From positions 1 through 64,000 of the forward strand of contig CANLZY010000020.1 of NCBI GenBank assembly GCA_947495685.1: a stretch of DNA of 64,000 bases. The letters run 5' to 3'. Shown here piece by piece: positions 1 to 64,000 of this stretch. The notes beneath the pieces are model-generated. The model searched no databases and was not told where the DNA came from. It worked only from the letters and a program-made list of their open reading frames with translations. The stretch's first letter is position 1. Each line of letters begins with the position of its first letter. The DNA is from an uncultured Tropicimonas sp. GTDB taxonomy: Bacteria; Pseudomonadota; Alphaproteobacteria; Rhodobacterales; Rhodobacteraceae. The position numbers and the translations under genes are program-made.

Positions 1-108
1 CTCATGGCCCGGGACGTCGACCGGCAGGTCGCGGAACTCCAGATCCGTATCGCCGTCCTCAACCGCTACACTGCCATTGGCATACCTGTCACAGAGGCCG
101 TAGGATAA
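1..108 (+). CDS. C-terminal tail of an unidentified protein (partial)
   Basis: An open frame enters from the left edge and stops with TAA at 106-108, giving 35 residues that end in IPVTEAVG. The tail is helical-looking and rich in charged and aliphatic residues (DVDRQVAELQIR). I do not recognise the family. Because it abuts a broken IS3 element, a mobile-element origin is possible, but that is inference from position only. Confidence 0.4.
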   Translation, partial: LMARDVDRQVAELQIRIAVLNRYTAIGIPVTEAVG

Positions 109-175
109 GTCCGTCAGGGGAAAGGCGAAGTCCACCCTTCGTCCGGTTTGTGCAACAAAGCCGCCCAGTGCTCGT

Positions 176-1442
176 TCAAGCCACCTTCCGTTCGAAGGCG
201 AAGAGGCTTTTCCAGCCCAGTGCTGAATGGCGGCGGCGCGGATTGTAGAGGCCGTTGATGTACTGGAAGATCGCCATTTCCGCTTGCCTGCGCGTTTCCT
301 AGGATTGCCGCCAAAAAAGCTCCGCTTTGATGGTTTTGAAGAAGGTTTCGACGGCAGCGTTCTGCGCCTTTGAATGATCCCCCGGATCGTTCAATCCGCT
401 GGCGCGGACCTGCTTGAACTCGTAGCAATTACCTTTGCCGCTCATGGACACTTGGAAGCCATGTTGACGGAGGATCTTCTGATAGTCGTGTGAACAATAT
501 TGGCTGACCCAGTCGGTGTGATGGATGCAGCCTCTTGGTGGTGATCGGAACGCGATGGCCATCTTCAGCGCACGGATCGTCAACCTCTCGGCGATGCAGA
601 CATCGCCTGCCGGTCAGTGGATCACGTTTCATCCGATTGCTGACAGCCCATCCAACTAAACGGCGGGAATGCAGGTCCAGGATGACGGCAAGATATAGCC
701 AACCCTAACGCGTCCAGACATAGCTGATGTCACCGGCCGACTTCTGGTTAGGTTGGCCAGCCGCAAAATCCCGATCCAGCAGGTCAGGAGCGATGTTGAA
801 CTTGTGGTCGCTATCCGTCGTGACCTTGTGTTTGCGCGTTCTGACAACGGATATGCCGTTCTGGCGCATCAAGCGACCCAAACGTCGATGCCCGACATTC
901 AAGCCGATCCCCTTCAGCTCTTGGGTCATGCGCGGGCGGCCATGGCTTCCCAGGTTGAGACGCGACTGTTCCTTGATATGTGCCAGCGTCACCAGATCAC
1001 TGCGTTGTCTGCGGCTGGCTGGGCGACTGCGCAAAACACCCAATCCGCGCGTACTGACCTCCGTAACCTGACACAGGCGCTCAGTCGAGAACTGGGCTCG
1101 GTGCTCTTCCACAAACCTGAACCTCACGGCTTTTGGCTCGCGAAGAACTCCGTGGCCTTCGTCGGGGAAACGCCACACTGGGGCCTTTCCGGATCCTCCT
1201 CGGTTTGGGATGTCCCGCTCCTCCTTGAGATTGCGGTTCTCCCGACGCAGCCGGTCATTCTCCTTGGCGAGGCTCAAATCCTCGTTCGACACGACATCTG
1301 TGTCTCGGTGTGCTGTGACCCATTTGTTCAGCGTCGACATTCCGACACCCAGATCATCGCCCACCTGCTTGCGCGTCAGCCCGCGGGTCAGTGCCATGCG
1401 CACCGCATCCTTTCGGAACTCGTCCGTCCCGCCATGTCCCAT
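176..1442 (-). pseudogene. IS3-family transposase (OrfA/OrfB), multiply disrupted
   Basis: On the minus strand the ATG at 1442 opens an OrfA helix-turn-helix (RKQVGDDLGVGMSTLNKW) and its leucine-zipper-like tail (RLRRENRNLKEERD). OrfB motifs follow in the same frame (GRPRMTQELKGIGL, then GDISYVWTR), although the family normally separates OrfA and OrfB by a -1 frameshift. The frame ends at an in-frame TAG at 705-707. Homology resumes past the stop ([15 protein letters not shown]) and again in another frame ([30 protein letters not shown]). The C-terminus (ETRRQAEMAIFQYINGLYNP, then RRRHSALGWKS) ends at TGA 176-178. An extra segment of about 60 bp lies at 362-421, between the second catalytic Asp (HHTD) and the Glu (VETFF). 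With a nonsense codon, frameshifts and this insertion the element cannot make a normal transposase. I could not define its terminal inverted repeats. Confidence 0.88.
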
Positions 1443-1551
1443 GGTCCGTCTCCTTTGTTGCAGAAAATGCTGTCAAAGGAGCGGCATCAAACCGCGACAG
1501 GTCCAGTCGCAAGCTGACCCACTACCCGGATTTTCACGCACCAATGCCGGA

Positions 1552-2499
1552 TCAGATGACCGTGATTTCGCCTTCAAGGTTTCCAAGCAGCACGTCGTCT
1601 GCTCCCTGAAAGCCAGCCAGCACGATTTCGTCTGTCCCGAAATCCAAACCGACCCCTCGCTTGTCGACGAAGCCAAATGTGTTCACGATCTCGGATGTGG
1701 CAAGGTCGCCGCTCCACAGGGCATCGTCCAGCAAAAGCGTATCGGGATCCCACTGAAAATCCCAAATGGTATCAACTCCAGAGCCCGCACGGAAAACAAA
1801 CGCGTCCTTTCCGTCCCCGCCGGTCATTGAATCGTCGCCCTTGCCGCCCTCGATCCGATCCGGACCGCCGCCGCCCGACAATTCGTCCTGTCCGGCACCG
1901 CCCTTGAGGAAGTCGGCCCCGACCCCGCCGAACAACCTGTCGTCGCCACGTTCGCCAAACAGCCTGTCACCGTCGGCGCCGCCCCGAAGCGTATCCTTGC
2001 CGTCGCCACCCTTCAGGACGTCGCGGCCTTCGTGTCCGCGCATGATGTCCTGTCCGCCATAGCCGAAGACAATGTCGTGCTGATTGCTCAGCAGGAACTT
2101 GTCATCGCCAGCAAGCGCTTGGCGCAGAAAACCGTAATCGTCATCGACCGCTTCCGTCGCGGCGGCGTCGAAAATCGAAGTGGCGGCGACCGAGATGTTG
2201 TTCATCCCGATGTAGTACCTCCAGGTCGCGTCCTGATAGTCCCAGAAGAATTCGAAAAAGCCGGTCGCCGTGCCGTCAAATACCTCGATATCATCGGCAT
2301 CAAGCTCTTCCCCCACGATGGCGGTCGAGTAAAAGTTCGCCCGATAATTCCAATAGATTTCGAAATCATCGGTATAGACCTCACCGTCGATCGTGAAAGG
2401 GTCATCGTCGTAAAAACAGGACCCTACTGCGCCGCGGACAGACCGGTTGAGATCGAAGTCGGTCATGTCGAAGGAAAAGTCCGCATAGATGTGTGCCAT
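1552..2499 (-). CDS. RTX-type calcium-binding protein
   Basis: This 315-residue acidic protein has an N-terminal domain of about 125 residues rich in aromatic and acidic residues. About ten glycine/aspartate nonapeptide repeats follow at residues 130-240 (for example GGDGKDTLR, GERGDDRLF, GGVGADFLK), the pattern that binds Ca2+ in a parallel beta-roll. It ends in a short C-terminal domain (VLLGNLEGEITVI). There is no N-terminal signal peptide, which fits type I secretion in this family; no ABC/MFP transporter genes lie nearby. I chose the ATG at 2499 because GGAGGG sits just upstream; an in-frame ATG four codons earlier would overlap that site. Function beyond secretion is unknown. It is one of three RTX genes in the window. 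Confidence 0.82.
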   Translation of the reverse strand: MAHIYADFSFDMTDFDLNRSVRGAVGSCFYDDDPFTIDGEVYTDDFEIYWNYRANFYSTAIVGEELDADDIEVFDGTATGFFEFFWDYQDATWRYYIGMNNISVAATSIFDAAATEAVDDDYGFLRQALAGDDKFLLSNQHDIVFGYGGQDIMRGHEGRDVLKGGDGKDTLRGGADGDRLFGERGDDRLFGGVGADFLKGGAGQDELSGGGGPDRIEGGKGDDSMTGGDGKDAFVFRAGSGVDTIWDFQWDPDTLLLDDALWSGDLATSEIVNTFGFVDKRGVGLDFGTDEIVLAGFQGADDVLLGNLEGEITVI

Positions 2500-2858
2500 A
2501 ACACCCTCCATTCAGACACCATCCCGGCAGCGCGGATTTTAAACGTTCAACGTTGGGCAGTCCTTGATGATGGTCAAAGGGTGCGCCTCTCTACGGCTTG
2601 CGCAGGGGGCAAGGTGGGTTTGCATTCGCCCAAATGGCGAGCGGCCACATGGTCAGCGCCTCTCCGCTCCCTCAAGAGTAACAGAATCACTCACCCAATT
2701 CGTGGGAAGACCGTGGACGGCGCAGCGGCGGGTGTAGATCGCGCCGAGAAATGCCAATTCTTTACAACCGCCAGCACACAGGCTGCCCATTTTGCAGGCA
2801 CATATCGAAACCTTCCATCGTGTCTGTTCCTGCCATTGCCAAGGTAGGACAATCTCCT
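2500..2858. other. Intergenic region between divergent RTX and ATP-grasp genes
   Basis: About 360 bp with no convincing gene. It should carry the promoters for both divergent units. The only local symmetry I see is AACGTT-C-AACGTT near 2541-2553, which is palindromic and could be a regulatory site, but nothing ties it to a known factor. Confidence 0.4.
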
Positions 2859-4295
2859 ATGGTCGGTGGGATGAACACTGAAAACACTCATTTCAACGAA
2901 ATGCGGTCAACGGTCGGCGCCCGTCGTCCTTACGCGATCTACGATGACTGGTTTGCGCAACAGGACAATGAACGGCTGACCCAGAAATCCGCTGAAGCAG
3001 AAGCGTTTTTTCGGCGAACCGGGATCACCTTCAATGTCTATGGCCAGACCGACGCCGAAGAACGCCTGATCCCGTTCGATCTCGTTCCGCGGATCCTGGC
3101 CAATCACGAATGGACCAAGCTGGCGAAGGGGATCGAACAACGGGTCTACGCCATCAATGCGTTCCTGCATGACATATACAACCGCCAGGAAATACTGCGG
3201 GCCGGTGTGCTCCCGACCGACCTGATCGCGAATAACGACGCGTTCTTGCCGCAGATGATGAATTTCAGCCCGCCGGGCGATGTCTACACCCACATCGTCG
3301 GCACCGACATCGTTCGTACGGGCGAGGACGATTTTTTTGTGCTGGAGGACAATGCACGCACGCCATCCGGGGTCAGCTACATGCTGGAGAACCGCGAGAC
3401 GATGCTGCAGATGTTCCCGGAATTGTTCAGCAATATCCGGGTTCAGCCGGTCAGCGATTACCCCAAGAACCTGCGCCGCTCGCTTGAGGCATCGGCGCCC
3501 AGATCTTGCAATGGCAGGCCCTGCGTCGCCGTGTTGACGCCGGGGATCCATAACTCCGCCTATTACGAGCACAGCTTTCTGGCGGACCAGATGGGTGTGG
3601 AGTTGGTCGAAGGGCATGATCTGCGGGTCGTGGACGGCCATATCGCGATGCGCACGACGCGCGGCTACAAGGTGATCGATGTCCTGTATCGCCGGGTGGA
3701 CGATGATTTTCTCGATCCGCTGACATTCAATCCGAAGTCGATGCTGGGTGTGCCCGGGATCATGGATGTCTACCGCGCCGGCAACATTGCGATCGCGAAT
3801 GCACCCGGCACGGGCGTCGCTGACGACAAGGCGATCTATAGCTATGTCCCCGACATCGTGGAGTTCTACACCGGCGAGCGGGCAATCCTGAAGAACGTTC
3901 TGACGCATCGCTGTTCCGAGCCGGACACCTTGCGCTACGTCCTCGACAATCTTGCTGACCTGGTGGTCAAGGAAGTGCATGGGTCGGGCGGATACGGCAT
4001 GCTCGTCGGCCCTGCGGCCAGCAAGACGGAATTGGCGGATTTCGCTGACAAGCTCCGGGCGAACCCGGCAAATTATATCGCTCAGCCGACCCTGGCGTTG
4101 TCGACCGTGCCGATCTTCACGGAAAGCGGCCTCGCGCCCCGGCATGTCGATCTGCGGCCATTTGCACTGGTGTCGCCCCGGGGCATTAATATTACGCCGG
4201 GTGGATTGACGCGGGTTGCGCTGCAGGAGGGATCTTTGGTGGTCAACTCATCACAGGGCGGCGGGACCAAGGATACCTGGGTGTTGGAAGACTAG
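2859..4295 (+). CDS. Circularly permuted ATP-grasp protein (COG2308, DUF404/DUF407)
   Basis: The 478-residue product has the hallmarks of the circularly permuted type 2 ATP-grasp family: an N-terminal FNEM-type segment and DDWF, the central DIVRTGEDDFFVLEDNARTP, the VLTPG segment, and the C-terminal VVKEVHGSGGYGM phosphate-binding loop. Family members are predicted amide- or peptide-ligase-like enzymes acting on an unknown substrate. I favour the ATG at 2859, preceded by AAGGTAGGA; an in-frame ATG at 2871 is an alternative. It is the first gene of a compact unit with the alpha-E, transglutaminase and Anbu genes, 1 bp from the next start. This association recurs across Proteobacteria and suggests synthesis and turnover of a small peptide or peptide tag. 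Confidence 0.9.
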   Translation: MVGGMNTENTHFNEMRSTVGARRPYAIYDDWFAQQDNERLTQKSAEAEAFFRRTGITFNVYGQTDAEERLIPFDLVPRILANHEWTKLAKGIEQRVYAINAFLHDIYNRQEILRAGVLPTDLIANNDAFLPQMMNFSPPGDVYTHIVGTDIVRTGEDDFFVLEDNARTPSGVSYMLENRETMLQMFPELFSNIRVQPVSDYPKNLRRSLEASAPRSCNGRPCVAVLTPGIHNSAYYEHSFLADQMGVELVEGHDLRVVDGHIAMRTTRGYKVIDVLYRRVDDDFLDPLTFNPKSMLGVPGIMDVYRAGNIAIANAPGTGVADDKAIYSYVPDIVEFYTGERAILKNVLTHRCSEPDTLRYVLDNLADLVVKEVHGSGGYGMLVGPAASKTELADFADKLRANPANYIAQPTLALSTVPIFTESGLAPRHVDLRPFALVSPRGINITPGGLTRVALQEGSLVVNSSQGGGTKDTWVLED

Positions 4296-4296
4296 A

Positions 4297-5238
4297 ATGC
4301 TGGGAAAAACCGCAGGTGGCCTGTACTGGATGTTCCGCTTTCTCGAGCGGGCTGAAAATACTGCGCGCCTTATCGAAGCCGGGTTCCGCATTGCGCTGAC
4401 CCGCTCTGACGACGCCGAAGCGGAGTGGAAATCCGTCATTGTCACCAGCGCCTGTCAGGGGCCCTACGAGACGAACCATGACGGCTATGACAGCACCAGG
4501 GTGGTCGACTTCCTGCTGCGCGACCAAAACAATCCCAGCTCGGTCCTGTCTGTCATCAAGGCCGCCCGCGACAATGCCCGACTGGTGCGCACCGCCCTCA
4601 CGACCGAAGTCTGGTATGCCGTCAATGACACGTGGATGCTGTTCGCCGATCTGTTGAAAAACCCGATCCCGGAAACCGAACTGCCGGCCGTCCTGGCAAC
4701 CATTCGCCAGCAATCTGCGCTGGTGCGCGGAGCGATGCATGGCACCATGTTGCGCAATGACATCTACGATTTCTGCCGGTTGGGCACCGCGATCGAACGG
4801 ATGGACAACACCGCACGGATCATCGACGTCAAATACTATTCGCTGCTGCCGTCGCCGTCGTTTGTTGGCAGCCGTATGGACAACGTTCAGTGGGAGACGA
4901 TCTTGCGGTCGGTGTCGGCGCACCGGTCGTTTCGGTGGGCGGTGGAGGAGGACTTTACCGCACCGGCCATCGCCAGCTTCCTGATCCTTGATCGCCGGAT
5001 GCCGCGGTCACTGTCCTTCTGTGCCGGACGGATTGCCGGAAATCTTGATTTCCTTGCCGAGCAGTACGGCTGCCGCGTCCCCTCAAACGATATGGCGGAC
5101 AAATTGCGCGCACGGCTTCAGAACCGCGACATAGGCTCGATCTTTGACGAGGGTCTGCACGAGTTCGTAGAGCAGATCATCAGGGACGCCGCCCAAATCG
5201 GAAAACAGATCGAACTCGACTACAGGTTTATTGGGTAG
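4297..5238 (+). CDS. Alpha-E domain protein (COG2307, DUF403)
   Basis: This 313-residue all-helical protein starts MLGKTAGGLYWMFR and carries the family's conserved segments: FRFLERAENTARLIEAGFR near the N-terminus, then RLGTAIERMDNTARIIDVKYY, and later SFCAGRI. Alpha-E proteins almost always accompany the permuted ATP-grasp enzyme, either as a neighbour or fused to it. Their biochemical role is not established; they may be a partner or adaptor subunit. The start codon lies 1 bp after the ATP-grasp stop, and its own stop directly abuts the ATG of the transglutaminase gene, so translational coupling is likely. Confidence 0.9.
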   Translation: MLGKTAGGLYWMFRFLERAENTARLIEAGFRIALTRSDDAEAEWKSVIVTSACQGPYETNHDGYDSTRVVDFLLRDQNNPSSVLSVIKAARDNARLVRTALTTEVWYAVNDTWMLFADLLKNPIPETELPAVLATIRQQSALVRGAMHGTMLRNDIYDFCRLGTAIERMDNTARIIDVKYYSLLPSPSFVGSRMDNVQWETILRSVSAHRSFRWAVEEDFTAPAIASFLILDRRMPRSLSFCAGRIAGNLDFLAEQYGCRVPSNDMADKLRARLQNRDIGSIFDEGLHEFVEQIIRDAAQIGKQIELDYRFIG

Positions 5239-6036
5239 ATGCAGCTTCAGATCAGCCACCGGACCGAATACACCTACAGCGAGCCCGTGGTGTACATCCT
5301 GCAAAAGGTGCGCCTTCACCCCCTGACCTCGCCTCTCCAGACTGTGCTCAAGTGGGATGTCGACATCACCGGCGGCAGACTGGAAACGCAGTACAGGGAC
5401 CATTACGGGAATCACGTGGATCTGGTCAGCGTCGATCCAGGTGCCCGATCCCTCAGCATCGAAGCCAGCGGCACCGTTCAGACACAGCCTTCTATCGGGG
5501 TTCTTGGCAACGAGCGAACCTGCGCGCCATTGTGGCTCTTTCGGCAGCCAACACTACAGACCATGCCAGGGCCGGCAACGCAGGCCCTGTCGAAAATGAT
5601 AGATACCGGTGCCGGACAACTCGACAGCCTTCATGACCTGTCCACGGCGATCCTTGAGGCCGTCCCGTATGAGCTTGGCGAAACGCATGCGCATACCAGC
5701 GCCGAGGCGGCCCTGACCGGTGGGCGCGGCGTATGTCAGGATCATGCCCATATCTTTGTGGCGGCGGCACGGTTCGCCGGCGTACCGGCCCGATACGTCA
5801 GCGGGTACCTGATGATGGATGACACCATCGATCAGGATGCCACCCATGCCTGGGCCGAAGCCCATGTGGACGGGCTCGGTTGGGTCGGGTTCGACGTCTC
5901 GAACGGCATATCCCCGGACGAGCGCTATGTGCGCATCGCCGCTGGCCGCGATTCCCGGGAAGCGTCCCCGATCGAAGGGCTTCGCCTGGGCACCGCCGAC
6001 GAGACTCTGATTGTATCTTTGCAGGTGCAACAGTAA
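5239..6036 (+). CDS. Transglutaminase-like cysteine protease family protein (COG1305)
   Basis: The 265-residue product has the N-terminal beta domain typical of bacterial transglutaminase-like proteins (LQISHRTEYTYSEPV) followed by the papain-like core. The expected triad is visible: Cys166 in RGVCQDHAH, His203 in DATHAWAEAH and Asp219 in GWVGFDVSN. There is no signal peptide, so it should act in the cytoplasm. Such proteins probably cleave or transfer at amide bonds. In this operon it may process the product of the ATP-grasp/alpha-E pair; that is inference from context. Its ATG follows the alpha-E stop without a gap. Confidence 0.9.
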   Translation: MQLQISHRTEYTYSEPVVYILQKVRLHPLTSPLQTVLKWDVDITGGRLETQYRDHYGNHVDLVSVDPGARSLSIEASGTVQTQPSIGVLGNERTCAPLWLFRQPTLQTMPGPATQALSKMIDTGAGQLDSLHDLSTAILEAVPYELGETHAHTSAEAALTGGRGVCQDHAHIFVAAARFAGVPARYVSGYLMMDDTIDQDATHAWAEAHVDGLGWVGFDVSNGISPDERYVRIAAGRDSREASPIEGLRLGTADETLIVSLQVQQ

Positions 6037-6069
6037 GCAAAGCCGAAATTCGCACTTCGGGTGGAGCAG

Positions 6070-6801
6070 ATGACTTATTGCATTGGCATGCGGCTGGACA
6101 AAGGACTCGTGTTCATGTCGGACACACGCACCAGCGCCGGCGTGGACAATTTTGCCGTCAGCCGAAAGATGTTCACCTGGAACGTACCGGGCGAACGGGC
6201 GATCACGATCATGACCGCCGGCAACCTCGCCACGACCCAGTCGCTGGTCAGCCTTCTGGAGGAACGCTCCAGATCGCCGGAAGACCGGGATCCAAGCATC
6301 CTGCACAAGGAAACCATGTTCCAGGTTGCGCGGCTGGTCGGGCAAACCCTCAAGGAAGTCATCACGAACAGCTCTCCCAGCGGGCAGACATCGGATGATC
6401 AGTTCGGAGCCTCTCTGATTGTTGGCGGGCAGATTCGCGGCGGCAAGCCGACGGTTTTCATGATCTATCCCGAGGGCAACTTCATCGAAGTCACCGATGA
6501 CACGCCGTTCTTTCAGATTGGCGAAACCAAGTACGGCAAACCGATCCTGGTGCGGGCCTACGATCCGAGCATGAGCTTTGAAGAAGCGTTGAAGCTGCTG
6601 TTGATCTCCTTTGACTCCACCATCAAGTCGAACCTGTCCGTGGGCCTGCCGTTCGACCTTCAGATCTACGAAAACGACACGTTCGATAGCAGCCGGAAAA
6701 AACGTATCGAGAACGATGACCCTGTGTACCAGGCCATTTCCTCGGGATGGGGGGACGCGCTGCGAGACGCCTTCCAACTGCTGCCGAGCTATTCGGTCTG
6801 A
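6070..6801 (+). CDS. Anbu, bacterial proteasome-like Ntn hydrolase
   Basis: The 243-residue product begins MTYCIGM. Removal of Met exposes the N-terminal threonine nucleophile expected of Anbu. Asp17 (SDTRTSAG) and a lysine at mature position 32 (SRKMF) occupy the usual active-site neighbourhood, and TAGNLATTQS matches the core glycine segment. An in-frame ATG nine bases upstream (6061) would bury the threonine, so the start at 6070 is preferred; GGTGGAG precedes it. Anbu forms open helical or ring-like assemblies related to HslV and the 20S beta subunit. The natural substrate and the meaning of its constant linkage with ATP-grasp, alpha-E and transglutaminase proteins are unknown. A peptide made by those neighbours is a plausible target. 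Confidence 0.9.
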   Translation: MTYCIGMRLDKGLVFMSDTRTSAGVDNFAVSRKMFTWNVPGERAITIMTAGNLATTQSLVSLLEERSRSPEDRDPSILHKETMFQVARLVGQTLKEVITNSSPSGQTSDDQFGASLIVGGQIRGGKPTVFMIYPEGNFIEVTDDTPFFQIGETKYGKPILVRAYDPSMSFEEALKLLLISFDSTIKSNLSVGLPFDLQIYENDTFDSSRKKRIENDDPVYQAISSGWGDALRDAFQLLPSYSV

Positions 6802-6950
6802 CAGCTGCTGCCCCACCTCTGCATTGACGGCATCCGTGGGGCGACACCAGCGGCTCGGCTTCCGGCGACATGCGTCAGCTTCGATCCGGTGTCAGCCCCA
6901 TTGAAGGCGCCGTTTGCGCCCTCGGCCCGCGCCGCCTAGCGTGGGCGATC

Positions 6951-8492
6951 TCAACACTCCACCTGGATCAGGTAGGGTCCGGCGCGGTCGAGTCCTGCCC
7001 TGAAAGCGGCGATGAAGCCCTCGATGTCGTCGACACGCTCGGCCTCGACGCCATGCCCCTTGGCCAACGCCACCCAGTCCAGCACCGGAGCCTCGACGTT
7101 GAACATCCGTTCGGCGTTCCGGCCAACCTGTTGCACGCCCACGTTCGCCAGTTCGCCGCGCAGGATCTGGTAGCCGCGGTTGGCAAAGACGATGACCGTC
7201 ACATCCAGATCCTCGCGCGCCATCGTCCACAGGGATTGCAAGGTGTACATCGCTGATCCGTCACCGGTGGGCGCGATCACCTTGCGATCCGGGCAGGCTA
7301 CCGCTGCGCCCACGGCCAGTGGCAGGCAGGCGCCGATTGCCCCGCCGGGGTTGTGCAACCAGTCATGCCGCCGCGCCGTGAGTGTCGGGATCTGCAGGTG
7401 CTGGCTGGCCGTGATGCTTTCATCGACGACAATGGCGCTCTCTGGCAACAGGGCCGCTATCGCCTCGCCGATCTTGACGATGTCCATCTTGCCCTCGGGC
7501 AGCTCTGGCAGGTCAAGCGGCAAGAGAGTGGGCACACAGATGCCGGCGCCCAGTTCCTCCTCCAGCGCCTCAAGCGTCCAGATCAGGTCCATCTCCGGGC
7601 CGCACAGGTCGAGGATTCGGCAATCGGCGGGTTCGGGCGTGCTGGGCTTGCCGGGATAGGCAAAGAAGGCCACCGGCTGCCCTGTTCCGCACAAAACCAT
7701 GTGCTTCACGCCCTTCAGGATCTCCACATTGTCCAGCACCGGGTATCCCAGGCGTTCGATTGCAACCGCACCAGCCCCGCGCTCGATGCGTGGCACGAAC
7801 AGGTCGGCCATCAGGCGGCAACCGGTGCGATCCGCGATGCGCCCGGCCGTCTGTGCGCCGTCGCCATGCAAGGCCGCGCCGCCAAGCATCAAGATCGCCC
7901 CCGGCAACCGCAAGGCGTCGGCAGCGGCCTTGATCTGCGACGGCCGGGGCCGGTGCAACGCCACCGGCGGCAGCGGGGCCACCGTCCCCTCCGCCTGCTC
8001 CCATGCCGTGTTGGCCGGCAATACCAGCGTGGCGATACGGCCATTGCCGGACCGCGCGGCCCGGACAGACGCGGCGCCATCCGCCGCGACCGACAGCGCA
8101 TCCGCAGTCACCCGGACCCAGTCGGACACGGACTCGGTGACCCCCTGAATGTCACCTTTCAGCGGTGCATCGTATTTCAGGTGATAGTCGGCATGCTCCC
8201 CGACGACATTGAGCATGCCCGAATGGGCCTTGCGGGCATTGTGGACATTCGCGTAGCCATTGCCGAACCCCGGCGCCAAGTGCAGCAGGGTTGCCGCCAC
8301 CTTGCCCGACATCCGGAAATAACCGTCGGCCGCCCCCGTCACGCCGCCCTCGAACAGCTTCAGGATGCAGCGCATGTCCGGATGGCTGTCGAGCGCGGCC
8401 ACAAAGTGCATCTCGGAGGTTCCGGGATTGGCAAAGCAGACGTCCACGTCCGAGGCCAGCAATGTTTTTACAAGACTTTCTGCGCCGTTCAT
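6951..8492 (-). CDS. Acetolactate-synthase-like ThDP-dependent enzyme
   Basis: The 513-residue protein has the three-domain layout of the pyruvate-oxidase/acetolactate-synthase superfamily. The catalytic glutamate lies in LKLFEGGVTGAADGY near residue 48. The ThDP-Mg motif is GDGSAMYTLQSLW followed about 20 residues later by FANRGYQIL. It lacks the longer N-terminus of biosynthetic IlvB and no regulatory ilvH lies nearby. It therefore more likely belongs to the catabolic group that also holds benzoylformate decarboxylase-like enzymes; substrate unknown. I start it at ATG 8492 (MNGAESLVKT) because the 22 upstream residues look non-coding and a purine-rich stretch precedes that ATG. It stands alone, divergent from the aldo/keto reductase gene. 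Confidence 0.82.
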   Translation of the reverse strand: MNGAESLVKTLLASDVDVCFANPGTSEMHFVAALDSHPDMRCILKLFEGGVTGAADGYFRMSGKVAATLLHLAPGFGNGYANVHNARKAHSGMLNVVGEHADYHLKYDAPLKGDIQGVTESVSDWVRVTADALSVAADGAASVRAARSGNGRIATLVLPANTAWEQAEGTVAPLPPVALHRPRPSQIKAAADALRLPGAILMLGGAALHGDGAQTAGRIADRTGCRLMADLFVPRIERGAGAVAIERLGYPVLDNVEILKGVKHMVLCGTGQPVAFFAYPGKPSTPEPADCRILDLCGPEMDLIWTLEALEEELGAGICVPTLLPLDLPELPEGKMDIVKIGEAIAALLPESAIVVDESITASQHLQIPTLTARRHDWLHNPGGAIGACLPLAVGAAVACPDRKVIAPTGDGSAMYTLQSLWTMAREDLDVTVIVFANRGYQILRGELANVGVQQVGRNAERMFNVEAPVLDWVALAKGHGVEAERVDDIEGFIAAFRAGLDRAGPYLIQVEC

Positions 8493-8733
8493 TTCCACTG
8501 CACCCTTTCCTGGACTCGGTATGGCGGGCAATCCCCACCGCTGCCCACAGGCAATCACAGAGCCACGCCAGATGCATCCCCGATCGACACCGCGTCATCG
8601 GCTTTTTTTCGGCTGCCCATTTCCCACCATCCGGCGCGGGAAAAATGGCCGGGTTGGCCCTGTTCACCGGCTCCCGTTTGTGATCGTGTGCGCACGTCGG
8701 CACGGTCGACGCTATCGTCTGGAGGGTCGGAGC

Positions 8734-9627
8734 ATGGAACGGGTGGAATTGACGGTCGGGCTGGAGCTGAGCCGGATTGTCTATGGCATGTGGCGGCTTG
8801 GCGATGACAAGGACACCTCGGCCAAGCGCGTTCAGGCCAAGATCGAAGCCTGCTTGGAACAGGGCATCACCAGCTTTGACCAGGCCGACATCTATGGTGG
8901 CTACACCGCCGAGGCGCTGCTCGGAGCAGCCCTGAAAAAGGCGCCCAAGCTGCGGGATCAGATGGAGATCATCACCAAGTGCGATATCATCGCCCCGATC
9001 GGCAGATATGCCGACAGGACAGTGAAATACTACGACACCAGCGCGGCCCATATCGTAAGCTCGATCGAGCGGTCGCTGCGCAAGCTTTCGATCGACCGGA
9101 TCGACCTGCTGCTCCTGCACCGCCCCGACCCCTTGATGGACCATTTCGAGACCGGGCGGGCGCTGGATGAGGCCGTGGCCTCGGGCAAGGTACGCGCGGT
9201 CGGTGTGTCGAATTTCAAGCCGCATGACTGGACGCTGCTGCAAAGTGCAATGCAGACCCGCCTCGCCACCAACCAGATCGAGATCTCGCTGCTCGTCAAC
9301 GACCCGATGACCAATGGTGAGCTGGCGTTTCTTCAGGAACTGGACGTGCCGCCGATGGCGTGGTCACCTCTGGCCGGCGGCGCGCTGCTGTCCTCGGGGC
9401 ACAGCCAGATGAATGCCGCGCTGAAGAAGGTTGGCAAGCGGGACGGTGTGGATTCCATGCTGGTGGCAATCGCCTGGCTGCTGGCCCACCCCGCCTGCAT
9501 CCTTCCGGTCATCGGCACCAACACGCTGGAACGGATCCGCATGATGTCGGACGCTTTCAAGGTGAACATGGATCGCCAGACATGGTACGAGCTTTACACT
9601 GCCGCCCTGGGACATGAGGTGCCCTGA
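8734..9627 (+). CDS. Aldo/keto reductase (YdhF-like)
   Basis: The 297-residue (beta/alpha)8 oxidoreductase shows the AKR tetrad: Asp49 and Tyr54 in FDQADIYGGY, Lys82 in IITKCDI and His129 in LLLLHRPD. VRAVGVSNF and the late VIGTNTLERI support NADP(H) binding. The first strand (VELTVGLELSRIVYGMWRL) resembles the YdhF/COG4989 subgroup. The start follows GGAGGG with 7-bp spacing. The natural carbonyl substrate cannot be read from the sequence. A flavin reductase gene follows 25 bp downstream, so the two may be co-transcribed. Confidence 0.87.
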   Translation: MERVELTVGLELSRIVYGMWRLGDDKDTSAKRVQAKIEACLEQGITSFDQADIYGGYTAEALLGAALKKAPKLRDQMEIITKCDIIAPIGRYADRTVKYYDTSAAHIVSSIERSLRKLSIDRIDLLLLHRPDPLMDHFETGRALDEAVASGKVRAVGVSNFKPHDWTLLQSAMQTRLATNQIEISLLVNDPMTNGELAFLQELDVPPMAWSPLAGGALLSSGHSQMNAALKKVGKRDGVDSMLVAIAWLLAHPACILPVIGTNTLERIRMMSDAFKVNMDRQTWYELYTAALGHEVP

Positions 9628-9652
9628 TGCGGTCGGACCGGAAAGGACGCCC

Positions 9653-10153
9653 ATGACTGCCGAGAGTTTCACGCCCGGCCCCAGCCGCGAACGCGCCCTG
9701 CGCACGGCGTTGGGCGCCTTTGCCACCGGGGTGACGGTCGTCACCTGTCGGGATACGAGCGCTGGCCCGCTGGGGTTCACCGCCAACAGCTTTGCCAGTG
9801 TATCCCTCGATCCGCCCCTGGTGCTGTGGTCGCCCTCTGTCGCCTCGCCCCGGCACGATGCCTTTGTCGCTGCGCAGGATTTTTCGATCCATGTCCTTGC
9901 GGCGGACCAGTTGCACCTGTCACAGCGTTTTGCCGAGCGGGCGGACGATTTCAACGGTCTGGACTGGCACGATAGCCCGAACGGCGTGCCCCTTCTGGAC
10001 GGCTGCCTGACCCGTCTGGACTGCCGTCATTTTGCGACCCACGGCGCGGGGGATCACACCATCGTGCTGGGGCTGGTCGAACAGGTCACCCATACACCGG
10101 GCGCGCCGCTGCTGTTTGCCTTGGGCGCCTATGGACGTTTCTCTGGCCTGTAG
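9653..10153 (+). CDS. Flavin reductase family protein
   Basis: This 166-residue protein matches the flavin-reductase-like FMN-binding split-barrel family: LGAFATGVTVVTC near residue 20, LGFTANSFASVSLDPPLVLW near residue 42, and a C-terminal ALGAYGRF. Members reduce free FMN/FAD with NAD(P)H to feed two-component monooxygenases, although some act independently. No monooxygenase component lies next to it. The start at 9653 is preceded by GGAAAGGA. It overlaps the leftward extension of the next reading frame, so the PaaX-like gene is given a later start. Confidence 0.85.
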   Translation: MTAESFTPGPSRERALRTALGAFATGVTVVTCRDTSAGPLGFTANSFASVSLDPPLVLWSPSVASPRHDAFVAAQDFSIHVLAADQLHLSQRFAERADDFNGLDWHDSPNGVPLLDGCLTRLDCRHFATHGAGDHTIVLGLVEQVTHTPGAPLLFALGAYGRFSGL

Positions 10154-10229
10154 CCCCCGTTCCGACCTGTCCCGGCGGTGTACCATTCCGCCCCTTGCAT
10201 CCCGCGAGCGGCCCGTCGATGGTCCGGAC

Positions 10230-11063
10230 ATGGCGCCACGACACCCCGATCCGATTGCCCCGATGATCCGGGCCCTCCATGCCGAGGGCCGACCGAGGGT
10301 ATGGTCGCTGATCGTTACGGTGCTGGGCGATGCGGCAGAACCCCATGGCGGCAATATCGCCTCGGCCCGGCTTGCCGCGCTGCTGGCGCGGATCGACATC
10401 GCCCCGGGTGCGATGCGCGCCGCATTGTCCCGCCTTGTAGGTGATGGATGGCTGGAGCGCAGCCGTCAGGGCCGCTCCAGTTCCTATCGCCTTGGACGCG
10501 ACCGAGGACAGGCATTCCACAACGCCAGTCGTCGGATCTATGCCCCGCCAGTCACCACCGCGCCCGACGCCTGGGTTCTGGGCGTTGGCGAGGAGGCAAC
10601 GACGGATGGCGGCGTACGGATCGCTCCGGGCGTGGTATTGTGGCCTGCCGGGTTGGCACCCGCCCCGTCGGCCGGACTGCGCATCACCGGCAGGATCGAC
10701 TTGCAGGATCCGCTGCCCCTGCCGCGTGATCATCGCGATGCGCTGGACCGGATGCGGGGCGACCTCTCGTCAGTGGCCGATGATATCGACCGGCTGCAAC
10801 CTCTCGATGCGATGGCCGCCCGGATGTTGCTGGTGCATCGCTGGCGCCGGCTTGTCCTGCGCTATCCCGACCTTCCGGTGCCGCTCGACCCGAGTGGCGC
10901 GACGAACCTGCGCCACGACATGGCCCGGGCCTATGGGCGGCTCTTGCCCGCTTCTGAGGCCTGGTTGGAGCAACCTGGCGAGGGGTTCGACCCAATGCCG
11001 GTGGCGAACTTCGCGCCGAATGCCCGCTTTTCGGGCACCCGACCGGGGAGCGGCCCCGGATGA
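10230..11063 (+). CDS. PaaX-family transcriptional repressor
   Basis: The 277-residue protein has an N-terminal winged helix characteristic of PaaX (SLIVTVLGDAAEPHGG, then APGAMRAALSRLVGDGWLER, then GRSSSYRLG). A PaaX-like C-terminal domain contains LLVHRWRRLVLRYPDLP. PaaX represses phenylacetate catabolism by sensing phenylacetyl-CoA, but no paa genes are in the window, so the regulon here is unknown. The start at 10230 is chosen on family length and because it lies after the flavin reductase stop; an ATG at 10131 is possible but would overlap the upstream gene. Confidence 0.8.
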   Translation: MAPRHPDPIAPMIRALHAEGRPRVWSLIVTVLGDAAEPHGGNIASARLAALLARIDIAPGAMRAALSRLVGDGWLERSRQGRSSSYRLGRDRGQAFHNASRRIYAPPVTTAPDAWVLGVGEEATTDGGVRIAPGVVLWPAGLAPAPSAGLRITGRIDLQDPLPLPRDHRDALDRMRGDLSSVADDIDRLQPLDAMAARMLLVHRWRRLVLRYPDLPVPLDPSGATNLRHDMARAYGRLLPASEAWLEQPGEGFDPMPVANFAPNARFSGTRPGSGPG

Positions 11064-11209
11064 TACCATTTGGCAACCGCGCCTGACCGTTCCAACACCG
11101 ATGAATATCGAGGGGTTGCGCGCTGACGGAGGCTCGGGAATAAGGCCCGAGAAAACGTGGGCCGCCCCTCCCCTCCTCCCATCCAGCGGCCACAGCACGA
11201 GGACGATGC

Positions 11210-13603
11210 ATGACTCCCTCCGAAATGAAAGACGCCATCCTGCACCACCTGGTGTACACGCTCGGCAAGGACGCCGCCCACGCCAAGATTTATGACTGGC
11301 GCATGGCGCTGTCCTTTGCGGTGCGTGACCAGATCGTGGACCGCTGGTTCGCTGCCACACGCCAGACCTACGGCAACAAGATGAAGCGGGTCTATTACCT
11401 GTCGATGGAATTCCTGATCGGCCGGTTGCTGAAAGATGCGATCATCAACATGCGGCTGGAAGAGGCCGCCATTGACGCGCTGGACTCGCTGAAGGTCGAT
11501 TACCTCGAAATCCTCGGCGACGAGCCTGACGCGGCGCTCGGCAACGGTGGCCTCGGTCGCCTGGCCGCGTGCTTCCTGGAATCCATGGCAACCATCGGCT
11601 GCCCGGCCATGGGCTACGGCATCCGCTATGAACACGGCCTGTTCCGCCAGCGGTTCGAGGACGACCGGCAGATGGAAGAGCCCGAGGATTGGTTGAGCCA
11701 GCGTCACGCGTGGGAATTCGAACGCCCCGAGGTCGCGATCGATATCGGCTTTGGCGGCCATGTGCAGGAAATCGGCACGCGGGCAAACTGGTACCCGGGC
11801 GAGATGCTGATCGCCATGGCACACGACACCCCGGTGATCGGCTGGAACGGTCGTTGGGGCAACACCCTGCGCCTGTGGGAAGCCCGCCCGATGCATGGCT
11901 TCGACCTGGCCCGGTTCAACCGTGGCGACTATGCCGCCGCCGCCGAACCCGAGGCACTGGCCCGGACGCTGAGCCGGGTGCTGTACCCGGATGACACGAC
12001 CGAGCAAGGCAAGGAACTGCGGCTGAAGCAGGAGTTCTTCTTCACATCTGCCTCGCTGCGCGACATCCTGCGCCGCTTTGAAAGCGAGTACGACGACCTG
12101 CGCCTGCTGCCGAAAAAGGCCGCGATCCAGATGAACGACACGCACCCGGCCATCGCCGGGCCGGAACTGGTGCGCCTGCTGCATGACGAACGCAACATCG
12201 ACTTCGAAGAGGCCGTCGGGATCGCGCGCAACACGCTGTCCTACACCAACCACACGCTGCTGCCCGAGGCGCTGGAGCGCTGGTCCGAAGGGCTGATGGG
12301 CCGGCTGCTGCCGCGCCATCTGCAACTGATCGGTCGCATCGACGAATTGCACAAGCGCGAGACCGGCACCCACAAGGTCACCGCGCTGGAGGATGGTCAC
12401 GTCAAGATGGGCGAGCTGTCCTTCATCATGGCCCACAAGGTGAACGGCGTTTCGGCGCTGCACACCAACCTGATGAAGACCACCGTCTTCAAGGATCTTC
12501 ACGAACTTCACCCCAACCGCATCGTCAACGAGACCAATGGCGTAACGCCGCGCCGCTGGCTGCTGTCGTGCAACCCGCGGCTGGCCGGCCTGATCACCGA
12601 GGCGATCGGCGAGGGCTGGGTCGACGACCTGGAGCAGTTGCGCGAGCTGGAGCCGTTCATCGCGGACCCGGCGTTCCTTGATCGGTTCACCGCCGCCAAG
12701 CGGGACAACAAGGCCGAGCTGGCCAATTGGGTTGCCGATTCGCTGGAAGTCGGAATCGACCCCGACGCGATCTTCGACGTGCAGATCAAGCGCATCCACG
12801 AATACAAGCGCCAGCACCTGAACATCCTGGAGACCATCGCCCACTGGCTGGAAATCCGGGACAATCCGAACGGGGGCTGGGTGCCCCGCGTCAAGATCTT
12901 CGCCGGCAAGGCCGCACCGGGCTATGCCTTTGCCAAGGACATCATCCGTCTGGCCAACAACGTCGCACGGGTGCTGAACAGCGACCCGCTGACCAGCCGC
13001 TATCTGAAGGTGATCTACCCGCCCAACTACAACGTTTCGTTGGCCGAACGCCTGATTCCGGCCTCGGACCTGTCCGAGCAGATATCGACTGCGGGCAAGG
13101 AAGCCTCCGGCACCGGCAACATGAAGTTCGCCCTGAACGGCGCGTTGACCGTCGGCACCCTGGATGGCGCCAACGTGGAGATCCGCGAAAAGGTCGGCGC
13201 CGAGAACTTCTTCCTGTTCGGGATGACGGCCGACGAGGTCATGGCCCGTCGTCAGGTTGGCGGCCACGCCGGGCGCGCGATCGCCGCGGACCCGCGCCTG
13301 AACCGTGCAATCGAAACCATCCGCGCCGGACGGTTCAGCCCGGACGAGCCCGGACGCTATCACGGCATCACGGACAACCTGATCCACCACGACTACTTCC
13401 TGGTGTGTTCGGACTTCAGCGATTACTGGCGCGCTCAGCGTGAGGTCGACACGGCTTATGGCGATCAGGCGAAGTGGGCCCACATGGCGGCTCTGAACAC
13501 GGCGCGGTCTGGTTGGTTCAGTTCGGACCGGACGATCCGGGGTTACATGGCCGAGGTCTGGAAGGCAGAGGCAGCCACGACAGGCGACGACGCCGCAGGA
13601 TGA
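11210..13603 (+). CDS. glgP: Glycogen phosphorylase
   Basis: The 797-residue protein is full length for the GT35 family. It releases glucose-1-phosphate from the non-reducing ends of glycogen with inorganic phosphate. Recognisable stretches include YYLSMEFLIGR, LGNGGLGRLAACF, NDTHPAIA, and the PLP site GKEASGTGNMKF with the Schiff-base lysine near residue 639. The start is preceded by ACGAGGACG. It opens the seven-gene glg operon, with 44 bp to glgB. Degradation and synthesis genes sharing one transcript suggests that flux is set mainly at enzyme level. Confidence 0.96.
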   Translation: MTPSEMKDAILHHLVYTLGKDAAHAKIYDWRMALSFAVRDQIVDRWFAATRQTYGNKMKRVYYLSMEFLIGRLLKDAIINMRLEEAAIDALDSLKVDYLEILGDEPDAALGNGGLGRLAACFLESMATIGCPAMGYGIRYEHGLFRQRFEDDRQMEEPEDWLSQRHAWEFERPEVAIDIGFGGHVQEIGTRANWYPGEMLIAMAHDTPVIGWNGRWGNTLRLWEARPMHGFDLARFNRGDYAAAAEPEALARTLSRVLYPDDTTEQGKELRLKQEFFFTSASLRDILRRFESEYDDLRLLPKKAAIQMNDTHPAIAGPELVRLLHDERNIDFEEAVGIARNTLSYTNHTLLPEALERWSEGLMGRLLPRHLQLIGRIDELHKRETGTHKVTALEDGHVKMGELSFIMAHKVNGVSALHTNLMKTTVFKDLHELHPNRIVNETNGVTPRRWLLSCNPRLAGLITEAIGEGWVDDLEQLRELEPFIADPAFLDRFTAAKRDNKAELANWVADSLEVGIDPDAIFDVQIKRIHEYKRQHLNILETIAHWLEIRDNPNGGWVPRVKIFAGKAAPGYAFAKDIIRLANNVARVLNSDPLTSRYLKVIYPPNYNVSLAERLIPASDLSEQISTAGKEASGTGNMKFALNGALTVGTLDGANVEIREKVGAENFFLFGMTADEVMARRQVGGHAGRAIAADPRLNRAIETIRAGRFSPDEPGRYHGITDNLIHHDYFLVCSDFSDYWRAQREVDTAYGDQAKWAHMAALNTARSGWFSSDRTIRGYMAEVWKAEAATTGDDAAG

Positions 13604-13647
13604 AGGAGGACGCTTGCGTTGGCGGATCAATGGAGTAGCTTGAAACA

Positions 13648-15861
13648 ATGACCGACACCCCCGCCAAGTACCCGCAATTGCCGCCGTCCTACGAGACGGC
13701 ACAGAAGATCGCCTCAGGCGTATTGGCCGATCCTTTCGCCGTGCTCGGCCCGCATGAAGCGGACGGGCAGGTATGGGTCACGGCCTTTGATCCGGGCGCC
13801 ATGTCCATGGCTGCGGTCATGGACGGCGACGAACACCCCCTTGCGGCCGTCGATGGTGGTATCGGGGTCTTTTGCGGGCCTGTTCCGGCCCGCAAACCTT
13901 ACCGGTTGCGCGGCCGGAACGCTGCCGGCGAAACCTGGGAGAACGAAGACCCCTACCGTTTCGGCCAGGTGATCGGCGAGATGGACGAATACCTTCTGGC
14001 CGAAGGGACCCACCAGCGTGTCTGGCAGGTTCTCGGGGCTCATGTAATGCAGCACGAGGGTGTGCCCGGCACCCATTTCGCGGTCTGGGCCCCCAATGCG
14101 CATCGCGTATCGGTTGTCTGCGACTACAATTCCTGGGATGGGCGCCGCAACCCGATGCGGCTGCGTGGGTCCACCGGCGTGTGGGAGATTTTCCTGCCCG
14201 GACTGGCGGAGGGTGCCCCTTACAAGTACGAGATCATCGGCGCTCAGGGGCAGTTGATGGCTCAGAAGGCCGACCCGGTTGGCTTTGGCTCACAACATCC
14301 CCCCGAAACCGCGAGCGTGGTCCGCGACATCACGGGCTACGGCTGGGACGATGGCAAGTGGATGAAACATCGCGCCGTGGAAAACGCCCACGATGCGCCG
14401 ATCTCGATCTACGAGGTCCATCTGGGATCGTGGAAGCGAAAGGTGGACGAAGGCAACCGACCGCTCAGCTACAAGGAAGCCGCTGTCGAGCTGGTGCAAT
14501 ACGTTTCGGACATGGGCTTTACCCATATCGAATTCCTGCCGCTCAGCGAATTTCCTTTCGACGGGTCCTGGGGCTATCAGCCTGTCGGCCTGTTCGCACC
14601 CACGGTGCGCCACGGGCCGCCGCATGAATTCCGCGATCTGATTGACGCCGCCCACCAGGCCAGGATCGGAGTGATCCTCGACTGGGTGCCGGGTCACTTC
14701 CCGACCGATGTACATGGGCTGTCACAATTCGACGGCACCGCCCTGTATGAACACGCAGACCCGCGTGAAGGATTTCACCAGGACTGGAACACCGCGATCT
14801 ACAACTACGGTCGGATCGAGGTGGCCAATTTCCTGATATCCAACGCCCTGTATTGGCTTGAGGAATACCATGTCGATGGCCTGAGGGTCGATGCCGTGGC
14901 GTCGATGCTCTATCGCGATTACAGCCGCAAGGATGGCGAGTGGATTCCCAACAAGGACGGCGGCCGCGAGAATTACGAAGCCATCGCCATGCTGCAGCGC
15001 ACCAACGAGATCTGCTATGGCGAGGTTCCCGGCATCATGACGGCAGCCGAGGAAAGCACGTCCTTTCCCGGTGTGTCCAAACCCGTTGACGCGGGCGGGC
15101 TCGGCTTTGGCTTCAAGTGGAACATGGGTTGGATGAACGACACGCTCGATTATATCGAGCGCGATCCGATCCACCGGCGGCATCATCACCACCAGATGAC
15201 CTTTGGCATCCACTATGCCTTCAGCGAAAACTTCATCCTGCCGATCAGCCACGACGAGGTGGTGCACGGCAAGGGCTCGATGATCAACAAGATGCCGGGA
15301 CTGGAGGGCGAGAAATTCGCCAACCTGCGTGCCTATTACGGCTTCATGTGGGGCCACCCGGGCAAGAAGCTGCTGTTCATGGGCTGCGAGATCGCGCAGT
15401 GGGCCGAGTGGAACAACAACGCCCAGATCGACTGGGCGGCCACCGAATACAAGACCCACGAGGGCGTCCAGCGACTGGTGCGGGACCTGAACACGCTTTA
15501 TCGCGGCACGCCGTCGCTCTACGTCAAGGATTGCGAGCCGGGGGGATTCGAGTGGCTGGAATCCAACGACATGGACAACTCGGTCTATGCCTGGCTTCGT
15601 CGCGGCGGACCCGATGATCCAGAAGCCGTCGTGATCTGCAACTTCACCCCGATCGAACGGTCCGGTTATCGGGTGGGTTTGCCCCACGCGGGCAAATGGC
15701 GTGAAGCGCTGAACACCGATGCCGAGATCTATGGCGGCGAAGGTCGCGGAAACCTGGGAGAGATCACGGCCGAAAACACGGCCTGGCACGGACAGGACGC
15801 CTCCGCCAGCATGACTCTGCCGCCGCTCTCGACAATCATTCTGGTTCGCGACGAGAGCTGA
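13648..15861 (+). CDS. glgB: 1,4-alpha-glucan branching enzyme
   Basis: This 737-residue GH13 enzyme cleaves alpha-1,4 chains and re-attaches them as alpha-1,6 branches. The N-terminal part holds the two beta-sandwich modules of type 1 GlgB (LGPHEADG, then GVPGTHFAVWAPNA in CBM48). The catalytic barrel shows the nucleophile Asp415 in GLRVDAVASMLYRDYSR, the acid/base Glu in AAEEST and the transition-state Asp in ISHDEVVHGK. The start lies 44 bp after glgP. A 32-bp gap with a strong GAGAGGAGG ribosome-binding site leads to glgC. Confidence 0.96.
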   Translation: MTDTPAKYPQLPPSYETAQKIASGVLADPFAVLGPHEADGQVWVTAFDPGAMSMAAVMDGDEHPLAAVDGGIGVFCGPVPARKPYRLRGRNAAGETWENEDPYRFGQVIGEMDEYLLAEGTHQRVWQVLGAHVMQHEGVPGTHFAVWAPNAHRVSVVCDYNSWDGRRNPMRLRGSTGVWEIFLPGLAEGAPYKYEIIGAQGQLMAQKADPVGFGSQHPPETASVVRDITGYGWDDGKWMKHRAVENAHDAPISIYEVHLGSWKRKVDEGNRPLSYKEAAVELVQYVSDMGFTHIEFLPLSEFPFDGSWGYQPVGLFAPTVRHGPPHEFRDLIDAAHQARIGVILDWVPGHFPTDVHGLSQFDGTALYEHADPREGFHQDWNTAIYNYGRIEVANFLISNALYWLEEYHVDGLRVDAVASMLYRDYSRKDGEWIPNKDGGRENYEAIAMLQRTNEICYGEVPGIMTAAEESTSFPGVSKPVDAGGLGFGFKWNMGWMNDTLDYIERDPIHRRHHHHQMTFGIHYAFSENFILPISHDEVVHGKGSMINKMPGLEGEKFANLRAYYGFMWGHPGKKLLFMGCEIAQWAEWNNNAQIDWAATEYKTHEGVQRLVRDLNTLYRGTPSLYVKDCEPGGFEWLESNDMDNSVYAWLRRGGPDDPEAVVICNFTPIERSGYRVGLPHAGKWREALNTDAEIYGGEGRGNLGEITAENTAWHGQDASASMTLPPLSTIILVRDES

Positions 15862-15893
15862 CAACGACACACTGAGAGGAGGAAACCACCCCC

Positions 15894-17162
15894 ATGCCGA
15901 ATTCTCATACGAGACTTTCTTCGAGGGCGGTTGCCTTCGTTCTCGCCGGGGGCCGAGGCAGTCGGCTCAAGGAACTGACCGACACCCGGGCAAAACCGGC
16001 AGTGTATTTTGGCGGCAAGGTTCGGATCATCGACTTCGCGCTGTCCAACGCGCTGAACTCCGGCATCCGGAAAATGGCCATCGCGACGCAGTACAAGGCG
16101 CATTCGCTGATCCGGCACTGCCAGCGCGGCTGGAACTTCTTCCGCTCCGAGCGGAACGAATTCCTTGATATCCTACCCGCGTCACAGCGGATGGGGGGCG
16201 AAAACTGGTACATGGGCACCGCAGACGCCGTGACCCAGAACATCGACATCATCGACAGCTACGGCATCGACTACATCGTCGTCCTGGCCGGGGACCACAT
16301 CTACAAGATGGACTACGAGATGATGCTGCAGCAGCACGTCGACTCGGGGGCCGACGTGACCATTGGCTGTCTGACGGTCCCGCGCGAGGAAGCCAGTGCC
16401 TTTGGCGTCATGGACGTGGATGCGTCCAGCCAGATCGTCGGTTTCATGGAAAAACCCGCCGATCCGCCGGGCACACCCGATGACCCGAACGTGACGCTGG
16501 CGTCTATGGGGATCTATGTATTCACGTGGAAATTCCTGCGCGAAGTCCTGCTGAGGGATTCCGAGGACCCAAACTCCAGCCACGATTTCGGCAACGACAT
16601 CATTCCGTACCTCGTCAAGAACGGCAAGGCCGTCGCCCATCGGTTCACCGACAGTTGCGTGAAGTCGACCCCGGAGGCCCCCGCCTACTGGCGCGATGTG
16701 GGCACAGTGGATGCCTTCTGGAAGGCCAATATCGACCTGACGGACTTCACCCCAGAACTGGACCTGTGGGACAACGACTGGCCGATCTGGACCCATTCGG
16801 AATCGGTGCCGCCGGCGAAATTCATCCACGACGAGGAATCGCGTCGCGGTATGGCCATTTCCTCCATGATCTCGGGAGGATGCATCATCTCGGGCACCGA
16901 GGTCAGGAATTCGCTGATGTTCACGATGGTGAACACGAAATCCTACGCGGTACTGGACCATGCCGTCATCCTGCCGTACGTGACCGTCGAGCGGTCGGCG
17001 CGGCTGAGGAATGTCGTGATCGATCGGGGAGTCATCATCCCGAAAGGACTTGTCGTCGGGGAGGATCTCGAGGAGGACGCCAAGTGGTTCCGGGTTTCCG
17101 AAAAGGGGATCACGCTGATCACCCAGGATATGCTCGATAGAAGGGAAGCCGCGCTCTCATGA
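15894..17162 (+). CDS. glgC: Glucose-1-phosphate adenylyltransferase (ADP-glucose pyrophosphorylase)
   Basis: The 422-residue protein makes ADP-glucose, the donor for glycogen synthase, and is normally the control point of the pathway. Visible motifs are the nucleotide-binding [14 protein letters not shown], the effector/phosphate-binding [16 protein letters not shown], the catalytic region [13 protein letters not shown], the glucose-1-phosphate site (GFMEKP) and a C-terminal left-handed beta-helix with hexapeptide-like repeats. The start follows GAGGAGGAAA. Its last bases overlap the glgA start by 4 bp (ATGA), which indicates translational coupling. Confidence 0.97.
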
Positions 17163-18595
17163 AAGTCCTCTCCGTTGCCTCGGAAGTTGCCCCACTGATC
17201 AAGACCGGTGGGTTGGCCGATGTTGCCGGTGCGTTGCCGGCCGCACTCAAGGCACAGGGTGTCGATATGCGCACCCTGATGCCCGGCTACCCGAAAGTGC
17301 TCGAAGCACTAGGCGACGGGCGGCAAATTCTGACCGACGGAGACCTTTACGGCGGCCCGGCCCAGATCCTGTACGGCAAGGCAGCCGGACTGGACATGTA
17401 CGTGCTGGACGCCGCCCACCTGTTCTATCGCGACGGTGGACCCTATGCGGCTCCCGACGGGTTCGACTGGTGGGACAATGCCGAACGGTTTGCCGCGCTG
17501 TGCTGGATGGCTGCCCGGTTGTGTGCCGAAGGGCATCTGCACGGCTGGCAACCGGACGTTCTGCATGCACACGACTGGCAAGGCGGTCTGGCCCCTGTCT
17601 ACTTGCAGCGCATGGGCGTCTCTCACAAGGTCGGCAGCGTGATGACGATCCACAACATCGCCTTCACCGGCTCCGCCGGCAGCGACATGCTGGGCCGCCT
17701 GCGCCTGCCAGCGGAGGGCTACAATTCCGGCGGCTTCGAGTTCTACGGCCGGATCTCGGCGTTGAAGGCCGGTATTTCCTATGCCGACAGGGTCAATACC
17801 GTCAGCCCGACCTATGCCGAAGAACTGAAGACGCCAGAGTTCGGCATGGGCTTTGACGGGACATTGAAATTCCGCGGCAGCGCGTTTTCCGGCATCCTGA
17901 ACGGCATCGATACAGAGGTCTGGAACCCCGTCACGGACCCGAAGGTCATTCCCTACAAGGCACTGCGCGGCAAGGCCAAGGCCCGCGCCGCGTTGACCGA
18001 AGAGCTGGGCCTTGATCCTGATCGCGGTCCTTTGGGCGTGGTCGTGTCGCGCCTGACCGAGCAAAAGGGGTTGGACCTGCTGCTGCATGCCCTGCCCCGT
18101 TTGCTGGAACGCGGCGGCCAACTGGCGCTTCTGGGTTCAGGCGATGCCTGGCTCGAAGAACAGTTTCTCGCCGCCGCTCAAGCCAATCCCGGTCAAGTGG
18201 CCGTGCGTATCGGCTATGACGAACCACTGTCGCACCGGCTCATCGCCGGTGGTGACGCCATTCTCGTGCCCTCGCGGTTTGAACCCTGCGGCCTGACACA
18301 GCTATATGGCCTGCGCTATGGCACCGTTCCGGTTGTCGCCAACACCGGCGGGCTCGCCGACACGGTGATCCCCCTGACATTTGCCACCCGTACCGCCGGT
18401 GTTGCCACCGGCATCCAGTTCCAGCCCGGCAGCGGTGACGCGTGCGTCGCGGCGATGGACACGTTGTGTGATCTTTGGGCACAGCCCAAGGCGTTCCAGC
18501 AAGTACAGCGCAACGGAATGAAACATCCGGTCGGCTGGGACACATCGGCAGCCGAGTATGCTGCCCTGTTTGCTGAGGCATCAAAACACCCGTGA
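17159..18595 (+). CDS. glgA: Glycogen synthase (ADP-glucose:glucan glucosyltransferase)
   Basis: The 478-residue GT5 enzyme extends alpha-1,4-glucan from ADP-glucose. It has the N-terminal ADP-binding KTGGLADV motif, HAHDWQ, the second-domain [11 protein letters not shown], and the C-terminal acceptor/donor segment [12 protein letters not shown] followed by NTGGLADTV. Length and motif order are those of bacterial GlgA. It overlaps glgC by 4 bp upstream and glgX by 4 bp downstream (GTGA). Confidence 0.97.
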
Positions 18596-20685
18596 GGCAT
18601 CCTGAATTTGCAATATCGGCCGGACGGCCGGCGCCCCTGGGCGCGACTTTTGATGGAGACGGCGTCAATTTCGCCGTCTTTTCGCAACATGCGACCGCAA
18701 TGGAGGTCTGCCTGTTCAGTGATGACGGTCGGACCGAACTGCAACGGATGCGGCTGGCAGAGCGCGACGGCGATGTCTGGTATGGCTACGTCTCGGGCCT
18801 CCGCCCGGGGCAGTACTATGGCCTGCGCGCCCATGGTCCCTATCGCCCGGACGAAGGCCATCGGTTCAACCCGAACAAACTGCTGCTGGATCCCTACGCC
18901 AAACGTCTGACCGGCATGCCGGTCTGGCATGACGCGTTGATGGGCTATCAGATTGGCTCCAACGCCCGCGACCTGTCCTTTGACACCCGCGACAGCGCCA
19001 ACTACATGCCGCGCTGCGTGGTCGAGGATCCGAGCTTCTCCTGGGGCGAAGACCATGCCCTGCATACGCCCATCGCCGACAGCGTAATTTACGAGGCCCA
19101 CGTGAAGGGCCTGACCCAGATGCATCCCAAGGTGGCGCCCGAAGGAACCTTCCTTGGCCTGGCGACCGATCCGATGCTGGAGTATTTCACCAAGCTCGGC
19201 GTCACCGCGATCGAACTGCTGCCGGTCCAGTCGTTCCTGACCGACCGTTTCCTGCACGACAAGAACCTGTCGAACTACTGGGGCTACCAGACGCTGGGCT
19301 TCTTTGCCCCAGATCCGCGCTATCTGTCCGAAGGCAAGATCAGCGAATTCCAGCAGATGGTCGCCCGGCTGCACCATGCCGGAATCGAGGTCATCCTGGA
19401 TGTGGTCTACAACCACACCTGCGAAGGCAACGAGCTTGGCCCGACGCTCAGTTTCAGGGGTTTGGACAACCGCTCCTACTACCGGCTGATCCAGGACAAG
19501 CGCTACTACATCAACGACACCGGCACCGGCAACACGCTGAACCTCGACCACCCGATGGTGCTGCGCATGGTGATGGATTCCCTGCGCTACTGGGTGCAGG
19601 TGATGCATGTGGACGGATTCCGCTTCGATCTCTGCTCGACGCTGGGACGCACCGACCACGGCTTTGACCCCGGTGCCAGCTTCTTTGACGCGATCCGCCA
19701 GGATCCCGTGCTGACACAGGTCAAGCTGATCGCCGAACCCTGGGACGTTGGCCCCGGCGGCTATCGCCTCGGGGGCTTCCCCGCGCCGTTCCACGAATGG
19801 AATGACCGGTTCCGCGACGGCGTGCGCCGGTTCTGGCGGGGCGATCCGGGCCGCGCGCCCGATCTGGCTGGACGTATCACCGGCTCTGCGGCGGAATTCG
19901 ACCATTCCGGTCGACCGGCCACGGCGTCCGTCAACCTGATTACCGCGCACGACGGTTTCAGCCTTCATGACGTTGTCAGCTACAACACCAAACACAACCT
20001 CGCCAACGGCGAGGAAAACCGGGACGGTCATTCGGAAAACTACAGCGACAACTTCGGCGTCGAAGGCCCAACAGACGACGCCGCGATCATTGCCGCCCGC
20101 AACCGGCGCAAGCGGGCGATGATCGCCACGCTGATGCTGAGCCAGGGCACACCGATGCTGCTGGCCGGTGACGAACTGGGCAACACCCAGAACGGCAACA
20201 ACAACGCCTATGCGCAGGACAACGAGACCAGCTGGATCGATTGGGAAAATGCCGACATGGATTTCATGGCTTTCACGGCCAGGATGATCCAGTTCCGGCG
20301 CGAACACCCGATCATGCGTCAGAAGGTGTTCCTGCATTCCCGCGAACGCCGCATCGACGGCCGCGAGGACCTGTTCTGGTGGCGCCCCGACGGCAAGCCG
20401 ATGTCGACCCCGGACTGGGTAGACCCTTCGCTGCGCATGGTCTGCGTCGAGATGCGGACGGCTTCGGGCACACCGCTCTATGCCGCCTCTGAAAATGCCA
20501 TCTTTGCGGTGTTCAATGCCGGTGGCGATACCCGCGCGCAGTTGCCATTGCCGCCCAAAAACCAGAATTGGGTCTGGTCCATCGATTCGTCCGACCCGGA
20601 ACGGATCCCCGCGCCAATCCCCAAACGGGCCGTTGTTGTACCGGGCCAGTCCGTCGCGGTCTTTGTGCTGGAGAAGATTGCATGA
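18592..20685 (+). CDS. glgX: Glycogen debranching enzyme (isoamylase type)
   Basis: This 697-residue GH13_11 enzyme hydrolyses alpha-1,6 branches of phosphorylase-limit glycogen. It has an N-terminal CBM48 (PLGATFDGDGVNFAVFSQHA), the barrel motif VVYNHT, the nucleophile Asp in GFRFDLCSTLGR, the acid/base Glu in LIAEPWD and the third Asp in TAHDGFSLHD. The start is a GTG inside the glgA stop overlap, so translation probably depends on termination of glgA. Its stop overlaps the malQ ATG by 4 bp. Confidence 0.96.
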   Translation: MRHPEFAISAGRPAPLGATFDGDGVNFAVFSQHATAMEVCLFSDDGRTELQRMRLAERDGDVWYGYVSGLRPGQYYGLRAHGPYRPDEGHRFNPNKLLLDPYAKRLTGMPVWHDALMGYQIGSNARDLSFDTRDSANYMPRCVVEDPSFSWGEDHALHTPIADSVIYEAHVKGLTQMHPKVAPEGTFLGLATDPMLEYFTKLGVTAIELLPVQSFLTDRFLHDKNLSNYWGYQTLGFFAPDPRYLSEGKISEFQQMVARLHHAGIEVILDVVYNHTCEGNELGPTLSFRGLDNRSYYRLIQDKRYYINDTGTGNTLNLDHPMVLRMVMDSLRYWVQVMHVDGFRFDLCSTLGRTDHGFDPGASFFDAIRQDPVLTQVKLIAEPWDVGPGGYRLGGFPAPFHEWNDRFRDGVRRFWRGDPGRAPDLAGRITGSAAEFDHSGRPATASVNLITAHDGFSLHDVVSYNTKHNLANGEENRDGHSENYSDNFGVEGPTDDAAIIAARNRRKRAMIATLMLSQGTPMLLAGDELGNTQNGNNNAYAQDNETSWIDWENADMDFMAFTARMIQFRREHPIMRQKVFLHSRERRIDGREDLFWWRPDGKPMSTPDWVDPSLRMVCVEMRTASGTPLYAASENAIFAVFNAGGDTRAQLPLPPKNQNWVWSIDSSDPERIPAPIPKRAVVVPGQSVAVFVLEKIA

Positions 20686-22601
20686 GCGCAGCTCTGAAGG
20701 AGCTGGCGCATCTTGCCGGTATCCACGACGATTTCTGGGACCAGACTGGCATTCGCCACGAAACGTCGCCGGAAACCGCCCGTGCGCTGCTGGCGGCCAT
20801 GGGGTTGCCCGCGACCACCGACGCCGAAGCAGAGGCAACGCTCGCGACCTATCGCGCCGAGCTGGACGCCTGCCCCCTGCCCGATTGGCTGATCCTCGAA
20901 CCCGAGGTCGCGTCGCAACAGACGCTGTCGCACCCGGTTCGGGCCGCGCGACTCCTGCTTGAGGACGGTACCGAACAGACACTGCCGGCCACCACCCCGC
21001 TGGCGGTGCCTGCCCTGCCGCTGGGCATCCACCAGGTCGACCTGGATGGCCACCGCACGACGCTCCTTGTTGCGCCGCAAAGCCTGCCTTTGCCGGAAAA
21101 GGCCTGGGGGGTGACCCTGCCGCTCTACGGTTTGCGGACCGAGGCCGAGGGCGGTCTGGGCGACTATGCAGATCTGGCCGACGCGGTGGATGGGCTTGCC
21201 CAACAGGGCGCGGAATTTGTTGGTCTGAACCCAGTTCACGCCGGCTTTCCGACAGATCCGCACGCCTTCAGCCCGTATTCGCCGTCGCACCGTCGCCGTT
21301 TTGCCACGATGCACATCGCCCTTCCGGGCGAACGGCTGACAGGCGGTGACGCGCTGATCGACTATGCCAGCACAGTCGCGGCGCAACGGGCCGCGCTGGA
21401 GAAAGCCTTTCTGGCGTTCGAAGCGGCCGGCGGCGATGCATCCTTTGACGCCTTCGTCTCCGCTGGCGGTGCCTCGCTGGAACGGTTTGCCACCTACCAG
21501 TCGCTCGCCGAGATCCACGGTCCCTATTGGTACGGCTGGCCCACCGCGTTGACAGACAAGACCTCCGACGAGGTCGCGGCGTTTCGAACGGCGCATCCGG
21601 GTGCCGTGCGGTTCCAGGCGTGGCTGCAATGGCAGGCCGAACAGCAATTGCAGGCCGTGGCCGATACCGCGGCGCGCCGCAACATGCGCTATGGTCTTTA
21701 CCTTGACCTGGCGGTCGGGACCCACCCGCATGGGGCCGAAACCTGGTCGGAGGGCGAGACCTTTGCCACCGGCGTGTCCCTTGGCGCACCGCCCGATGCC
21801 TTTTCCCCCGGAGGACAGGTCTGGGCACTGGCGCCGTTCAACCCGCATGCGCTCGCCCGTATGGCGTTTCGCCCCTTGGCCGAAACCCTGCGCCGACAAT
21901 TGAAATACGCTGGGCTGTTGCGGATCGACCATGTTCTGGGGTTCGAGCGCGCCTTTTGGGTGCCAGACAGAAACACGGCGCCCGGCGCCTATGTCGCCAT
22001 GCCGCGCGACGCGATGCTGGCAGTGGTCCGGATCGAAGCCGCCCGTGTCGGTGCCACCGTCGTGGGCGAGGATCTGGGAAATATCCCCGAGGGATTGCAG
22101 GACGCCCTTGCAGGATCTGGCGTTCTGGGCTGTAGGGTTGCGATGTTCGAACAGCTGCATCACGGCACATTCCGCCCGCCAGAAGATTACACCGAGGCTG
22201 CACTGGCCTCGTTCGGCACACACGACCTGCCGACCTGGGTCGGCTGGCGCAACGGTCGCGATATCCAGGTCCGGCACGAGCTGGGCATCCTGGGCGACGC
22301 CGATCTGACGGATACGCAGGACTGGCGCCGTGGCGAGGTCTTCGGGTTCGACGCGCTCGCCGGCAGTGACGGGCCCGACCCGGACCCCATGCACCGCCTT
22401 ATCGGATCCGTTCGAAGCCGGTTGGTGGCATTGCAGATCGAAGACCTCTTGGGCTTGGAAGAACAGGCCAACCTGCCCGGCACCGTCGAGGTGCATCCGA
22501 ACTGGCGTCGGCGTATGCCGATACCGGCGCGCTCCTTCGCCAAAAATCCGGCTATCGCGCGCGCAGCAAAGATCATGAGAGAATCCGGCCGACAGGAGTG
22601 A
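20682..22601 (+). CDS. malQ: 4-alpha-glucanotransferase (amylomaltase)
   Basis: The 639-residue GH77 enzyme disproportionates malto-oligosaccharides, recycling the short chains released by GlgX so that GlgP can use them. It keeps the GH77 catalytic residues: Asp in LLRIDHVLGF, Glu in VGEDLGNIP and Asp in FGTHDLPTW. The N-terminal region (residues 1-140) is the less conserved module seen in long proteobacterial MalQ proteins. The ATG overlaps the glgX stop (ATGA). Only 3 bp separate its stop from the pgm start. Confidence 0.93.
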   Translation: MSAALKELAHLAGIHDDFWDQTGIRHETSPETARALLAAMGLPATTDAEAEATLATYRAELDACPLPDWLILEPEVASQQTLSHPVRAARLLLEDGTEQTLPATTPLAVPALPLGIHQVDLDGHRTTLLVAPQSLPLPEKAWGVTLPLYGLRTEAEGGLGDYADLADAVDGLAQQGAEFVGLNPVHAGFPTDPHAFSPYSPSHRRRFATMHIALPGERLTGGDALIDYASTVAAQRAALEKAFLAFEAAGGDASFDAFVSAGGASLERFATYQSLAEIHGPYWYGWPTALTDKTSDEVAAFRTAHPGAVRFQAWLQWQAEQQLQAVADTAARRNMRYGLYLDLAVGTHPHGAETWSEGETFATGVSLGAPPDAFSPGGQVWALAPFNPHALARMAFRPLAETLRRQLKYAGLLRIDHVLGFERAFWVPDRNTAPGAYVAMPRDAMLAVVRIEAARVGATVVGEDLGNIPEGLQDALAGSGVLGCRVAMFEQLHHGTFRPPEDYTEAALASFGTHDLPTWVGWRNGRDIQVRHELGILGDADLTDTQDWRRGEVFGFDALAGSDGPDPDPMHRLIGSVRSRLVALQIEDLLGLEEQANLPGTVEVHPNWRRRMPIPARSFAKNPAIARAAKIMRESGRQE

Positions 22602-24236
<1,635 letters not shown>

Positions 24237-24263
24237 CGCATTCGGGACACCAAGACCACGATC

Positions 24264-24289
24264 ACGGGCGCAGCGATGCGCCCGTTTTT
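24264..24289 (+). terminator. Rho-independent terminator of the glg operon
   Basis: A perfect 9-bp stem ACGGGCGCA/TGCGCCCGT closes a GCGA (GNRA) tetraloop and runs straight into a TTTTT tract. It begins 28 bp after the pgm stop. Confidence 0.9.
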
Positions 24290-24374
24290 CATCTGGCCGG
24301 TCGATGCGAGGCACATGCAGGGTTGATTGACGCCACGACGCGCGCAACACTGTCGGCAGCGGAGGCCCTGCCGA

Positions 24375-25466
24375 ATGCCATCAATCCATGTCGAATCCCA
24401 TATCGTGACGTTCGCCGGCAGTTCGCTGGGCGCCGACCACCTGTACCTCGTCTATCGCGCCGATGACGGGCAGGAAGTCGTCATCGGCGGACGGCCGGAA
24501 AGTGCCTCCGATGTATTTGGCGGCGCGTTCCTGATTGAGACCAATGTTGCGATCGAGCAATCGCTCGATGCCAGAGACGACGAAACGCCCGAAGATCGCA
24601 ATGCCTCGGAGTTGCATTTTCCCGACATTTCCGTCGATGCCGCCTGGTCGCTGATGCTGGCCTATGCCCGCATGATCGATGCTGCGGACCAGCCCTATTC
24701 CTTCTTGACCACCAACAGCAACGCCTTGGTCGGAGCGCTGACCGAGAGCGCCGGCGTGTCGTCCGACGGGTTCCCGCCCGAGCCAGATGGCCCCTTGGGA
24801 CCAGTCGGACTGGATCACGCTGACCAGATCCTGACGGCGGTTCCACCGCCCGTGACTGGCGACCTTTTGGGGTCCGCGGGCGATGACGTGTATTCACTCA
24901 ACGCGGCTGGTAACGCGGGCGGCGAGCTGCACGGCGAGACGTATCGAACATTCGCCGGTAACGACCGGATCATGGCCGGCGGTGGCGATGACATGGTTTC
25001 GGCAGGTGATGGAGACGACATCGCGGCGGGCGGCTCTGGCAACGACACGCTGTTTGGGCGAAGCGGTGCTGATCGGCTCGACGGCAATCGTGGCGACGAT
25101 ATTCTGCGCGGCGGAAGACAAGACGACTGGCTGCACGGCGGCAAAGGCTCGGATGTCGTGATCGGAGGCCCGGGTGCAGATCGCATCATGGGAGGCACCG
25201 GGGCGGACGTTTTGACAGGGGACGGTGGTGCAGATGTCTTTGTGTTCGCCTCGTCCCGGTTCGGTGCGGATGTCATCACGGATTTCGAGACCGGGGTGGA
25301 CCAGGTCGAGATCCACAGCGACACCACCTTCGACGCCTTCATTTTCGCCACGCGCCAGGTTGGCGACGATCTGCTGTGGGATCCCGGCGCAGATGGCCGT
25401 TGCAGCATCCTGCTGCAAGGCGTTACCGCCGACGATCTGACAGAGGCGGATATCCTGTTCCTCTGA
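24375..25466 (+). CDS. RTX-type calcium-binding protein
   Basis: The 363-residue acidic protein has an N-terminal domain (residues 1-160) that includes FAGSSLGADHLYLVYR. About ten RTX nonapeptides follow at residues 193-285 (AGGGDDMVS, GGSGNDTLF, GGTGADVLT), then a C-terminal domain beginning DVFVFASSRFGADVITDF, typical of repeat-flanking modules in secreted RTX proteins. There is no signal peptide. The start at 24375 has GGAGG with about 9-bp spacing. It follows the glg terminator, so it must have its own promoter. Function is unknown. Confidence 0.82.
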   Translation: MPSIHVESHIVTFAGSSLGADHLYLVYRADDGQEVVIGGRPESASDVFGGAFLIETNVAIEQSLDARDDETPEDRNASELHFPDISVDAAWSLMLAYARMIDAADQPYSFLTTNSNALVGALTESAGVSSDGFPPEPDGPLGPVGLDHADQILTAVPPPVTGDLLGSAGDDVYSLNAAGNAGGELHGETYRTFAGNDRIMAGGGDDMVSAGDGDDIAAGGSGNDTLFGRSGADRLDGNRGDDILRGGRQDDWLHGGKGSDVVIGGPGADRIMGGTGADVLTGDGGADVFVFASSRFGADVITDFETGVDQVEIHSDTTFDAFIFATRQVGDDLLWDPGADGRCSILLQGVTADDLTEADILFL

Positions 25467-25474
25467 CCCTCGGG

Positions 25475-25882
25475 TCAGGGCATCAGCACGGAGTGTCGTG
25501 GGAATGTCGCCTCTGACACGCTGCCGTCATCATAGGTCAGCTTCACCCGCACCTCCTGAACAGATCCCAGCGGGCGGGTCACATAGATCGGATAGGCGAC
25601 CGGGTCCATGACATTGGGGCGCGGCGTGCCCTCGTGGCAGGGTTCCATCTCGAACCGGGTGTCGGGTTCGGCTCCGTTCAGGCCATAGTCCAACGTCTCC
25701 AACGCACAGCGCCAGGACAGCATCGGCGTGAAATAGACCCAGTCCTTTCCATCGATTTCCTGCAGGACGATCCACTGCGCCTTCTGCATTTCCAGGATCG
25801 GTTTCACTTCGGCCGCGCTGGTGAATTGCTGGGCCGTGACCGGAGTGGCCAGCACCAGCAGTGCCAGTATCAACGGTTTCAT
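25475..25882 (-). CDS. Small periplasmic protein of unknown function
   Basis: This 135-residue product has a clear Sec signal peptide (MKPLILALLVLATPVTAQQ, predicted cleavage near residue 18). The mature domain of about 117 residues has two cysteines (WRCALE and EPCHEG) that could form a disulfide, and is otherwise beta-rich (VRVKLTYDDGSVSEATF). An AAGAAAGGGGGC ribosome-binding site precedes the ATG. I do not recognise a characterised family. It is convergent with the RTX gene, 8 bp apart. Confidence 0.75.
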   Translation of the reverse strand: MKPLILALLVLATPVTAQQFTSAAEVKPILEMQKAQWIVLQEIDGKDWVYFTPMLSWRCALETLDYGLNGAEPDTRFEMEPCHEGTPRPNVMDPVAYPIYVTRPLGSVQEVRVKLTYDDGSVSEATFPRHSVLMP

Positions 25883-26001
25883 CTTGCCCCCTTTCTTCAG
25901 TTGCCCGCTCAGTCTGCGCCGGCCCCCATGTTTCGATCAACCCTTCAGCCGCTTCCATTGGCGGATTGACAAGGGTTTGGCCTTATCAACGGTTCAATGA
26001 C

Positions 26002-27051
26002 ATGCCACACTTGCACATACCCGAACTGCTGAGCGAACCGTTGCCAGACACAATCCCCACCCAGCCGACCACCCCATTCAACCTTGCCGTTGTGGCACAG
26101 GGCGGACGGCTTCAGTACGAAGCGCTCTTGCTGGCGGCTTCGCTTCGGGCCAGTGATCCCGGGTTTGCCGGACGGCTGATCCTGCTGGAGCCGCAACCCG
26201 GCCCGCTCTGGCCACGGGATCCGCGCATACGCGGGGAGGTCACCCGCGCGGGGCTTGACCGTCTGGGAGCAGAGATCGTGCCGTTCCAGTCGGTCCACTT
26301 CGGCGCGGCCTACCCCTATGGCAACAAGATCGAGGCGCTGACCGCCCTGCCCGACGACGCCCCGTTCCTGTTTCTGGACAGCGACACGCTTGTCACCGGC
26401 CCGCTGTCGGCGATCCCGTTCGATTTCTCGCGCCCGTCCGCCTCCATGCGGCGCGAAGGAACCTGGCCGCAGATCGAGCTCTACGGCCCCGGCTATACCG
26501 CCATCTGGAGGTCGCTCTATGATCGGTTCGGGCTGGAGTTCGAAGGCTCGCTCGACACATCCCAGCCCGACGAATTCTGGCGCCGCTACCTCTATTTCAA
26601 CGCCGGATGGTTCTTTTTCGACGATCCGCAGGCCTTTGGCGCCCGCTTTGTCGAGTATGCGACCAGTATCCGCAACGACCCACCGCCGGAACTCGTCTGC
26701 CAGTCGCTTGACCCCTGGCTCGATCAGGTGGTGCTGCCACTGGTGATCCATTCCTTCGGCGGCGGGCGCCCCGGTCCGGAACTGGAGCCGCTCGACAGTA
26801 TAGCCACCTGCCACTGGCGCGCACTGCCACTGCTCTATGCCCGCGAGAGCGACCGCGTGGTAGAGGTGTTGGAGACGGTCAGCGCGCCAAACTGGATCAA
26901 GAAGGCGCTCAAGGAGCACGAGCCGTTCAAGCGCATGATCTACCAGGGCCGGGGGCAGAAGGTCCGGGCGATGTTCGACCGCGACAACCTGCCGACCCCG
27001 GAACAGAAGCTGCGCAACAAGATCAAGGCGGCGAAGCTCTGGATGCGGTGA
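26002..27051 (+). CDS. Putative GT-A-type glycosyltransferase
   Basis: The 349-residue soluble protein has a GT-A-like core: NLAVVAQGGRLQYEALLLAASL near residue 32, then a DxD motif in FLFLDSDTLVTG near residue 130, and FNAGWFFFDDP as a possible acceptor loop. This layout is that of nucleotide-sugar transferases of the GT8-like superfamily, but I cannot assign a family or substrate. The C-terminal tail is basic and helical (EQKLRNKIKAAKLWMR). The ATG at 26002 is the first that does not run into the upstream region; its ribosome-binding site is weak. Confidence 0.6.
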   Translation: MPHLHIPELLSEPLPDTIPTQPTTPFNLAVVAQGGRLQYEALLLAASLRASDPGFAGRLILLEPQPGPLWPRDPRIRGEVTRAGLDRLGAEIVPFQSVHFGAAYPYGNKIEALTALPDDAPFLFLDSDTLVTGPLSAIPFDFSRPSASMRREGTWPQIELYGPGYTAIWRSLYDRFGLEFEGSLDTSQPDEFWRRYLYFNAGWFFFDDPQAFGARFVEYATSIRNDPPPELVCQSLDPWLDQVVLPLVIHSFGGGRPGPELEPLDSIATCHWRALPLLYARESDRVVEVLETVSAPNWIKKALKEHEPFKRMIYQGRGQKVRAMFDRDNLPTPEQKLRNKIKAAKLWMR

Positions 27052-27085
27052 GGGTGCAAAGCGATTTCGGGCCTCCCGTCCTTCG

Positions 27086-27202
27086 CTAGAGCATGTCGCG
27101 TTCAATCGAGTTCATCTGGCGGCCTGAACGCATTTGCTTCGCGAACGCGGCCTCAGGCCGGCAATTGAATGCACGAATCCAGTTGATCGCAACACGCTCT
27201 AG
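27086..27202. repeat. Interspersed element bounded by 20-bp imperfect inverted repeats
   Basis: The left end CTAGAGCATGTCGCGTTCAA (27086-27105) and the reverse complement of the right end (27183-27202) match at 17 of 20 positions. The 117-bp unit contains a near-perfect GGCCTCAGGCC palindrome internally. No coding capacity is visible. The size and outward CTAG termini resemble short non-autonomous palindromic repeats that are scattered in alphaproteobacterial genomes. The right end overlaps the stop codon of the adjoining RTX gene. Confidence 0.7.
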
Positions 27203-29292
27203 GAAAAAAAGAAGTCCACGCTCGTGAGATCCATCGCCGGCAGGATAACGGGCGCGGTGTCCGAGTGGAACCGAACCGAAACCGCCGTTTCCTCTTCTCT
27301 GTTCACGCCGTCAACCACCGGACCAGAAATGCCGACCGTCGCGCTCGGTCCCCTCGGGGAAAGCGAAACACCGTTGATATACCCGTCCAAACTCGCATAG
27401 GACTGCGTGGCGAAATGTAACTCATGGGTAATGCTGTTGGCTGCTGCTTGAGCCAACACCGACACCGTGCGACTGGCACTCAGTATCTCCAACTCCGCGA
27501 TCCCATCGAAATATCCTTCATCGTCGAGGATAAACTTGGAGTACCTTTCCCCGTATCTCGCCGACACGTTCACGAACGCCGTAGACGATGAGATATTGGA
27601 CGCTTTCTCTAGTAAACCGTAGAATTGAACCCCTTCCTTGTATGGCAGAATGTTGGGGTCACCGATCTCGATTTTATCGTTGGTCATAACCAGATCTCCG
27701 CTCGAAACGCCAGAAGGAAGGGGTTGGCTCAATGTCACCGTGATGCTTCCACCTTCCTCGAAGGTTATAGGCGCATTCCCAAAAAGCTGTCCGCCAGTCG
27801 AAGTGTGAATTGCGTGCCTCCCATACACCTTTACAGCCGACAGATTTAGCGAAACTGGTGTGATCAACACATCATCCACCCAGATCTCCTCGATATTCTC
27901 GAAGTTGGTCGGGTCCAGCCGATCCAGCACCAATCCGCGCAGATCGACGATGTCATACCCATCGCCGCCGTCGATGAAATGGTTGTAGCCCTTCTCGATC
28001 ACGAACATGTCGTCGCCGTCCTCGCCGTAAGCCTTTGACCCCGCCTTGGCTTCGAAGATGAAGGTATCGTTGCCCTCGCCGACCTCCTCGAACTCCCCGC
28101 CATAGAGCGTGTCGCGGCCTCCGTCGGCGATCAGGGTGTCGTTGCCTTCCTCCCCGTCGATGAAATCGTCCTTCTTGCCGCCCCGGATCTCGTCGTCGCC
28201 AACGCCGCCATAGAGCTCGTCCTTGCCGTTGCCGCCGTCGACAATGTCGTCGTTGCCGCCCGCCTGCACCCAATCGTGGCCCTTGCCGCCCTTGATCTCG
28301 TCCTTGCCGTGTGGCTCTCCGACCAGCACATAGTCGCCATAGATCGTGTCGTTGCCTTCTCCGCCCTCGATCATGTCCTTCTGGCTGCCGCCATAGATCT
28401 TGTCGTTCTCGTCGCCACCGTAGAGATGATTGCGCCCTCCCAGCCCGATCAACGTATCGCGCCCGCCTTCGCCACGCAGGTCGTTGGCGCCACCATCGCC
28501 GATCAGGATATCGCCCCATTTGGAGCCGGTCAGGTTCTCGATATTCTTGTACACGTCCCCCTTGGCGTGACCGTCATACCCCTTGCCCTTGCTCAGATCC
28601 GCCGCCACTGCCCATTTCGACGCCGAATAGCTGACCGTGTCGCTACCTGCTCGACCGTTGAAGAACTCTTCGTGGCGCAATGCGGTCCGCAAGTCATCAC
28701 CGCCACCACCGTTGCGTTGGAGGTCAGGATCAAAGTCGTAGAGCACCATTGCAACACCATCGGACAGATTCCAAAGATCGAAGCCAGCCGCAGCGATGGT
28801 CTCGTTGTATCGGTCTTCCGCAGTCCAATTTCGCGCATCGGCCTTCGAGTTGCCCCAGAGAATCCACGGGGCAACATCCTGCCACATGTGCTTTGTGTTG
28901 GAGAACGAGAACCAGCCCTGACCGGTCGGTTTGTAGTTGTAGGTGCCCTGGTTCAACGAACTCGTCACCAGCTCGAACCCACCCTTCTGCGGCGAGCCCA
29001 CGTAGCGAAAAACGTACTCCTCGAAGCCCTGAGCAGAAACCCATTTGGAGTTGTTGGCGTTTGTTGTGTACGCGTCGCCATTGTCCCAGGGCTTGTTCAG
29101 ACGGTGAAATGCCGATTTCTCGTCTGACATCTTGGTATAGTTTCCCATCAGAACATCCACGTATCCGATACTGGAGCTCTGATTGTCGTTCCGAGCGTAG
29201 TGCTGTTCGCGGGCCTCGGTTCTGGTCAAGCCGAATGCCTCAACCACCTTGAAAAAGTCTTTCTTGAATTCCGCAAAGCGTGACGTCGGCAT
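27199..29292 (-). CDS. Large RTX-type calcium-binding protein
   Basis: The 697-residue product has a unique N-terminal domain (residues 1-200, rich in Trp, Asn and Tyr). A domain of Gly/Asp nonapeptides follows at residues 210-450 (GGEGNDTIY, GGVGDDEIR, GEEGNDTLI). The C-terminal region (450-697) is predominantly beta with a Ser/Thr-rich tail. There is no signal peptide; type I secretion is expected for the class. The ends of the gene look AT-richer than neighbouring genes, which suggests acquisition by transfer. The stop codon TAG comes from the terminal CTAG of the adjacent inverted-repeat element, so the present C-terminus (VDFFFS) may have been changed by its insertion. The start codon has only a weak ribosome-binding site. 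Confidence 0.8.
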   Translation of the reverse strand: MPTSRFAEFKKDFFKVVEAFGLTRTEAREQHYARNDNQSSSIGYVDVLMGNYTKMSDEKSAFHRLNKPWDNGDAYTTNANNSKWVSAQGFEEYVFRYVGSPQKGGFELVTSSLNQGTYNYKPTGQGWFSFSNTKHMWQDVAPWILWGNSKADARNWTAEDRYNETIAAAGFDLWNLSDGVAMVLYDFDPDLQRNGGGGDDLRTALRHEEFFNGRAGSDTVSYSASKWAVAADLSKGKGYDGHAKGDVYKNIENLTGSKWGDILIGDGGANDLRGEGGRDTLIGLGGRNHLYGGDENDKIYGGSQKDMIEGGEGNDTIYGDYVLVGEPHGKDEIKGGKGHDWVQAGGNDDIVDGGNGKDELYGGVGDDEIRGGKKDDFIDGEEGNDTLIADGGRDTLYGGEFEEVGEGNDTFIFEAKAGSKAYGEDGDDMFVIEKGYNHFIDGGDGYDIVDLRGLVLDRLDPTNFENIEEIWVDDVLITPVSLNLSAVKVYGRHAIHTSTGGQLFGNAPITFEEGGSITVTLSQPLPSGVSSGDLVMTNDKIEIGDPNILPYKEGVQFYGLLEKASNISSSTAFVNVSARYGERYSKFILDDEGYFDGIAELEILSASRTVSVLAQAAANSITHELHFATQSYASLDGYINGVSLSPRGPSATVGISGPVVDGVNREEETAVSVRFHSDTAPVILPAMDLTSVDFFFS

Positions 29293-29576
29293 CTCGTGAA
29301 CCTACCGATCCTATTTCAAAACTTCGATAACCCTAGCAGGCTCGCGGAGTGCCGTCCCGGGGGAAATCGTTCGGATCCGCTCCGGCGCCATCCCCATTGC
29401 CCGGTTCATCGACGGTACGCTTGTCGTTCTGAGGGGGGGGGATATGGGCCCTCGAACACATCTCTCATTTGGCATCTGTCGCAACCGGCATCGCCGTGCA
29501 TTGTCCCTGCTCAGCCCTTCCCGTAGTCTTCGCCTGATCAATCGCGCGAATTGACAACATCCGGGAGGACACCCAT

Positions 29577-30869
29577 ATGACCGAACCCCGCCAACTTGGC
29601 TTCGACACACTTCAGGTGCACGCCGGCGCCCACCCCGACCCGGCCACCGGCGCCCGCCAGACGCCGATCTATCAGACGACAGCCTACGTGTTCCGGGATG
29701 CGGACCACGCCGCCAAGCTCTTCAACCTCGAAGAGGTCGGTTACATCTATTCGCGGCTGACCAACCCCACCGTATCGGTGCTGGCCGAACGGATCACGAC
29801 GCTGGAAGGCGGCGTGGGCGGAATCTGCTGCTCCTCGGGCCATGCGGCCCAGATCATGGCGCTGTTCCCGCTGATGGGGCCCGGTCTCAACGTGGTGGTC
29901 TCGACGCGCCTGTATGGCGGCTCCATCACCCAGTTCAGCCAGACCATCAAACGGTTCGGTTGGTCGGCCAAATTCGTGGACATGGACGATGAAGCCGCTG
30001 TGAAGGCCGCCATCGACGACAACACTCGCGCGGTCTTCTGCGAATCCATCGCGAACCCCGGCGGCTATATCACCGACATCCCGGCCATGGCGGCCATCGC
30101 GGATGCCGCCGGCATCCCGCTGATCGTCGACAACACTTCGGCCACGCCGTACCTGTGCAACCCGATTTCGCTCGGCGCCACGCTGGTCGTGCATTCGACC
30201 ACCAAGTACCTGACCGGAAACGGCACTGTGACCGGCGGCTGCGTGGTGGATTCCGGCAAGTTCGACTGGTCGGCAAACGACAAGTTCCCCTCGCTCAGCC
30301 AACCTGAGCCCGCCTACCACGGCTTGACCTTCCACGCGGCACTCGGGGCAATGGCGTTTACCTTCCATTCCATCGCCGTCGGGCTGCGCGACCTGGGAAT
30401 GACCATGAACCCGCAGGCCGCCCACTACACTCTGATGGGGATCGAGACGCTGAGCCTGCGGATGGAGCGCCACGTCGCCAACGCCCGCAAGATCGCCGAA
30501 TGGCTGGAAACCGATCCGCGGATCGACGCGGTCACCTATGCCGGCCTGCCGTCTTCGCCCTACAACGGCCGTGTCGACGCGATCTGTCCCAAGGGCGCGG
30601 GTGCGCTCTTCACCTTTGCGGTGAAGGGAGGCTACGATTCCTGCGTGAAGCTGGTGGATGCGCTGGAGCTGTTCAGCCATGTCGCCAACCTGGGCGATAC
30701 CCGGTCACTGATCATCCATTCGGCCTCCACGACGCATCGCCAGTTGACGCCGGAACAGCAGGAAGCTGCTGGTGCCGCGCCCAACATGGTGCGGGTGTCG
30801 ATCGGGATCGAGGATGCCGACGACCTGATCGCCGATCTGGATCAGGCGCTGGCCAAGGCCACGGCCTGA
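29577..30869 (+). CDS. metY: O-acetylhomoserine aminocarboxypropyltransferase (sulfhydrylase)
   Basis: The 430-residue PLP enzyme of the Cys/Met metabolism family condenses O-acetylhomoserine with sulfide or methanethiol. Diagnostic segments are FDTLQVHAG, QTTAYVF, YSRLTNPT, SSGHAAQ and the PLP lysine in VVHSTTKYLTGNG. The length of about 430 and the extended N-terminus fit MetY rather than MetB or MetC. GGGAGGACACC precedes the ATG. The 284-bp upstream region contains the promoter, but I found no SAM-II riboswitch consensus in it. Confidence 0.92.
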   Translation: MTEPRQLGFDTLQVHAGAHPDPATGARQTPIYQTTAYVFRDADHAAKLFNLEEVGYIYSRLTNPTVSVLAERITTLEGGVGGICCSSGHAAQIMALFPLMGPGLNVVVSTRLYGGSITQFSQTIKRFGWSAKFVDMDDEAAVKAAIDDNTRAVFCESIANPGGYITDIPAMAAIADAAGIPLIVDNTSATPYLCNPISLGATLVVHSTTKYLTGNGTVTGGCVVDSGKFDWSANDKFPSLSQPEPAYHGLTFHAALGAMAFTFHSIAVGLRDLGMTMNPQAAHYTLMGIETLSLRMERHVANARKIAEWLETDPRIDAVTYAGLPSSPYNGRVDAICPKGAGALFTFAVKGGYDSCVKLVDALELFSHVANLGDTRSLIIHSASTTHRQLTPEQQEAAGAAPNMVRVSIGIEDADDLIADLDQALAKATA

Positions 30870-30879
30870 CCCTGAAGGC

Positions 30880-31404
30880 TCAGCGTGCCGCTACGGCGGC
30901 ATGCACCACATCATAGGGCGTCCGGACGGGTTCGGGCGCCCCGAACTCCGCGAACAACATCTCTGCCTGTGTCGGCTGTCGTGCGGCCTTGGCTGCCTGC
31001 TCTGCTTCGCGCGCAATGCGCGCCTCCGTTCCCTCGATCCGGGACAAGGCGTCCAGCCCCTCCGTGATCACGACGGCCCGTTCGATGGCCTTGTCGCGTT
31101 CGGCCAAAACGGTCGTCAGTGTGGATGCGGCCTGCCCCGGCGACGCGGATCCGCCCCCCATCATGCCCATGACCGAGCCAAGGACCCGACCGACCACGCC
31201 CGGCGTTTCCGCGGTTTCCTCCGACGTGCGTTCGGGCAATTCGCTTGGTTCAACCTTTATCCGCCGGGCACCTGAGGCGTCGATTGCGCCCGGGTTGAAC
31301 AGGCTTTGCGCCCCAACATCGCCTGGCCAGGCAACCAGCCCGGACCCAAGGCACAGCAGAACCAGCGCAGCCCGTCGCAGGATGTATTTGAAATAGGTAA
31401 TCAT
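30880..31404 (-). CDS. Secreted or membrane-anchored protein of unknown function
   Basis: This 174-residue protein has a hydrophobic N-terminal segment (AALVLLCLGSGLVAWPG) ending near GAQS, a probable signal peptide. A flexible stretch follows, then a helical region of about 60 residues (AASTLTTVLAERDKAIERAV, then ARIAREAEQAAKAARQ). A GGGGGAG ribosome-binding site lies upstream. It starts 13 bp after the stop of the next minus-strand gene, so the two form an operon. No family recognised. Confidence 0.65.
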   Translation of the reverse strand: MITYFKYILRRAALVLLCLGSGLVAWPGDVGAQSLFNPGAIDASGARRIKVEPSELPERTSEETAETPGVVGRVLGSVMGMMGGGSASPGQAASTLTTVLAERDKAIERAVVITEGLDALSRIEGTEARIAREAEQAAKAARQPTQAEMLFAEFGAPEPVRTPYDVVHAAVAAR

Positions 31405-31417
31405 GATGCTCCCCCGG

Positions 31418-32644
31418 TCAGTTGGACGGCGGCGCGAGGCTGGCCAGATCGCCCCCGGCCAACGCGGTCGCGCGTTTCTTAATGATGCTCTTCAGCTTGT
31501 CCTCGGAGTCCATCAAGTCCTTGCTGATCACCTCGTCGGCGGCCGCCATGACGACAGGCGCGCGGCGCAGCGTGTGATAGGTCACCCTGTCGGCCTCGGC
31601 TTGTGGCAGCGGGCCGACAACCGCCAGGATTGCAGAGTTGTCATAGCCGATGCGGGTTTCGTCGGACCGCAAGCCGAATTGCGCCTCGAACCAGGTGTTC
31701 CACGCCTCGACCTGATCGCGGATCGTTCCCAGACCGATCCGGGCAAGATCGACCGGAACCTGGCCGTTCTCGATGGCCTGAAAGATCGGGTCGCTCGCCC
31801 GGGGCAATTGCATCGGGACGACCCCGCAGGCGGCAAGGGTCGAGCCATCCATGACCTCGACGGAAACGCCCTTGGGCAGGTTGGCAATTGCCGGCAGATC
31901 GCCGCCGATCAACGACACCCCCGATATCCGCACGTCATCGGCCAGATGCAGGTTCCACAACACCCGGCCGGTGCCGGTCTGAAGGACCAAATGCACCGGG
32001 GTCGCAGTTTCGGTGACCGCGACTTCCATCGCACGATATTGGAACGGCCCGGCAACAGAGGCGGACGACACGGCCTGCATGCTGCCCAACTGGTTCATCT
32101 TGCCGGTGATCGCGCCGATCCCCCCAACCTTGGGTGCACCTTCGGCGCGGACACGGTCCAGATAGGCGTGCACAAGCGGTGACAGGTCTGCGTCGCGGAC
32201 GGCCACGAACGACACACCCAGCTCGGTTGCGTTGGAAAACACGTTGGCGAGGCGGGCGTCCGCTGCAGGTGGCGTGAACCGGCAATCCTGCACCTCTGTC
32301 GCCTGTCGGACCTTGCCCGGAGTCTCCGATAGGACCGGGCGGTGGTAGTTTGCCAGAACCTGATCGACAAAGACCGGCCGCAGAAACTCGGTTGAGGCCA
32401 CGGGACCACCGACAACCAGCCGCCCGTCGCGTTCGCGGACATAACTGGCCGGGTCATTCTCGTCATAGCCTTCCGCGATCAGGGCACGGCGGATTTCTGC
32501 ATGGCGAACATTGACGATCTGCGAACTCGCTTCGATACGCGTCGTCGGGCCCCCGCCTCCACCCAACGTGATGTCGTGGGTGCCAAGGTAAAAGACCCCG
32601 CCCAGGAGCGCCGCACACAGCAGCAGTAAAACCTTGCCGTCCAT
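31418..32644 (-). CDS. Conserved membrane-anchored protein of unknown function
   Basis: The 408-residue protein has an N-terminal membrane segment (VLLLLCAALLGGVFYL) and an extracytoplasmic region with two cysteines (QDCRFTP and AACGVVP). The central part looks beta-rich (VHLVLQTGTGRVLWNLHLAD), and the C-terminus ends in a charged helix. I do not recognise a functional family. It is the first gene of a two-gene unit with the small secreted protein downstream, and lies 88 bp from the SIMPL-domain gene on the same strand, so a three-gene transcript is possible. Confidence 0.68.
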   Translation of the reverse strand: MDGKVLLLLCAALLGGVFYLGTHDITLGGGGGPTTRIEASSQIVNVRHAEIRRALIAEGYDENDPASYVRERDGRLVVGGPVASTEFLRPVFVDQVLANYHRPVLSETPGKVRQATEVQDCRFTPPAADARLANVFSNATELGVSFVAVRDADLSPLVHAYLDRVRAEGAPKVGGIGAITGKMNQLGSMQAVSSASVAGPFQYRAMEVAVTETATPVHLVLQTGTGRVLWNLHLADDVRISGVSLIGGDLPAIANLPKGVSVEVMDGSTLAACGVVPMQLPRASDPIFQAIENGQVPVDLARIGLGTIRDQVEAWNTWFEAQFGLRSDETRIGYDNSAILAVVGPLPQAEADRVTYHTLRRAPVVMAAADEVISKDLMDSEDKLKSIIKKRATALAGGDLASLAPPSN

Positions 32645-32732
32645 ACCTGCCTCATCGTTTTCAGATCTTGTCCCGAACCTGTCGGAACAAGGTGGCAGCG
32701 ATGAGGCAGCTTTCGGGAAAGGCCGTGCAGGG

Positions 32733-33458
32733 TCAGCCGCCGGTCTGCAGGCTGTAGGTGATGGTCACGGATGCGCTCAACCCGACCTCGCCCGCCGCAA
32801 CCGGCATCCCGTCGTCTGCGGCAAAGCTGGCCATCTCGGCCCGCATCATCCGCGGTTGCCCGCCGCCGTTTTCATCGATGGACAGAATCGGGCCAAGCGC
32901 CACACCCGCGGCCTCCGCATAGAGCGCTGCCTTTCGGGCGGCCTCTTTCACGGCGGCCTGACGGGCTTCGTCCTGTTTGGGCTGCGGCTCCTGCAAGCCG
33001 AAGGTCAAGCCGCGAAAGGTGTTGGCACCATCCTGAACGACGGCATCCAGCAGACCGCCCAGTGAATCGAGATCCCGTACACGCACGGTCACCTGCGTCG
33101 ATGCAACAAAGGCTTCGATCACCGGTTGCTTGCCGCCGTTGCGGGGCTGGTCCTGCCAACGCGGGGTTACGGACAGGCCGCTGGTCTGGACGTCGCGTGG
33201 CTCGATTCCGGCCTCTGTCAAACGGTTCAGCACGGCGGCCATGCGATCACTCATCTCGCGCACCGCCAGGGCGGCTTCGACGTCGGCCGCCATGACGCCC
33301 AATGAAATCGTGGCCATGTCCGGCGCGGCCGTTGCCCGCCCCTCACCAGTGACGGTCAACCGGGCGGGTTGCTGCTCTGCCGACACCTGTTGGGCGATGG
33401 CGGCAAGTGGAGACAGGCCCAAGACAAGTGCAAGGCCAGCGGCGGGAAACAAGGTCAT
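32733..33458 (-). CDS. SIMPL-domain periplasmic protein (DUF541)
   Basis: The 241-residue product starts MTLFPAAGLALVLGLSPLAA, a signal peptide ending AIAQQ. The mature protein carries the SIMPL/DUF541 pattern: RLTVTGEGRATAAPDMATIS, DVQTSGLSVTPRW, a central region ending in LTFGL, and ARKAALYAEAAGVALGPI. Such proteins are usually periplasmic with stress-related but poorly defined roles. An ATG 15 codons upstream exists, but the later one has a GAAGAGGA ribosome-binding site and begins directly with the signal peptide. Confidence 0.82.
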   Translation of the reverse strand: MTLFPAAGLALVLGLSPLAAIAQQVSAEQQPARLTVTGEGRATAAPDMATISLGVMAADVEAALAVREMSDRMAAVLNRLTEAGIEPRDVQTSGLSVTPRWQDQPRNGGKQPVIEAFVASTQVTVRVRDLDSLGGLLDAVVQDGANTFRGLTFGLQEPQPKQDEARQAAVKEAARKAALYAEAAGVALGPILSIDENGGGQPRMMRAEMASFAADDGMPVAAGEVGLSASVTITYSLQTGG

Positions 33459-33618
33459 TACAACATCCTCTTCATGTTCAGGTATCTGATCGGTCAGACG
33501 CACGAACTCCGCCGATCCTTGGTCCCTTTTTGTTTATTTCAGCGAATTCCTGCTATACAAAATAGTCGTCTCGACCAATTGGTTGCGCGACCCGCACAAC
33601 TAGGCTCTGAAAGACGCG

Positions 33619-36600
33619 ATGACCCCGAGTTTTGCACTGACCCTCGATCACGATGGAATCGCCCTGCTGCACGACAGCGGGATCGGCTGGCTGCTTGTTG
33701 GCTCCGCGGCTCTGGAAGATCCCGACATGACCGTCAACCTGGCCGCCCTGCGGGCCGATGCGGACACCCTTTCGGGCGGAGACCCGTTGCGAACCAAGCT
33801 GGTTCTGCCCGAGTCGCAGATCCTCTATACGCAGATCACCGCCAGTGGATCCGACGATCTGGCCGATGTTCGCAGGGTCGAGCAAACCCTTGAGGGCGCG
33901 ACCCCTTATCGTCTGGACGAACTGGTCTATGACTGGGTTCGTGCGGATGACCAGATCCATATCGCCGCCGTTGCCCGCGAGACCCTGCAGGAGGCACAGG
34001 GATTTGCGGTTCAGAATCGGTTCAACCCGGTGGCCTTTGTCGCCGCCCCGACCGAAGATCTGTTCCCCGGCGAAGCCTTCTTCGGGCTGACCGACATCGC
34101 CGCCGACCTCCTGCCCCCCGAAGAGACCGTCGAGCGGGCTCAGGCCTCGGTCCGGCGCATCGGAACCGTCAGCCGTCCGATACTCAAGCCGAAATCCGAG
34201 GAGCCGCCTGTCGCTGGAGACGGGCCGCTCGATCCACCGGCCAGCAGCAGCGATACGACCGGCGGGATGGGCCTCGGACTTGGTGCGACGCTTGCCTCCC
34301 TGTCGGATCCAGCGGACCACAGCCCACAAGGCACAGCGGCTGCCACGCAGCCCTTTGATGGCATCACCAGCTCGCCGTCGCAGGATTCGAAGGCCCTGGT
34401 TGAAGCCGTCGAACAGACGGAAGACCCCGCTGCGCCATATCCCGAAGACGCCCCGCTGGAAGCCGGATCAGACGAAGAGGACGCTTCGCCAGACGTCCCG
34501 TCCGACCGGGACAGTGCAGAAGACGATACTGCACCGGTCACCCATCCGGAAACGAGCATTTCCACTTTCATCGCGGCGACCGCTCGCGTTGCAGCCGCTG
34601 ACGCTGGCGCTGGCGCTGAACCGGTTTCGCCTGCACCAGATGCTGTTCAAGCGAATGACGCAGCGCCGGAATCGGTGCGTCAGGCAGAGACGCCAACAGA
34701 TCCGCCCATCGTTTCACCTGAGCCGGACATCGATGTCCCATTGGACGCGGCCCAAACTCCACCGATTGCGCAGGCCGGTGATGCCGATGACGAGGCCGAC
34801 TTTGCCGATGGGGCGCTTCCGACCTTCACGTCGATCCGCAAGGCCCGGTCCGAGCCACCAATGACGTCGAACGAGAAGCGGCAACCCGGAACCGAGCGGC
34901 CAACGCCTCGCGCACCCGCGTCGCAGACGGAACCTCCGGTGACGCGGGCGCGGACGCCCCCCCCCGGTGCCAAACCCGACGCGCCGTCGGTCGGACGGCA
35001 AACGCTGGGTCACAAGCCGCGCGACCAACGCAAACCCGACGAAGCGACACCACCTCCGACCAAAGCGAACGTGCCGGACGGACCCAACCGAAAGCGAAAG
35101 GCCCGGCGACATAAGAAGACAGAGCCGGTTCTTGTGACTTCCGCTGTCACCGCGGCAGCCGACGCGCCTGCGGCGCCCAAGGCCGACAGCGCCACATCGT
35201 CTGCGCCTGCAAACAAGGTGGCAGTTGTGGCTGCACCCGAGGCCCGCGCGCCCCTGTCCGAAGCGGATGCGTTGACCGTGTTTGGCGCGCGCAAGGCGCA
35301 GAAACCCGTCGCAGGGTCGCGCAAACTGGGCCTGATCCTGACCGCAGCCCTTGTCGTTGCCATCGGGTTGGTCGCGCTTTGGGCGTTTGCGTTCAATGGC
35401 CCCGAAGATGCCGCACTGGGGACCACGCCAGACCCTCAGGTGGTCGAGCCTGCGCCCCAGGTCGCCACGCTGGCACCATCGGTGCGCGAGACCCCGATTG
35501 CCCCGCTTCCTGCTGAGCCAGGCGAGCCCGCCGCACAGGACATCGATCCAGCGCTACCGCTCACCGATGCGCCGGAAGACGCAGCCCCCATGCAGGGGCT
35601 GGCGGGTGGGCCTCAAGGCGGTTTCGCTGACGTGGTCGGTGTCACCCCCACCCTGCCGGAGCCTGTGGTGGCACCGCTGGACCCGGACGCAGCCCGCGCC
35701 GCGTATGCCGTCAGTGGAATCTGGCAACTGGCGCCCGAGCCGGGATATCTCCCCGAGGCGGATCTGGTCGATGACGTCTACATCGCGGCCATCGACCCGA
35801 CGGTGCAGAACAACGATGCCTATGCGTTGCCCGACCAGGATCCCTTTTCCGACCCCACTCCGACGGTTCCAACGCTTCCTTCTGACACGTCGGATGACAC
35901 CGAAACGGGCCAACCGGTGGACGCCGGCGTCCCCAGCGAGACACTGTCGCCGGGCGGCGTGCTGGTCCAGACGGGCCGGCCGTTCATCGTCCCCCCCGAG
36001 CGGCCTCAGGATCTGGAGGATACTGCTGCGGCCACGGTCGACGACGTAGACCCGACGCTGAGCGCGAAACGTCCGCGCAACCGCCCCGTCGACCTTGTCG
36101 AAACGACGGAAAAGGCAAATCTGGGCGGACGCAGCCGAGACGAATTGGGGCGCCTGCGCCCTCGCGCGAAGCCGGCATCGCTTCAGGATACTGATGCAGA
36201 ACTGTCGGCTGCCGCCAGGATGGCGGACCTGGAAACCCGCGAGGGACAGGACGCCGCAGAAGCCGACGTTGGGCCGACCCCGGAGGAGGCCGCCCTTGCG
36301 GTTGACCTCGCATCTGCAACCGGTCGCGCCGTCAAGGCCTCCCCCATTCCTCGATTGCGGCCGGCCAATATGGCCCAGATTGCGGACCGGGCTCGAAAAC
36401 GTGCCGATGCCGAAACTGCCAGAGCCGAAGAGCAGGCTGCCGAAGCCGCCGGTGCGGCAGCCGCAAGGGCCGCGAGCGCAGCCGCTGCAAGAACCGCTGC
36501 AGCCTCCGCCGCACAAACCGCCGCTGCTGCTGCCGCGAAGGAAAAGAAGCAGCGCGACGCGGCCGAAGCAGCGGCTGCGGCCTCGGCCGCGTCGGCGGCT

Positions 36601-36897
36601 CCCCGGGCCCCTGCGGTCTCCCGGTCCCAACGAGTTAAACCGACCGCCCCAACCCCCAAATCCGTTGCACGGCAGGCCACGGTCAAGAACGCCGTCGCGC
36701 TGAACAGGGTGTCCCTGATCGGCGTCTACGGGACCTCGAACCAGCGCCGCGCGCTGGTCCGGCTTCCCTCGGGCCGCTACGTCAAGGTCAAGGTCGGTGA
36801 CAGGTTGGACGGCGGCAGGGTGGCTGCCATCGATCAGAGCCAGTTGCGCTATTCCAAGGGCGGACGAAACGTCACGCTGAAGATGCCCAAGGGTTGA
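33619..36897 (+). CDS. Large single-pass membrane protein with GspL/PilM-like and GspC/PilP-like ends
   Basis: The 1092-residue protein has four parts. Residues 1-180 look like the actin-fold cytoplasmic domain of GspL/PilM-type proteins (FALTLDHDGIALLH, TKLVLPESQILYTQI). Residues 185-560 are a low-complexity acidic and proline-rich linker, turning basic near the membrane. One transmembrane helix lies at about 568-590 (LGLILTAALVVAIGLVALWAF). The periplasmic part runs through a proline-rich linker and an alanine-rich helix (about 915-1010) to a compact C-terminal domain of about 75 residues (VSLIGVYGTSNQRRALVRLP, then GRYVKVKVGDRLDGG), which resembles the inner-membrane GspC/PilP domain. The fold assignments are by eye. 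No other secretion or pilus genes are in the window. The role is unknown; a cell-envelope scaffold is plausible. Confidence 0.6.
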   Translation: MTPSFALTLDHDGIALLHDSGIGWLLVGSAALEDPDMTVNLAALRADADTLSGGDPLRTKLVLPESQILYTQITASGSDDLADVRRVEQTLEGATPYRLDELVYDWVRADDQIHIAAVARETLQEAQGFAVQNRFNPVAFVAAPTEDLFPGEAFFGLTDIAADLLPPEETVERAQASVRRIGTVSRPILKPKSEEPPVAGDGPLDPPASSSDTTGGMGLGLGATLASLSDPADHSPQGTAAATQPFDGITSSPSQDSKALVEAVEQTEDPAAPYPEDAPLEAGSDEEDASPDVPSDRDSAEDDTAPVTHPETSISTFIAATARVAAADAGAGAEPVSPAPDAVQANDAAPESVRQAETPTDPPIVSPEPDIDVPLDAAQTPPIAQAGDADDEADFADGALPTFTSIRKARSEPPMTSNEKRQPGTERPTPRAPASQTEPPVTRARTPPPGAKPDAPSVGRQTLGHKPRDQRKPDEATPPPTKANVPDGPNRKRKARRHKKTEPVLVTSAVTAAADAPAAPKADSATSSAPANKVAVVAAPEARAPLSEADALTVFGARKAQKPVAGSRKLGLILTAALVVAIGLVALWAFAFNGPEDAALGTTPDPQVVEPAPQVATLAPSVRETPIAPLPAEPGEPAAQDIDPALPLTDAPEDAAPMQGLAGGPQGGFADVVGVTPTLPEPVVAPLDPDAARAAYAVSGIWQLAPEPGYLPEADLVDDVYIAAIDPTVQNNDAYALPDQDPFSDPTPTVPTLPSDTSDDTETGQPVDAGVPSETLSPGGVLVQTGRPFIVPPERPQDLEDTAAATVDDVDPTLSAKRPRNRPVDLVETTEKANLGGRSRDELGRLRPRAKPASLQDTDAELSAAARMADLETREGQDAAEADVGPTPEEAALAVDLASATGRAVKASPIPRLRPANMAQIADRARKRADAETARAEEQAAEAAGAAAARAASAAAARTAAASAAQTAAAAAAKEKKQRDAAEAAAAASAASAAPRAPAVSRSQRVKPTAPTPKSVARQATVKNAVALNRVSLIGVYGTSNQRRALVRLPSGRYVKVKVGDRLDGGRVAAIDQSQLRYSKGGRNVTLKMPKG

Positions 36898-37071
36898 GGG
36901 AACGGGGTGGGCGACGCGTCGACACCCGACCATTGCTGGCGGATGCGCCCCCCACGCCAAACCCTGCTTCAGGCCGTCGTCGCGTCGAACGACCTTGTGT
37001 CAGTGGCGGCTTGAACGGACCGAGCGCGACGTGTCGCCCGGTCCCATTCTTGCGTCCGGAGCCTTTCCGAC

Positions 37072-38166
37072 CTACCCGGTTTCGAGAACGCCGCGGGCGA
37101 CCTGGTCGGCCTCGATGGACTCGAACAATGCCTTGAAGTTGCCTTCGCCGAATCCGTCATCGCCCTTGCGTTGGATGAACTCGAAAAAGATCGGACCAAC
37201 CACCGTACGCGAGAAGATCTGCAACAGGATGCGGGTTTCTCCACCGTCAACCACGCCTTCGCCGTCAATCAGGATGCCATGCTTCATCATGTGATCCACG
37301 GGTTCGTCATGCCCCTGCACACGTGCGGCGCTCTGCTCGTAGTAGGCCGCGGTCGGCCCCGGCATGAACCGCAGGCCACGGTCTGCTATGGCATCGACAG
37401 AAGCATAGATATCATCGGTCCCGACTGCGATGTGCTGGATGCCCTCGCCGTTGTAGCGCTTGAGATACTCGACGATCTGCCCGGACTCGCCACGATCCTC
37501 GTTGATCGGAATCCGAATTCGGCCACAGGGAGAGGTCAGCGCCCGGCTCCGAAGCCCTGTGTACTTGCCTTCGATGTCAAAGAACCGGATCTCCTTGAAA
37601 TTGAAGATATCGCCATAGAACCGAAACCAGACGTCCATGTTGCCCTTGTGAACGTTGTGGGTCAGGTGGTCGAGATAGTGGAAGCCAACGCCCGGCGGAT
37701 GGGCGTCTGTTACCCAGTCGAAGTCGGAGTTATAGGGACTGGCCTCGTAGGCGCGCTCGATGAAGTAGATCAACGATCCGCCAATGCCGACGATAGCCGG
37801 GGCATCGATCACCTTGTCGTCGGCGGTGTAGGGCATCGCCCCCTTTGCCACGGCATGATCAAAGGCATGCTGCGCATCAACGACACGCCAGCCCATCGAC
37901 GGGCAGCACGGCCCGTGTTCCTCTACAAAGCGCGTTCCCATGGAACCCGGTTGGGCGTTGAGAAGGTAGGTGACATCGCCCTGCTGCCAGACTTCGACCG
38001 ATCGGGTCTTGTGCCGAGCGACGAGTCCATAGCCCATCCGGGCGAATAGCTCGCGCAGCTTCTCTGGCTCGGGATGGGAAAACTCGACAAATTCGAACCC
38101 GTCGGTCCCCGCTGGATTGTCGACTGTGATCGTCGCGCGTGGCGCGTCGTGAGGGAAAGGACCCAT
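37072..38166 (-). CDS. hppD: 4-hydroxyphenylpyruvate dioxygenase
   Basis: The 364-residue non-haem Fe(II) dioxygenase converts 4-hydroxyphenylpyruvate to homogentisate in tyrosine breakdown. The iron ligands are visible in the C-terminal vicinal-oxygen-chelate domain: His167 in YLDHLTHNV, His245 in GIQHIAVGT and Glu329 in GPIFFEFIQR. The C-terminal helix (GEGNFKALFESIE) that gates the site is present. AGGAGA precedes the ATG. It is divergent from an Lrp/AsnC-type regulator 131 bp away, which probably controls it. Homogentisate dioxygenase and later pathway genes are not in the window. Confidence 0.95.
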   Translation of the reverse strand: MGPFPHDAPRATITVDNPAGTDGFEFVEFSHPEPEKLRELFARMGYGLVARHKTRSVEVWQQGDVTYLLNAQPGSMGTRFVEEHGPCCPSMGWRVVDAQHAFDHAVAKGAMPYTADDKVIDAPAIVGIGGSLIYFIERAYEASPYNSDFDWVTDAHPPGVGFHYLDHLTHNVHKGNMDVWFRFYGDIFNFKEIRFFDIEGKYTGLRSRALTSPCGRIRIPINEDRGESGQIVEYLKRYNGEGIQHIAVGTDDIYASVDAIADRGLRFMPGPTAAYYEQSAARVQGHDEPVDHMMKHGILIDGEGVVDGGETRILLQIFSRTVVGPIFFEFIQRKGDDGFGEGNFKALFESIEADQVARGVLETG

Positions 38167-38297
38167 TTTGCATTCTCCTGTTCGCTGTCACACAGGATAT
38201 CGCCGATGTCGCGATAAATATGCGCAACATGCGGCGCGATTCATGCTACTGATGCGTCAATTCCGCGACTAACTGAAACCCTGCACGGAACATCCGC
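38167..38297. promoter_or_regulatory. Shared promoter region of hppD and the Lrp-type regulator
   Basis: A 131-bp intergenic stretch between divergent starts contains an AT-rich patch (GATAAATATGCGC) flanked by GC-rich, partly symmetric sequence (ATGCGCAACATGCGGC, CGCGATTCATGC). Lrp-family regulators commonly bind degenerate AT-rich palindromes in such regions and regulate both sides. No exact operator can be assigned. Confidence 0.4.
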
Positions 38298-38756
38298 ATG
38301 CCACTGGACCAGACTGACACCCTGTTGCTCGCAGCGCTGCAAAAAGATGCACAGCTGACAGCCGAACGTCTGGGCGAGATCCTGAACCTGTCTCCCAGTC
38401 AGGCTGGCCGGCGCCGGCAACGGTTGGAGACCGCCGGATACATCACCCACTATGCGGCCCGTCTGGATCCGGCAAAGCTCGGGCTGGGCGTGCAGGCATT
38501 CATCCAGATTCACATGGCCGCCCATACAGCCGAGGATGCGCGCAACTTTGTCCGGCGTCTCGATACCTGCCCGGAGGTCACCGGTGCGTGGACCCTGACC
38601 GGCGAAGCAGACTACCTGTTGCGAGTCTATTGCGACGATCTGGCCGGATTGAACCGCCTGGTGCAGGAGGTGCTTCTGCCGCATCCGTCCGTGGCCCGCG
38701 TGCACAGTCAGATCGTCATGGAAGAATGCAAGGCCGACGGGCCGTTGCCCACCTGA
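38298..38756 (+). CDS. Lrp/AsnC-family transcriptional regulator
   Basis: The 152-residue protein has the N-terminal AsnC helix-turn-helix (LLLAALQKDAQLTAERLGEI, then LNLSPSQAGRRRQRLETAGY) and the C-terminal RAM effector-binding domain (GLGVQAFIQIHM, then VTGAWTLTGEADYLLRV). Members act as octamer-forming regulators of amino-acid metabolism, often on the divergently transcribed gene. That gene here is hppD, so tyrosine or an aromatic amino acid is a reasonable ligand guess. The CPA2 antiporter gene follows 21 bp downstream. Confidence 0.9.
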   Translation: MPLDQTDTLLLAALQKDAQLTAERLGEILNLSPSQAGRRRQRLETAGYITHYAARLDPAKLGLGVQAFIQIHMAAHTAEDARNFVRRLDTCPEVTGAWTLTGEADYLLRVYCDDLAGLNRLVQEVLLPHPSVARVHSQIVMEECKADGPLPT

Positions 38757-38777
38757 AAAAGCTGAAAGGAACGTTAC

Positions 38778-40703
38778 ATGGAAGGCTTTTTCGACGACGC
38801 CACGATCCTGTTGGGGGCTGCGGTCATCGGCGTTCCGCTGGCCATCCGGCTCGGCCTGGGCTCGGTTCTGGGCTACCTGTTGGCCGGAATTGCCATTGGG
38901 CCACTTCTGGCGTTGATCGGGACCGACGCCGAAACCCTGCGCCACTACTCGGAATTCGGCGTCGTGATGATGCTGTTCCTCATTGGGCTGGAACTTGAAC
39001 CGCGCACCTTGTGGGACATGCGGGACAAGTTGATCGGTATGGGCGGGCTGCAGATCACGGTGACGACCGCCATCATCGCGCTGCTGTCCTACGTCATGGG
39101 CGAGACGGTGAACATGTCCGTGGCGATCGGCCTTATCCTCGCATTGTCCTCCACCGCCATCGTGCTTCAAACCCTGTCGGAAAAGGGGTTGATGAAATCG
39201 TCGGGCGGCAAGGCCACCTTTTCGGTCCTGCTGACCCAGGACATCGCCGTGATCCCGATGCTGGCGTTGTTGCCGCTGCTGGCAATGCCGATGGTTCCGC
39301 AGATCGGCCCCTCCGGTTCGATCATTCGCCCCGGCGTGGTGGACCACGACACGTCGCATGCGGCGGTGTCGCTGATCGACGGGCTGGCCGGCTGGCAGGC
39401 CACGCTGGTGATCCTGATCGTGATCGTCGCGGTGATCCTTGGCGGCATCTATCTGTCGCCGCGCCTGTTCCGACTGGCCCACATGTCCAAGCTGCGCGAA
39501 ATCCACACCGCCGCGGCCTTGCTGACCGTTTTCGGCATCGCCTACCTGATGATGCTAGTCGGCCTGTCGCCGGCACTGGGTGCCTTTCTTGGCGGCGTGG
39601 TGCTGGCCAGTTCGGAGTTCCGCCACGAACTCGAAGCGAACATCGAACCCTTCAAGGGCCTCCTGCTGGGCGTGTTCTTCCTGTCGGTGGGCGCGGCGAT
39701 CGATTTTAACGTGATGCTGGACAACGTCAGCACGGTGATCGGGCTGACCGTGTTGCTGGTGGTCACCAAGGCCGCGGTCCTGTTGGGGCTGGCGAAGCTG
39801 TTCAACCTGAACAAACGCGACAAGTGGTTGTTCACGCTCGGCCTCGCGCAGGCCGGGGAGTTCGGCTTTGTCCTGGTCTCCTTCTCCTTGCAGGAAAACG
39901 TGCTGCCGGAGCGCCTGGCACAAACCCTGCTGCTGGTCATCGCCCTGTCGATGTTGCTCACCCCGCTGCTGTTCATCCTCTATGACGCCATTGCGCACCG
40001 CCAGGGCGAACACCGCGAAGCCACAGACGCTCACCGCAAACACGACGAGATAACCGAACAGGGGTCGATCATCATCGCTGGTATCGGCAGGTTCGGCCAG
40101 GTCGTGAACCGGATGGTCCAGATGGCCGGCGTGAAATGCACCGTTCTTGACCACGACCTCGCCGCGATCGAGTTGATGCGCAACTTCGGCTTCAAGGCCT
40201 TCTACGGCGATCCGACGCGACCTGTCTTGCTGTATGCAGCCGGGTTGAAAGAGGCGCGCGTGCTTGTGGCCGCCCTGGATGACAAGCACGCCACCACACG
40301 GCTGGTCCGATACGCCCGCTCCCAACGCCCCGACCTGCACATCGTTGCCCGCGCCCACGACCGGGTCCACGTGTACGAATTGTATCAGGCCGGGGCCGAC
40401 GACATTGTGCGCGAGATGTTCGACAGTTCCCTCCGGGCCGCAAGATATGTCCTTGAAAACATGGATTTCTCGGAATTCGAGGCGAACGAGATGGAACGCG
40501 CCTTCTTCAAGCACGACCGCATGACGTTGCGCGAACTTGCGCCCCTCTGGGATCCGAACCGATCGCTTTCAAACAACCCCGCCTACCTGGCGCGGGCGCG
40601 CGAGCTCAACAAGGTTCTCGAGACGGCCCTGGTGACGGCGCTCGAAGTCCAGGAACTTGAGCAACGGGACGAAAAGGCCCCGTCCCCCCCAACCGTCGAC
40701 TGA
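38778..40703 (+). CDS. CPA2-family monovalent cation:proton antiporter (KefB/KefC type)
   Basis: The 641-residue protein has a membrane domain of about 12 helices (residues 5-400) with CPA2 features (GYLLAGIAIGP, MMLFLIGLELEP, ALSSTAIVLQ, SPALGAFLGGVVLASSEFRHE). A cytosolic RCK/TrkA-N domain follows, beginning IIIAGIGRFGQVVNRM, with the NAD-binding glycine motif and the second acidic strand (CTVLDHD). A C-terminal extension of about 80 residues completes it. Kef-type proteins export K+ in exchange for H+ under electrophile control by glutathione; the ligand here is not evident. AAGGAA lies upstream of the ATG. Confidence 0.9.
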   Translation: MEGFFDDATILLGAAVIGVPLAIRLGLGSVLGYLLAGIAIGPLLALIGTDAETLRHYSEFGVVMMLFLIGLELEPRTLWDMRDKLIGMGGLQITVTTAIIALLSYVMGETVNMSVAIGLILALSSTAIVLQTLSEKGLMKSSGGKATFSVLLTQDIAVIPMLALLPLLAMPMVPQIGPSGSIIRPGVVDHDTSHAAVSLIDGLAGWQATLVILIVIVAVILGGIYLSPRLFRLAHMSKLREIHTAAALLTVFGIAYLMMLVGLSPALGAFLGGVVLASSEFRHELEANIEPFKGLLLGVFFLSVGAAIDFNVMLDNVSTVIGLTVLLVVTKAAVLLGLAKLFNLNKRDKWLFTLGLAQAGEFGFVLVSFSLQENVLPERLAQTLLLVIALSMLLTPLLFILYDAIAHRQGEHREATDAHRKHDEITEQGSIIIAGIGRFGQVVNRMVQMAGVKCTVLDHDLAAIELMRNFGFKAFYGDPTRPVLLYAAGLKEARVLVAALDDKHATTRLVRYARSQRPDLHIVARAHDRVHVYELYQAGADDIVREMFDSSLRAARYVLENMDFSEFEANEMERAFFKHDRMTLRELAPLWDPNRSLSNNPAYLARARELNKVLETALVTALEVQELEQRDEKAPSPPTVD

Positions 40704-40754
40704 CGCGCCGGCAGACTCTCCGTTTGTCTGCGTATGACGCCCCTGCCGGGAGAG

Positions 40755-40797
40755 CGCGGGCCTAGGGCCCGCGTGATGGGGGCAAACTGCCCCCTTT
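40755..40797. terminator. Tandem hairpins between convergent antiporter and cobT genes
   Basis: Two adjacent perfect stem-loops lie in the 110-bp convergent gap. The first is CGCGGGCC-TAG-GGCCCGCG (40755-40773). The second is GGGGGCA-AAC-TGCCCCC (40778-40794), followed by TTT. The second resembles a rho-independent terminator for the antiporter gene; together they may serve both strands, though the T tract is short. Confidence 0.65.
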
Positions 40798-40813
40798 CGC
40801 CTTGAGGCCAAAA

Positions 40814-41845
40814 TCAGGCGTCGCTGTCCGAAACACCCGCTTCCGCGAAGGTCGCCATGCCGGAGTGACAAGCAACGGCCCCCTTCAGCACACCGATCGC
40901 CAAGGCGGCACCCGATCCTTCGCCCAGACGCAACCCCAGCGACAACAGCGGAGCCTTGCCGATCTTCTCCAGCATCATCGAGTGTGCACCCTCGGCAGAC
41001 ACATGCCCCGCAACAGCGTGATCCAGCGCCCCCTCGGCCACAGACGCAAGCACCGCTGCCGCCGACGTGCAGATGAAACCGTCGATGATGACCGGCACCC
41101 GGTGGTGCCGCGCCGCCAGCATCGCCCCGGCCATCGCAGCGATCTCGCGCCCGCCAAGCCGCCGCAACACTTCGAGCGGATCGTCCAGTGCCCCGGCGTG
41201 ACAGGCCAGACCGGCATCGACAGCCGCTCGCTTGCGGGCCAGACCCTCGTCATCGACGCCACTGCCACGCCCGACCCAGGTCTCGGCCCCGCCACCATAG
41301 AGCGCGGCTGCGATGGCCGCCGCTGACGTGGTGTTGCCAATTCCCATCTCTCCGGTCACCAGAACGCCGGCCTTCGGGTTCACGGCGTTCCAACCGGCGG
41401 ACATCGCGGCCACAAGGTCGGCCTCGCTCATCGCGGCTGTCTGGGTGAAATCCTCTGTCGGCCGGTCGAGTTCCAGTTCGACCACATCCATCGTGGCGCC
41501 AAACGCGTTGGCCAGCTGATTGATCGCGGCCCCGCCAGCGCGGAAGTTCGCCACCATCTGCACCGTGACCTCGATCGGAAACGCCGACACGCCCTGCGCG
41601 GCCACGCCGTGGTTGCCGGCAAAGATCACGACCTGTGGCGTATCCAGCACCGGGCGCGCTTCGCCCCGCCAGCTGGCGTACCAAACGGCCAGATCCTCCA
41701 GTTGCCCAAGCGCCGCCGGCGGCTTGGTCAACATCGCGTTACGTTCGGTCGCGCCGGCCAGTGCCGCAGAATCAGCTACTGGCGCGTTGGCAATCGCAGC
41801 ACGGATGCCATCGAGATCGGAGAAAGGTGCAGGTGTCGTCATCAT
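40814..41845 (-). CDS. cobT: Nicotinate-nucleotide--dimethylbenzimidazole phosphoribosyltransferase
   Basis: The 343-residue enzyme makes alpha-ribazole phosphate for the lower ligand of cobalamin. Motifs include [44 protein letters not shown], and the catalytic glutamate (about residue 309) in [12 protein letters not shown]. The translation opens with two successive ATG codons (41845 and 41842); AGAGG upstream is slightly better placed for the second. It is divergent from cobS across 72 bp, so the two steps of nucleotide-loop assembly are probably regulated together. Confidence 0.95.
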
Positions 41846-41917
41846 TCGCCTCTGACTTGTTTCCGGCCTTCTGCGCTCTTATGCCTGCAAGGACAAGAGC
41901 ACCGCAGGACGCACCCC

Positions 41918-42679
41918 ATGGCCACGGACCGACCCTACCCGACCCCGCGTGACATCGCGCTGGCGACCGCCCTTCTCACCCGATTGCCGGTTCCGGTTGA
42001 TCCCGAATTTGCCCAGTCACGCGGTGCGCGCGCCGCCTGGGCCTACCCGCTTGCCGGGGCTGTCCTGGCGTTGATCGCCGGCGCTGTCGGGTGGATAGCG
42101 CTTGCCGTCGGCCTGCCTGCAAGCGTTGCCGTTGGCCTGGCCTTGGCCGTGCAGATCATTTTCAGCGGCGCCATGCACGAGGACGGTCTGGCCGATTCGG
42201 CGGATGGGCTTTGGGGTGGCTGGGAAAAGCAACGGCGGCTCGAGATCATGAAGGACAGCCGAATTGGCACCTACGGCGTGGTCGCGTTGGTTCTGTCGGT
42301 CGGCTTGCGCTGGAGCGCATTGACCGATCTGGCGTTGAGTCTGTTGCCCGCCATGGTCAGCGCTGCCCTGCTCAGTCGCGGCGCCATGCTGGCGCTCATG
42401 GCTGCGTTGCCAAATTCCCGAGACAATGGCCTGTCACGCTCCATCGGGCGTCCCACCCCGGGCATGGCGACGTTCGGCGTGGCCGTCGCCCTTGCGGCGT
42501 CGGTGATTGCCATTGGGCCGTATGCTCTGATGATGGCCGCAGTCGTCGTCATTGTCGGGTTCGGCTGTGCCGGCATCGCCAGGGCAAAGATTGGCGGTCA
42601 AACCGGAGACATCCTTGGTGCAACGCAACAGGTCACGGAAATCGCCGCTCTTGCGACGGCCTGTGCACTTCTCGGCTGA
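41918..42679 (+). CDS. cobS: Adenosylcobinamide-GDP ribazoletransferase (cobalamin synthase)
   Basis: The 253-residue integral membrane protein joins adenosylcobinamide-GDP to alpha-ribazole. It has the family signatures HEDGLADSADGLWGG and IMKDSRIGTYG on the cytoplasmic side, several membrane segments (IAGAVGWIALAVGLPASVAV; ASVIAIGPYALMMAAVVVIV), and the C-terminal KIGGQTGDILGATQQ. Its partner CobT is encoded divergently. Confidence 0.94.
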   Translation: MATDRPYPTPRDIALATALLTRLPVPVDPEFAQSRGARAAWAYPLAGAVLALIAGAVGWIALAVGLPASVAVGLALAVQIIFSGAMHEDGLADSADGLWGGWEKQRRLEIMKDSRIGTYGVVALVLSVGLRWSALTDLALSLLPAMVSAALLSRGAMLALMAALPNSRDNGLSRSIGRPTPGMATFGVAVALAASVIAIGPYALMMAAVVVIVGFGCAGIARAKIGGQTGDILGATQQVTEIAALATACALLG

Positions 42680-42815
42680 CTCGACCCTTGGCAAGCGTTG
42701 CGGAAGGTACCCCAAACGTCGATTGGCGGGCCCGCCGCTACGTCCGCCACTCAAGCGCAGGACAAACCTCCCTCAGGAAACGTTTCATCCTGCCAGGGAT
42801 GGGGCCCAAGACAAG

Positions 42816-42844
42816 AAAAGGGCCGCAGGAAGTGCTGCGGCCCT
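42816..42844 (-). terminator. Terminator of carD
   Basis: On the minus strand a 10-bp stem (AGGGCCGCAG pairing with CTGCGGCCCT, 6-nt loop) lies 23 bp after the carD stop. It is followed by TTTTCTTGTCT. This is a good rho-independent terminator. cobS ends on the opposite side and could use it less efficiently. Confidence 0.82.
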
Positions 42845-42866
42845 CCAAAGCTTGGGATCTGCCAGA

Positions 42867-43382
42867 TCAGGCGGCGGCGGCGCGGCTGATCAGAACGTCG
42901 CCAACCTGCTTCTGGGCATCGCTTTCGCCCAGACCGGATACGGCTGCAACCTCACGGGTCAGACGCTCCAGGGCCGCTTCGTAGAGCTGACGCTCCGAGT
43001 AGCTTTGCTCGCGCTGGTCGTCGGTGCGATGCAGGTCGCGCACCACCTCGGCAATGGCGATCAGGTCACCGGAGTTGATCTTCTGTTCGTATTCCTGCGC
43101 CCGGCGCGACCACATGGCCCGCTTGACCTTGGCTTTGCCTTTCAGCGTGAACATCGCCTTGGAGACAATATCGGGCGAGGACAGGCCACGCATCCCGACA
43201 GCCGTCGCCTTGTGCGTGGGCACTCGCAGGGTCATCTTGTCCTTTTCAAAGGAGATCACGAAAAGCTCGAGCGACAGCCCGGCAATTTCCTGCTCCTCGA
43301 TCGAGATGATCCTGCCAACGCCATGCGCGGGATACACAACGAAGTCGTTCGGCCGAAAATCAGGTTTCTTGGTCTTGGTCAT
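42867..43382 (-). CDS. carD: CarD-family transcriptional regulator
   Basis: The 171-residue protein has the N-terminal Tudor-like RNA-polymerase-interacting domain (FVVYPAHGVGRIISIEEQEI, then ELFVISFEKDKMTLRVPTHK) and a basic helical C-terminal domain (AMWSRRAQEYEQKINSGDL). CarD stabilises open promoter complexes, notably at rRNA and other house-keeping promoters in bacteria with this protein. It has its own terminator. A 20-bp perfect inverted repeat lies 46 bp upstream of the start. Confidence 0.94.
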   Translation of the reverse strand: MTKTKKPDFRPNDFVVYPAHGVGRIISIEEQEIAGLSLELFVISFEKDKMTLRVPTHKATAVGMRGLSSPDIVSKAMFTLKGKAKVKRAMWSRRAQEYEQKINSGDLIAIAEVVRDLHRTDDQREQSYSERQLYEAALERLTREVAAVSGLGESDAQKQVGDVLISRAAAA

Positions 43383-43427
43383 ATCATCCCCTTCAAACCG
43401 GCATCTTCCAGAGCAGAAAAAGCCACG

Positions 43428-43449
43428 ACCGGGAAAAGGTTTTCCCGGT
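43428..43449. promoter_or_regulatory. Perfect 22-bp inverted repeat upstream of carD
   Basis: ACCGGGAAAA and TTTTCCCGGT flank a GG centre, giving ten perfect base pairs. It sits 46 bp upstream of the carD ATG and 225 bp downstream of the ferredoxin gene. The arms are too close for a normal hairpin loop and there is no following T run, so a dimeric-repressor operator is more likely than a terminator. Confidence 0.45.
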
Positions 43450-43673
43450 GAGGCTTTGGTTCAGGGCTCGCGGATATCACCACACTGGCAAGCAGCCCCC
43501 AGCTGGTGGATGTCAGTAATCTGCATTCATGTTCGACCCATATAGCAAATTTTTGGGCGTTTTCAAAGTGCCGCGATGCAGAAACACCAAATGCCCCCGA
43601 TTATTCAGGGAAATCGGGGGATTCCAGCGGCCTTTGCCGAATGGCGTTCAGGGCCACACGGGGCGAATCGTCG

Positions 43674-44009
43674 TCAGCCGCCCTCGCCCGGAGCTTCGGA
43701 GAACTGGTCCATCTTGCCAGGTTTACCGTCCATATCCTCGGCCGTCGGCAACGGATCCTTCTTGGTCACGATCACCGGCCACAACTCGGAATACTTGCGG
43801 TTGAACTCCACCCACTTCTCCATGTCCGGCTCAGTGTCCGGACGAATGGCATCCGCCGGGCATTCGGGCTCACAGACGCCGCAATCGATGCATTCGTCAG
43901 GATGGATCACCAGGAAGTTTTCTCCCTCGTAGAAACAATCCACGGGGCAGACCTCGACGCAATCTGTGTATTTGCAGGCGATGCAGTTTTCCGTGACGAC
44001 GTATGTCAT
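43674..44009 (-). CDS. fdxA: Seven-iron ferredoxin
   Basis: The 111-residue protein has the FdxA-type cluster pattern: [16 protein letters not shown] (the first cluster with the modified spacing of 3Fe-4S plus 4Fe-4S ferredoxins) and [14 protein letters not shown] for the second. The C-terminal tail of about 50 residues ([20 protein letters not shown]) is the usual FdxA extension. GGAGA precedes the ATG at 44009; an ATG 18 codons upstream is less likely. It lies downstream of the S4-domain gene and may share a transcript. The electron partner is unknown. Confidence 0.93.
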
Positions 44010-44055
44010 GGCGGTCTCCGAATTGGTTTCTGCTGACGTATCCGAGCCCCGCGCG

Positions 44056-44430
44056 CTAATCAAGCAGGTCGGACCGGGAATTGATGAGTCTGCGGCGTTG
44101 TTTTTTGGTCGGCCGTGGACCGCCGCGCTCCAGCGGCGGTGTTGCGGCCTTGTTTTCCGGCGGCGTCAGGTCTTCGTACAAGGCCTGCGCCTCGGGCGCG
44201 GGGCCTCGCCGCACGCCCAAGGCGACGATCCGGATGACCCGGATGACATCACCGGTCGGAAACGTCAGGACATCACCGGGCGACACGTTGCGGGCAGGTT
44301 TCGCAACCTTGACCGAGTTCACCCTGATCTTGCCTGCAGATACCTGACGGGCGGCCAAGCTGCGGGTCTTGAAGAACCGCGCATGCCAAAGCCACTTGTC
44401 GAGCCGCAAGCTTTCGGTGGGGGCGTTCAT
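44056..44430 (-). CDS. S4-domain RNA-binding protein (Hsp15-like)
   Basis: The 124-residue basic protein carries an S4 RNA-binding motif at residues 8-60 ([20 protein letters not shown], then [19 protein letters not shown]) and a basic C-terminal tail. The architecture matches Hsp15/YrfH-like proteins, which rescue 50S subunits carrying nascent chains in E. coli; the role in alphaproteobacteria is less defined. It starts 16 bp after the SUV3-like helicase gene stop, so the two are probably co-transcribed. Confidence 0.88.
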
Positions 44431-44446
44431 GCAGGACGCCCGCCGA

Positions 44447-47400
44447 TCACTTTTTCCCCGTCAGCCCCATGAGCGCAGCGGCGAATGGGTTGTCCGGGTC
44501 GATAGGCTTGTCCTTTTTCGGGGGACGGGCCTCGAACTTGCGGGTACCGTCCTGCGACTTGCCGCCACCATGCGGCTTGCCACCGGACTTGCCTTTGCCA
44601 CCGTCGTTCCGGGGTGGCCGCTTGCCACTCTTGCCACGCGGCTTGCCGCCCTGACGTTCCTCGCGGTTTCCGTCTGCACGGCCTTCACGGTCCCCACCGT
44701 GACGCGAGGCGTCCTGGTCCCGACGCGGACGCCCACCACCTTGACGGCGCGGTGCCCAGGTAAAGGTGTAGAACAGCTCCGTCTCCGGTTCGGGAACCGG
44801 CTCAACCGTCGCCTCGGACTCTGCGTCATCGGTTGCAACTGCAGTGTCATCCGGCGTTTCTCCTTCCGGCACGTTTTCGGCAGCCACCTCGGCCTCCGGA
44901 GCCTTTCGATCTGGCTCGACGCCGTCGGTCGACGCGTCGGCAGCCACCGTATCGACAGCGATGTCCGATGCCTCCGACTCCGGCGCAGCGGCCTCCTCGG
45001 CAACGGGCTCCGCCGCCGCGTCCTGGGTCACGGCGTTCTCGTCTACGGCCTCAACCGCCGGAGCCAGGTCTGCCACAGGCTGTGGCTGTGGCACCTTTAC
45101 CTTGACCCTCTCGCCCTTGTCAGCGCGGTAGCCAAGGCCCTGCATCAGGTCGGCAAATTGCTCCAATGTCATCCCGGTGATCGACAACATGTCGGCCTTG
45201 GCCTCGAACCCGCCGCGGCTGTCTTCGGCGCGCAACTGGTCGGCCAGGCGTTCCAGCATGTCGATGCGAATGGCGCGCTGACCGGCGATCCGGTAGCCCG
45301 ACATGGAGGCATGCTCGACCGGCGTCCCCGCCGGGACGGGAACCGTGACCAGACCGGGCGGCGGCGCCTCCGGGAAATGGTCGACATCGTTCCACAGCGA
45401 CCAAAGCACCAGTCGAAGTCGCGTCGGCGCCGGCTTCAGCAGAAGCGGCAGGAACACGGTGAACTGACCGAACCGCACGCCATGCTTGCGCAGCATTCCG
45501 CGGGCATCCTGGTCGAGCGCCTTCACATCCGCCGCAACGCCATCGCGGGGCAGGATTCCGAAAGCTTCGATCAACTGAAACGCGAAACCACGCGCCATAC
45601 CAGACAGCGTCTCGTCGCGGCTCAGAGCGTGAAGGGGCTCAAAATGGGTCGCAACCTTGCGGTCGATGAAGTGTTGCAGCCGGCGCGTGACCTTTTCGCC
45701 CACGTCCGTCCCCGCGTCTTCCTCGACGAAGGCCTGAACAGACGGCTTGAGAGCGTCGCCGCCCTTGACCAGCTTGCCCACCGCATGTTCGCCCCACATC
45801 AGGCCGCCCTGCTCGGTGAAGTCTATCTCGGTATCCGGCGCGTTATAGAACCTGTCCGCCCGAAGGTGGAACTCCGGTCTGAGCGCGGTCATCGCTGCCT
45901 GACGCAACATCTTTGCCTCTTCAGGCGTCGCGCTCTTGTCCTGCGAAAACCGGAAGCCCTCGAGCCGGCCTACGAATTGCTCCGCAACCGTCACTTCGCC
46001 CTTGTCGTTCACCTCGGCCACAAGGCCCTCCTTCTGCTTCAACCGGCGCAGCAACACGGATGTGCGCCGGTCAACAAATCTTTGCGTCAATGCCCCGTGC
46101 AGGGCATCCGACAGGCGGTCTTCTACAGCGCGTGTTTCCGCTCGCCAATGACTTTCGTCATTCACCCACCCGGAACGCTGTGCAACATAGGTCCATGTGC
46201 GGATATACGCCAATCGTTTGGACAATGTGTCGATATCGCCGTTATTTCGGTCGATCCGCTTGACCTGACGCGCCATCCAGTCGTCCGGAATTCGCCCCGA
46301 TTCCTGCAGGAACCCAAAAATCCGCTCTAGCATCGCTGAATGTTCGGCGTGGGATATGCCACGAAAGTCGGGGATTCGGCAGACATCCCACAACAACCGA
46401 ACATCTTGAGGTCGGCCAACTCGGTTGGTGACCTCTGTCATACCAGCCAGCGACTTGAGCGCCATCAGGTCGTCGGATTCACGGCTGCGGGTCAGCATCT
46501 CGTCCTGGGTGCGGATTTCGAGCGAATCGATCAGTCGCTTGACCGACCCGAACTCCAGGTCGGAATTGCGCCACTGCAACTTGCGAACTGGCGGAAACTG
46601 ATGATTGGAGATTGCCGCGACGACCTCGTCGTCCAGCGGCGGAGCTTCTCCGGTCACACCAAAGCTGCCGTGGGTCTTGTACCGCCCTGCCCGGCCAGCG
46701 ATCTGCGCCAGCTCGCTGGGAGAAAGATAGCGCATCCGGCGCCCGTCAAACTTGGACAGGCCCGCCAACGCCACATGTGTGATGTCGAGGTTGAGCCCCA
46801 TGCCGATGGCATCTGTGGCCACCAGGTAATCGACCTCGCCGTTCTGATAGAGGTCGACCTGCGCGTTGCGGGTACGCGGGCTGAGCGCCCCCATGACCAC
46901 GGCGCAACCGCCCTTCTGGCGGCGGATCAACTCGGCGATGGCATAGACGTTTTCGACCGAGAACCCGACGATGGCGGAGCGCGGCGGCATGCGGCTGATC
47001 TTTTTCGACCCGGCATAGGTCAATTCCGAAAACCGCTCGCGCCGCAGGAATTGTGCCTTGGGCACCATTTCCGCGATGGCGCTGCGCATCGTGTCCGCGC
47101 CCAGGAACATGGTTTCGTGCAGGCCGCGGGCGTGTAGCAGCCGATCGGTAAAGACATGGCCGCGATCCGGGTCCGCGCAAAGCTGGATTTCGTCGACCGC
47201 AAGGAAATCCGCGCCGATATCGGTCGGCATCGATTCGACCGTGCAGACCCAGTACTGCGCCCGGGCAGGCACGATCCGTTCCTCGCCGGTCATCAGCGCA
47301 ACCACCGAGGGCCCGCGCAGACCGACGATGCGGTCATAGACCTCACGTGCCAAAAGGCGCAGCGGCAGGCCGATCACACCGGTGCGATGCGCCAGCATCC

Positions 47401-47473
47401 GTTCGATTGCATAATGCGTTTTGCCGGTGTTCGTAGGACCCAGCACCGCGGTCACGGTGGCTTCTCGCAACAT
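44447..47473 (-). CDS. SUV3-like DEIQ-box RNA helicase with long disordered tail
   Basis: This 1008-residue superfamily 2 helicase resembles mitochondrial SUV3. It has Walker A GPTNTGKTHYAIERM near residue 12, a DEIQ Walker B (LAVDEIQLC), the C-terminal helicase core (DYLVATDAIGMGLNLDI) and the arginine-finger motif AQIAGRAGRY. A SUV3-type C-terminal region follows. Roughly the last 190 residues are low complexity: an acidic Ala/Glu/Pro stretch, then an Arg/Gly/Lys-rich segment (PRGKSGKRPPRNDGGKGK) that probably binds RNA. Mitochondrial SUV3 works with the degradosome; the bacterial homologue presumably acts in RNA turnover, but the partner is unknown. It is encoded upstream of the S4 and ferredoxin genes. 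Confidence 0.87.
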   Translation of the reverse strand: MLREATVTAVLGPTNTGKTHYAIERMLAHRTGVIGLPLRLLAREVYDRIVGLRGPSVVALMTGEERIVPARAQYWVCTVESMPTDIGADFLAVDEIQLCADPDRGHVFTDRLLHARGLHETMFLGADTMRSAIAEMVPKAQFLRRERFSELTYAGSKKISRMPPRSAIVGFSVENVYAIAELIRRQKGGCAVVMGALSPRTRNAQVDLYQNGEVDYLVATDAIGMGLNLDITHVALAGLSKFDGRRMRYLSPSELAQIAGRAGRYKTHGSFGVTGEAPPLDDEVVAAISNHQFPPVRKLQWRNSDLEFGSVKRLIDSLEIRTQDEMLTRSRESDDLMALKSLAGMTEVTNRVGRPQDVRLLWDVCRIPDFRGISHAEHSAMLERIFGFLQESGRIPDDWMARQVKRIDRNNGDIDTLSKRLAYIRTWTYVAQRSGWVNDESHWRAETRAVEDRLSDALHGALTQRFVDRRTSVLLRRLKQKEGLVAEVNDKGEVTVAEQFVGRLEGFRFSQDKSATPEEAKMLRQAAMTALRPEFHLRADRFYNAPDTEIDFTEQGGLMWGEHAVGKLVKGGDALKPSVQAFVEEDAGTDVGEKVTRRLQHFIDRKVATHFEPLHALSRDETLSGMARGFAFQLIEAFGILPRDGVAADVKALDQDARGMLRKHGVRFGQFTVFLPLLLKPAPTRLRLVLWSLWNDVDHFPEAPPPGLVTVPVPAGTPVEHASMSGYRIAGQRAIRIDMLERLADQLRAEDSRGGFEAKADMLSITGMTLEQFADLMQGLGYRADKGERVKVKVPQPQPVADLAPAVEAVDENAVTQDAAAEPVAEEAAAPESEASDIAVDTVAADASTDGVEPDRKAPEAEVAAENVPEGETPDDTAVATDDAESEATVEPVPEPETELFYTFTWAPRRQGGGRPRRDQDASRHGGDREGRADGNREERQGGKPRGKSGKRPPRNDGGKGKSGGKPHGGGKSQDGTRKFEARPPKKDKPIDPDNPFAAALMGLTGKK

Positions 47474-47503
47474 GTCAGGTCCCTTGCGTGGCGGGGCGAA
47501 CCG

Positions 47504-48073
47504 CTACAGTCGCTCGCCCTCGACCGTTCTTTCCAAGCGTTCGATCGCTTCTTTTACGATTGGCCTGTGGGGATGTATAGCCTCCACGGCGCGATAGACC
47601 TCAAGCGCCTCGGACTCGTAGGAAAGCTCTTCGAAGATCACGGCAAGCCCCGTCATCGCGCCGAAGTGATCCGGGTTCAGTGCAAGTGTGCGCTGGATAT
47701 CGGCCACGGACAGCCCGTATTCGCCGGTATGAAAAAACGCCGTGGCGCGGGCGTTCCAACCCTCGGCAAAGTCGGGCGCATGGTCCGTCAGGGCGTTGAA
47801 ATGTTCTATGGCGACCTCGGTCTCGCCTGCTTCCAGCGCGCTCTGCCCGCGCCGAAGCAAAAGGTCCATGGCAGGAGAACCTGACTTGGACCATTCGTGA
47901 AGGATGCTATCCTCGATCTGTTGCCAGCCGGATTGATCGGGTCTGGCAAGTTCCGCCAGCAGACGATCCACTTCGTCAACGTCCACCGTCTGGGCCGACG
48001 CCGCCCCGACAAGCATCATCGCGGCAAGAAATGCCGTAACGAACCGGTTGAGAGAGTTTGCATTCACACCCAT
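47504..48073 (-). CDS. Periplasmic tetratricopeptide-repeat protein
   Basis: The 189-residue protein has a signal peptide (FVTAFLAAMMLVGAASAQT) followed by three or four TPR units at residues 65-180 (LLLRRGQSALEAGETEVAIE, EGWNARATAFFHTGEYGLSV, ALEVYRAVEAIHP). It probably scaffolds a periplasmic complex; partner unknown. It lies 30 bp upstream of the helicase gene on the same strand and is divergent from the SCP2-like gene. Confidence 0.82.
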   Translation of the reverse strand: MGVNANSLNRFVTAFLAAMMLVGAASAQTVDVDEVDRLLAELARPDQSGWQQIEDSILHEWSKSGSPAMDLLLRRGQSALEAGETEVAIEHFNALTDHAPDFAEGWNARATAFFHTGEYGLSVADIQRTLALNPDHFGAMTGLAVIFEELSYESEALEVYRAVEAIHPHRPIVKEAIERLERTVEGERL

Positions 48074-48145
48074 AACGTCGCTGAGTTTAGCGCAGTCGCG
48101 GAAAAAGCCAATGACCCCGCGATCACAACCACTGGAGGATAACGC

Positions 48146-48433
48146 GTGAGTGATCTGATCGAAAAGGCCGTTGCGGCCCTGAGCGACCGCATGGATGGCG
48201 GATTTGACGGCTCTGCCAAGTTTGTCATTTCGGGCGAGGGTGCCATCATGATCGACGGTGCCGGTGTTCGCGCCGGCGACGACGATGCCGATGTGACCCT
48301 TACGGCAGACGCCGATGTGTTTCAGTCGATTCTCGACGGCGAGACCAACCCGACGGCTGCCTTCATGACGGGAAAGCTGGCTGTCGACGGTGACATGGGC
48401 ATGGCGATGCAGCTCGGCTCCGTGCTGTCCTGA
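48146..48433 (+). CDS. SCP2 sterol-binding-domain protein
   Basis: The 95-residue protein is a minimal SCP2 fold (SAKFVISGEGAIMIDGAGVR, then VTLTADADVFQSILDGETNP, then AAFMTGKLAVDGDMGMAMQL). Such proteins bind lipids or acyl-CoA in a hydrophobic tunnel. Translation starts at GTG 48146 with GGAGGA about 8 bases upstream. The lysophospholipase-like gene follows 11 bp later, so a lipid-related pair is likely. Confidence 0.88.
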   Translation: MSDLIEKAVAALSDRMDGGFDGSAKFVISGEGAIMIDGAGVRAGDDDADVTLTADADVFQSILDGETNPTAAFMTGKLAVDGDMGMAMQLGSVLS

Positions 48434-48444
48434 TTGGAAGACGG

Positions 48445-49401
48445 ATGCAGCCGGCCCCCTTCTTTGACACGATTGCCGAGGCGCCGTCCGGTGCCTCGGC
48501 CTATTGGGTCACTGCAACGGATGGGGTACGGCTGCGCATCGCGCTTCTGACGCCAAGGCCGGTTGCCGCGAAGGGCACGGTGCTGCTGTTTCCCGGCCGC
48601 ACCGAATATGTCGAGAAATACGGCCCGGCCGGCGCCGACTTCCTGGCCCATGGCTATGCCTGCCTGACAATCGACTGGCGCGGACAGGGGTTGGCCGACC
48701 GCCCGCTGGACGATCAGGCCACCGGCCATGTCGGACAATTTTCCGAATACCAGGCCGATGTGAGAGAGATGGTGCGGGTTGCCACCGAGCTTGACCTGCC
48801 AAGGCCGTGGTTCCTGGTGGCACATTCCATGGGGGGGGCCATCGGGTTGCGCTCCTTGCACGAAGGGTTGCCGGTGGCGGCGGCGGTCTTTACCGGGCCG
48901 ATGTGGGGCATTGTCCTGCCGACCGTCTTTCGACCGATTGCCCGGTTGCTCGCGACACTGAGCCACTCCGTGGGGTTCGGCCACGCCTATGTGCCCACCA
49001 CCCGGCCCGAGACCTACGTTCTTGAGGCGGCCTTCGATGACAACACACTGACAACCGACCCCGGGATGTACGACTGGATGCAGCGGCAACTGCTGACCCA
49101 CCCCGAACTGGCCCTGGGCGGTCCGTCCATGACGTGGCTGAAAGAGGCCTTGAAGGAGGTCCGCAGCCTGCGTGGCCTTCCCGCGCCGGATCTTCCTTGC
49201 CTGACCTGGGTTGGCAGCAACGAACGCATCGTCGAGATCAACGCGATCCGGCAGCTGATGAGCAGTTGGACCAACGGAACCCTGACCGAGGTTCCGGGCG
49301 GAGAGCACGAGGTGATGATGGAACCGGCGGCAATCCGCACAGAGTTCTTCGCCGCCTGCGCCGAATTGTTCGAGCGGCACCACGCCACTGGCGACGACTG
49401 A
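48445..49401 (+). CDS. Alpha/beta hydrolase, lysophospholipase PldB-like
   Basis: The 318-residue protein shows the monoacylglycerol lipase/PldB pattern: TVLLFPGRTEYVEKYGPAGA, IDWRGQGLADRPL, and the nucleophile elbow VAHSMGGAIGLR with the catalytic serine. The catalytic Asp is likely in the WVGSNERIVEIN region and the His in GGEHEVMME. There is no signal peptide. It probably hydrolyses acylglycerols or lysophospholipids. It is co-oriented with and close to the SCP2 gene. Confidence 0.87.
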   Translation: MQPAPFFDTIAEAPSGASAYWVTATDGVRLRIALLTPRPVAAKGTVLLFPGRTEYVEKYGPAGADFLAHGYACLTIDWRGQGLADRPLDDQATGHVGQFSEYQADVREMVRVATELDLPRPWFLVAHSMGGAIGLRSLHEGLPVAAAVFTGPMWGIVLPTVFRPIARLLATLSHSVGFGHAYVPTTRPETYVLEAAFDDNTLTTDPGMYDWMQRQLLTHPELALGGPSMTWLKEALKEVRSLRGLPAPDLPCLTWVGSNERIVEINAIRQLMSSWTNGTLTEVPGGEHEVMMEPAAIRTEFFAACAELFERHHATGDD

Positions 49402-49751
49402 GTGCCCGCCCGGCGAAGCAGGATTGCAGATCTCGCAAACCGGCCCCTCGCTCTGATTAATCCCTTTGGCCGATCAGGACCCGTGCCCTCGGCACTTGGC
49501 GTCGCCGTGGTGTCAGGTCGGCGCGCGCCTGTTCACATTTGTGATGTTCAGGCAACAATCCCGCCACACGGCATCCCAACGGCGGCGGTCTCGCGGTGTG
49601 GCTTTCGGTCGGCGGGGAACGCACGTGGTGGGTTGCCCGGCCTAGCCCACACGGCCATATCCTTGAACGCACCGTCGCTCTGGATTGAATGGCCCGGCCT
49701 CTGGCTTTCCGTGCGCGCTTCACTTATGTGCGCCACAAGGAAGGACCTGCC
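49402..49751. other. Intergenic region upstream of ribB
   Basis: About 350 bp without a convincing gene. It should contain the promoter of the rib-nusB unit. I looked for the FMN riboswitch core (AGGG, GAAATTCCC and AGTCC blocks) and do not see it. Confidence 0.5.
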
Positions 49752-50855
49752 ATGACCAAAAAATCTGACTCCCCATACCGTGAGGCCATCTCCTCGATCG
49801 AAGAAATCATCGAGGATGCCCGCAACGGCCGAATGTTCATCCTTGTCGACCACGAGGACCGCGAGAACGAAGGCGACCTGGTGATCCCTGCCCAGATGGC
49901 GACGCCCGACGCGATCAATTTCATGGCAACGCACGGGCGCGGGTTGATCTGCCTGACCCTCACCGGCGAGCGTATCGACGCGCTCGGCCTGCCCCTGATG
50001 GCATCCTACAATTCCTCGCGCCACGAAACGGCCTTCACCGTCTCGATCGAGGCCCGCGAAGGTGTGACCACCGGCATCTCGGCGGCGGATCGCGCCCGGT
50101 CCGTTGCCGTCGCGATCGACAACGCGTCAACGGCGTCCGACATCGCCACGCCGGGGCACGTGTTCCCCCTGCGCGCACGGGATGGGGGTGTCCTGGTCCG
50201 CGCCGGCCATACCGAGGCCGCGGTGGATGTCTCACGGCTGGCCGGGCTGAACCCGTCCGGCGTGATTTGCGAAGTGATGAAAGACGACGGTACCATGGCC
50301 CGCCTGCCGGACCTGATCGCCTTCGGCCAGAAGCACAACATCAAGATCGGCACGATCAGCGACCTGATCGCCTATCGGCGGCGCTACGACAACCTGGTGC
50401 GTGAGACCGACACACGTCAGGTCAACTCGGTGTTTGGCGGTGAATGGACGATGCGCATTTTCACCGAAGAAACCGAAGGGACAGAGCACGTCGTGCTGGT
50501 CAAGGGCGACATTTCCACGCCCGAGCCGGTCCTGGTGCGCACCCATGCGCTGGATGCGCTCGGAGACCTGCTGGGCATCGGCGTCGACCGACCGGACGAG
50601 ATCGGGCGGGCCATGCAGATCATCGCCGACGAAGGCCGCGGAGTCGTCTGCCTGTTCCGCGAACCCCACATCAAGTTGAAGCTGGACGAAGAGGCCGGCC
50701 CGCGCACGGTCAAGCACACCGGCCTGGGCGCTCAGATCCTGTCCAAGCTTGGCCTGAACAAGCTGATCTTGCTCAGCAATTCCCCCTCAACGCGCTATGT
50801 CGGCCTGGAAGCCTATGGGTTGTCCATCACCGATACCCGCCCGATTTCGGAGTGA
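49752..50855 (+). CDS. ribB: 3,4-dihydroxy-2-butanone 4-phosphate synthase with degenerate GTP-cyclohydrolase-II-like domain
   Basis: The 367-residue protein has an N-terminal DHBP synthase (residues 10-205) with the acidic catalytic loop FILVDHEDRENEGDLV, TGISAADRARS and GHTEAAVDVSRLAG. This domain makes the four-carbon unit of riboflavin. The C-terminal region (about 215-367) aligns with GTP cyclohydrolase II, but the zinc-binding cysteines are absent: the segment that should read like GDVFxSLRCDC is VRTHALDALGDLLGIG. GCHII activity is therefore not expected (RibBX-type architecture). AAGGAAGGA precedes the ATG. ribH follows after 3 bp. Confidence 0.93.
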   Translation: MTKKSDSPYREAISSIEEIIEDARNGRMFILVDHEDRENEGDLVIPAQMATPDAINFMATHGRGLICLTLTGERIDALGLPLMASYNSSRHETAFTVSIEAREGVTTGISAADRARSVAVAIDNASTASDIATPGHVFPLRARDGGVLVRAGHTEAAVDVSRLAGLNPSGVICEVMKDDGTMARLPDLIAFGQKHNIKIGTISDLIAYRRRYDNLVRETDTRQVNSVFGGEWTMRIFTEETEGTEHVVLVKGDISTPEPVLVRTHALDALGDLLGIGVDRPDEIGRAMQIIADEGRGVVCLFREPHIKLKLDEEAGPRTVKHTGLGAQILSKLGLNKLILLSNSPSTRYVGLEAYGLSITDTRPISE

Positions 50856-50858
50856 CTC

Positions 50859-51410
50859 ATGGCACAAGCTGAAGTCCACCATGTGCTTGACTTGCCGAAC
50901 TTTGAAAAGCCGGTGAAACTGCTGATCGTCGTCGCGCCTTACTACAAGGATATCGCGGCCGAACTGGTTGCCGGTGCCAAGGCCACGATCGAGCAAGCCG
51001 GCGGCACCTGGGATCTGGTCGAGGTTCCGGGCGCGCTGGAAGTGCCGAGCGCGATCTCGATTGCACATCGGCTGAGCAACTTCGATGGCTTTGTCGCGCT
51101 TGGCTGCGTCATCCGCGGCGAGACCACCCATTACGACACTGTCTGCAACGACAGTTCTCGCGCGCTGCAACTGCTGGGGTTGGACGGGGCCTGCATTGGC
51201 AACGGCATCCTGACAGTGGAAAACCGTGAACAGGCCGTCGTGCGCGCCGAGGCCGGTGGCCAGAACAAGGGCGGCGGCGCCGCTGCGGCAGCTCTGCACC
51301 TGATCGCCCTGACCCGCCGTTTCGGCGCTGAACGCAAATCTGTCGGCTTCCTTCCTCAAGTCGAGGAAATCCAGATCGCCGGCGACATCGTGGATCCGGA
51401 CGTCGCATGA
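50859..51410 (+). CDS. ribH: 6,7-dimethyl-8-ribityllumazine synthase
   Basis: The 183-residue protein condenses the RibB product with the pyrimidine intermediate. Visible motifs are VEVPGALEVPSAI, ALGCVIRGETTHYD with the catalytic histidine, and NGILTVENREQA. A C-terminal extension (RFGAERKSVGFLP and beyond) is longer than the E. coli protein. It overlaps nusB by 4 bp (ATGA), an association common in alphaproteobacteria. Confidence 0.95.
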   Translation: MAQAEVHHVLDLPNFEKPVKLLIVVAPYYKDIAAELVAGAKATIEQAGGTWDLVEVPGALEVPSAISIAHRLSNFDGFVALGCVIRGETTHYDTVCNDSSRALQLLGLDGACIGNGILTVENREQAVVRAEAGGQNKGGGAAAAALHLIALTRRFGAERKSVGFLPQVEEIQIAGDIVDPDVA

Positions 51411-51862
51411 CCGACAAGAAACAGATGAAGTCCGCCGCGCGGCTCTACGCCGTGCAGGCATTGTTCCAGATGGAATCCTCCGGCCAGACCACCGAGGCGG
51501 TCGTGCACGAGTTCGAGGATATCCGCTTTGGGGCTGTCTACGAGGGCGACGAGATGGCCGAGGGCAACCGCGAGGTCTTTCGCTTGCTCGTCGGCACCGC
51601 AGTGAACGAACAGTCACGGATCGACCAGATGACCGACCGGGCGTTGGTGGCAAAGTGGCCGATCAGCCGCATCGACCCGACGTTGCGCGCACTGTTCCGG
51701 GCCGCCGGTGCCGAATTGGTCAAGGGAGAGACACCGCCAAAGGTGGTGATCGTCGAGTTTGTCGATGTCGCCAAGGCGTTCTTTCCCGAAGGCCGCGAGC
51801 CGAAATTCGTCAATGCCGTGCTCGACCACATGGCACGCGAAGCACAGCCCGAGAAATTCTGA
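51407..51862 (+). CDS. nusB: Transcription antitermination factor NusB
   Basis: The 151-residue all-helical protein is a standard-length NusB (AARLYAVQALFQME at the N-terminus, IDPTLRALFRAAGAEL, PPKVVIVEFVDVAKAFFP, KFVNAVLDHMAR). With NusE it binds boxA RNA during rRNA antitermination. It is translationally coupled to ribH. Confidence 0.95.
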   Translation: MTDKKQMKSAARLYAVQALFQMESSGQTTEAVVHEFEDIRFGAVYEGDEMAEGNREVFRLLVGTAVNEQSRIDQMTDRALVAKWPISRIDPTLRALFRAAGAELVKGETPPKVVIVEFVDVAKAFFPEGREPKFVNAVLDHMAREAQPEKF

Positions 51863-52223
51863 GGCGATCACCCGCCGACGTCCGGAAACCCGAAAACGCG
51901 ACACGGTCCTGCCCATGATCGGGCCGGGCGATGTCGCAACCCGTTCGGGGGATGGGCGTGCCCCGGGGCAGGTCCAAGATCCAGATCGGTCCTGACCTTT
52001 CCCGAAGCACACCGTATTCGATCATGAAAAGATCCGGCGCTCTTGCCGGAAACTCTTATCCCTGTCCCATACCCAGCCACATCGCCGAAATGTTGACGAT
52101 CGGACAGGCCTGGACCAAGGTTGCACCACTCACGGATTCAGCGGACCGAACACCAAACTGGTGTTGCCACTCTTTGTTCCTGCATTCTAGGTATCAGAAG
52201 TGATACCTTTTCGACGTCACTGG
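51863..52223. other. Intergenic region between nusB and the LuxR-type gene
   Basis: About 360 bp between convergent genes. I see no gene in it. The only clear structure is the hairpin at 52189-52208, listed separately. Confidence 0.5.
52189..52211 (+). terminator. Hairpin with short T tract between nusB and the LuxR-type gene
   Basis: AGGTATCA-GAAG-TGATACCT forms a perfect 8-bp stem with a 4-base loop, followed by TTT on the plus strand. It lies 327 bp after nusB and 16 bp beyond the end of the opposing LuxR-type gene. A plus-strand terminator is the simplest reading. The arms GGTATC/GATACC resemble the half-sites in front of the ArsR operon, so an operator role cannot be excluded. Confidence 0.5.
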
Positions 52224-52991
52224 CTAGAGATCCAGTTGCCCGCGCAACAGCGCCAGGACCAGGGCCTGGTCCCGGGTGTTGGCACCCATCTTGCTGCGGG
52301 CCGAACTGAAATGCTTTCGCACCGTGACCTCCGCCAGACCAAGTGTCTCGGCAATTCGACCAGTCGACATCCCGTGTGCCCGCAGGCACAGCACATCCCG
52401 CTCCCGGGGCGTGAGAAGTTCGTAACCGAAAGCGACCATGCCCGCGTTGTCCTCCCGGTCGGGCGGCGGCACATGGGCGCTGATCAGGGCCCCCAGCACA
52501 GACAGGGCCGTGCCAGCCCCAGACGCCAGAAAATCCGCAGGTTGCGTATCCGTGGCCAACACGACAAGCCGTTGACCAGCCCCGAAGCATTCGGTGAAGG
52601 TCTTGCAGACAAGCAGGCTGTATCCTGCTGCACGCAGACCGTGGTTCATTTCCCATTCCCGCGGGTCCCGCGCAGCATCCCGACGCAGCACACCGGCCTC
52701 GTAGGTCGCCGGTGGTCCGCCCTTCAGGCGATCAATCAGGAAGGGATCAACCGCTGCATATCCGTTCCCGAAGTACTCCTGCTGCCATGCTTCACTTGTC
52801 GAACTGCGTGCCCACAGCGGAGCGATGGCATGGTCGCAAAAGCACCCGACATTGATGGCCGTCACCCCGACATCCTGCGCCAGTTCATTGGCCACGGCCC
52901 ATGCGCGACCGGGCGCAGTCGCACCGCTGAGGCGATCTGCGGCATCGATCAAAAAGTTCGCAAGCGAATCGTTTGGACCATCTTCACGCAT
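52224..52991 (-). CDS. LuxR-family regulator with autoinducer-binding-like domain
   Basis: The 255-residue protein has an N-terminal LuxR-type ligand domain (residues 20-170) with the WQQEYFGNGYAAVDPFLI segment, where a conserved Trp/Tyr pair and the Asp of DP contact acyl-homoserine lactones. A C-terminal GerE-type helix-turn-helix is near 190-245 (LTPRERDVLCLRAHGMSTGR, then VTVRKHFSSARSKMGA). No luxI-type synthase is in the window, so it is a candidate LuxR solo. I start it at 52991, where AAAGGA lies 7 bp upstream; earlier in-frame ATGs (53033, 53093) are possible. Confidence 0.85.
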   Translation of the reverse strand: MREDGPNDSLANFLIDAADRLSGATAPGRAWAVANELAQDVGVTAINVGCFCDHAIAPLWARSSTSEAWQQEYFGNGYAAVDPFLIDRLKGGPPATYEAGVLRRDAARDPREWEMNHGLRAAGYSLLVCKTFTECFGAGQRLVVLATDTQPADFLASGAGTALSVLGALISAHVPPPDREDNAGMVAFGYELLTPRERDVLCLRAHGMSTGRIAETLGLAEVTVRKHFSSARSKMGANTRDQALVLALLRGQLDL

Positions 52992-53032
52992 TCTGCGTTC
53001 CTTTGGTGGCGGTGAATTCGGTATCTCGAACA

Positions 53033-53052
53033 TGACCTGTACGTCAATGTCA
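53033..53052. promoter_or_regulatory. lux-box-like imperfect palindrome upstream of the LuxR-type gene
   Basis: TGACCTGTACGTCAATGTCA is 20 bp long, the usual lux-box length. It is symmetric at 14 of 20 positions and contains the CCTGTA half seen in many lux boxes. It lies about 42 bp upstream of the chosen start, so autoregulation is possible. The match is weak and unproven. Confidence 0.3.
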
Positions 53053-53152
53053 TTTGAGACGAGTGTGCCGAGGGGGACATATTCAAAAAACACTGGATGA
53101 ATGGATGGTATGGCCTATATGAGGGACATGTCATTCATCGGAAGGATCACCC

Positions 53153-53473
53153 GTGCCGAAACTCGTCCGCCTCTACATCCAACAAGTCATCGTCGGGTTC
53201 CTGCTGTCCGCCAGTTTCGTGGGGCTCCTCCTGTGGTTGAACGTTGCAAATCTGTGGCATCTGGTGACCCACACTCAGGGCGGCTGGATAGCGGTCGCGA
53301 TGTTGTGGGTGTTCAACGGGATCGTCTTTGCCGGGGTGCAATTCGGGATTGCAGTGATGCGTATGGCCCGCGATGAGGACGACGCAGGTCGCGGCAAGCG
53401 CATTGTCTTTGCAACGCCGACCGTCCCCAACGATGGTCGAACCACCGTCGCAGCTGGCGATACAGATCGCTGA
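53153..53473 (+). CDS. Small membrane protein of unknown function
   Basis: The 106-residue product has two hydrophobic segments (IVGFLLSASFVGLLLWL and WIAVAMLWVFNGIVFAGVQF) and a polar C-terminal tail (RMARDEDDAGRGKRIVFATP) presumably in the cytoplasm. It starts at GTG with GGAAGGA upstream. No family recognised. The following 270 bp hold no convincing gene. Confidence 0.65.
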   Translation: MPKLVRLYIQQVIVGFLLSASFVGLLLWLNVANLWHLVTHTQGGWIAVAMLWVFNGIVFAGVQFGIAVMRMARDEDDAGRGKRIVFATPTVPNDGRTTVAAGDTDR

Positions 53474-53746
53474 CAGACGCCGCCCTCTCGGCCCCGGAAG
53501 GGCCGAAGGGGTGCGTCGTGTCAAGATGGGCAAGATAGCGGCGGGGACCGTACGCAACCGTAGGGACGTCTTATTCCCGAGGACCTGTATATACAGGTGG
53601 GCGCCAGGTAACCGAACCAGGGTCCGGACAGAGCCAGCTCCCTCGGATTTGCTTAAGGCCACTGGAATGTAGGGCCCCGGCACGAGAAGGACAGATCCGC
53701 CAACTCCGTACCTAGGCCCTGCCCTTCCGTTCGACAAGAGGCCGGA

Positions 53747-54172
53747 TCAGGCTTTTTCCGGTTCGACATCGGGCGCGTTGATCCGCAACCGGTTCAGGTG
53801 GTCGTCCCAGCCTTCATCGAGCGCGAGGGTCAGGCCAAAGGCGGCTTCGCCCTCCGGCAGCCCGGAATGTTCCAACGACAGCCGCGTTCCACCCGGCACC
53901 GGTTCCAACCACCATTTGACCAAGCTTGACGCATCGCCCATCGGTTTGATCGTGAACGTGTATTCGAGGTAATCGTACGGTTCTGCCTTGTTCACATGGC
54001 CCCACATGAGCTTGTCACCGCTCTCGGTTCCGAACATCGCATAGTCGCCGCCCCCGGACAGAGCGACCTTCGGGCGGTGAAACCATGTTCCGAGCCTGTC
54101 CGGCTCTGTCAAGAAGGACCAGACGCGTTGTTGACTGGCGGCAAGGTAGATGGACTTCAGGATGACGGTCAT
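53747..54172 (-). CDS. SRPBCC/AHSA1-family protein
   Basis: The 141-residue protein has the START-like fold of the AHSA1 subgroup: ILKSIYLAASQQRVWSFLTE, then DRLGTWFHRPK, YLEYTFTIKPMGDASSLVKW, and the C-terminal GWDDHLNRLRI helix. Such proteins bind small hydrophobic ligands and are often encoded with an ArsR-type repressor. Its ATG overlaps the upstream regulator by 4 bp, giving a coupled pair. Confidence 0.9.
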   Translation of the reverse strand: MTVILKSIYLAASQQRVWSFLTEPDRLGTWFHRPKVALSGGGDYAMFGTESGDKLMWGHVNKAEPYDYLEYTFTIKPMGDASSLVKWWLEPVPGGTRLSLEHSGLPEGEAAFGLTLALDEGWDDHLNRLRINAPDVEPEKA

Positions 54173-54489
54173 GGGGAGTCCTCTTCGATGGCTGATTTGA
54201 GGGCGGCGAGGCGATCGTCCCAGAAGGCGTCGAACACGCCAAGCCAGTCTCGAACAGGCGCCATGCCCTGTGGGTCGATGGAGTTGAGGCGTTCGCGACC
54301 CCGAGTGCGGACCGTTACCAACCCGCCGTCGGTCAGGACGGTCAGGTGCTTTTTCACGGCAGCGCGGGTCATGTCGAAATTCCCCGCGACTTGGGCGATT
54401 GTCATGTCCTGACGGCGCAACATCATCAGGATCTGTCGCCGGGTCGGGTCGGCCAAGGCACGAAAGGCGGATTGTGGGTCAGCGATCAT
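54169..54489 (-). CDS. ArsR-family (SdpR-like) transcriptional repressor
   Basis: The 106-residue winged-helix protein has FRALADPTRRQILMMLRR and the recognition helix MTIAQVAGNFDMTRAAVKKH, followed by LTVLTDGGLVTVRTRGRER, without the metal-binding cysteines of ArsR/SmtB. The type is repeatedly paired with AHSA1-like proteins and regulates its own operon. Matching operators lie at 54580-54621. Its start overlaps the stop of a 25-codon ORF by 4 bp. Confidence 0.92.
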   Translation of the reverse strand: MIADPQSAFRALADPTRRQILMMLRRQDMTIAQVAGNFDMTRAAVKKHLTVLTDGGLVTVRTRGRERLNSIDPQGMAPVRDWLGVFDAFWDDRLAALKSAIEEDSP

Positions 54490-54563
54490 TGCAGCCCCCT
54501 TCCCGACAGGAACAGTGCGGTGCTCCGGGCCGCAAGGGGCATTGGGATGCGAAGGTAGATCAT
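54486..54563 (-). CDS. 25-codon leader ORF coupled to the ArsR-type gene
   Basis: An ATG at 54563 with an AGGAAGG ribosome-binding site opens a 25-codon frame (MIYLRIPMPLAARSTALFLS and five more residues). Its TGA overlaps the ATG of the ArsR-type gene (ATGA). The ArsR start has no strong site of its own visible, so translation of the leader probably feeds the regulator. The peptide is short, basic and hydrophobic, and I know of no family. It could be a true small protein or only a coupling device. Confidence 0.45.
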   Translation of the reverse strand: MIYLRIPMPLAARSTALFLSGRGLQ

Positions 54564-54579
54564 GGGTCCTTCCTGTTTT

Positions 54580-54621
54580 GATACCATTCGGTATCGCAAT
54601 TGATACAATACCAAACGGTAT
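54580..54621. promoter_or_regulatory. Palindrome array, likely operators of the ArsR-type repressor
   Basis: Two copies of ATACC-N4-GGTAT (54581-54594 and 54608-54621) lie 27 bp apart. A third, partly overlapping palindrome GTATC-N6-GATAC (54591-54606) lies between them. The array is 17 bp upstream of the leader ORF start and 57 bp from mmcB. This is where a self-regulating ArsR-type repressor would bind; dimers on adjacent faces are plausible. Confidence 0.7.
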
Positions 54622-54651
54622 CGTGTCAAGTTGCGCCAGGGGTTGCCAAGT

Positions 54652-54666
54652 GTTCCCCTATTGTTC
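54652..54666 (+). promoter_or_regulatory. LexA (SOS) box of mmcB
   Basis: GTTC-CCCTATT-GTTC is an exact match to the alphaproteobacterial LexA direct repeat GTTC-N7-GTTC. It ends 11 bp before the mmcB ATG, a position from which LexA would block transcription. Confidence 0.8.
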
Positions 54667-54677
54667 ACATTGTTGGA

Positions 54678-55148
54678 ATGAGTGTTGCCACCCCCTCTCC
54701 GCTTGACGGGCTGATGCCCGGCCAACTGCTCGCGCGCGGTGTCTGCAGGCATCTGGCCAGCCATGGCTTTGTCACAGTCGAAGAACTGGTGCCGACATCC
54801 GGATTGCGCGTGGATGTCATGGCGCTTGGCACCAAGGGCGAGATCTGGGTGGTGGAATGCAAGTCAAGCCGCACCGACTTCGTGTCCGATCAGAAGTGGC
54901 AGGGGTATCTGGAATGGTGCGACCGTTTTTTCTGGGCCGTGGACGGGGATTTTCCCAGCGACCTGCTTCCGACCGAAACCGGATTGATCATCGCGGACGC
55001 CTACGACGCAGAAATCCTGCGCATCGGACCGGAAACGAAGCTGGCCGGTGCTCGACGCAAAGTCATGACACAGAAATTCGCCCGTCACGCCGCCCGGCGG
55101 TTGCAAGCGCTTCGAGACCCCGGTGTACGGGGCCTGATCGAGGATTAG
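54678..55148 (+). CDS. mmcB: MmcB-family DNA-repair protein
   Basis: The 156-residue protein has a PD-(D/E)xK-like core: GLRVDVMALGTKGEIWVVEC followed by KSSRTDF supplies the Asp, Glu and Lys. It ends with MTQKFARHAARRLQALRDP. MmcB was first described in Caulobacter as an SOS-regulated factor in mitomycin C resistance. The exact LexA box just upstream supports that identity and regulation. I use ATG 54678; a start further upstream would run through the LexA box. Confidence 0.9.
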   Translation: MSVATPSPLDGLMPGQLLARGVCRHLASHGFVTVEELVPTSGLRVDVMALGTKGEIWVVECKSSRTDFVSDQKWQGYLEWCDRFFWAVDGDFPSDLLPTETGLIIADAYDAEILRIGPETKLAGARRKVMTQKFARHAARRLQALRDPGVRGLIED

Positions 55149-55154
55149 GCCCGT

Positions 55155-55349
55155 CTATTTCTTGGTGCCGACCGTCTGGGCGGCCTCTGCGGCGGCACGC
55201 AGTTCCTCTGCGATTTCCAACGCCTCTTCCGGCTCGAAATCCAGTGGGAGTTCCACCCCATCGGCTTCGACGTAGATACGAACCATGCCCAGTGAGGTCG
55301 GTCCAATCTGAAGATTTGCTGAAATTTCGCTTTGCTTGTCGATGCTCAT
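55155..55349 (-). CDS. Small conserved roseobacter-type protein (DUF6324-like)
   Basis: The 64-residue acidic protein starts MSIDKQSEISANLQIGPTSL and ends in a helical EPEEALEIAEELRAAAEAAQ segment. A strong CAGGAGG precedes the ATG. The sequence resembles short Rhodobacterales proteins grouped as DUF6324; that name is from memory and the function is unknown. It is convergent with mmcB, 6 bp apart. Confidence 0.7.
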   Translation of the reverse strand: MSIDKQSEISANLQIGPTSLGMVRIYVEADGVELPLDFEPEEALEIAEELRAAAEAAQTVGTKK

Positions 55350-55589
55350 GCGTACCTCCTGTTTCTGCCATCGGACGTACCCTGACGCCATGCAATGGGC
55401 AAGCGAACCTGAACGTGTTTCCGAGCAGCCCCCCGGCAACCGGGCCGGCGCAGGCCGCGGGTCAACAGGCATCGCGGCACGGACCCAATCGCCATGGCCG
55501 GCTCTGGCCGCTTGAAGGTCAAAAACTCCATCCAGAAGCACCGAGGGGTCTTGCGCCCCGGCGCGGCTCGCGCTAAACGACCGCCCTGT

Positions 55590-55666
55590 GCCGCCTTAGC
55601 TCAGTTGGTTAGAGCGCTGGATTGTGGATCCAGAGGTCTCCTGTTCAAGCCAGGAAGGCGGTACCA
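55590..55666 (+). tRNA. tRNA-His (GTG)
   Basis: The 77-nt cloverleaf has acceptor stem GCCGCCT/AGGCGGT, D arm TAGCTCAGTTGGTTAGAGC, anticodon stem CTGGA/TCCAG with loop TTGTGGA (anticodon GTG), T arm TCCTG-TTCAAGC-CAGGA, and encoded CCA. The first pair is G1:U72, the discriminator is A73, and no extra G-1 is encoded in a pairable context (the base before G1 is T). This is the atypical tRNA-His of a subset of alphaproteobacteria. Confidence 0.95.
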
Positions 55667-55708
55667 CCAAACCCCGACAGAATGGCACAAAAATCCGGCA
55701 ACGCTTGT

Positions 55709-55730
55709 AAAATGCGGGTCGGGCATTTTT
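55709..55730 (+). terminator. Probable terminator downstream of tRNA-His
   Basis: AAAATGC-GGGTCGG-GCATTTT forms a 7-bp stem and continues with T, 43 bp after the tRNA. The stem is AT-rich, so it is a modest terminator. The inverted sequence could also act for the PPK2 gene on the other strand. Confidence 0.5.
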
Positions 55731-55884
55731 CCCCGTATGAAGAGGCCGAAGCAGAGGAAGCCAAAGGCGCCTCCACCACGCTTGCGGAGCGACCCGATCT
55801 TGCTGGAGCCAGAGCACCCCCTGTCCGCGCCATGGGCCACGGGGCTGGCGATCCGATCCAGCGCCGCACAGCCAACAAGGGGGA

Positions 55885-56808
55885 TCAATAGATCTTGGGC
55901 ACGTAGAGGTCGTCCGGCAGGGTCTTGCGTTCGTATTCCGGGTCGTATTCCCGCTCTGGCAAGATCACCTTTTCATGCTCGACCGCCTCATAGGGGATCT
56001 TGGTCAGGATGTGCTCGATGCAGTTCAGCCGCTCGCGCTTCTTGTCGTTGCCCTCGACGATGTACCATGGGGCCTCGTCGATGGACGTGCGGGCGAACAT
56101 CTCTTCCTTGGCCTTGGTGTACTGCTCCCAGCGAACCCGCGATTGCAGGTCCATCGGCGACAGTTTCCACTGTTTCATCGGGTCGTGAATACGCACCTGG
56201 AACCGCAACTGCTGTTCGGCGTCAGAGATCGAGAACCAGTACTTCAACAGGATGATCCCGTTGCGCACCAGCATCCGTTCGAAATCCGGCACGTCGCGAA
56301 AGAACATCTCCACCTGGTCCTCGGTGGCAAAGCCCATCACCCGCTCCACCCCGGCCCGGTTGTACCAGGACCGGTCGAACAGCGCGATCTCGCCCCCGGC
56401 GGGCAGGTGCGGAACGTAGCGTTGGAAATACCATTGGGACTGTTCGCGCCGGTTCGGCGCAGGCAACGCGACGATCCGGCAGATCCGTGGGTTCAGGCGC
56501 TGGATGATCCGCTTGATGACCCCGCCCTTGCCGGCAGAATCGCGCCCCTCGAACAGGATTGCCACCTTTGCACCGGTATGTTCAACCCAGTCCTGGACCC
56601 GGATCAGTTCGGCCTGCAGCCGCAGAAGGTTGCTGAAATAGGTGCGCCGGTCGAGCGAGTCCGGGTGCGCGTTGCGATAGATCTTGCGGATCTCGCGGCT
56701 CAGCATCGGTTCGCTGAATTCCATCTCGAAGGTTTCGTCCAGCGTCTCCTCGAGTTCCGCCTCCAGCCAATCCCTGTGCATCTGGTCGAGCTTGCTGCTG
56801 TCGGTCAT
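55885..56808 (-). CDS. ppk2: Polyphosphate kinase 2 family protein
   Basis: The 307-residue single-domain PPK2 transfers phosphate between polyphosphate and nucleotides. Walker A is FEGRDSAGKGG (residues 87-97) and Walker B is ALFDRSWYNRAGVERVMGF. The lid region (KYWFSISDAEQQLRFQVR) and DPMKQWKLSPMD are typical. The length and single domain fit the short PPK2 class, but nucleotide preference cannot be read from sequence. GGGAGGA lies ahead of the ATG. Confidence 0.92.
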   Translation of the reverse strand: MTDSSKLDQMHRDWLEAELEETLDETFEMEFSEPMLSREIRKIYRNAHPDSLDRRTYFSNLLRLQAELIRVQDWVEHTGAKVAILFEGRDSAGKGGVIKRIIQRLNPRICRIVALPAPNRREQSQWYFQRYVPHLPAGGEIALFDRSWYNRAGVERVMGFATEDQVEMFFRDVPDFERMLVRNGIILLKYWFSISDAEQQLRFQVRIHDPMKQWKLSPMDLQSRVRWEQYTKAKEEMFARTSIDEAPWYIVEGNDKKRERLNCIEHILTKIPYEAVEHEKVILPEREYDPEYERKTLPDDLYVPKIY

Positions 56809-57006
56809 GTAATCCTCCCGGAGTCGGTGCCCGGCAACGCACCATTCTTGGTTTTCGAGCCGTACAGGCCTAATTGCGCTACGGTTTTTGTCGCCGTGCG
56901 TGGCCCCGTGTCACAAGCCCGCAGATTGTCACGCTTGCTGGCCTGCAACGTCCTGCCTTGCTATCGAGGAAGTCACCCGGACAGCAGATTGAACTGAACC
57001 GACAAG

Positions 57007-58179
57007 ATGCCCCAAACCCTGACCGCCCGCCAGTTGGAAGATTTTGCACATCGCTCCATTGCCTACCGGGCCCCCATGTTGGCCGGGGCTGCACGAATTC
57101 TGATCCCAGAAGCATTGCTGGAGGGCGACCTGGCCACAACGTCCGTGGCTGCCGTTTCGACGGTACAATCGAAGGTCTTTCCGCTGAACGGATTCGACCG
57201 CCAGATCGCGGTCACCGACAGCGGGTTTTCCACCAAAAGCACGCACCACACCGTCGCCCGCGTTGTCATGCACGCCAACGCCATCGCCAGAAACCGGATC
57301 GACAGCCTTTTCCTGATGAACATGGCTGATGCGCAGGGCTGGGACTATGCCGCCGCGAGCCCGAACCTGGAAGGTGTGCCCATCTTTCAATACAATCGCC
57401 GCCCATCGCAACGCCACAACGTCATCCTGCTGCCGTTGAGCCATTGGTACATGGGTCCCGGCAGCCCCAACCTGCCGCTTCCAGGTTTCGACTCCATCCC
57501 GTTCGAGAAGAAGGCAGCGAGGGTCATCTGGCGGGGCGCGCCTTCGGGGATGATACAGACCGGGCCGTTCGAACAGGTCTCGCTGGGAAACTTCATCGCG
57601 CAAACGTTGCGGGGCGAGATGCCGATCGAGTCGCTGTGCGGGGAGATATTCCCGCAGGCATTGCGCCCACGCATCATTCAAGCCGCCCACACGATGCCAC
57701 GCGTCGATGCACGCCTGACGCTGGAGGGCCGCCCGCGACACGACCTGCCACCAGCCCTGCGGGACCTGGTCGGCGATCCGGTTCCGCAGGCCGAGCAACT
57801 GGGCTGCCGCTACCTGTTGGCGCTGGAGGGCAACGACGCTCCCAGCAGCATGTACTGGGGGTTGGCCTCGAACTCGGTCGTCTTCTGTCCCGAGCGTCAG
57901 TGGGAGACGATCATGGACGAAGGGTTGGAGCCATGGGTGCATTACGTCCCCATCGCCAGCGACGGAAGCGACATCGAGGCGATGATCGATCATTGCGAGG
58001 CGAATCCCCACCAATGCGCCGACATCCGGCACAATGCGCAAGCCGCCATGGCTCGACTCGCCAATGCCGAGTTGCGCCAGATCGTGGATTTCGAAGTCCT
58101 GTCTGGCTATACCGCCCGGGCCTGGGGCAGCTTTCAGGCACGGCACCCGTTGTTGCCGCGCCGGTCAGAGATGACCTAG
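57007..58179 (+). CDS. Putative glycosyltransferase of the GT90/CAP10 type
   Basis: The 390-residue protein carries, near residues 275-300, the segment CRYLLALEGNDAPSSMYWGL followed by ASNSVVF. This matches the conserved D/EGN...W.LASNSVVF signature of KDEL-motif/CAP10-like GT90 enzymes, which modify capsule or LPS glycans. AARVIWRGAPSG earlier is the second family hallmark (WRG). No signal peptide is evident. It stands alone and converges with a small membrane-protein gene, overlapping it by 4 bp at the 3' end. Confidence 0.75.
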   Translation: MPQTLTARQLEDFAHRSIAYRAPMLAGAARILIPEALLEGDLATTSVAAVSTVQSKVFPLNGFDRQIAVTDSGFSTKSTHHTVARVVMHANAIARNRIDSLFLMNMADAQGWDYAAASPNLEGVPIFQYNRRPSQRHNVILLPLSHWYMGPGSPNLPLPGFDSIPFEKKAARVIWRGAPSGMIQTGPFEQVSLGNFIAQTLRGEMPIESLCGEIFPQALRPRIIQAAHTMPRVDARLTLEGRPRHDLPPALRDLVGDPVPQAEQLGCRYLLALEGNDAPSSMYWGLASNSVVFCPERQWETIMDEGLEPWVHYVPIASDGSDIEAMIDHCEANPHQCADIRHNAQAAMARLANAELRQIVDFEVLSGYTARAWGSFQARHPLLPRRSEMT

Positions 58180-58496
58180 CCGCCCACCTGCACCGTCTGG
58201 CGCAATGCCCCCGTCGCTGCGTCAAAGATCAGAATCTGGTCGCTGTCCGTCACAACCGCCCACCATCCCTGCCCCTGCGTGATGGCCAGGGCGCGCGCAC
58301 CTTCGGGTAGTGTGATGCTGTCGGGCAGTGTCAGGGACAGCATCGGCGCCTTGGGGCTCGATCCGGGAAACCGCGTCACGAACAGCACCACCAGCACCGC
58401 CATGCCGACGATCATGACCGTTGTCAGCACCAACACCAGCCGACGCAGAAATCGCAGCGTGCGTTCGTCGGTCTCGCTGAGGGCGGGCTCTTCCAT
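58176..58496 (-). CDS. Small single-pass membrane protein (DUF6476-like)
   Basis: The 106-residue product has an N-terminal cytoplasmic stretch (MEEPALSETDERTLRFLRR), one transmembrane helix (LVLVLTTVMIVGMAVLVVLF) and a short periplasmic beta domain (ALAITQGQGWWAVVTDSDQI, then LIFDAATGALRQTVQV) resembling one blade of a beta-propeller. It resembles a small Rhodobacterales family I recall as DUF6476. Function unknown. The start at 58496 has GGAG upstream. Confidence 0.7.
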   Translation of the reverse strand: MEEPALSETDERTLRFLRRLVLVLTTVMIVGMAVLVVLFVTRFPGSSPKAPMLSLTLPDSITLPEGARALAITQGQGWWAVVTDSDQILIFDAATGALRQTVQVGG

Positions 58497-58677
58497 GTCG
58501 TTTCGCTCCGGTTGATCGGGGGCCTTGATAGGGCAGGACGGCCGGTCAATCCAGCCTGTGCGGCTTTGCCGATCATCCGTCTGGACCACAACGCGCACCA
58601 CAGGGCCTTGCGCGGGGCCGCCAATGCGGCGTATTCGTCCGGATCTGCCCAACGTCCATAGTCCAAGGAGCCATCGC

Positions 58678-59715
58678 ATGACGGATGCGCACCGCCTGAT
58701 CCACGTCGAGATTGCTGCCGCCCCCCCGGGACGGTTGGACAAGGCGTTGGCGCGGGACGTGCCGGCCGAGGCTTCGCTCAGTCGGTCGCGGCTGAGCCGG
58801 TTGATCGAGGAGGGATGCGTTCGACGCGATGGCGTGCTCCTGACCGATACCAAGGCCAAGGTTGCCGAGGGCGAAGTGATCGAAATCACCGTCCCGCAAG
58901 CCGCCGACATCGAGACCCGCCCCGAGGACATTCCGCTGGTGATCCTGTTCGAGGACGACGACCTGATCGTCATCGACAAGCCGGCCGGGATGGTTGTTCA
59001 TCCGGCACCGGGGTCGCCGTCTGGCACGTTGGTCAACGCGCTGCTGCACCATTTCGGAGACAAGCTGTCGGGCATCGGCGGGGAAAAGCGTCCTGGTATC
59101 GTACATCGCATCGACAAGGACACATCCGGCCTGCTGGTGGTGGCAAAATCCGATGCCGCCCATCACGGCCTGGCCGCGCAGTTCGAAAAACATACGGTCA
59201 ATCGCCGTTACCTCGCGGTGGTCTACGGCAAACCCGACCGTGCCGACCCGCGTCTGGGTGGCATCCGCGGAACCAACTGGGAAAGCGGAGATACCCTGAA
59301 GATAACCACCGAACTCGCCCGTCATCGCCATGACCGGCAGCGGCAGGCGGTTGTCTGGTCGAACGGTCGCCATGCGATCACCCGCATCCGAACGCTGAAG
59401 CCGTTTGGCACACCGCCTGTGGCATCGTTGGTCGAGTGTAGACTTGAGACCGGGCGCACGCACCAGATCCGTGTTCACATGACCCATGTCGGCCATGGCC
59501 TGATCGGCGATCCGGTCTATGGCGGCAACCGAAAGCTATCCCCCCGGGCCGTCAGCGCCGACGCTGCTGCCGCCTGCGCCACCTTCCCCCGGCAGGCGCT
59601 CCATGCCGCCACGCTGGGTTTCCGGCATCCGGTCACAGGGGTCGACCTGTCGTTCGAAAGCCCGCTGCCCGAGGATCTGGACAGGCTCGTCACATTGCTC
59701 GATCGAGCCCCCTGA
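58678..59715 (+). CDS. rluD: RluA-family 23S rRNA pseudouridine synthase
   Basis: The 345-residue enzyme has an N-terminal S4 domain (GRLDKALAR, SRSRLSRLIEEGCVRRDG) and the RluA catalytic domain. It carries VIDKPAGMVVHPAPG, the catalytic Asp146 in HRIDKDTSGLLV and the C-terminal TGRTHQIRVHM. RluD modifies helix 69 of 23S rRNA; the symbol is by architecture and other RluA-type targets are possible. The start is preceded by AAGGAG. Confidence 0.9.
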   Translation: MTDAHRLIHVEIAAAPPGRLDKALARDVPAEASLSRSRLSRLIEEGCVRRDGVLLTDTKAKVAEGEVIEITVPQAADIETRPEDIPLVILFEDDDLIVIDKPAGMVVHPAPGSPSGTLVNALLHHFGDKLSGIGGEKRPGIVHRIDKDTSGLLVVAKSDAAHHGLAAQFEKHTVNRRYLAVVYGKPDRADPRLGGIRGTNWESGDTLKITTELARHRHDRQRQAVVWSNGRHAITRIRTLKPFGTPPVASLVECRLETGRTHQIRVHMTHVGHGLIGDPVYGGNRKLSPRAVSADAAAACATFPRQALHAATLGFRHPVTGVDLSFESPLPEDLDRLVTLLDRAP

Positions 59716-59826
59716 CCTGAAACAATTGCTGAATTGCCCGTGAGGGAGATTGCAGATCGCTTTCACTGCGACGGAAATGTTCCTATCTCCCGTAAAGGAA
59801 AGTGTTGCTAACGCAAACACAGACAC

Positions 59827-59856
59827 TTGAACCGAACGGTTCAGTTCTTAGATATT
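59827..59856 (+). promoter_or_regulatory. Putative rpoH promoter with an overlapping palindrome
   Basis: TTGAAC at 59827-59832 and an AT-rich TAGATATT at 59849-59856, spaced 16-18 bp, make a plausible sigma-70-type promoter 60-90 bp upstream of rpoH. The perfect inverted repeat TGAACCG-AA-CGGTTCA (59828-59843) covers the -35 and spacer, so a dimeric repressor bound there would block it. Confidence 0.5.
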
Positions 59857-59918
59857 AGTACAAAGCCGTGCGCGCCAAAGACGTGCGCAAAGGTGTCCAA
59901 CAGCCAAGGAGGGACGAT

Positions 59919-60815
59919 ATGAGCAATTATACCAAGCTTCCCGCTCCGTCTCCGGAACAGGGATTGAACCGGTACCTGCAGGAAATTCGCAAATTCCCGA
60001 TGCTGGAGCCGGAAGAAGAGTACATGCTGGCCAAGCGATGGGTCGACCATCAGGACAAGGAGGCCGCTCACAAGATGGTGACGAGCCACTTGCGCCTGGC
60101 CGCCAAGATCGCCATGGGCTATCGCGGCTACGGGTTGCCTCAGGCAGAGGTGATCTCGGAAGCGAACGTCGGCCTGATGCAGGCGGTCAAACGGTTCGAC
60201 CCCGAAAAGGGCTTCCGGCTGGCGACCTATGCCATGTGGTGGATCCGCGCCTCGATTCAGGAATACATCCTGCGGTCGTGGTCGCTGGTGAAACTTGGCA
60301 CGACCTCGGCGCAGAAAAAGCTGTTCTTCAACCTGCGCAAGGCCAAGAACCGGATCGGCGCGCTCGAAGAGGGCGACCTGCGCCCCGAGAACGTCGAGCG
60401 GATCGCCACCGACCTTGGCGTGACCGAGGCGGAGGTGATTTCGATGAACCGGCGGCTGTCGGGCGGCGATGCGTCCTTGAATGCGACAGTCGGCAGCGAC
60501 GGCGACACTACGACCCAATGGCAGGACTGGTTGGAGGACGAAGGTGCCAACCAGGCCGAGGACTATGCCGAAAGCAACGAAATGTCGGTGCGCCGCGATC
60601 TGTTACTGGAGTCCATGGACGCGCTGAACGATCGCGAAAAGGACATCCTGACCCAGCGTCGGCTTGCCGAACCGCCCGTGACGCTGGAGGATCTGAGCGG
60701 TCAGTACAATGTCAGCCGCGAGCGCATTCGCCAGATCGAGGTGCGTGCCTTTGAAAAGCTGCAAAAGCGAATGAAGGAACTCGCCCGCGAAAAAGGGCTG
60801 TTCGCGGCCGCCTGA
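59919..60815 (+). CDS. rpoH: RNA polymerase heat-shock sigma factor (sigma-32)
   Basis: The 298-residue protein has sigma-70 regions 1.2 to 4.2: LNRYLQEIRKFPMLEPEEEY, the region 2 core (FDPEKGFRLATYAMWWIRAS, then IQEYILRSWSLVK), the RpoH box (QKKLFFNLRK) and the region 4 helix-turn-helix (LEDLSGQYNVSRERIRQIEV). The RpoH box separates it from other group 2/3 factors. AAGGAGGGA is placed for the ATG at 59919; an ATG 17 codons upstream is unlikely. Alphaproteobacteria often have two rpoH genes; which copy this is cannot be decided here. Confidence 0.96.
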   Translation: MSNYTKLPAPSPEQGLNRYLQEIRKFPMLEPEEEYMLAKRWVDHQDKEAAHKMVTSHLRLAAKIAMGYRGYGLPQAEVISEANVGLMQAVKRFDPEKGFRLATYAMWWIRASIQEYILRSWSLVKLGTTSAQKKLFFNLRKAKNRIGALEEGDLRPENVERIATDLGVTEAEVISMNRRLSGGDASLNATVGSDGDTTTQWQDWLEDEGANQAEDYAESNEMSVRRDLLLESMDALNDREKDILTQRRLAEPPVTLEDLSGQYNVSRERIRQIEVRAFEKLQKRMKELAREKGLFAAA

Positions 60816-60889
60816 TCGCGATGCAAGGCCGACGCCGACGGCAATGTCCCCAAGGGACGCGTTCCGTCTGGTGAAAACCTTCTACATCC

Positions 60890-60926
60890 AGACCTGCCTC
60901 GCATTGCGCGGCAGGTCTTTTGTTTT
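60890..60926 (+). terminator. Terminator of rpoH
   Basis: AGACCTGCC and GGCAGGTCT form a perfect 9-bp stem with an 11-nt loop, followed by TTTGTTTT, 75 bp after the rpoH stop. Confidence 0.88.
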
Positions 60927-60986
60927 AACGGTCTTTCCTGGCGGCAGGATCAACTGCAAACGCTCAAGTCCCCTGGTGAGCGATGC

Positions 60987-62315
60987 TCAGCACGTGGCAA
61001 GAGCGGTGTCGATGGCGGTCCCGAGTTTCCCGACGATCTCGTCAATCTGATCCTCCGTCGTGATAAAGGGCGGGGCCAGCAGGATGTGATCGCCATTGCG
61101 TCCGTCCCGTGTACCCGACATCGGGTAACAGATCAGCCCGCCCTCGAAGGCGGCGTTCTTGATCTTGGCGGCCAGCCGCATCGTGGGGTCAAAACTCGCC
61201 TTGGTCTCGCGATTTTCCACGAGTTCGACGCCACGGAACAGCCCGCGACCGCGGATGTCCCCGACATTGGGGTGTTGGCCGAAGGCGTCCCGCAGGGCCG
61301 TGTCGAGTTTTTCGCCCATGATCTGCACGCGCGCGACAAGCCCGCGCTCCAGGATGGCCGAAAGGACCGCACGCCCGGCCGCTGCTGCAACGGGGTGGCC
61401 GAGATAGGTATGGCCGTGCTGGAAAAAGCCAGAGCCGGTCTCGATCGTCTCGTAGATCGCCTTGGTGCAGAGCATTGCGCCAATCGGCTGGTATCCAGCG
61501 CCCAAACCTTTGGCAATGCACAGGATATCCGGCACGATGTCGTCGTGATCACAGGCGAACAGATGCCCCGTGCGCCCCATCCCGCACATCACCTCGTCGA
61601 GAATCAGCAACACGCCGTACTGGTCGCAAATCTCGCGAATCCGCTTGAAATAGCCCTCCACCGCCGGCACGGCACCGGAGGTCGCACCCACCACGGGCTC
61701 CGCCATGAAGGCGATGACACTGTCACTCCCGAGCCGCAGGATTTCATCTTCCAGCTCCTGCGCCGCGCGTTGTCCATAGTCGAACGCGGTCTCGTCGTCG
61801 CCCCGAAGCATGTACTCGTAACAGGGCGCGATATGGGAGAAATCGACCAGCAGGGGCGCGAACTGCTCCCGCCGCCATTCGTTGCCACCGGCAGCCAGCG
61901 CGCCCAGCGTATTGCCGTGGTAGCTCTGGCGACGGGCAATGACGTGGCGCCGCTGGGGCTCGCCCCGTTCAACGTGATACTGGCGTGCGAGCTTGATCGC
62001 CGCCTCGGTCGCCTCGGATCCGCCGGAGACCAGGTAGACCCGATCAAGATCGCCCGGCGCATGTTCGGCCAGCATCGACGCCAGGTCCTCGGCGGGTTCG
62101 GATGTGAAAAAACCGGTGTGAGCAAAGGCCAGCGTGCCGACCTGTTGCTGGATCGCGGCAATGATCTCGGGATCGCCGTGGCCAAGGCACGAGACAGCCG
62201 CCCCGCCGGATCCGTCAAAATACCGTTTGCCGGAAGCATCGATCAGGTAGCAGCCCTCGCCGCCGACGGCCATCGGCGGAAGGTTCTTGGTGTGGCGGGG
62301 GAAGACGTGGCTCAT
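60987..62315 (-). CDS. Class III PLP-dependent aminotransferase
   Basis: The 442-residue omega-aminotransferase has GGAAVSCLGHGDPEI, SGGSEATEAAIKLARQYH, the cofactor Asp in LILDEVMCGMGRTG, the PLP lysine in CIAKGLGAGYQPIGA and the arginine-switch region near GHTYLGHP. The subgroup includes enzymes acting on beta-alanine, GABA, taurine-like or polyamine-derived substrates; specificity is open. Its ATG overlaps the stop of a short upstream frame that looks like a BKACE tail, suggesting a former operon for breakdown of an amino-acid-like compound. Confidence 0.9.
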   Translation of the reverse strand: MSHVFPRHTKNLPPMAVGGEGCYLIDASGKRYFDGSGGAAVSCLGHGDPEIIAAIQQQVGTLAFAHTGFFTSEPAEDLASMLAEHAPGDLDRVYLVSGGSEATEAAIKLARQYHVERGEPQRRHVIARRQSYHGNTLGALAAGGNEWRREQFAPLLVDFSHIAPCYEYMLRGDDETAFDYGQRAAQELEDEILRLGSDSVIAFMAEPVVGATSGAVPAVEGYFKRIREICDQYGVLLILDEVMCGMGRTGHLFACDHDDIVPDILCIAKGLGAGYQPIGAMLCTKAIYETIETGSGFFQHGHTYLGHPVAAAAGRAVLSAILERGLVARVQIMGEKLDTALRDAFGQHPNVGDIRGRGLFRGVELVENRETKASFDPTMRLAAKIKNAAFEGGLICYPMSGTRDGRNGDHILLAPPFITTEDQIDEIVGKLGTAIDTALATC

Positions 62316-62557
62316 AGGGTGGTCCTCGGTCTGAAGCCGGCCTCGGTGGTTGTCTTCACGAAGGCCTCGACGGCGACGGCAGTGTCTGCAGGAATCGCCC
62401 CGTCCGATGTTTCAAGATTGGTCTCGAAGCCGATCCGCGCGGCATCGTCGCGCTTCACCGCCCCCAGCAGGCGCCCGCAATCCTTACGCCCGAAGGCGCG
62501 GACGGTCCAGATCAGGTCCCACCTAGGCAAGTGCGACATCAGACCACTATCCGCCAA
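62312..62557 (-). pseudogene. Possible C-terminal remnant of a beta-keto acid cleavage enzyme (BKACE/DUF849)
   Basis: An 81-codon frame contains WTVRAFGRKDCGRLLGAV, then ARIGFETNLETSDGAIPAD and a terminal helix ending GFRPRT. The order AFGR..., RIGFExNL, DG..A.D is what I associate with the last 70 residues of BKACE proteins, which are about 300 residues long. The rest of such a gene is not visible upstream. Its TGA overlaps the aminotransferase ATG (ATGA). Assignment is tentative. Confidence 0.45.
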
Positions 62558-62976
62558 CCAACAACCCGACGCTCTCGCCGAACGAAGACAGGTGGCTGTC
62601 GTGCAGAATCAGGGCCCGCAAATGCTGCGTGGCGCCATCCACCGGCTTGGTCAGCAGGTGGAAATGCTTGCAGCCCAAAGCCAACACACAAACCGCAACC
62701 ATTGTTCCGATCTCCTGCGACCAGAGGCCGATGCACACGGCAATGGCGTTGCACATCAGGACGCCCCGCGTCGTCTCCACGCCCCTGACCTGCCCTTCAT
62801 CGGGCGACCTCCCCCCCTAATCACGTCCTTGACGTTCATCAACGACCGGCGTTCCCTGGCCTTGCCCGGATCGATCAACCATGCGTCGATGCCAAGGATG
62901 TGGGCCAGAGCCTCCTGCCGTTTTACACATAAAGTCGACCTTCGTTTGTCGCAGTCGACAGCAACCATCGCTGGTT
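62558..62976. other. About 420 bp without a recognisable gene
   Basis: Several short frames exist on both strands (for example a 77-codon minus frame ending near 62547 and a 74-codon minus frame at 62756-62980), but none has a convincing start or family resemblance. Given the remnants on either side, this is most likely decayed coding DNA. Confidence 0.5.
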
Positions 62977-63215
62977 TCACCCCGGGTTCCGGCCCGTGTC
63001 TTCCTCAACTTGCGCATGGAGGTCGACCGAACACCGGATCATCCGTGCGATGTTCCGGGAATGCCGCACGCCCGGACCTGTGCCGTGGAATTCAAGATCG
63101 TGCCGGAGGTCGGCGCGTTGCGTTCCAGCACAATCGAGTCGGTCACGCCCAACTGGGCGAGGTGGTAGAACGTGGAACACCGCATGCCCCCGCCGGAGCA
63201 GCCCCACGTGAGTGG
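62977..63215 (-). pseudogene. N-terminal remnant of a dimethylglycine/sarcosine dehydrogenase-like FAD enzyme
   Basis: Two minus-strand frames together read like the start of the family. The first holds a damaged FAD loop (GCSGGGMRCSTFYHLAQLG), then VTDSIVLERNAPTSGTI and STAQVRA. The second, after a frameshift, holds HSRNIARMIRCSVDLHAQVE and EDTGRNPG, then a stop. Intact proteins have IGGGVxGCSxxYHLAKxG and LTSGTTWHxA at these places and are 800 residues long. Only about 80 residues survive. Confidence 0.65.
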
Positions 63216-63640
63216 TCCAGATTGAAATCCAGTACATGGTTGGCCTTCGGTCCACCGGAACGATGGCCTCAGGCGCAGTTGGGCGAGGGCAACCTTCCAG
63301 ACTTCATTGCAGAGGCCGATACCAAGGCCCAGGCAGCGCGTAACGCATTCTCCCGCAAGATGCTCTGGTATACCCCTCTGTTTGCGCATGCTGACAGCTC
63401 TGAATCGCTTATCCGTTTTCCAATGTTCTCCGGTTCGGCGCCGGAAACGACCCCCAAGATCCGCGCAATCTCCATGGACCTTGCCATCTTTCTGGTCCTT
63501 GTTGCCTCTTCCACGATTTGCTCAGGCCCGAGCCACCAAATACCCTGGCTGACCTGCATCACAGTGATCGTCGGGGCAGCAACCGCCTCCTGTCGGTCTG
63601 AGACCATGGAGGTGTGGCGGCGCAGCGCGGTGTACCAACG
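63216..63640. other. About 425 bp without a recognisable gene
   Basis: A 112-codon minus frame (63269-63607) is the longest, but I recognise no family in it and its start lacks a ribosome-binding site. It lies between two clear remnants and is probably degenerate sequence. Confidence 0.45.
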
Positions 63641-63880
63641 ACCGTTGACCTTGTGATTGCCGGTACCGGGACCGCGCAGCTGCCCTTCCTCTTCATCTTC
63701 AACACCGACCCTTTGTCAATCGATGCCGGGCTTACCGAGTTGCTCAAGATCGATTTCAACTGGGAAGTCGTGAAGATCGACATGCCAGCCAACCGGCCTC
63801 CACAAGAGATCGTCTTCTTTCCGGCCTTGCCTCTGGCGGGCCTCGTCGCCCTTCTGCAACACCGCCGCAGAGACATCCTC
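63641..63880 (+). pseudogene. C-terminal remnant of a TRAP transporter fused permease (DUF3394 type)
   Basis: The plus-strand frame reads GTGTAQLPFLFIFNTDPLSI, matching the membrane segment before the C-terminal region of TAXI-type fused TRAP permeases. It then jumps directly to LLKIDFNWEVVKIDMPANRP, PQEIVFFPALPLAGLVALLQ and HRRRD, the extreme C-terminus of that family. About 100 intervening residues are missing and no start or membrane body precedes it. This looks like an internally deleted tail. Confidence 0.6.
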
Positions 63881-63899
63881 GGCGCCCAAGGAGCCGGGC

Positions 63900-64000
63900 G
63901 TGAGCATTCTCGCCGTGATCGACCTCACCGACGCCGAAGACCAGGTGAAGGTCCTGAAACGGTCGCGACAACCGGCGGGACTGCGGCTGGCCGTTGTCCC
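63900..64000 (+). CDS. UspA-like universal stress protein (N-terminus, partial)
   Basis: From a GTG at 63900, preceded by AAGGAG at 6-bp spacing, the frame reads VSILAVIDLTDAEDQVKVLK and continues RSRQPAGLRLAVV to the window edge. The first strand with the ILAVIDLTD loop and the following helix are those of UspA proteins, which commonly lie immediately downstream of TRAP fused permeases. Whether the gene is intact beyond the edge cannot be told. Confidence 0.5.
   Translation, partial: MSILAVIDLTDAEDQVKVLKRSRQPAGLRLAVV

Follow-up and report, generated by a model that had tools for sequence, protein, structure and literature searches.

Gene content of the locus

The 64-kb window, that is, the whole stretch of DNA that was analyzed, carries four plus-strand genes in one orientation, separated according to the ORF list by gaps of 1, 0, and 33 bp. 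The first gene (2859..4295) encodes a circularly permuted ATP-grasp protein (PF14403 CP_ATPgrasp_2, E 3e-161) that probably starts at 2871, the N termini of its relatives favoring the ATG at 2871 over that at 2859. It is followed by genes for Alpha-E, an all-helical protein with ER motifs (4297..5238; PF04168, E 7e-87), for a transglutaminase-like protein, hereafter TG (5239..6036; PF01841 Transglut_core, 1e-22, and PF08379 Bact_transglu_N, 3e-20), and for Anbu, a proteasome-like Ntn hydrolase (6070..6801; Pfam Proteasome, 1e-11). No same-strand terminator-like site was found between the four genes, and the short gaps together with the terminator-free junctions are consistent with a single transcript. 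The order ATP-grasp, Alpha-E, TG, Anbu recurs in 108 of 136 loci, which were chosen by Anbu similarity or presence.

The sequence-only reading of this DNA had described the same gaps, the same families, a recurring gene combination, and an Anbu with intact Thr1 and Asp17, all of which agree with the ORF coordinates, the Pfam matches, the solved Anbu sequences, and the alignments; it had named a lack of conserved gene order as grounds for its refutation, and the order is conserved in homologous loci, so that this refutation fails. Its statement that the product of the operon is not known still holds. We do not follow its description of an under-described system: the locus is the published four-gene Anbu operon and no new system, and two papers already describe and partly study it (PMC6376114, PMC5666114). 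In the latter, Anbu is said to have been named in 2008, its function having been open since.

The window Anbu is matched by five solved Anbu sequences, namely 5loy, 5nyj, 5nyf, 5nyw, and 5lox (best E 8e-85), and Thr1, Asp17, and Lys32 are all present and at least 99% conserved in an alignment of 135 Anbu sequences, a second alignment comprising 25. The Cys166/His203/Asp219 triad of TG is likewise conserved among 111 sequences (C166 at 95-99%, H203 and D219 at 99% or above); since the TG gene is absent from its usual place in 7 of the 136 loci, the protein may be dispensable. Alpha-E contains two conserved ER motifs and gives an AlphaFold2 model with a mean pLDDT of 89.5. A single-sequence search at E values up to 1 returned no solved relative of Alpha-E, a profile search against solved proteins gave two short matches only (E 0.2), which we treated as background, and Foldseek gave no match to the model with E ≤ 0.001, the helical membrane proteins that it listed being background as well. 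For the ATP-grasp protein, the sole relative by sequence with a solved structure is 3n6x, annotated as a putative glutathionylspermidine synthase; apart from 3n6x, a profile search against solved proteins yielded only a short match (E 0.6) to an unrelated protein. In NCBIfam, Anbu matched only proteasome models, all of them below their cut-offs, and the other three proteins matched nothing.

A candidate NtrC box upstream of the operon

The strongest lead to the physiology of the operon is a palindrome that the sequence-only reading did not mention. Dyad enumeration and a weight matrix both point to TGCCCATTTTGCAGGCA, of the form TGCC-N9-GGCA, at 2784..2800 (a palindrome, hence without strand), which precedes the ATG at 2859 by 59-75 bp; by its sequence, it is a predicted NtrC box in front of the operon. 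In the unbiased enumeration, 15 of 65 upstream regions contained the dyad TGCC-N9-GGCA, where 0.62 were expected; all but one of eight very similar Mesorhizobium loci had been left out of this count. The matrix was trained on 20 nifR3-ntrB, glnB, or amtB sites, none from an Anbu operon, and its top match in the 64-kb window is this box, with 13.1 bits; among 858 control upstream regions, the top 1% begins at 12.2 bits. At this 1% level, it recognized 24/72 window-type, 10/19 type-B, and 4/21 distant operon upstream regions (shuffles, 0.4%). All eight Mesorhizobium loci match, and the window-type count becomes 17/65 without seven of them; 48 of the 72 fall short of the 1% level, all ten Sphingomonadales-type loci (L096, L097, L103, L105, L113, L133, L139, and L145-L147) lie even under the 5% cut, and a score of 30 is reached by at least one of the control regions.

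Within the same 5.64-Mb genome, the matrix assigned 20.8 bits to the nifR3-ntrBC box and 19.7 bits to the glnB box (one protein of each kind was Pfam checked) and found no box before the urease genes. The exact refined pattern occurs 4 times in this genome, one occurrence preceding a PII gene, which is hardly more than the 3 occurrences of the reversed control. Of the 11 positions specified in the published Paracoccus consensus (PMC5424462), the window box matches 10, and its mismatch at position 13 is shared with the glnB box of the same genome. A predicted NtrC box with the same geometry lies at Paracoccus denitrificans nasT, where its mutation abolishes induction (PMC5424462).

A family-wide search with the pattern placed 20 of 111 listed sites (the sites listed, minus those of G162 and G239) at nifR3-ntrB, glnB, or amtB and 61 of the 111 near uvrC. 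The motif may therefore serve more than NtrC. To our knowledge, uvrC is no nitrogen gene; the palindromes on its side are intergenic and accompanied by DnaA-box-like repeats, and Rfam recognized no family in ten loci, eight of them with such a palindrome.

Sigma-54-dependent promoters have the -24/-12 consensus TGGCAC-N5-TTGC. Pfam model searches found neither of the RpoN domains PF00309 and PF04552 in the genome; its NtrC-like ORF lacks GAFTGA, and no match reached the cut-off of the ntrC model TIGR01818. Because the published link to NtrC and sigma-54 suggested a -24/-12 promoter, we scanned 93 operon upstream regions and found at least 10 of 11 positions in 3/93 (shuffles, 0.2%) and at least 8 in 20% (shuffles, 17%), hence no general enrichment of such elements across these regions. 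A sigma-54-dependent promoter for the window operon was rejected, the best site matching 6 of 11 positions in a genome with no RpoN domain. The best elements (10 or 11 of 11) belong to three loci of rpoN-bearing genomes, L043, L048, and L052, which have a box-like palindrome (weak in L043) 67-70 bp further upstream, the window having the box alone; L056, with an element of 9/11, has no box upstream. Given a genome with no detectable sigma-54 gene and an NtrC-like protein without GAFTGA, control of the window operon is probably sigma-54 independent. Nitrogen regulation through the candidate box is, in our opinion, well supported but not proven.

Distribution and proposed function

Among 142 genomes of the same class, Alpha-E is present in 35/35 genomes with Anbu versus 13/107 without it (Fisher p 9e-23), and by their coordinates, 13 of these 35 have them at unlinked positions. 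The sequence-only reading had suggested looking for a conserved small ORF next to such operons; our comparison, which took in 106 loci with 1,476 small ORFs, nine rhizobial near-duplicates having been removed, returned none, the largest cluster spanning 4 of the 106 loci. No conserved small ORF next to the operon encodes a conjugation tag. Nor did we find around the operon a constant fifth gene besides lineage-specific synteny, a recurrent linked unfoldase gene, or an adjoining transporter or small-molecule gene that recurs across lineages. Urease accompanies Alpha-E in 27/48 genomes versus 10/94 others, raw counts in which genome size is not corrected for. The urease and phosphorylase counts retain strong matches only (37 of 59 genomes for urease and 21 of 26 for phosphorylase), weak ones being dropped. 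Among the loci read, L075 has urease genes immediately upstream of the operon, and in L140 urease-like genes occur at another place in the stretch. A plasmid search gave 56 Sinorhizobium records, of which the ten listed are ∼73% identical over one third of the query.

We lean toward the view that the complete Anbu operon is a nitrogen-starvation conjugation-and-recycling module belonging to the NtrC regulon of a genome in which a sigma-54 gene is undetected, with a chemistry that we infer from the protein families and the regulation. Phosphorylated, GAFTGA-less NtrC would bind the candidate box at 2784-2800 and would activate a housekeeping-type promoter, so that all four proteins would be coproduced during ammonium scarcity. 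In an ATP-driven step, the ATP-grasp protein and its obligate helical partner Alpha-E would couple a carboxylate of a peptide or protein to an amino acid or small amine; the TG-like enzyme would move, trim, or remove the joined group, and Anbu, an N-terminal-threonine hydrolase, would cut the resulting amide or peptide. The conjugate would in this way be made and then broken down, and its nitrogen recycled. The reported induction of homologous genes by nitrogen limitation in P. putida and the reported NtrC/sigma-54 dependence of others in B. cenocepacia speak for this view; two studies in which Anbu cut no standard peptide substrate speak against it, as does the lack of a specific interaction among the operon proteins in one of the two (PMC6376114, PMC5666114).

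Plain protein turnover, in which a self-compartmentalizing Anbu, regulated or fed by the other products of the operon, degrades bulk or damaged protein during nitrogen starvation, seems to us improbable. It would agree with the induction of the P. putida homologs by nitrogen starvation and with the split-ring dodecamer of Pa-Anbu, whose Thr1 binds epoxomicin and MG132 and for which the authors prefer degradation (PMC5666114). However, no linked unfoldase gene recurs, and none of the 142 genomes has Anbu without Alpha-E, for which bulk degradation would have no need. Moreover, the two studies report no cleavage of standard peptide substrates, one having also assayed labelled casein (PMC6376114, PMC5666114). 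Such failures in vitro may be due to the lack of a modified substrate in the assays and not to inactivity of Anbu.

We also regard as unlikely a dedicated small-peptide or metabolite pathway, in which the ATP-grasp protein and Alpha-E would make a nonribosomal peptide or polyamine conjugate that TG and Anbu would process or degrade, much as glutathionylspermidine synthetase/amidase makes and breaks its own product. The annotation of 3n6x and the tendency of urease to accompany Alpha-E (in counts uncorrected for genome size) argue for it, as does a role in peptide synthesis proposed by Iyer et al. in 2009, as cited in later Anbu papers, whereas a nitrogen-rich product would be unexpected during nitrogen shortage, no transporter or small-molecule gene adjoins the operon repeatedly in different lineages, and PMC5666114 calls such a role less likely. 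Least probable is that the palindrome is the site of a factor other than NtrC and that the operon here lies outside nitrogen control, a reading that the many uvrC-side sites amid DnaA-box-like repeats would favor but that the sites at nifR3-ntrB, glnB, or amtB and the published mutation of a box of the same geometry speak against.

For the conjugation-and-recycling module, the box common to core nitrogen genes and the strict co-occurrence of Anbu with Alpha-E narrow the question of Anbu function and therefore the search, to ammonium limitation and to ligase-dependent conjugates. If the nitrogen reading is true, the operon should be on under ammonium limitation.

Comparison with known systems

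The Anbu operons studied from Yersinia, Pseudomonas, and others share with the window operon the four families, their order, and the residues Thr1, Asp17, and Lys32/33 (PMC6376114, PMC5666114); the window operon differs in that no sigma-54 gene was detected in its genome and that its candidate box would serve a sigma-54-independent NtrC. The gene set of P. putida PP_2685-PP_2688 (Anbu, TG, a hypothetical protein, and ATP-grasp) equals that of the window, as far as annotated, and these homologs are reported to be induced by nitrogen limitation, likely under NtrB/NtrC control. Unlike the window genome, which shows neither of the two sigma-54 domains, that of P. putida contains rpoN, of which a mutant has been studied (PMC7801951). 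B. cenocepacia I35_5080-5083, reported to depend on NtrC and sigma-54, resembles the operon in its DUF404/407, DUF403, and transglutaminase-like genes but has two of the latter, one of them large, and Anbu is not among the four. The large transglutaminase-like gene recalls a second cluster (C3) of the window genome, which encodes an ATP-grasp/Alpha-E fusion.

The Pup-proteasome system of actinobacteria combines an ATP-dependent ligase with a proteasome-type core and is linked to nitrogen starvation. Its likeness to the Anbu operon is a works-like analogy only: the Pup ligase is glutamine synthetase-like whereas that of the operon is an ATP-grasp protein, and the operon, unlike the Pup system, has no conserved small ORF or recurrent linked unfoldase. 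We would give a low probability to the bolder idea that the operon corresponds to this system without its unfoldase, as a route of tagging and degradation in nitrogen starvation. The tag, not encoded by a gene, would be an amino acid or polyamine added by ATP-grasp/Alpha-E, Anbu would act only on tagged substrates, and control would have been rewired, the NtrC enhancer box being kept and the sigma-54 core promoter lost in lineages that had lost rpoN.

Gene content and distribution of the operon

Four adjoining genes at window 2859-6801 (+), with intergenic gaps of 1, 0 and 33 bp, encode proteins with the Pfam domains CP_ATPgrasp_2, Alpha-E, Bact_transglu_N plus Transglut_core, and Proteasome; ORFs and Pfam bear out the positions, spacing and families given in the sequence-only reading, and the N-termini of relatives agree better with an ATP-grasp start at 2871 than at 2859. 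The window's Anbu, the proteasome homolog, matches five solved Anbu sequences. Alignments of 111-135 sequences per family show conservation of Anbu Thr1 and Asp17, intact as previously stated, and of Lys32, as well as of Cys166, His203 and Asp219 in the transglutaminase-like protein (TG) and of E17-R18 and E167-R168 in Alpha-E. Divergent from the operon lies a gene for an RTX calcium-binding repeat protein (1552-2511, -) and, past it, a transposase-like ORF (705-1442, -; HTH_Tnp_1, HTH_21).

The same operon is described in two structural papers (PMC6376114, PMC5666114), which cite Iyer 2009 and Valas and Bourne 2008, so it can no longer be called under-described. Its product was rightly called unknown: neither paper proves the function, and a literature search, with most subscription journals outside its reach, found nothing settling it. 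As a genomic find, this known operon is ordinary; its open question becomes testable through the presence of a candidate nitrogen box in a genome with no detectable sigma-54.

Relatives were gathered by translated search (117 loci, L033-L149), with 20 more from the window's family; gene order was counted in 136 loci (L069 and L078 excluded, window included), a count that measures order and not presence because the loci were picked for having Anbu. The expected recurrence held, the full order ATP-grasp-Alpha-E-TG-Anbu being kept in 108/136. TG is absent from its place between Alpha-E and Anbu in seven, where ATP-grasp, Alpha-E and Anbu are found (L039, L040, L051, L053, L054, L132, L167), and 21 are otherwise arranged, including ten divergent Anbu loci (L059-L068) in which our queries detected no partner and three truncated by contig ends. 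Across 142 genomes sampled widely within the class, Anbu occurs in 35 and Alpha-E in 48; judged from sequence matches, co-occurrence is strict in this sample, Alpha-E being present in 35/35 Anbu genomes versus 13/107 without Anbu, and by coordinates the two adjoin in 22 of the 35 and lie apart in 13. Counting strong matches only and with genome size uncontrolled, urease is commoner with Alpha-E (27/48 versus 10/94 without) and glycogen phosphorylase is unlinked to it (10/48 versus 11/94). In the window's own family, Anbu occurs in 83/120 genomes and forms two groups by identity to the window's (about 53-83% and 45-53%); since 82 genomes gave one match and one gave two partial pieces, no genome was observed to carry members of both.

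When 1,981 predicted ORFs from 116 loci were clustered, no constant extra gene emerged, only lineage-specific synteny and a broad cluster of ABC-type ATPases; clustering of small ORFs, for the conserved neighbor suggested, gave no group spanning more than 4/106 loci. Since nothing was found traveling with the operon, a gene-encoded protein tag next door is unsupported. Individual loci carry additions: urease genes (urease alpha, Pfam), then an extra transglutaminase-like gene, precede the operon in L075 (179-10732); such a gene is also upstream in L079 and immediately 3' of Anbu in L125, and a ThiF-family frame in L039 (9464-10216, -; Pfam E 1.5e-74) shares 4 bp with the end of the Anbu gene. 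A second cluster of the window's own genome (L069, 3794-10402) encodes a TG-DUF2126 protein (1104 aa), a CP-ATP-grasp fused to Alpha-E (787 aa) and a further TG (292 aa).

A palindrome shared with nitrogen genes

Enumeration of every 4-mer dyad in the 250 bp upstream of the ATP-grasp gene (65 loci, window included) found TGCC-N9-GGCA in 15 loci versus 0.62 expected; the top count of any dyad over 40 shuffled sets was 8. Many sites have CTGCCTAAATTTTAGGCAG at their center, some 100 bp ahead of the start, and sometimes occur as two copies 42-43 bp apart. The window's copy, TGCCCATTTTGCAGGCA at 2784-2800, is a candidate NtrC box.

Four sites in the own whole genome match a refined pattern, and three match its reversed control; one of the four directly precedes a PII gene (Pfam), which is followed by a glutamine-synthetase-like frame. 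A second exact match in the window (11021-11037), within the end of ORF 10263-11063, precedes a glycogen phosphorylase gene (11210); its score under the matrix described below is less than 8, and it may be due to chance. A stricter pattern matches in 101 of 295 family genomes versus 4 for the reversed control. Among the matches listed, 111 sites (110 loci) were annotated via similarity to reference proteins named by eye: 61 are near uvrC, 11 at nifR3-ntrB, 7 at glnB, 2 at amtB, 4 at the Anbu operon and 10 at unnamed genes, and 16 have no gene start within 350 bp. Pfam, checked for one protein per named kind, agrees (Dus for nifR3, PAS plus histidine kinase for ntrB, ammonium transporter, UvrC, glutamine synthetase, PII). 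Of these family sites of the palindrome TGCCYRAWWWWTAGGCA (loci L176-L285), those near uvrC mostly begin some 155 bp before that gene, within an intergenic region that also holds a DnaA-box-like TTATCCACAG. Rfam gave no match in eight such loci, and the element could be origin-linked, an RNA not yet annotated or the box in a second role.

A matrix built from 20 nifR3-ntrB/glnB/amtB sites only was scanned against the regions upstream of the operons and, as controls, against 858 such regions belonging to other genes of these loci. With the cut set at 1% of controls, it matched 24/72 window-type regions (17/65 with near-duplicate Mesorhizobium removed), 10/19 type-B and 4/21 distant regions, versus 0.4% of shuffled sequences. 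Most matches fall 92-130 bp upstream, the span from the 10th to the 90th percentile. The ten Sphingomonadales-type loci had no box. The window box scores 13.1, just over the cut of 12.2, and is the top match in the 64 kb. Strong boxes lie, in the own genome, between nifR3-ntrBC and the gene on the other side (20.8) and before glnB (19.7); none scoring at least 8 was found in the stretches fetched around its urease genes or the fused ATP-grasp/Alpha-E cluster.

Probable NtrC control without sigma-54, and comparison with a predicted NtrC box

Homologous genes are reported as nitrogen-responsive in Pseudomonas putida (PP_2685-2688), within the NtrC/sigma-54 regulon in Burkholderia cenocepacia and associated with urea genes in marine metagenomes; a predicted RpoN site lies upstream of a Bradyrhizobium CP-ATP-grasp gene, and COG3484 is included in a sigma-54 regulon survey. 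A sigma-54 promoter was rejected for the window, where it is absent, and is not enriched overall across the upstream regions; matches of 10 or 11/11 are confined to L043, L048 and L052, all distant loci. In each of these, a box-like palindrome begins 67-70 bp upstream of the near-perfect promoter; it gets a good score in L048 and L052 and a weak one (1.9) in L043. No RpoN domain (PF00309, PF04552) was found in the own genome, and among 56 genomes picked for having Anbu it is missing in 20/35 of the window's family and present in 21/21 outside. GAFTGA is reported as missing from the NtrC proteins of Rhodobacterales, and Rhodobacter capsulatus NtrC as working with sigma-70; the own genome's NtrC-like protein also lacks this loop, and a TIGR01818 search of that genome gave no match at cut-off.

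The gene content, the intact catalytic residues and a box common to core nitrogen genes are established at the sequence level. We propose that NtrC binds the candidate box, that the four genes would be cotranscribed by the housekeeping sigma factor and that their products may run a cycle of ligation, transfer and hydrolysis. A role in storage fits less well than tagging and recycling, because ligase and hydrolases are reported to be jointly induced in nitrogen limitation in P. putida. In Paracoccus denitrificans, a predicted NtrC box, (T/C)GC(C/A)N4TTN2T(G/A)GCA, precedes glnBA, amtB and nasTS, and its mutation at nasT abolished induction (PMC5424462). The window box fits this consensus at 10/11 specified positions; the box before the own genome's glnB departs from it at that one position too.
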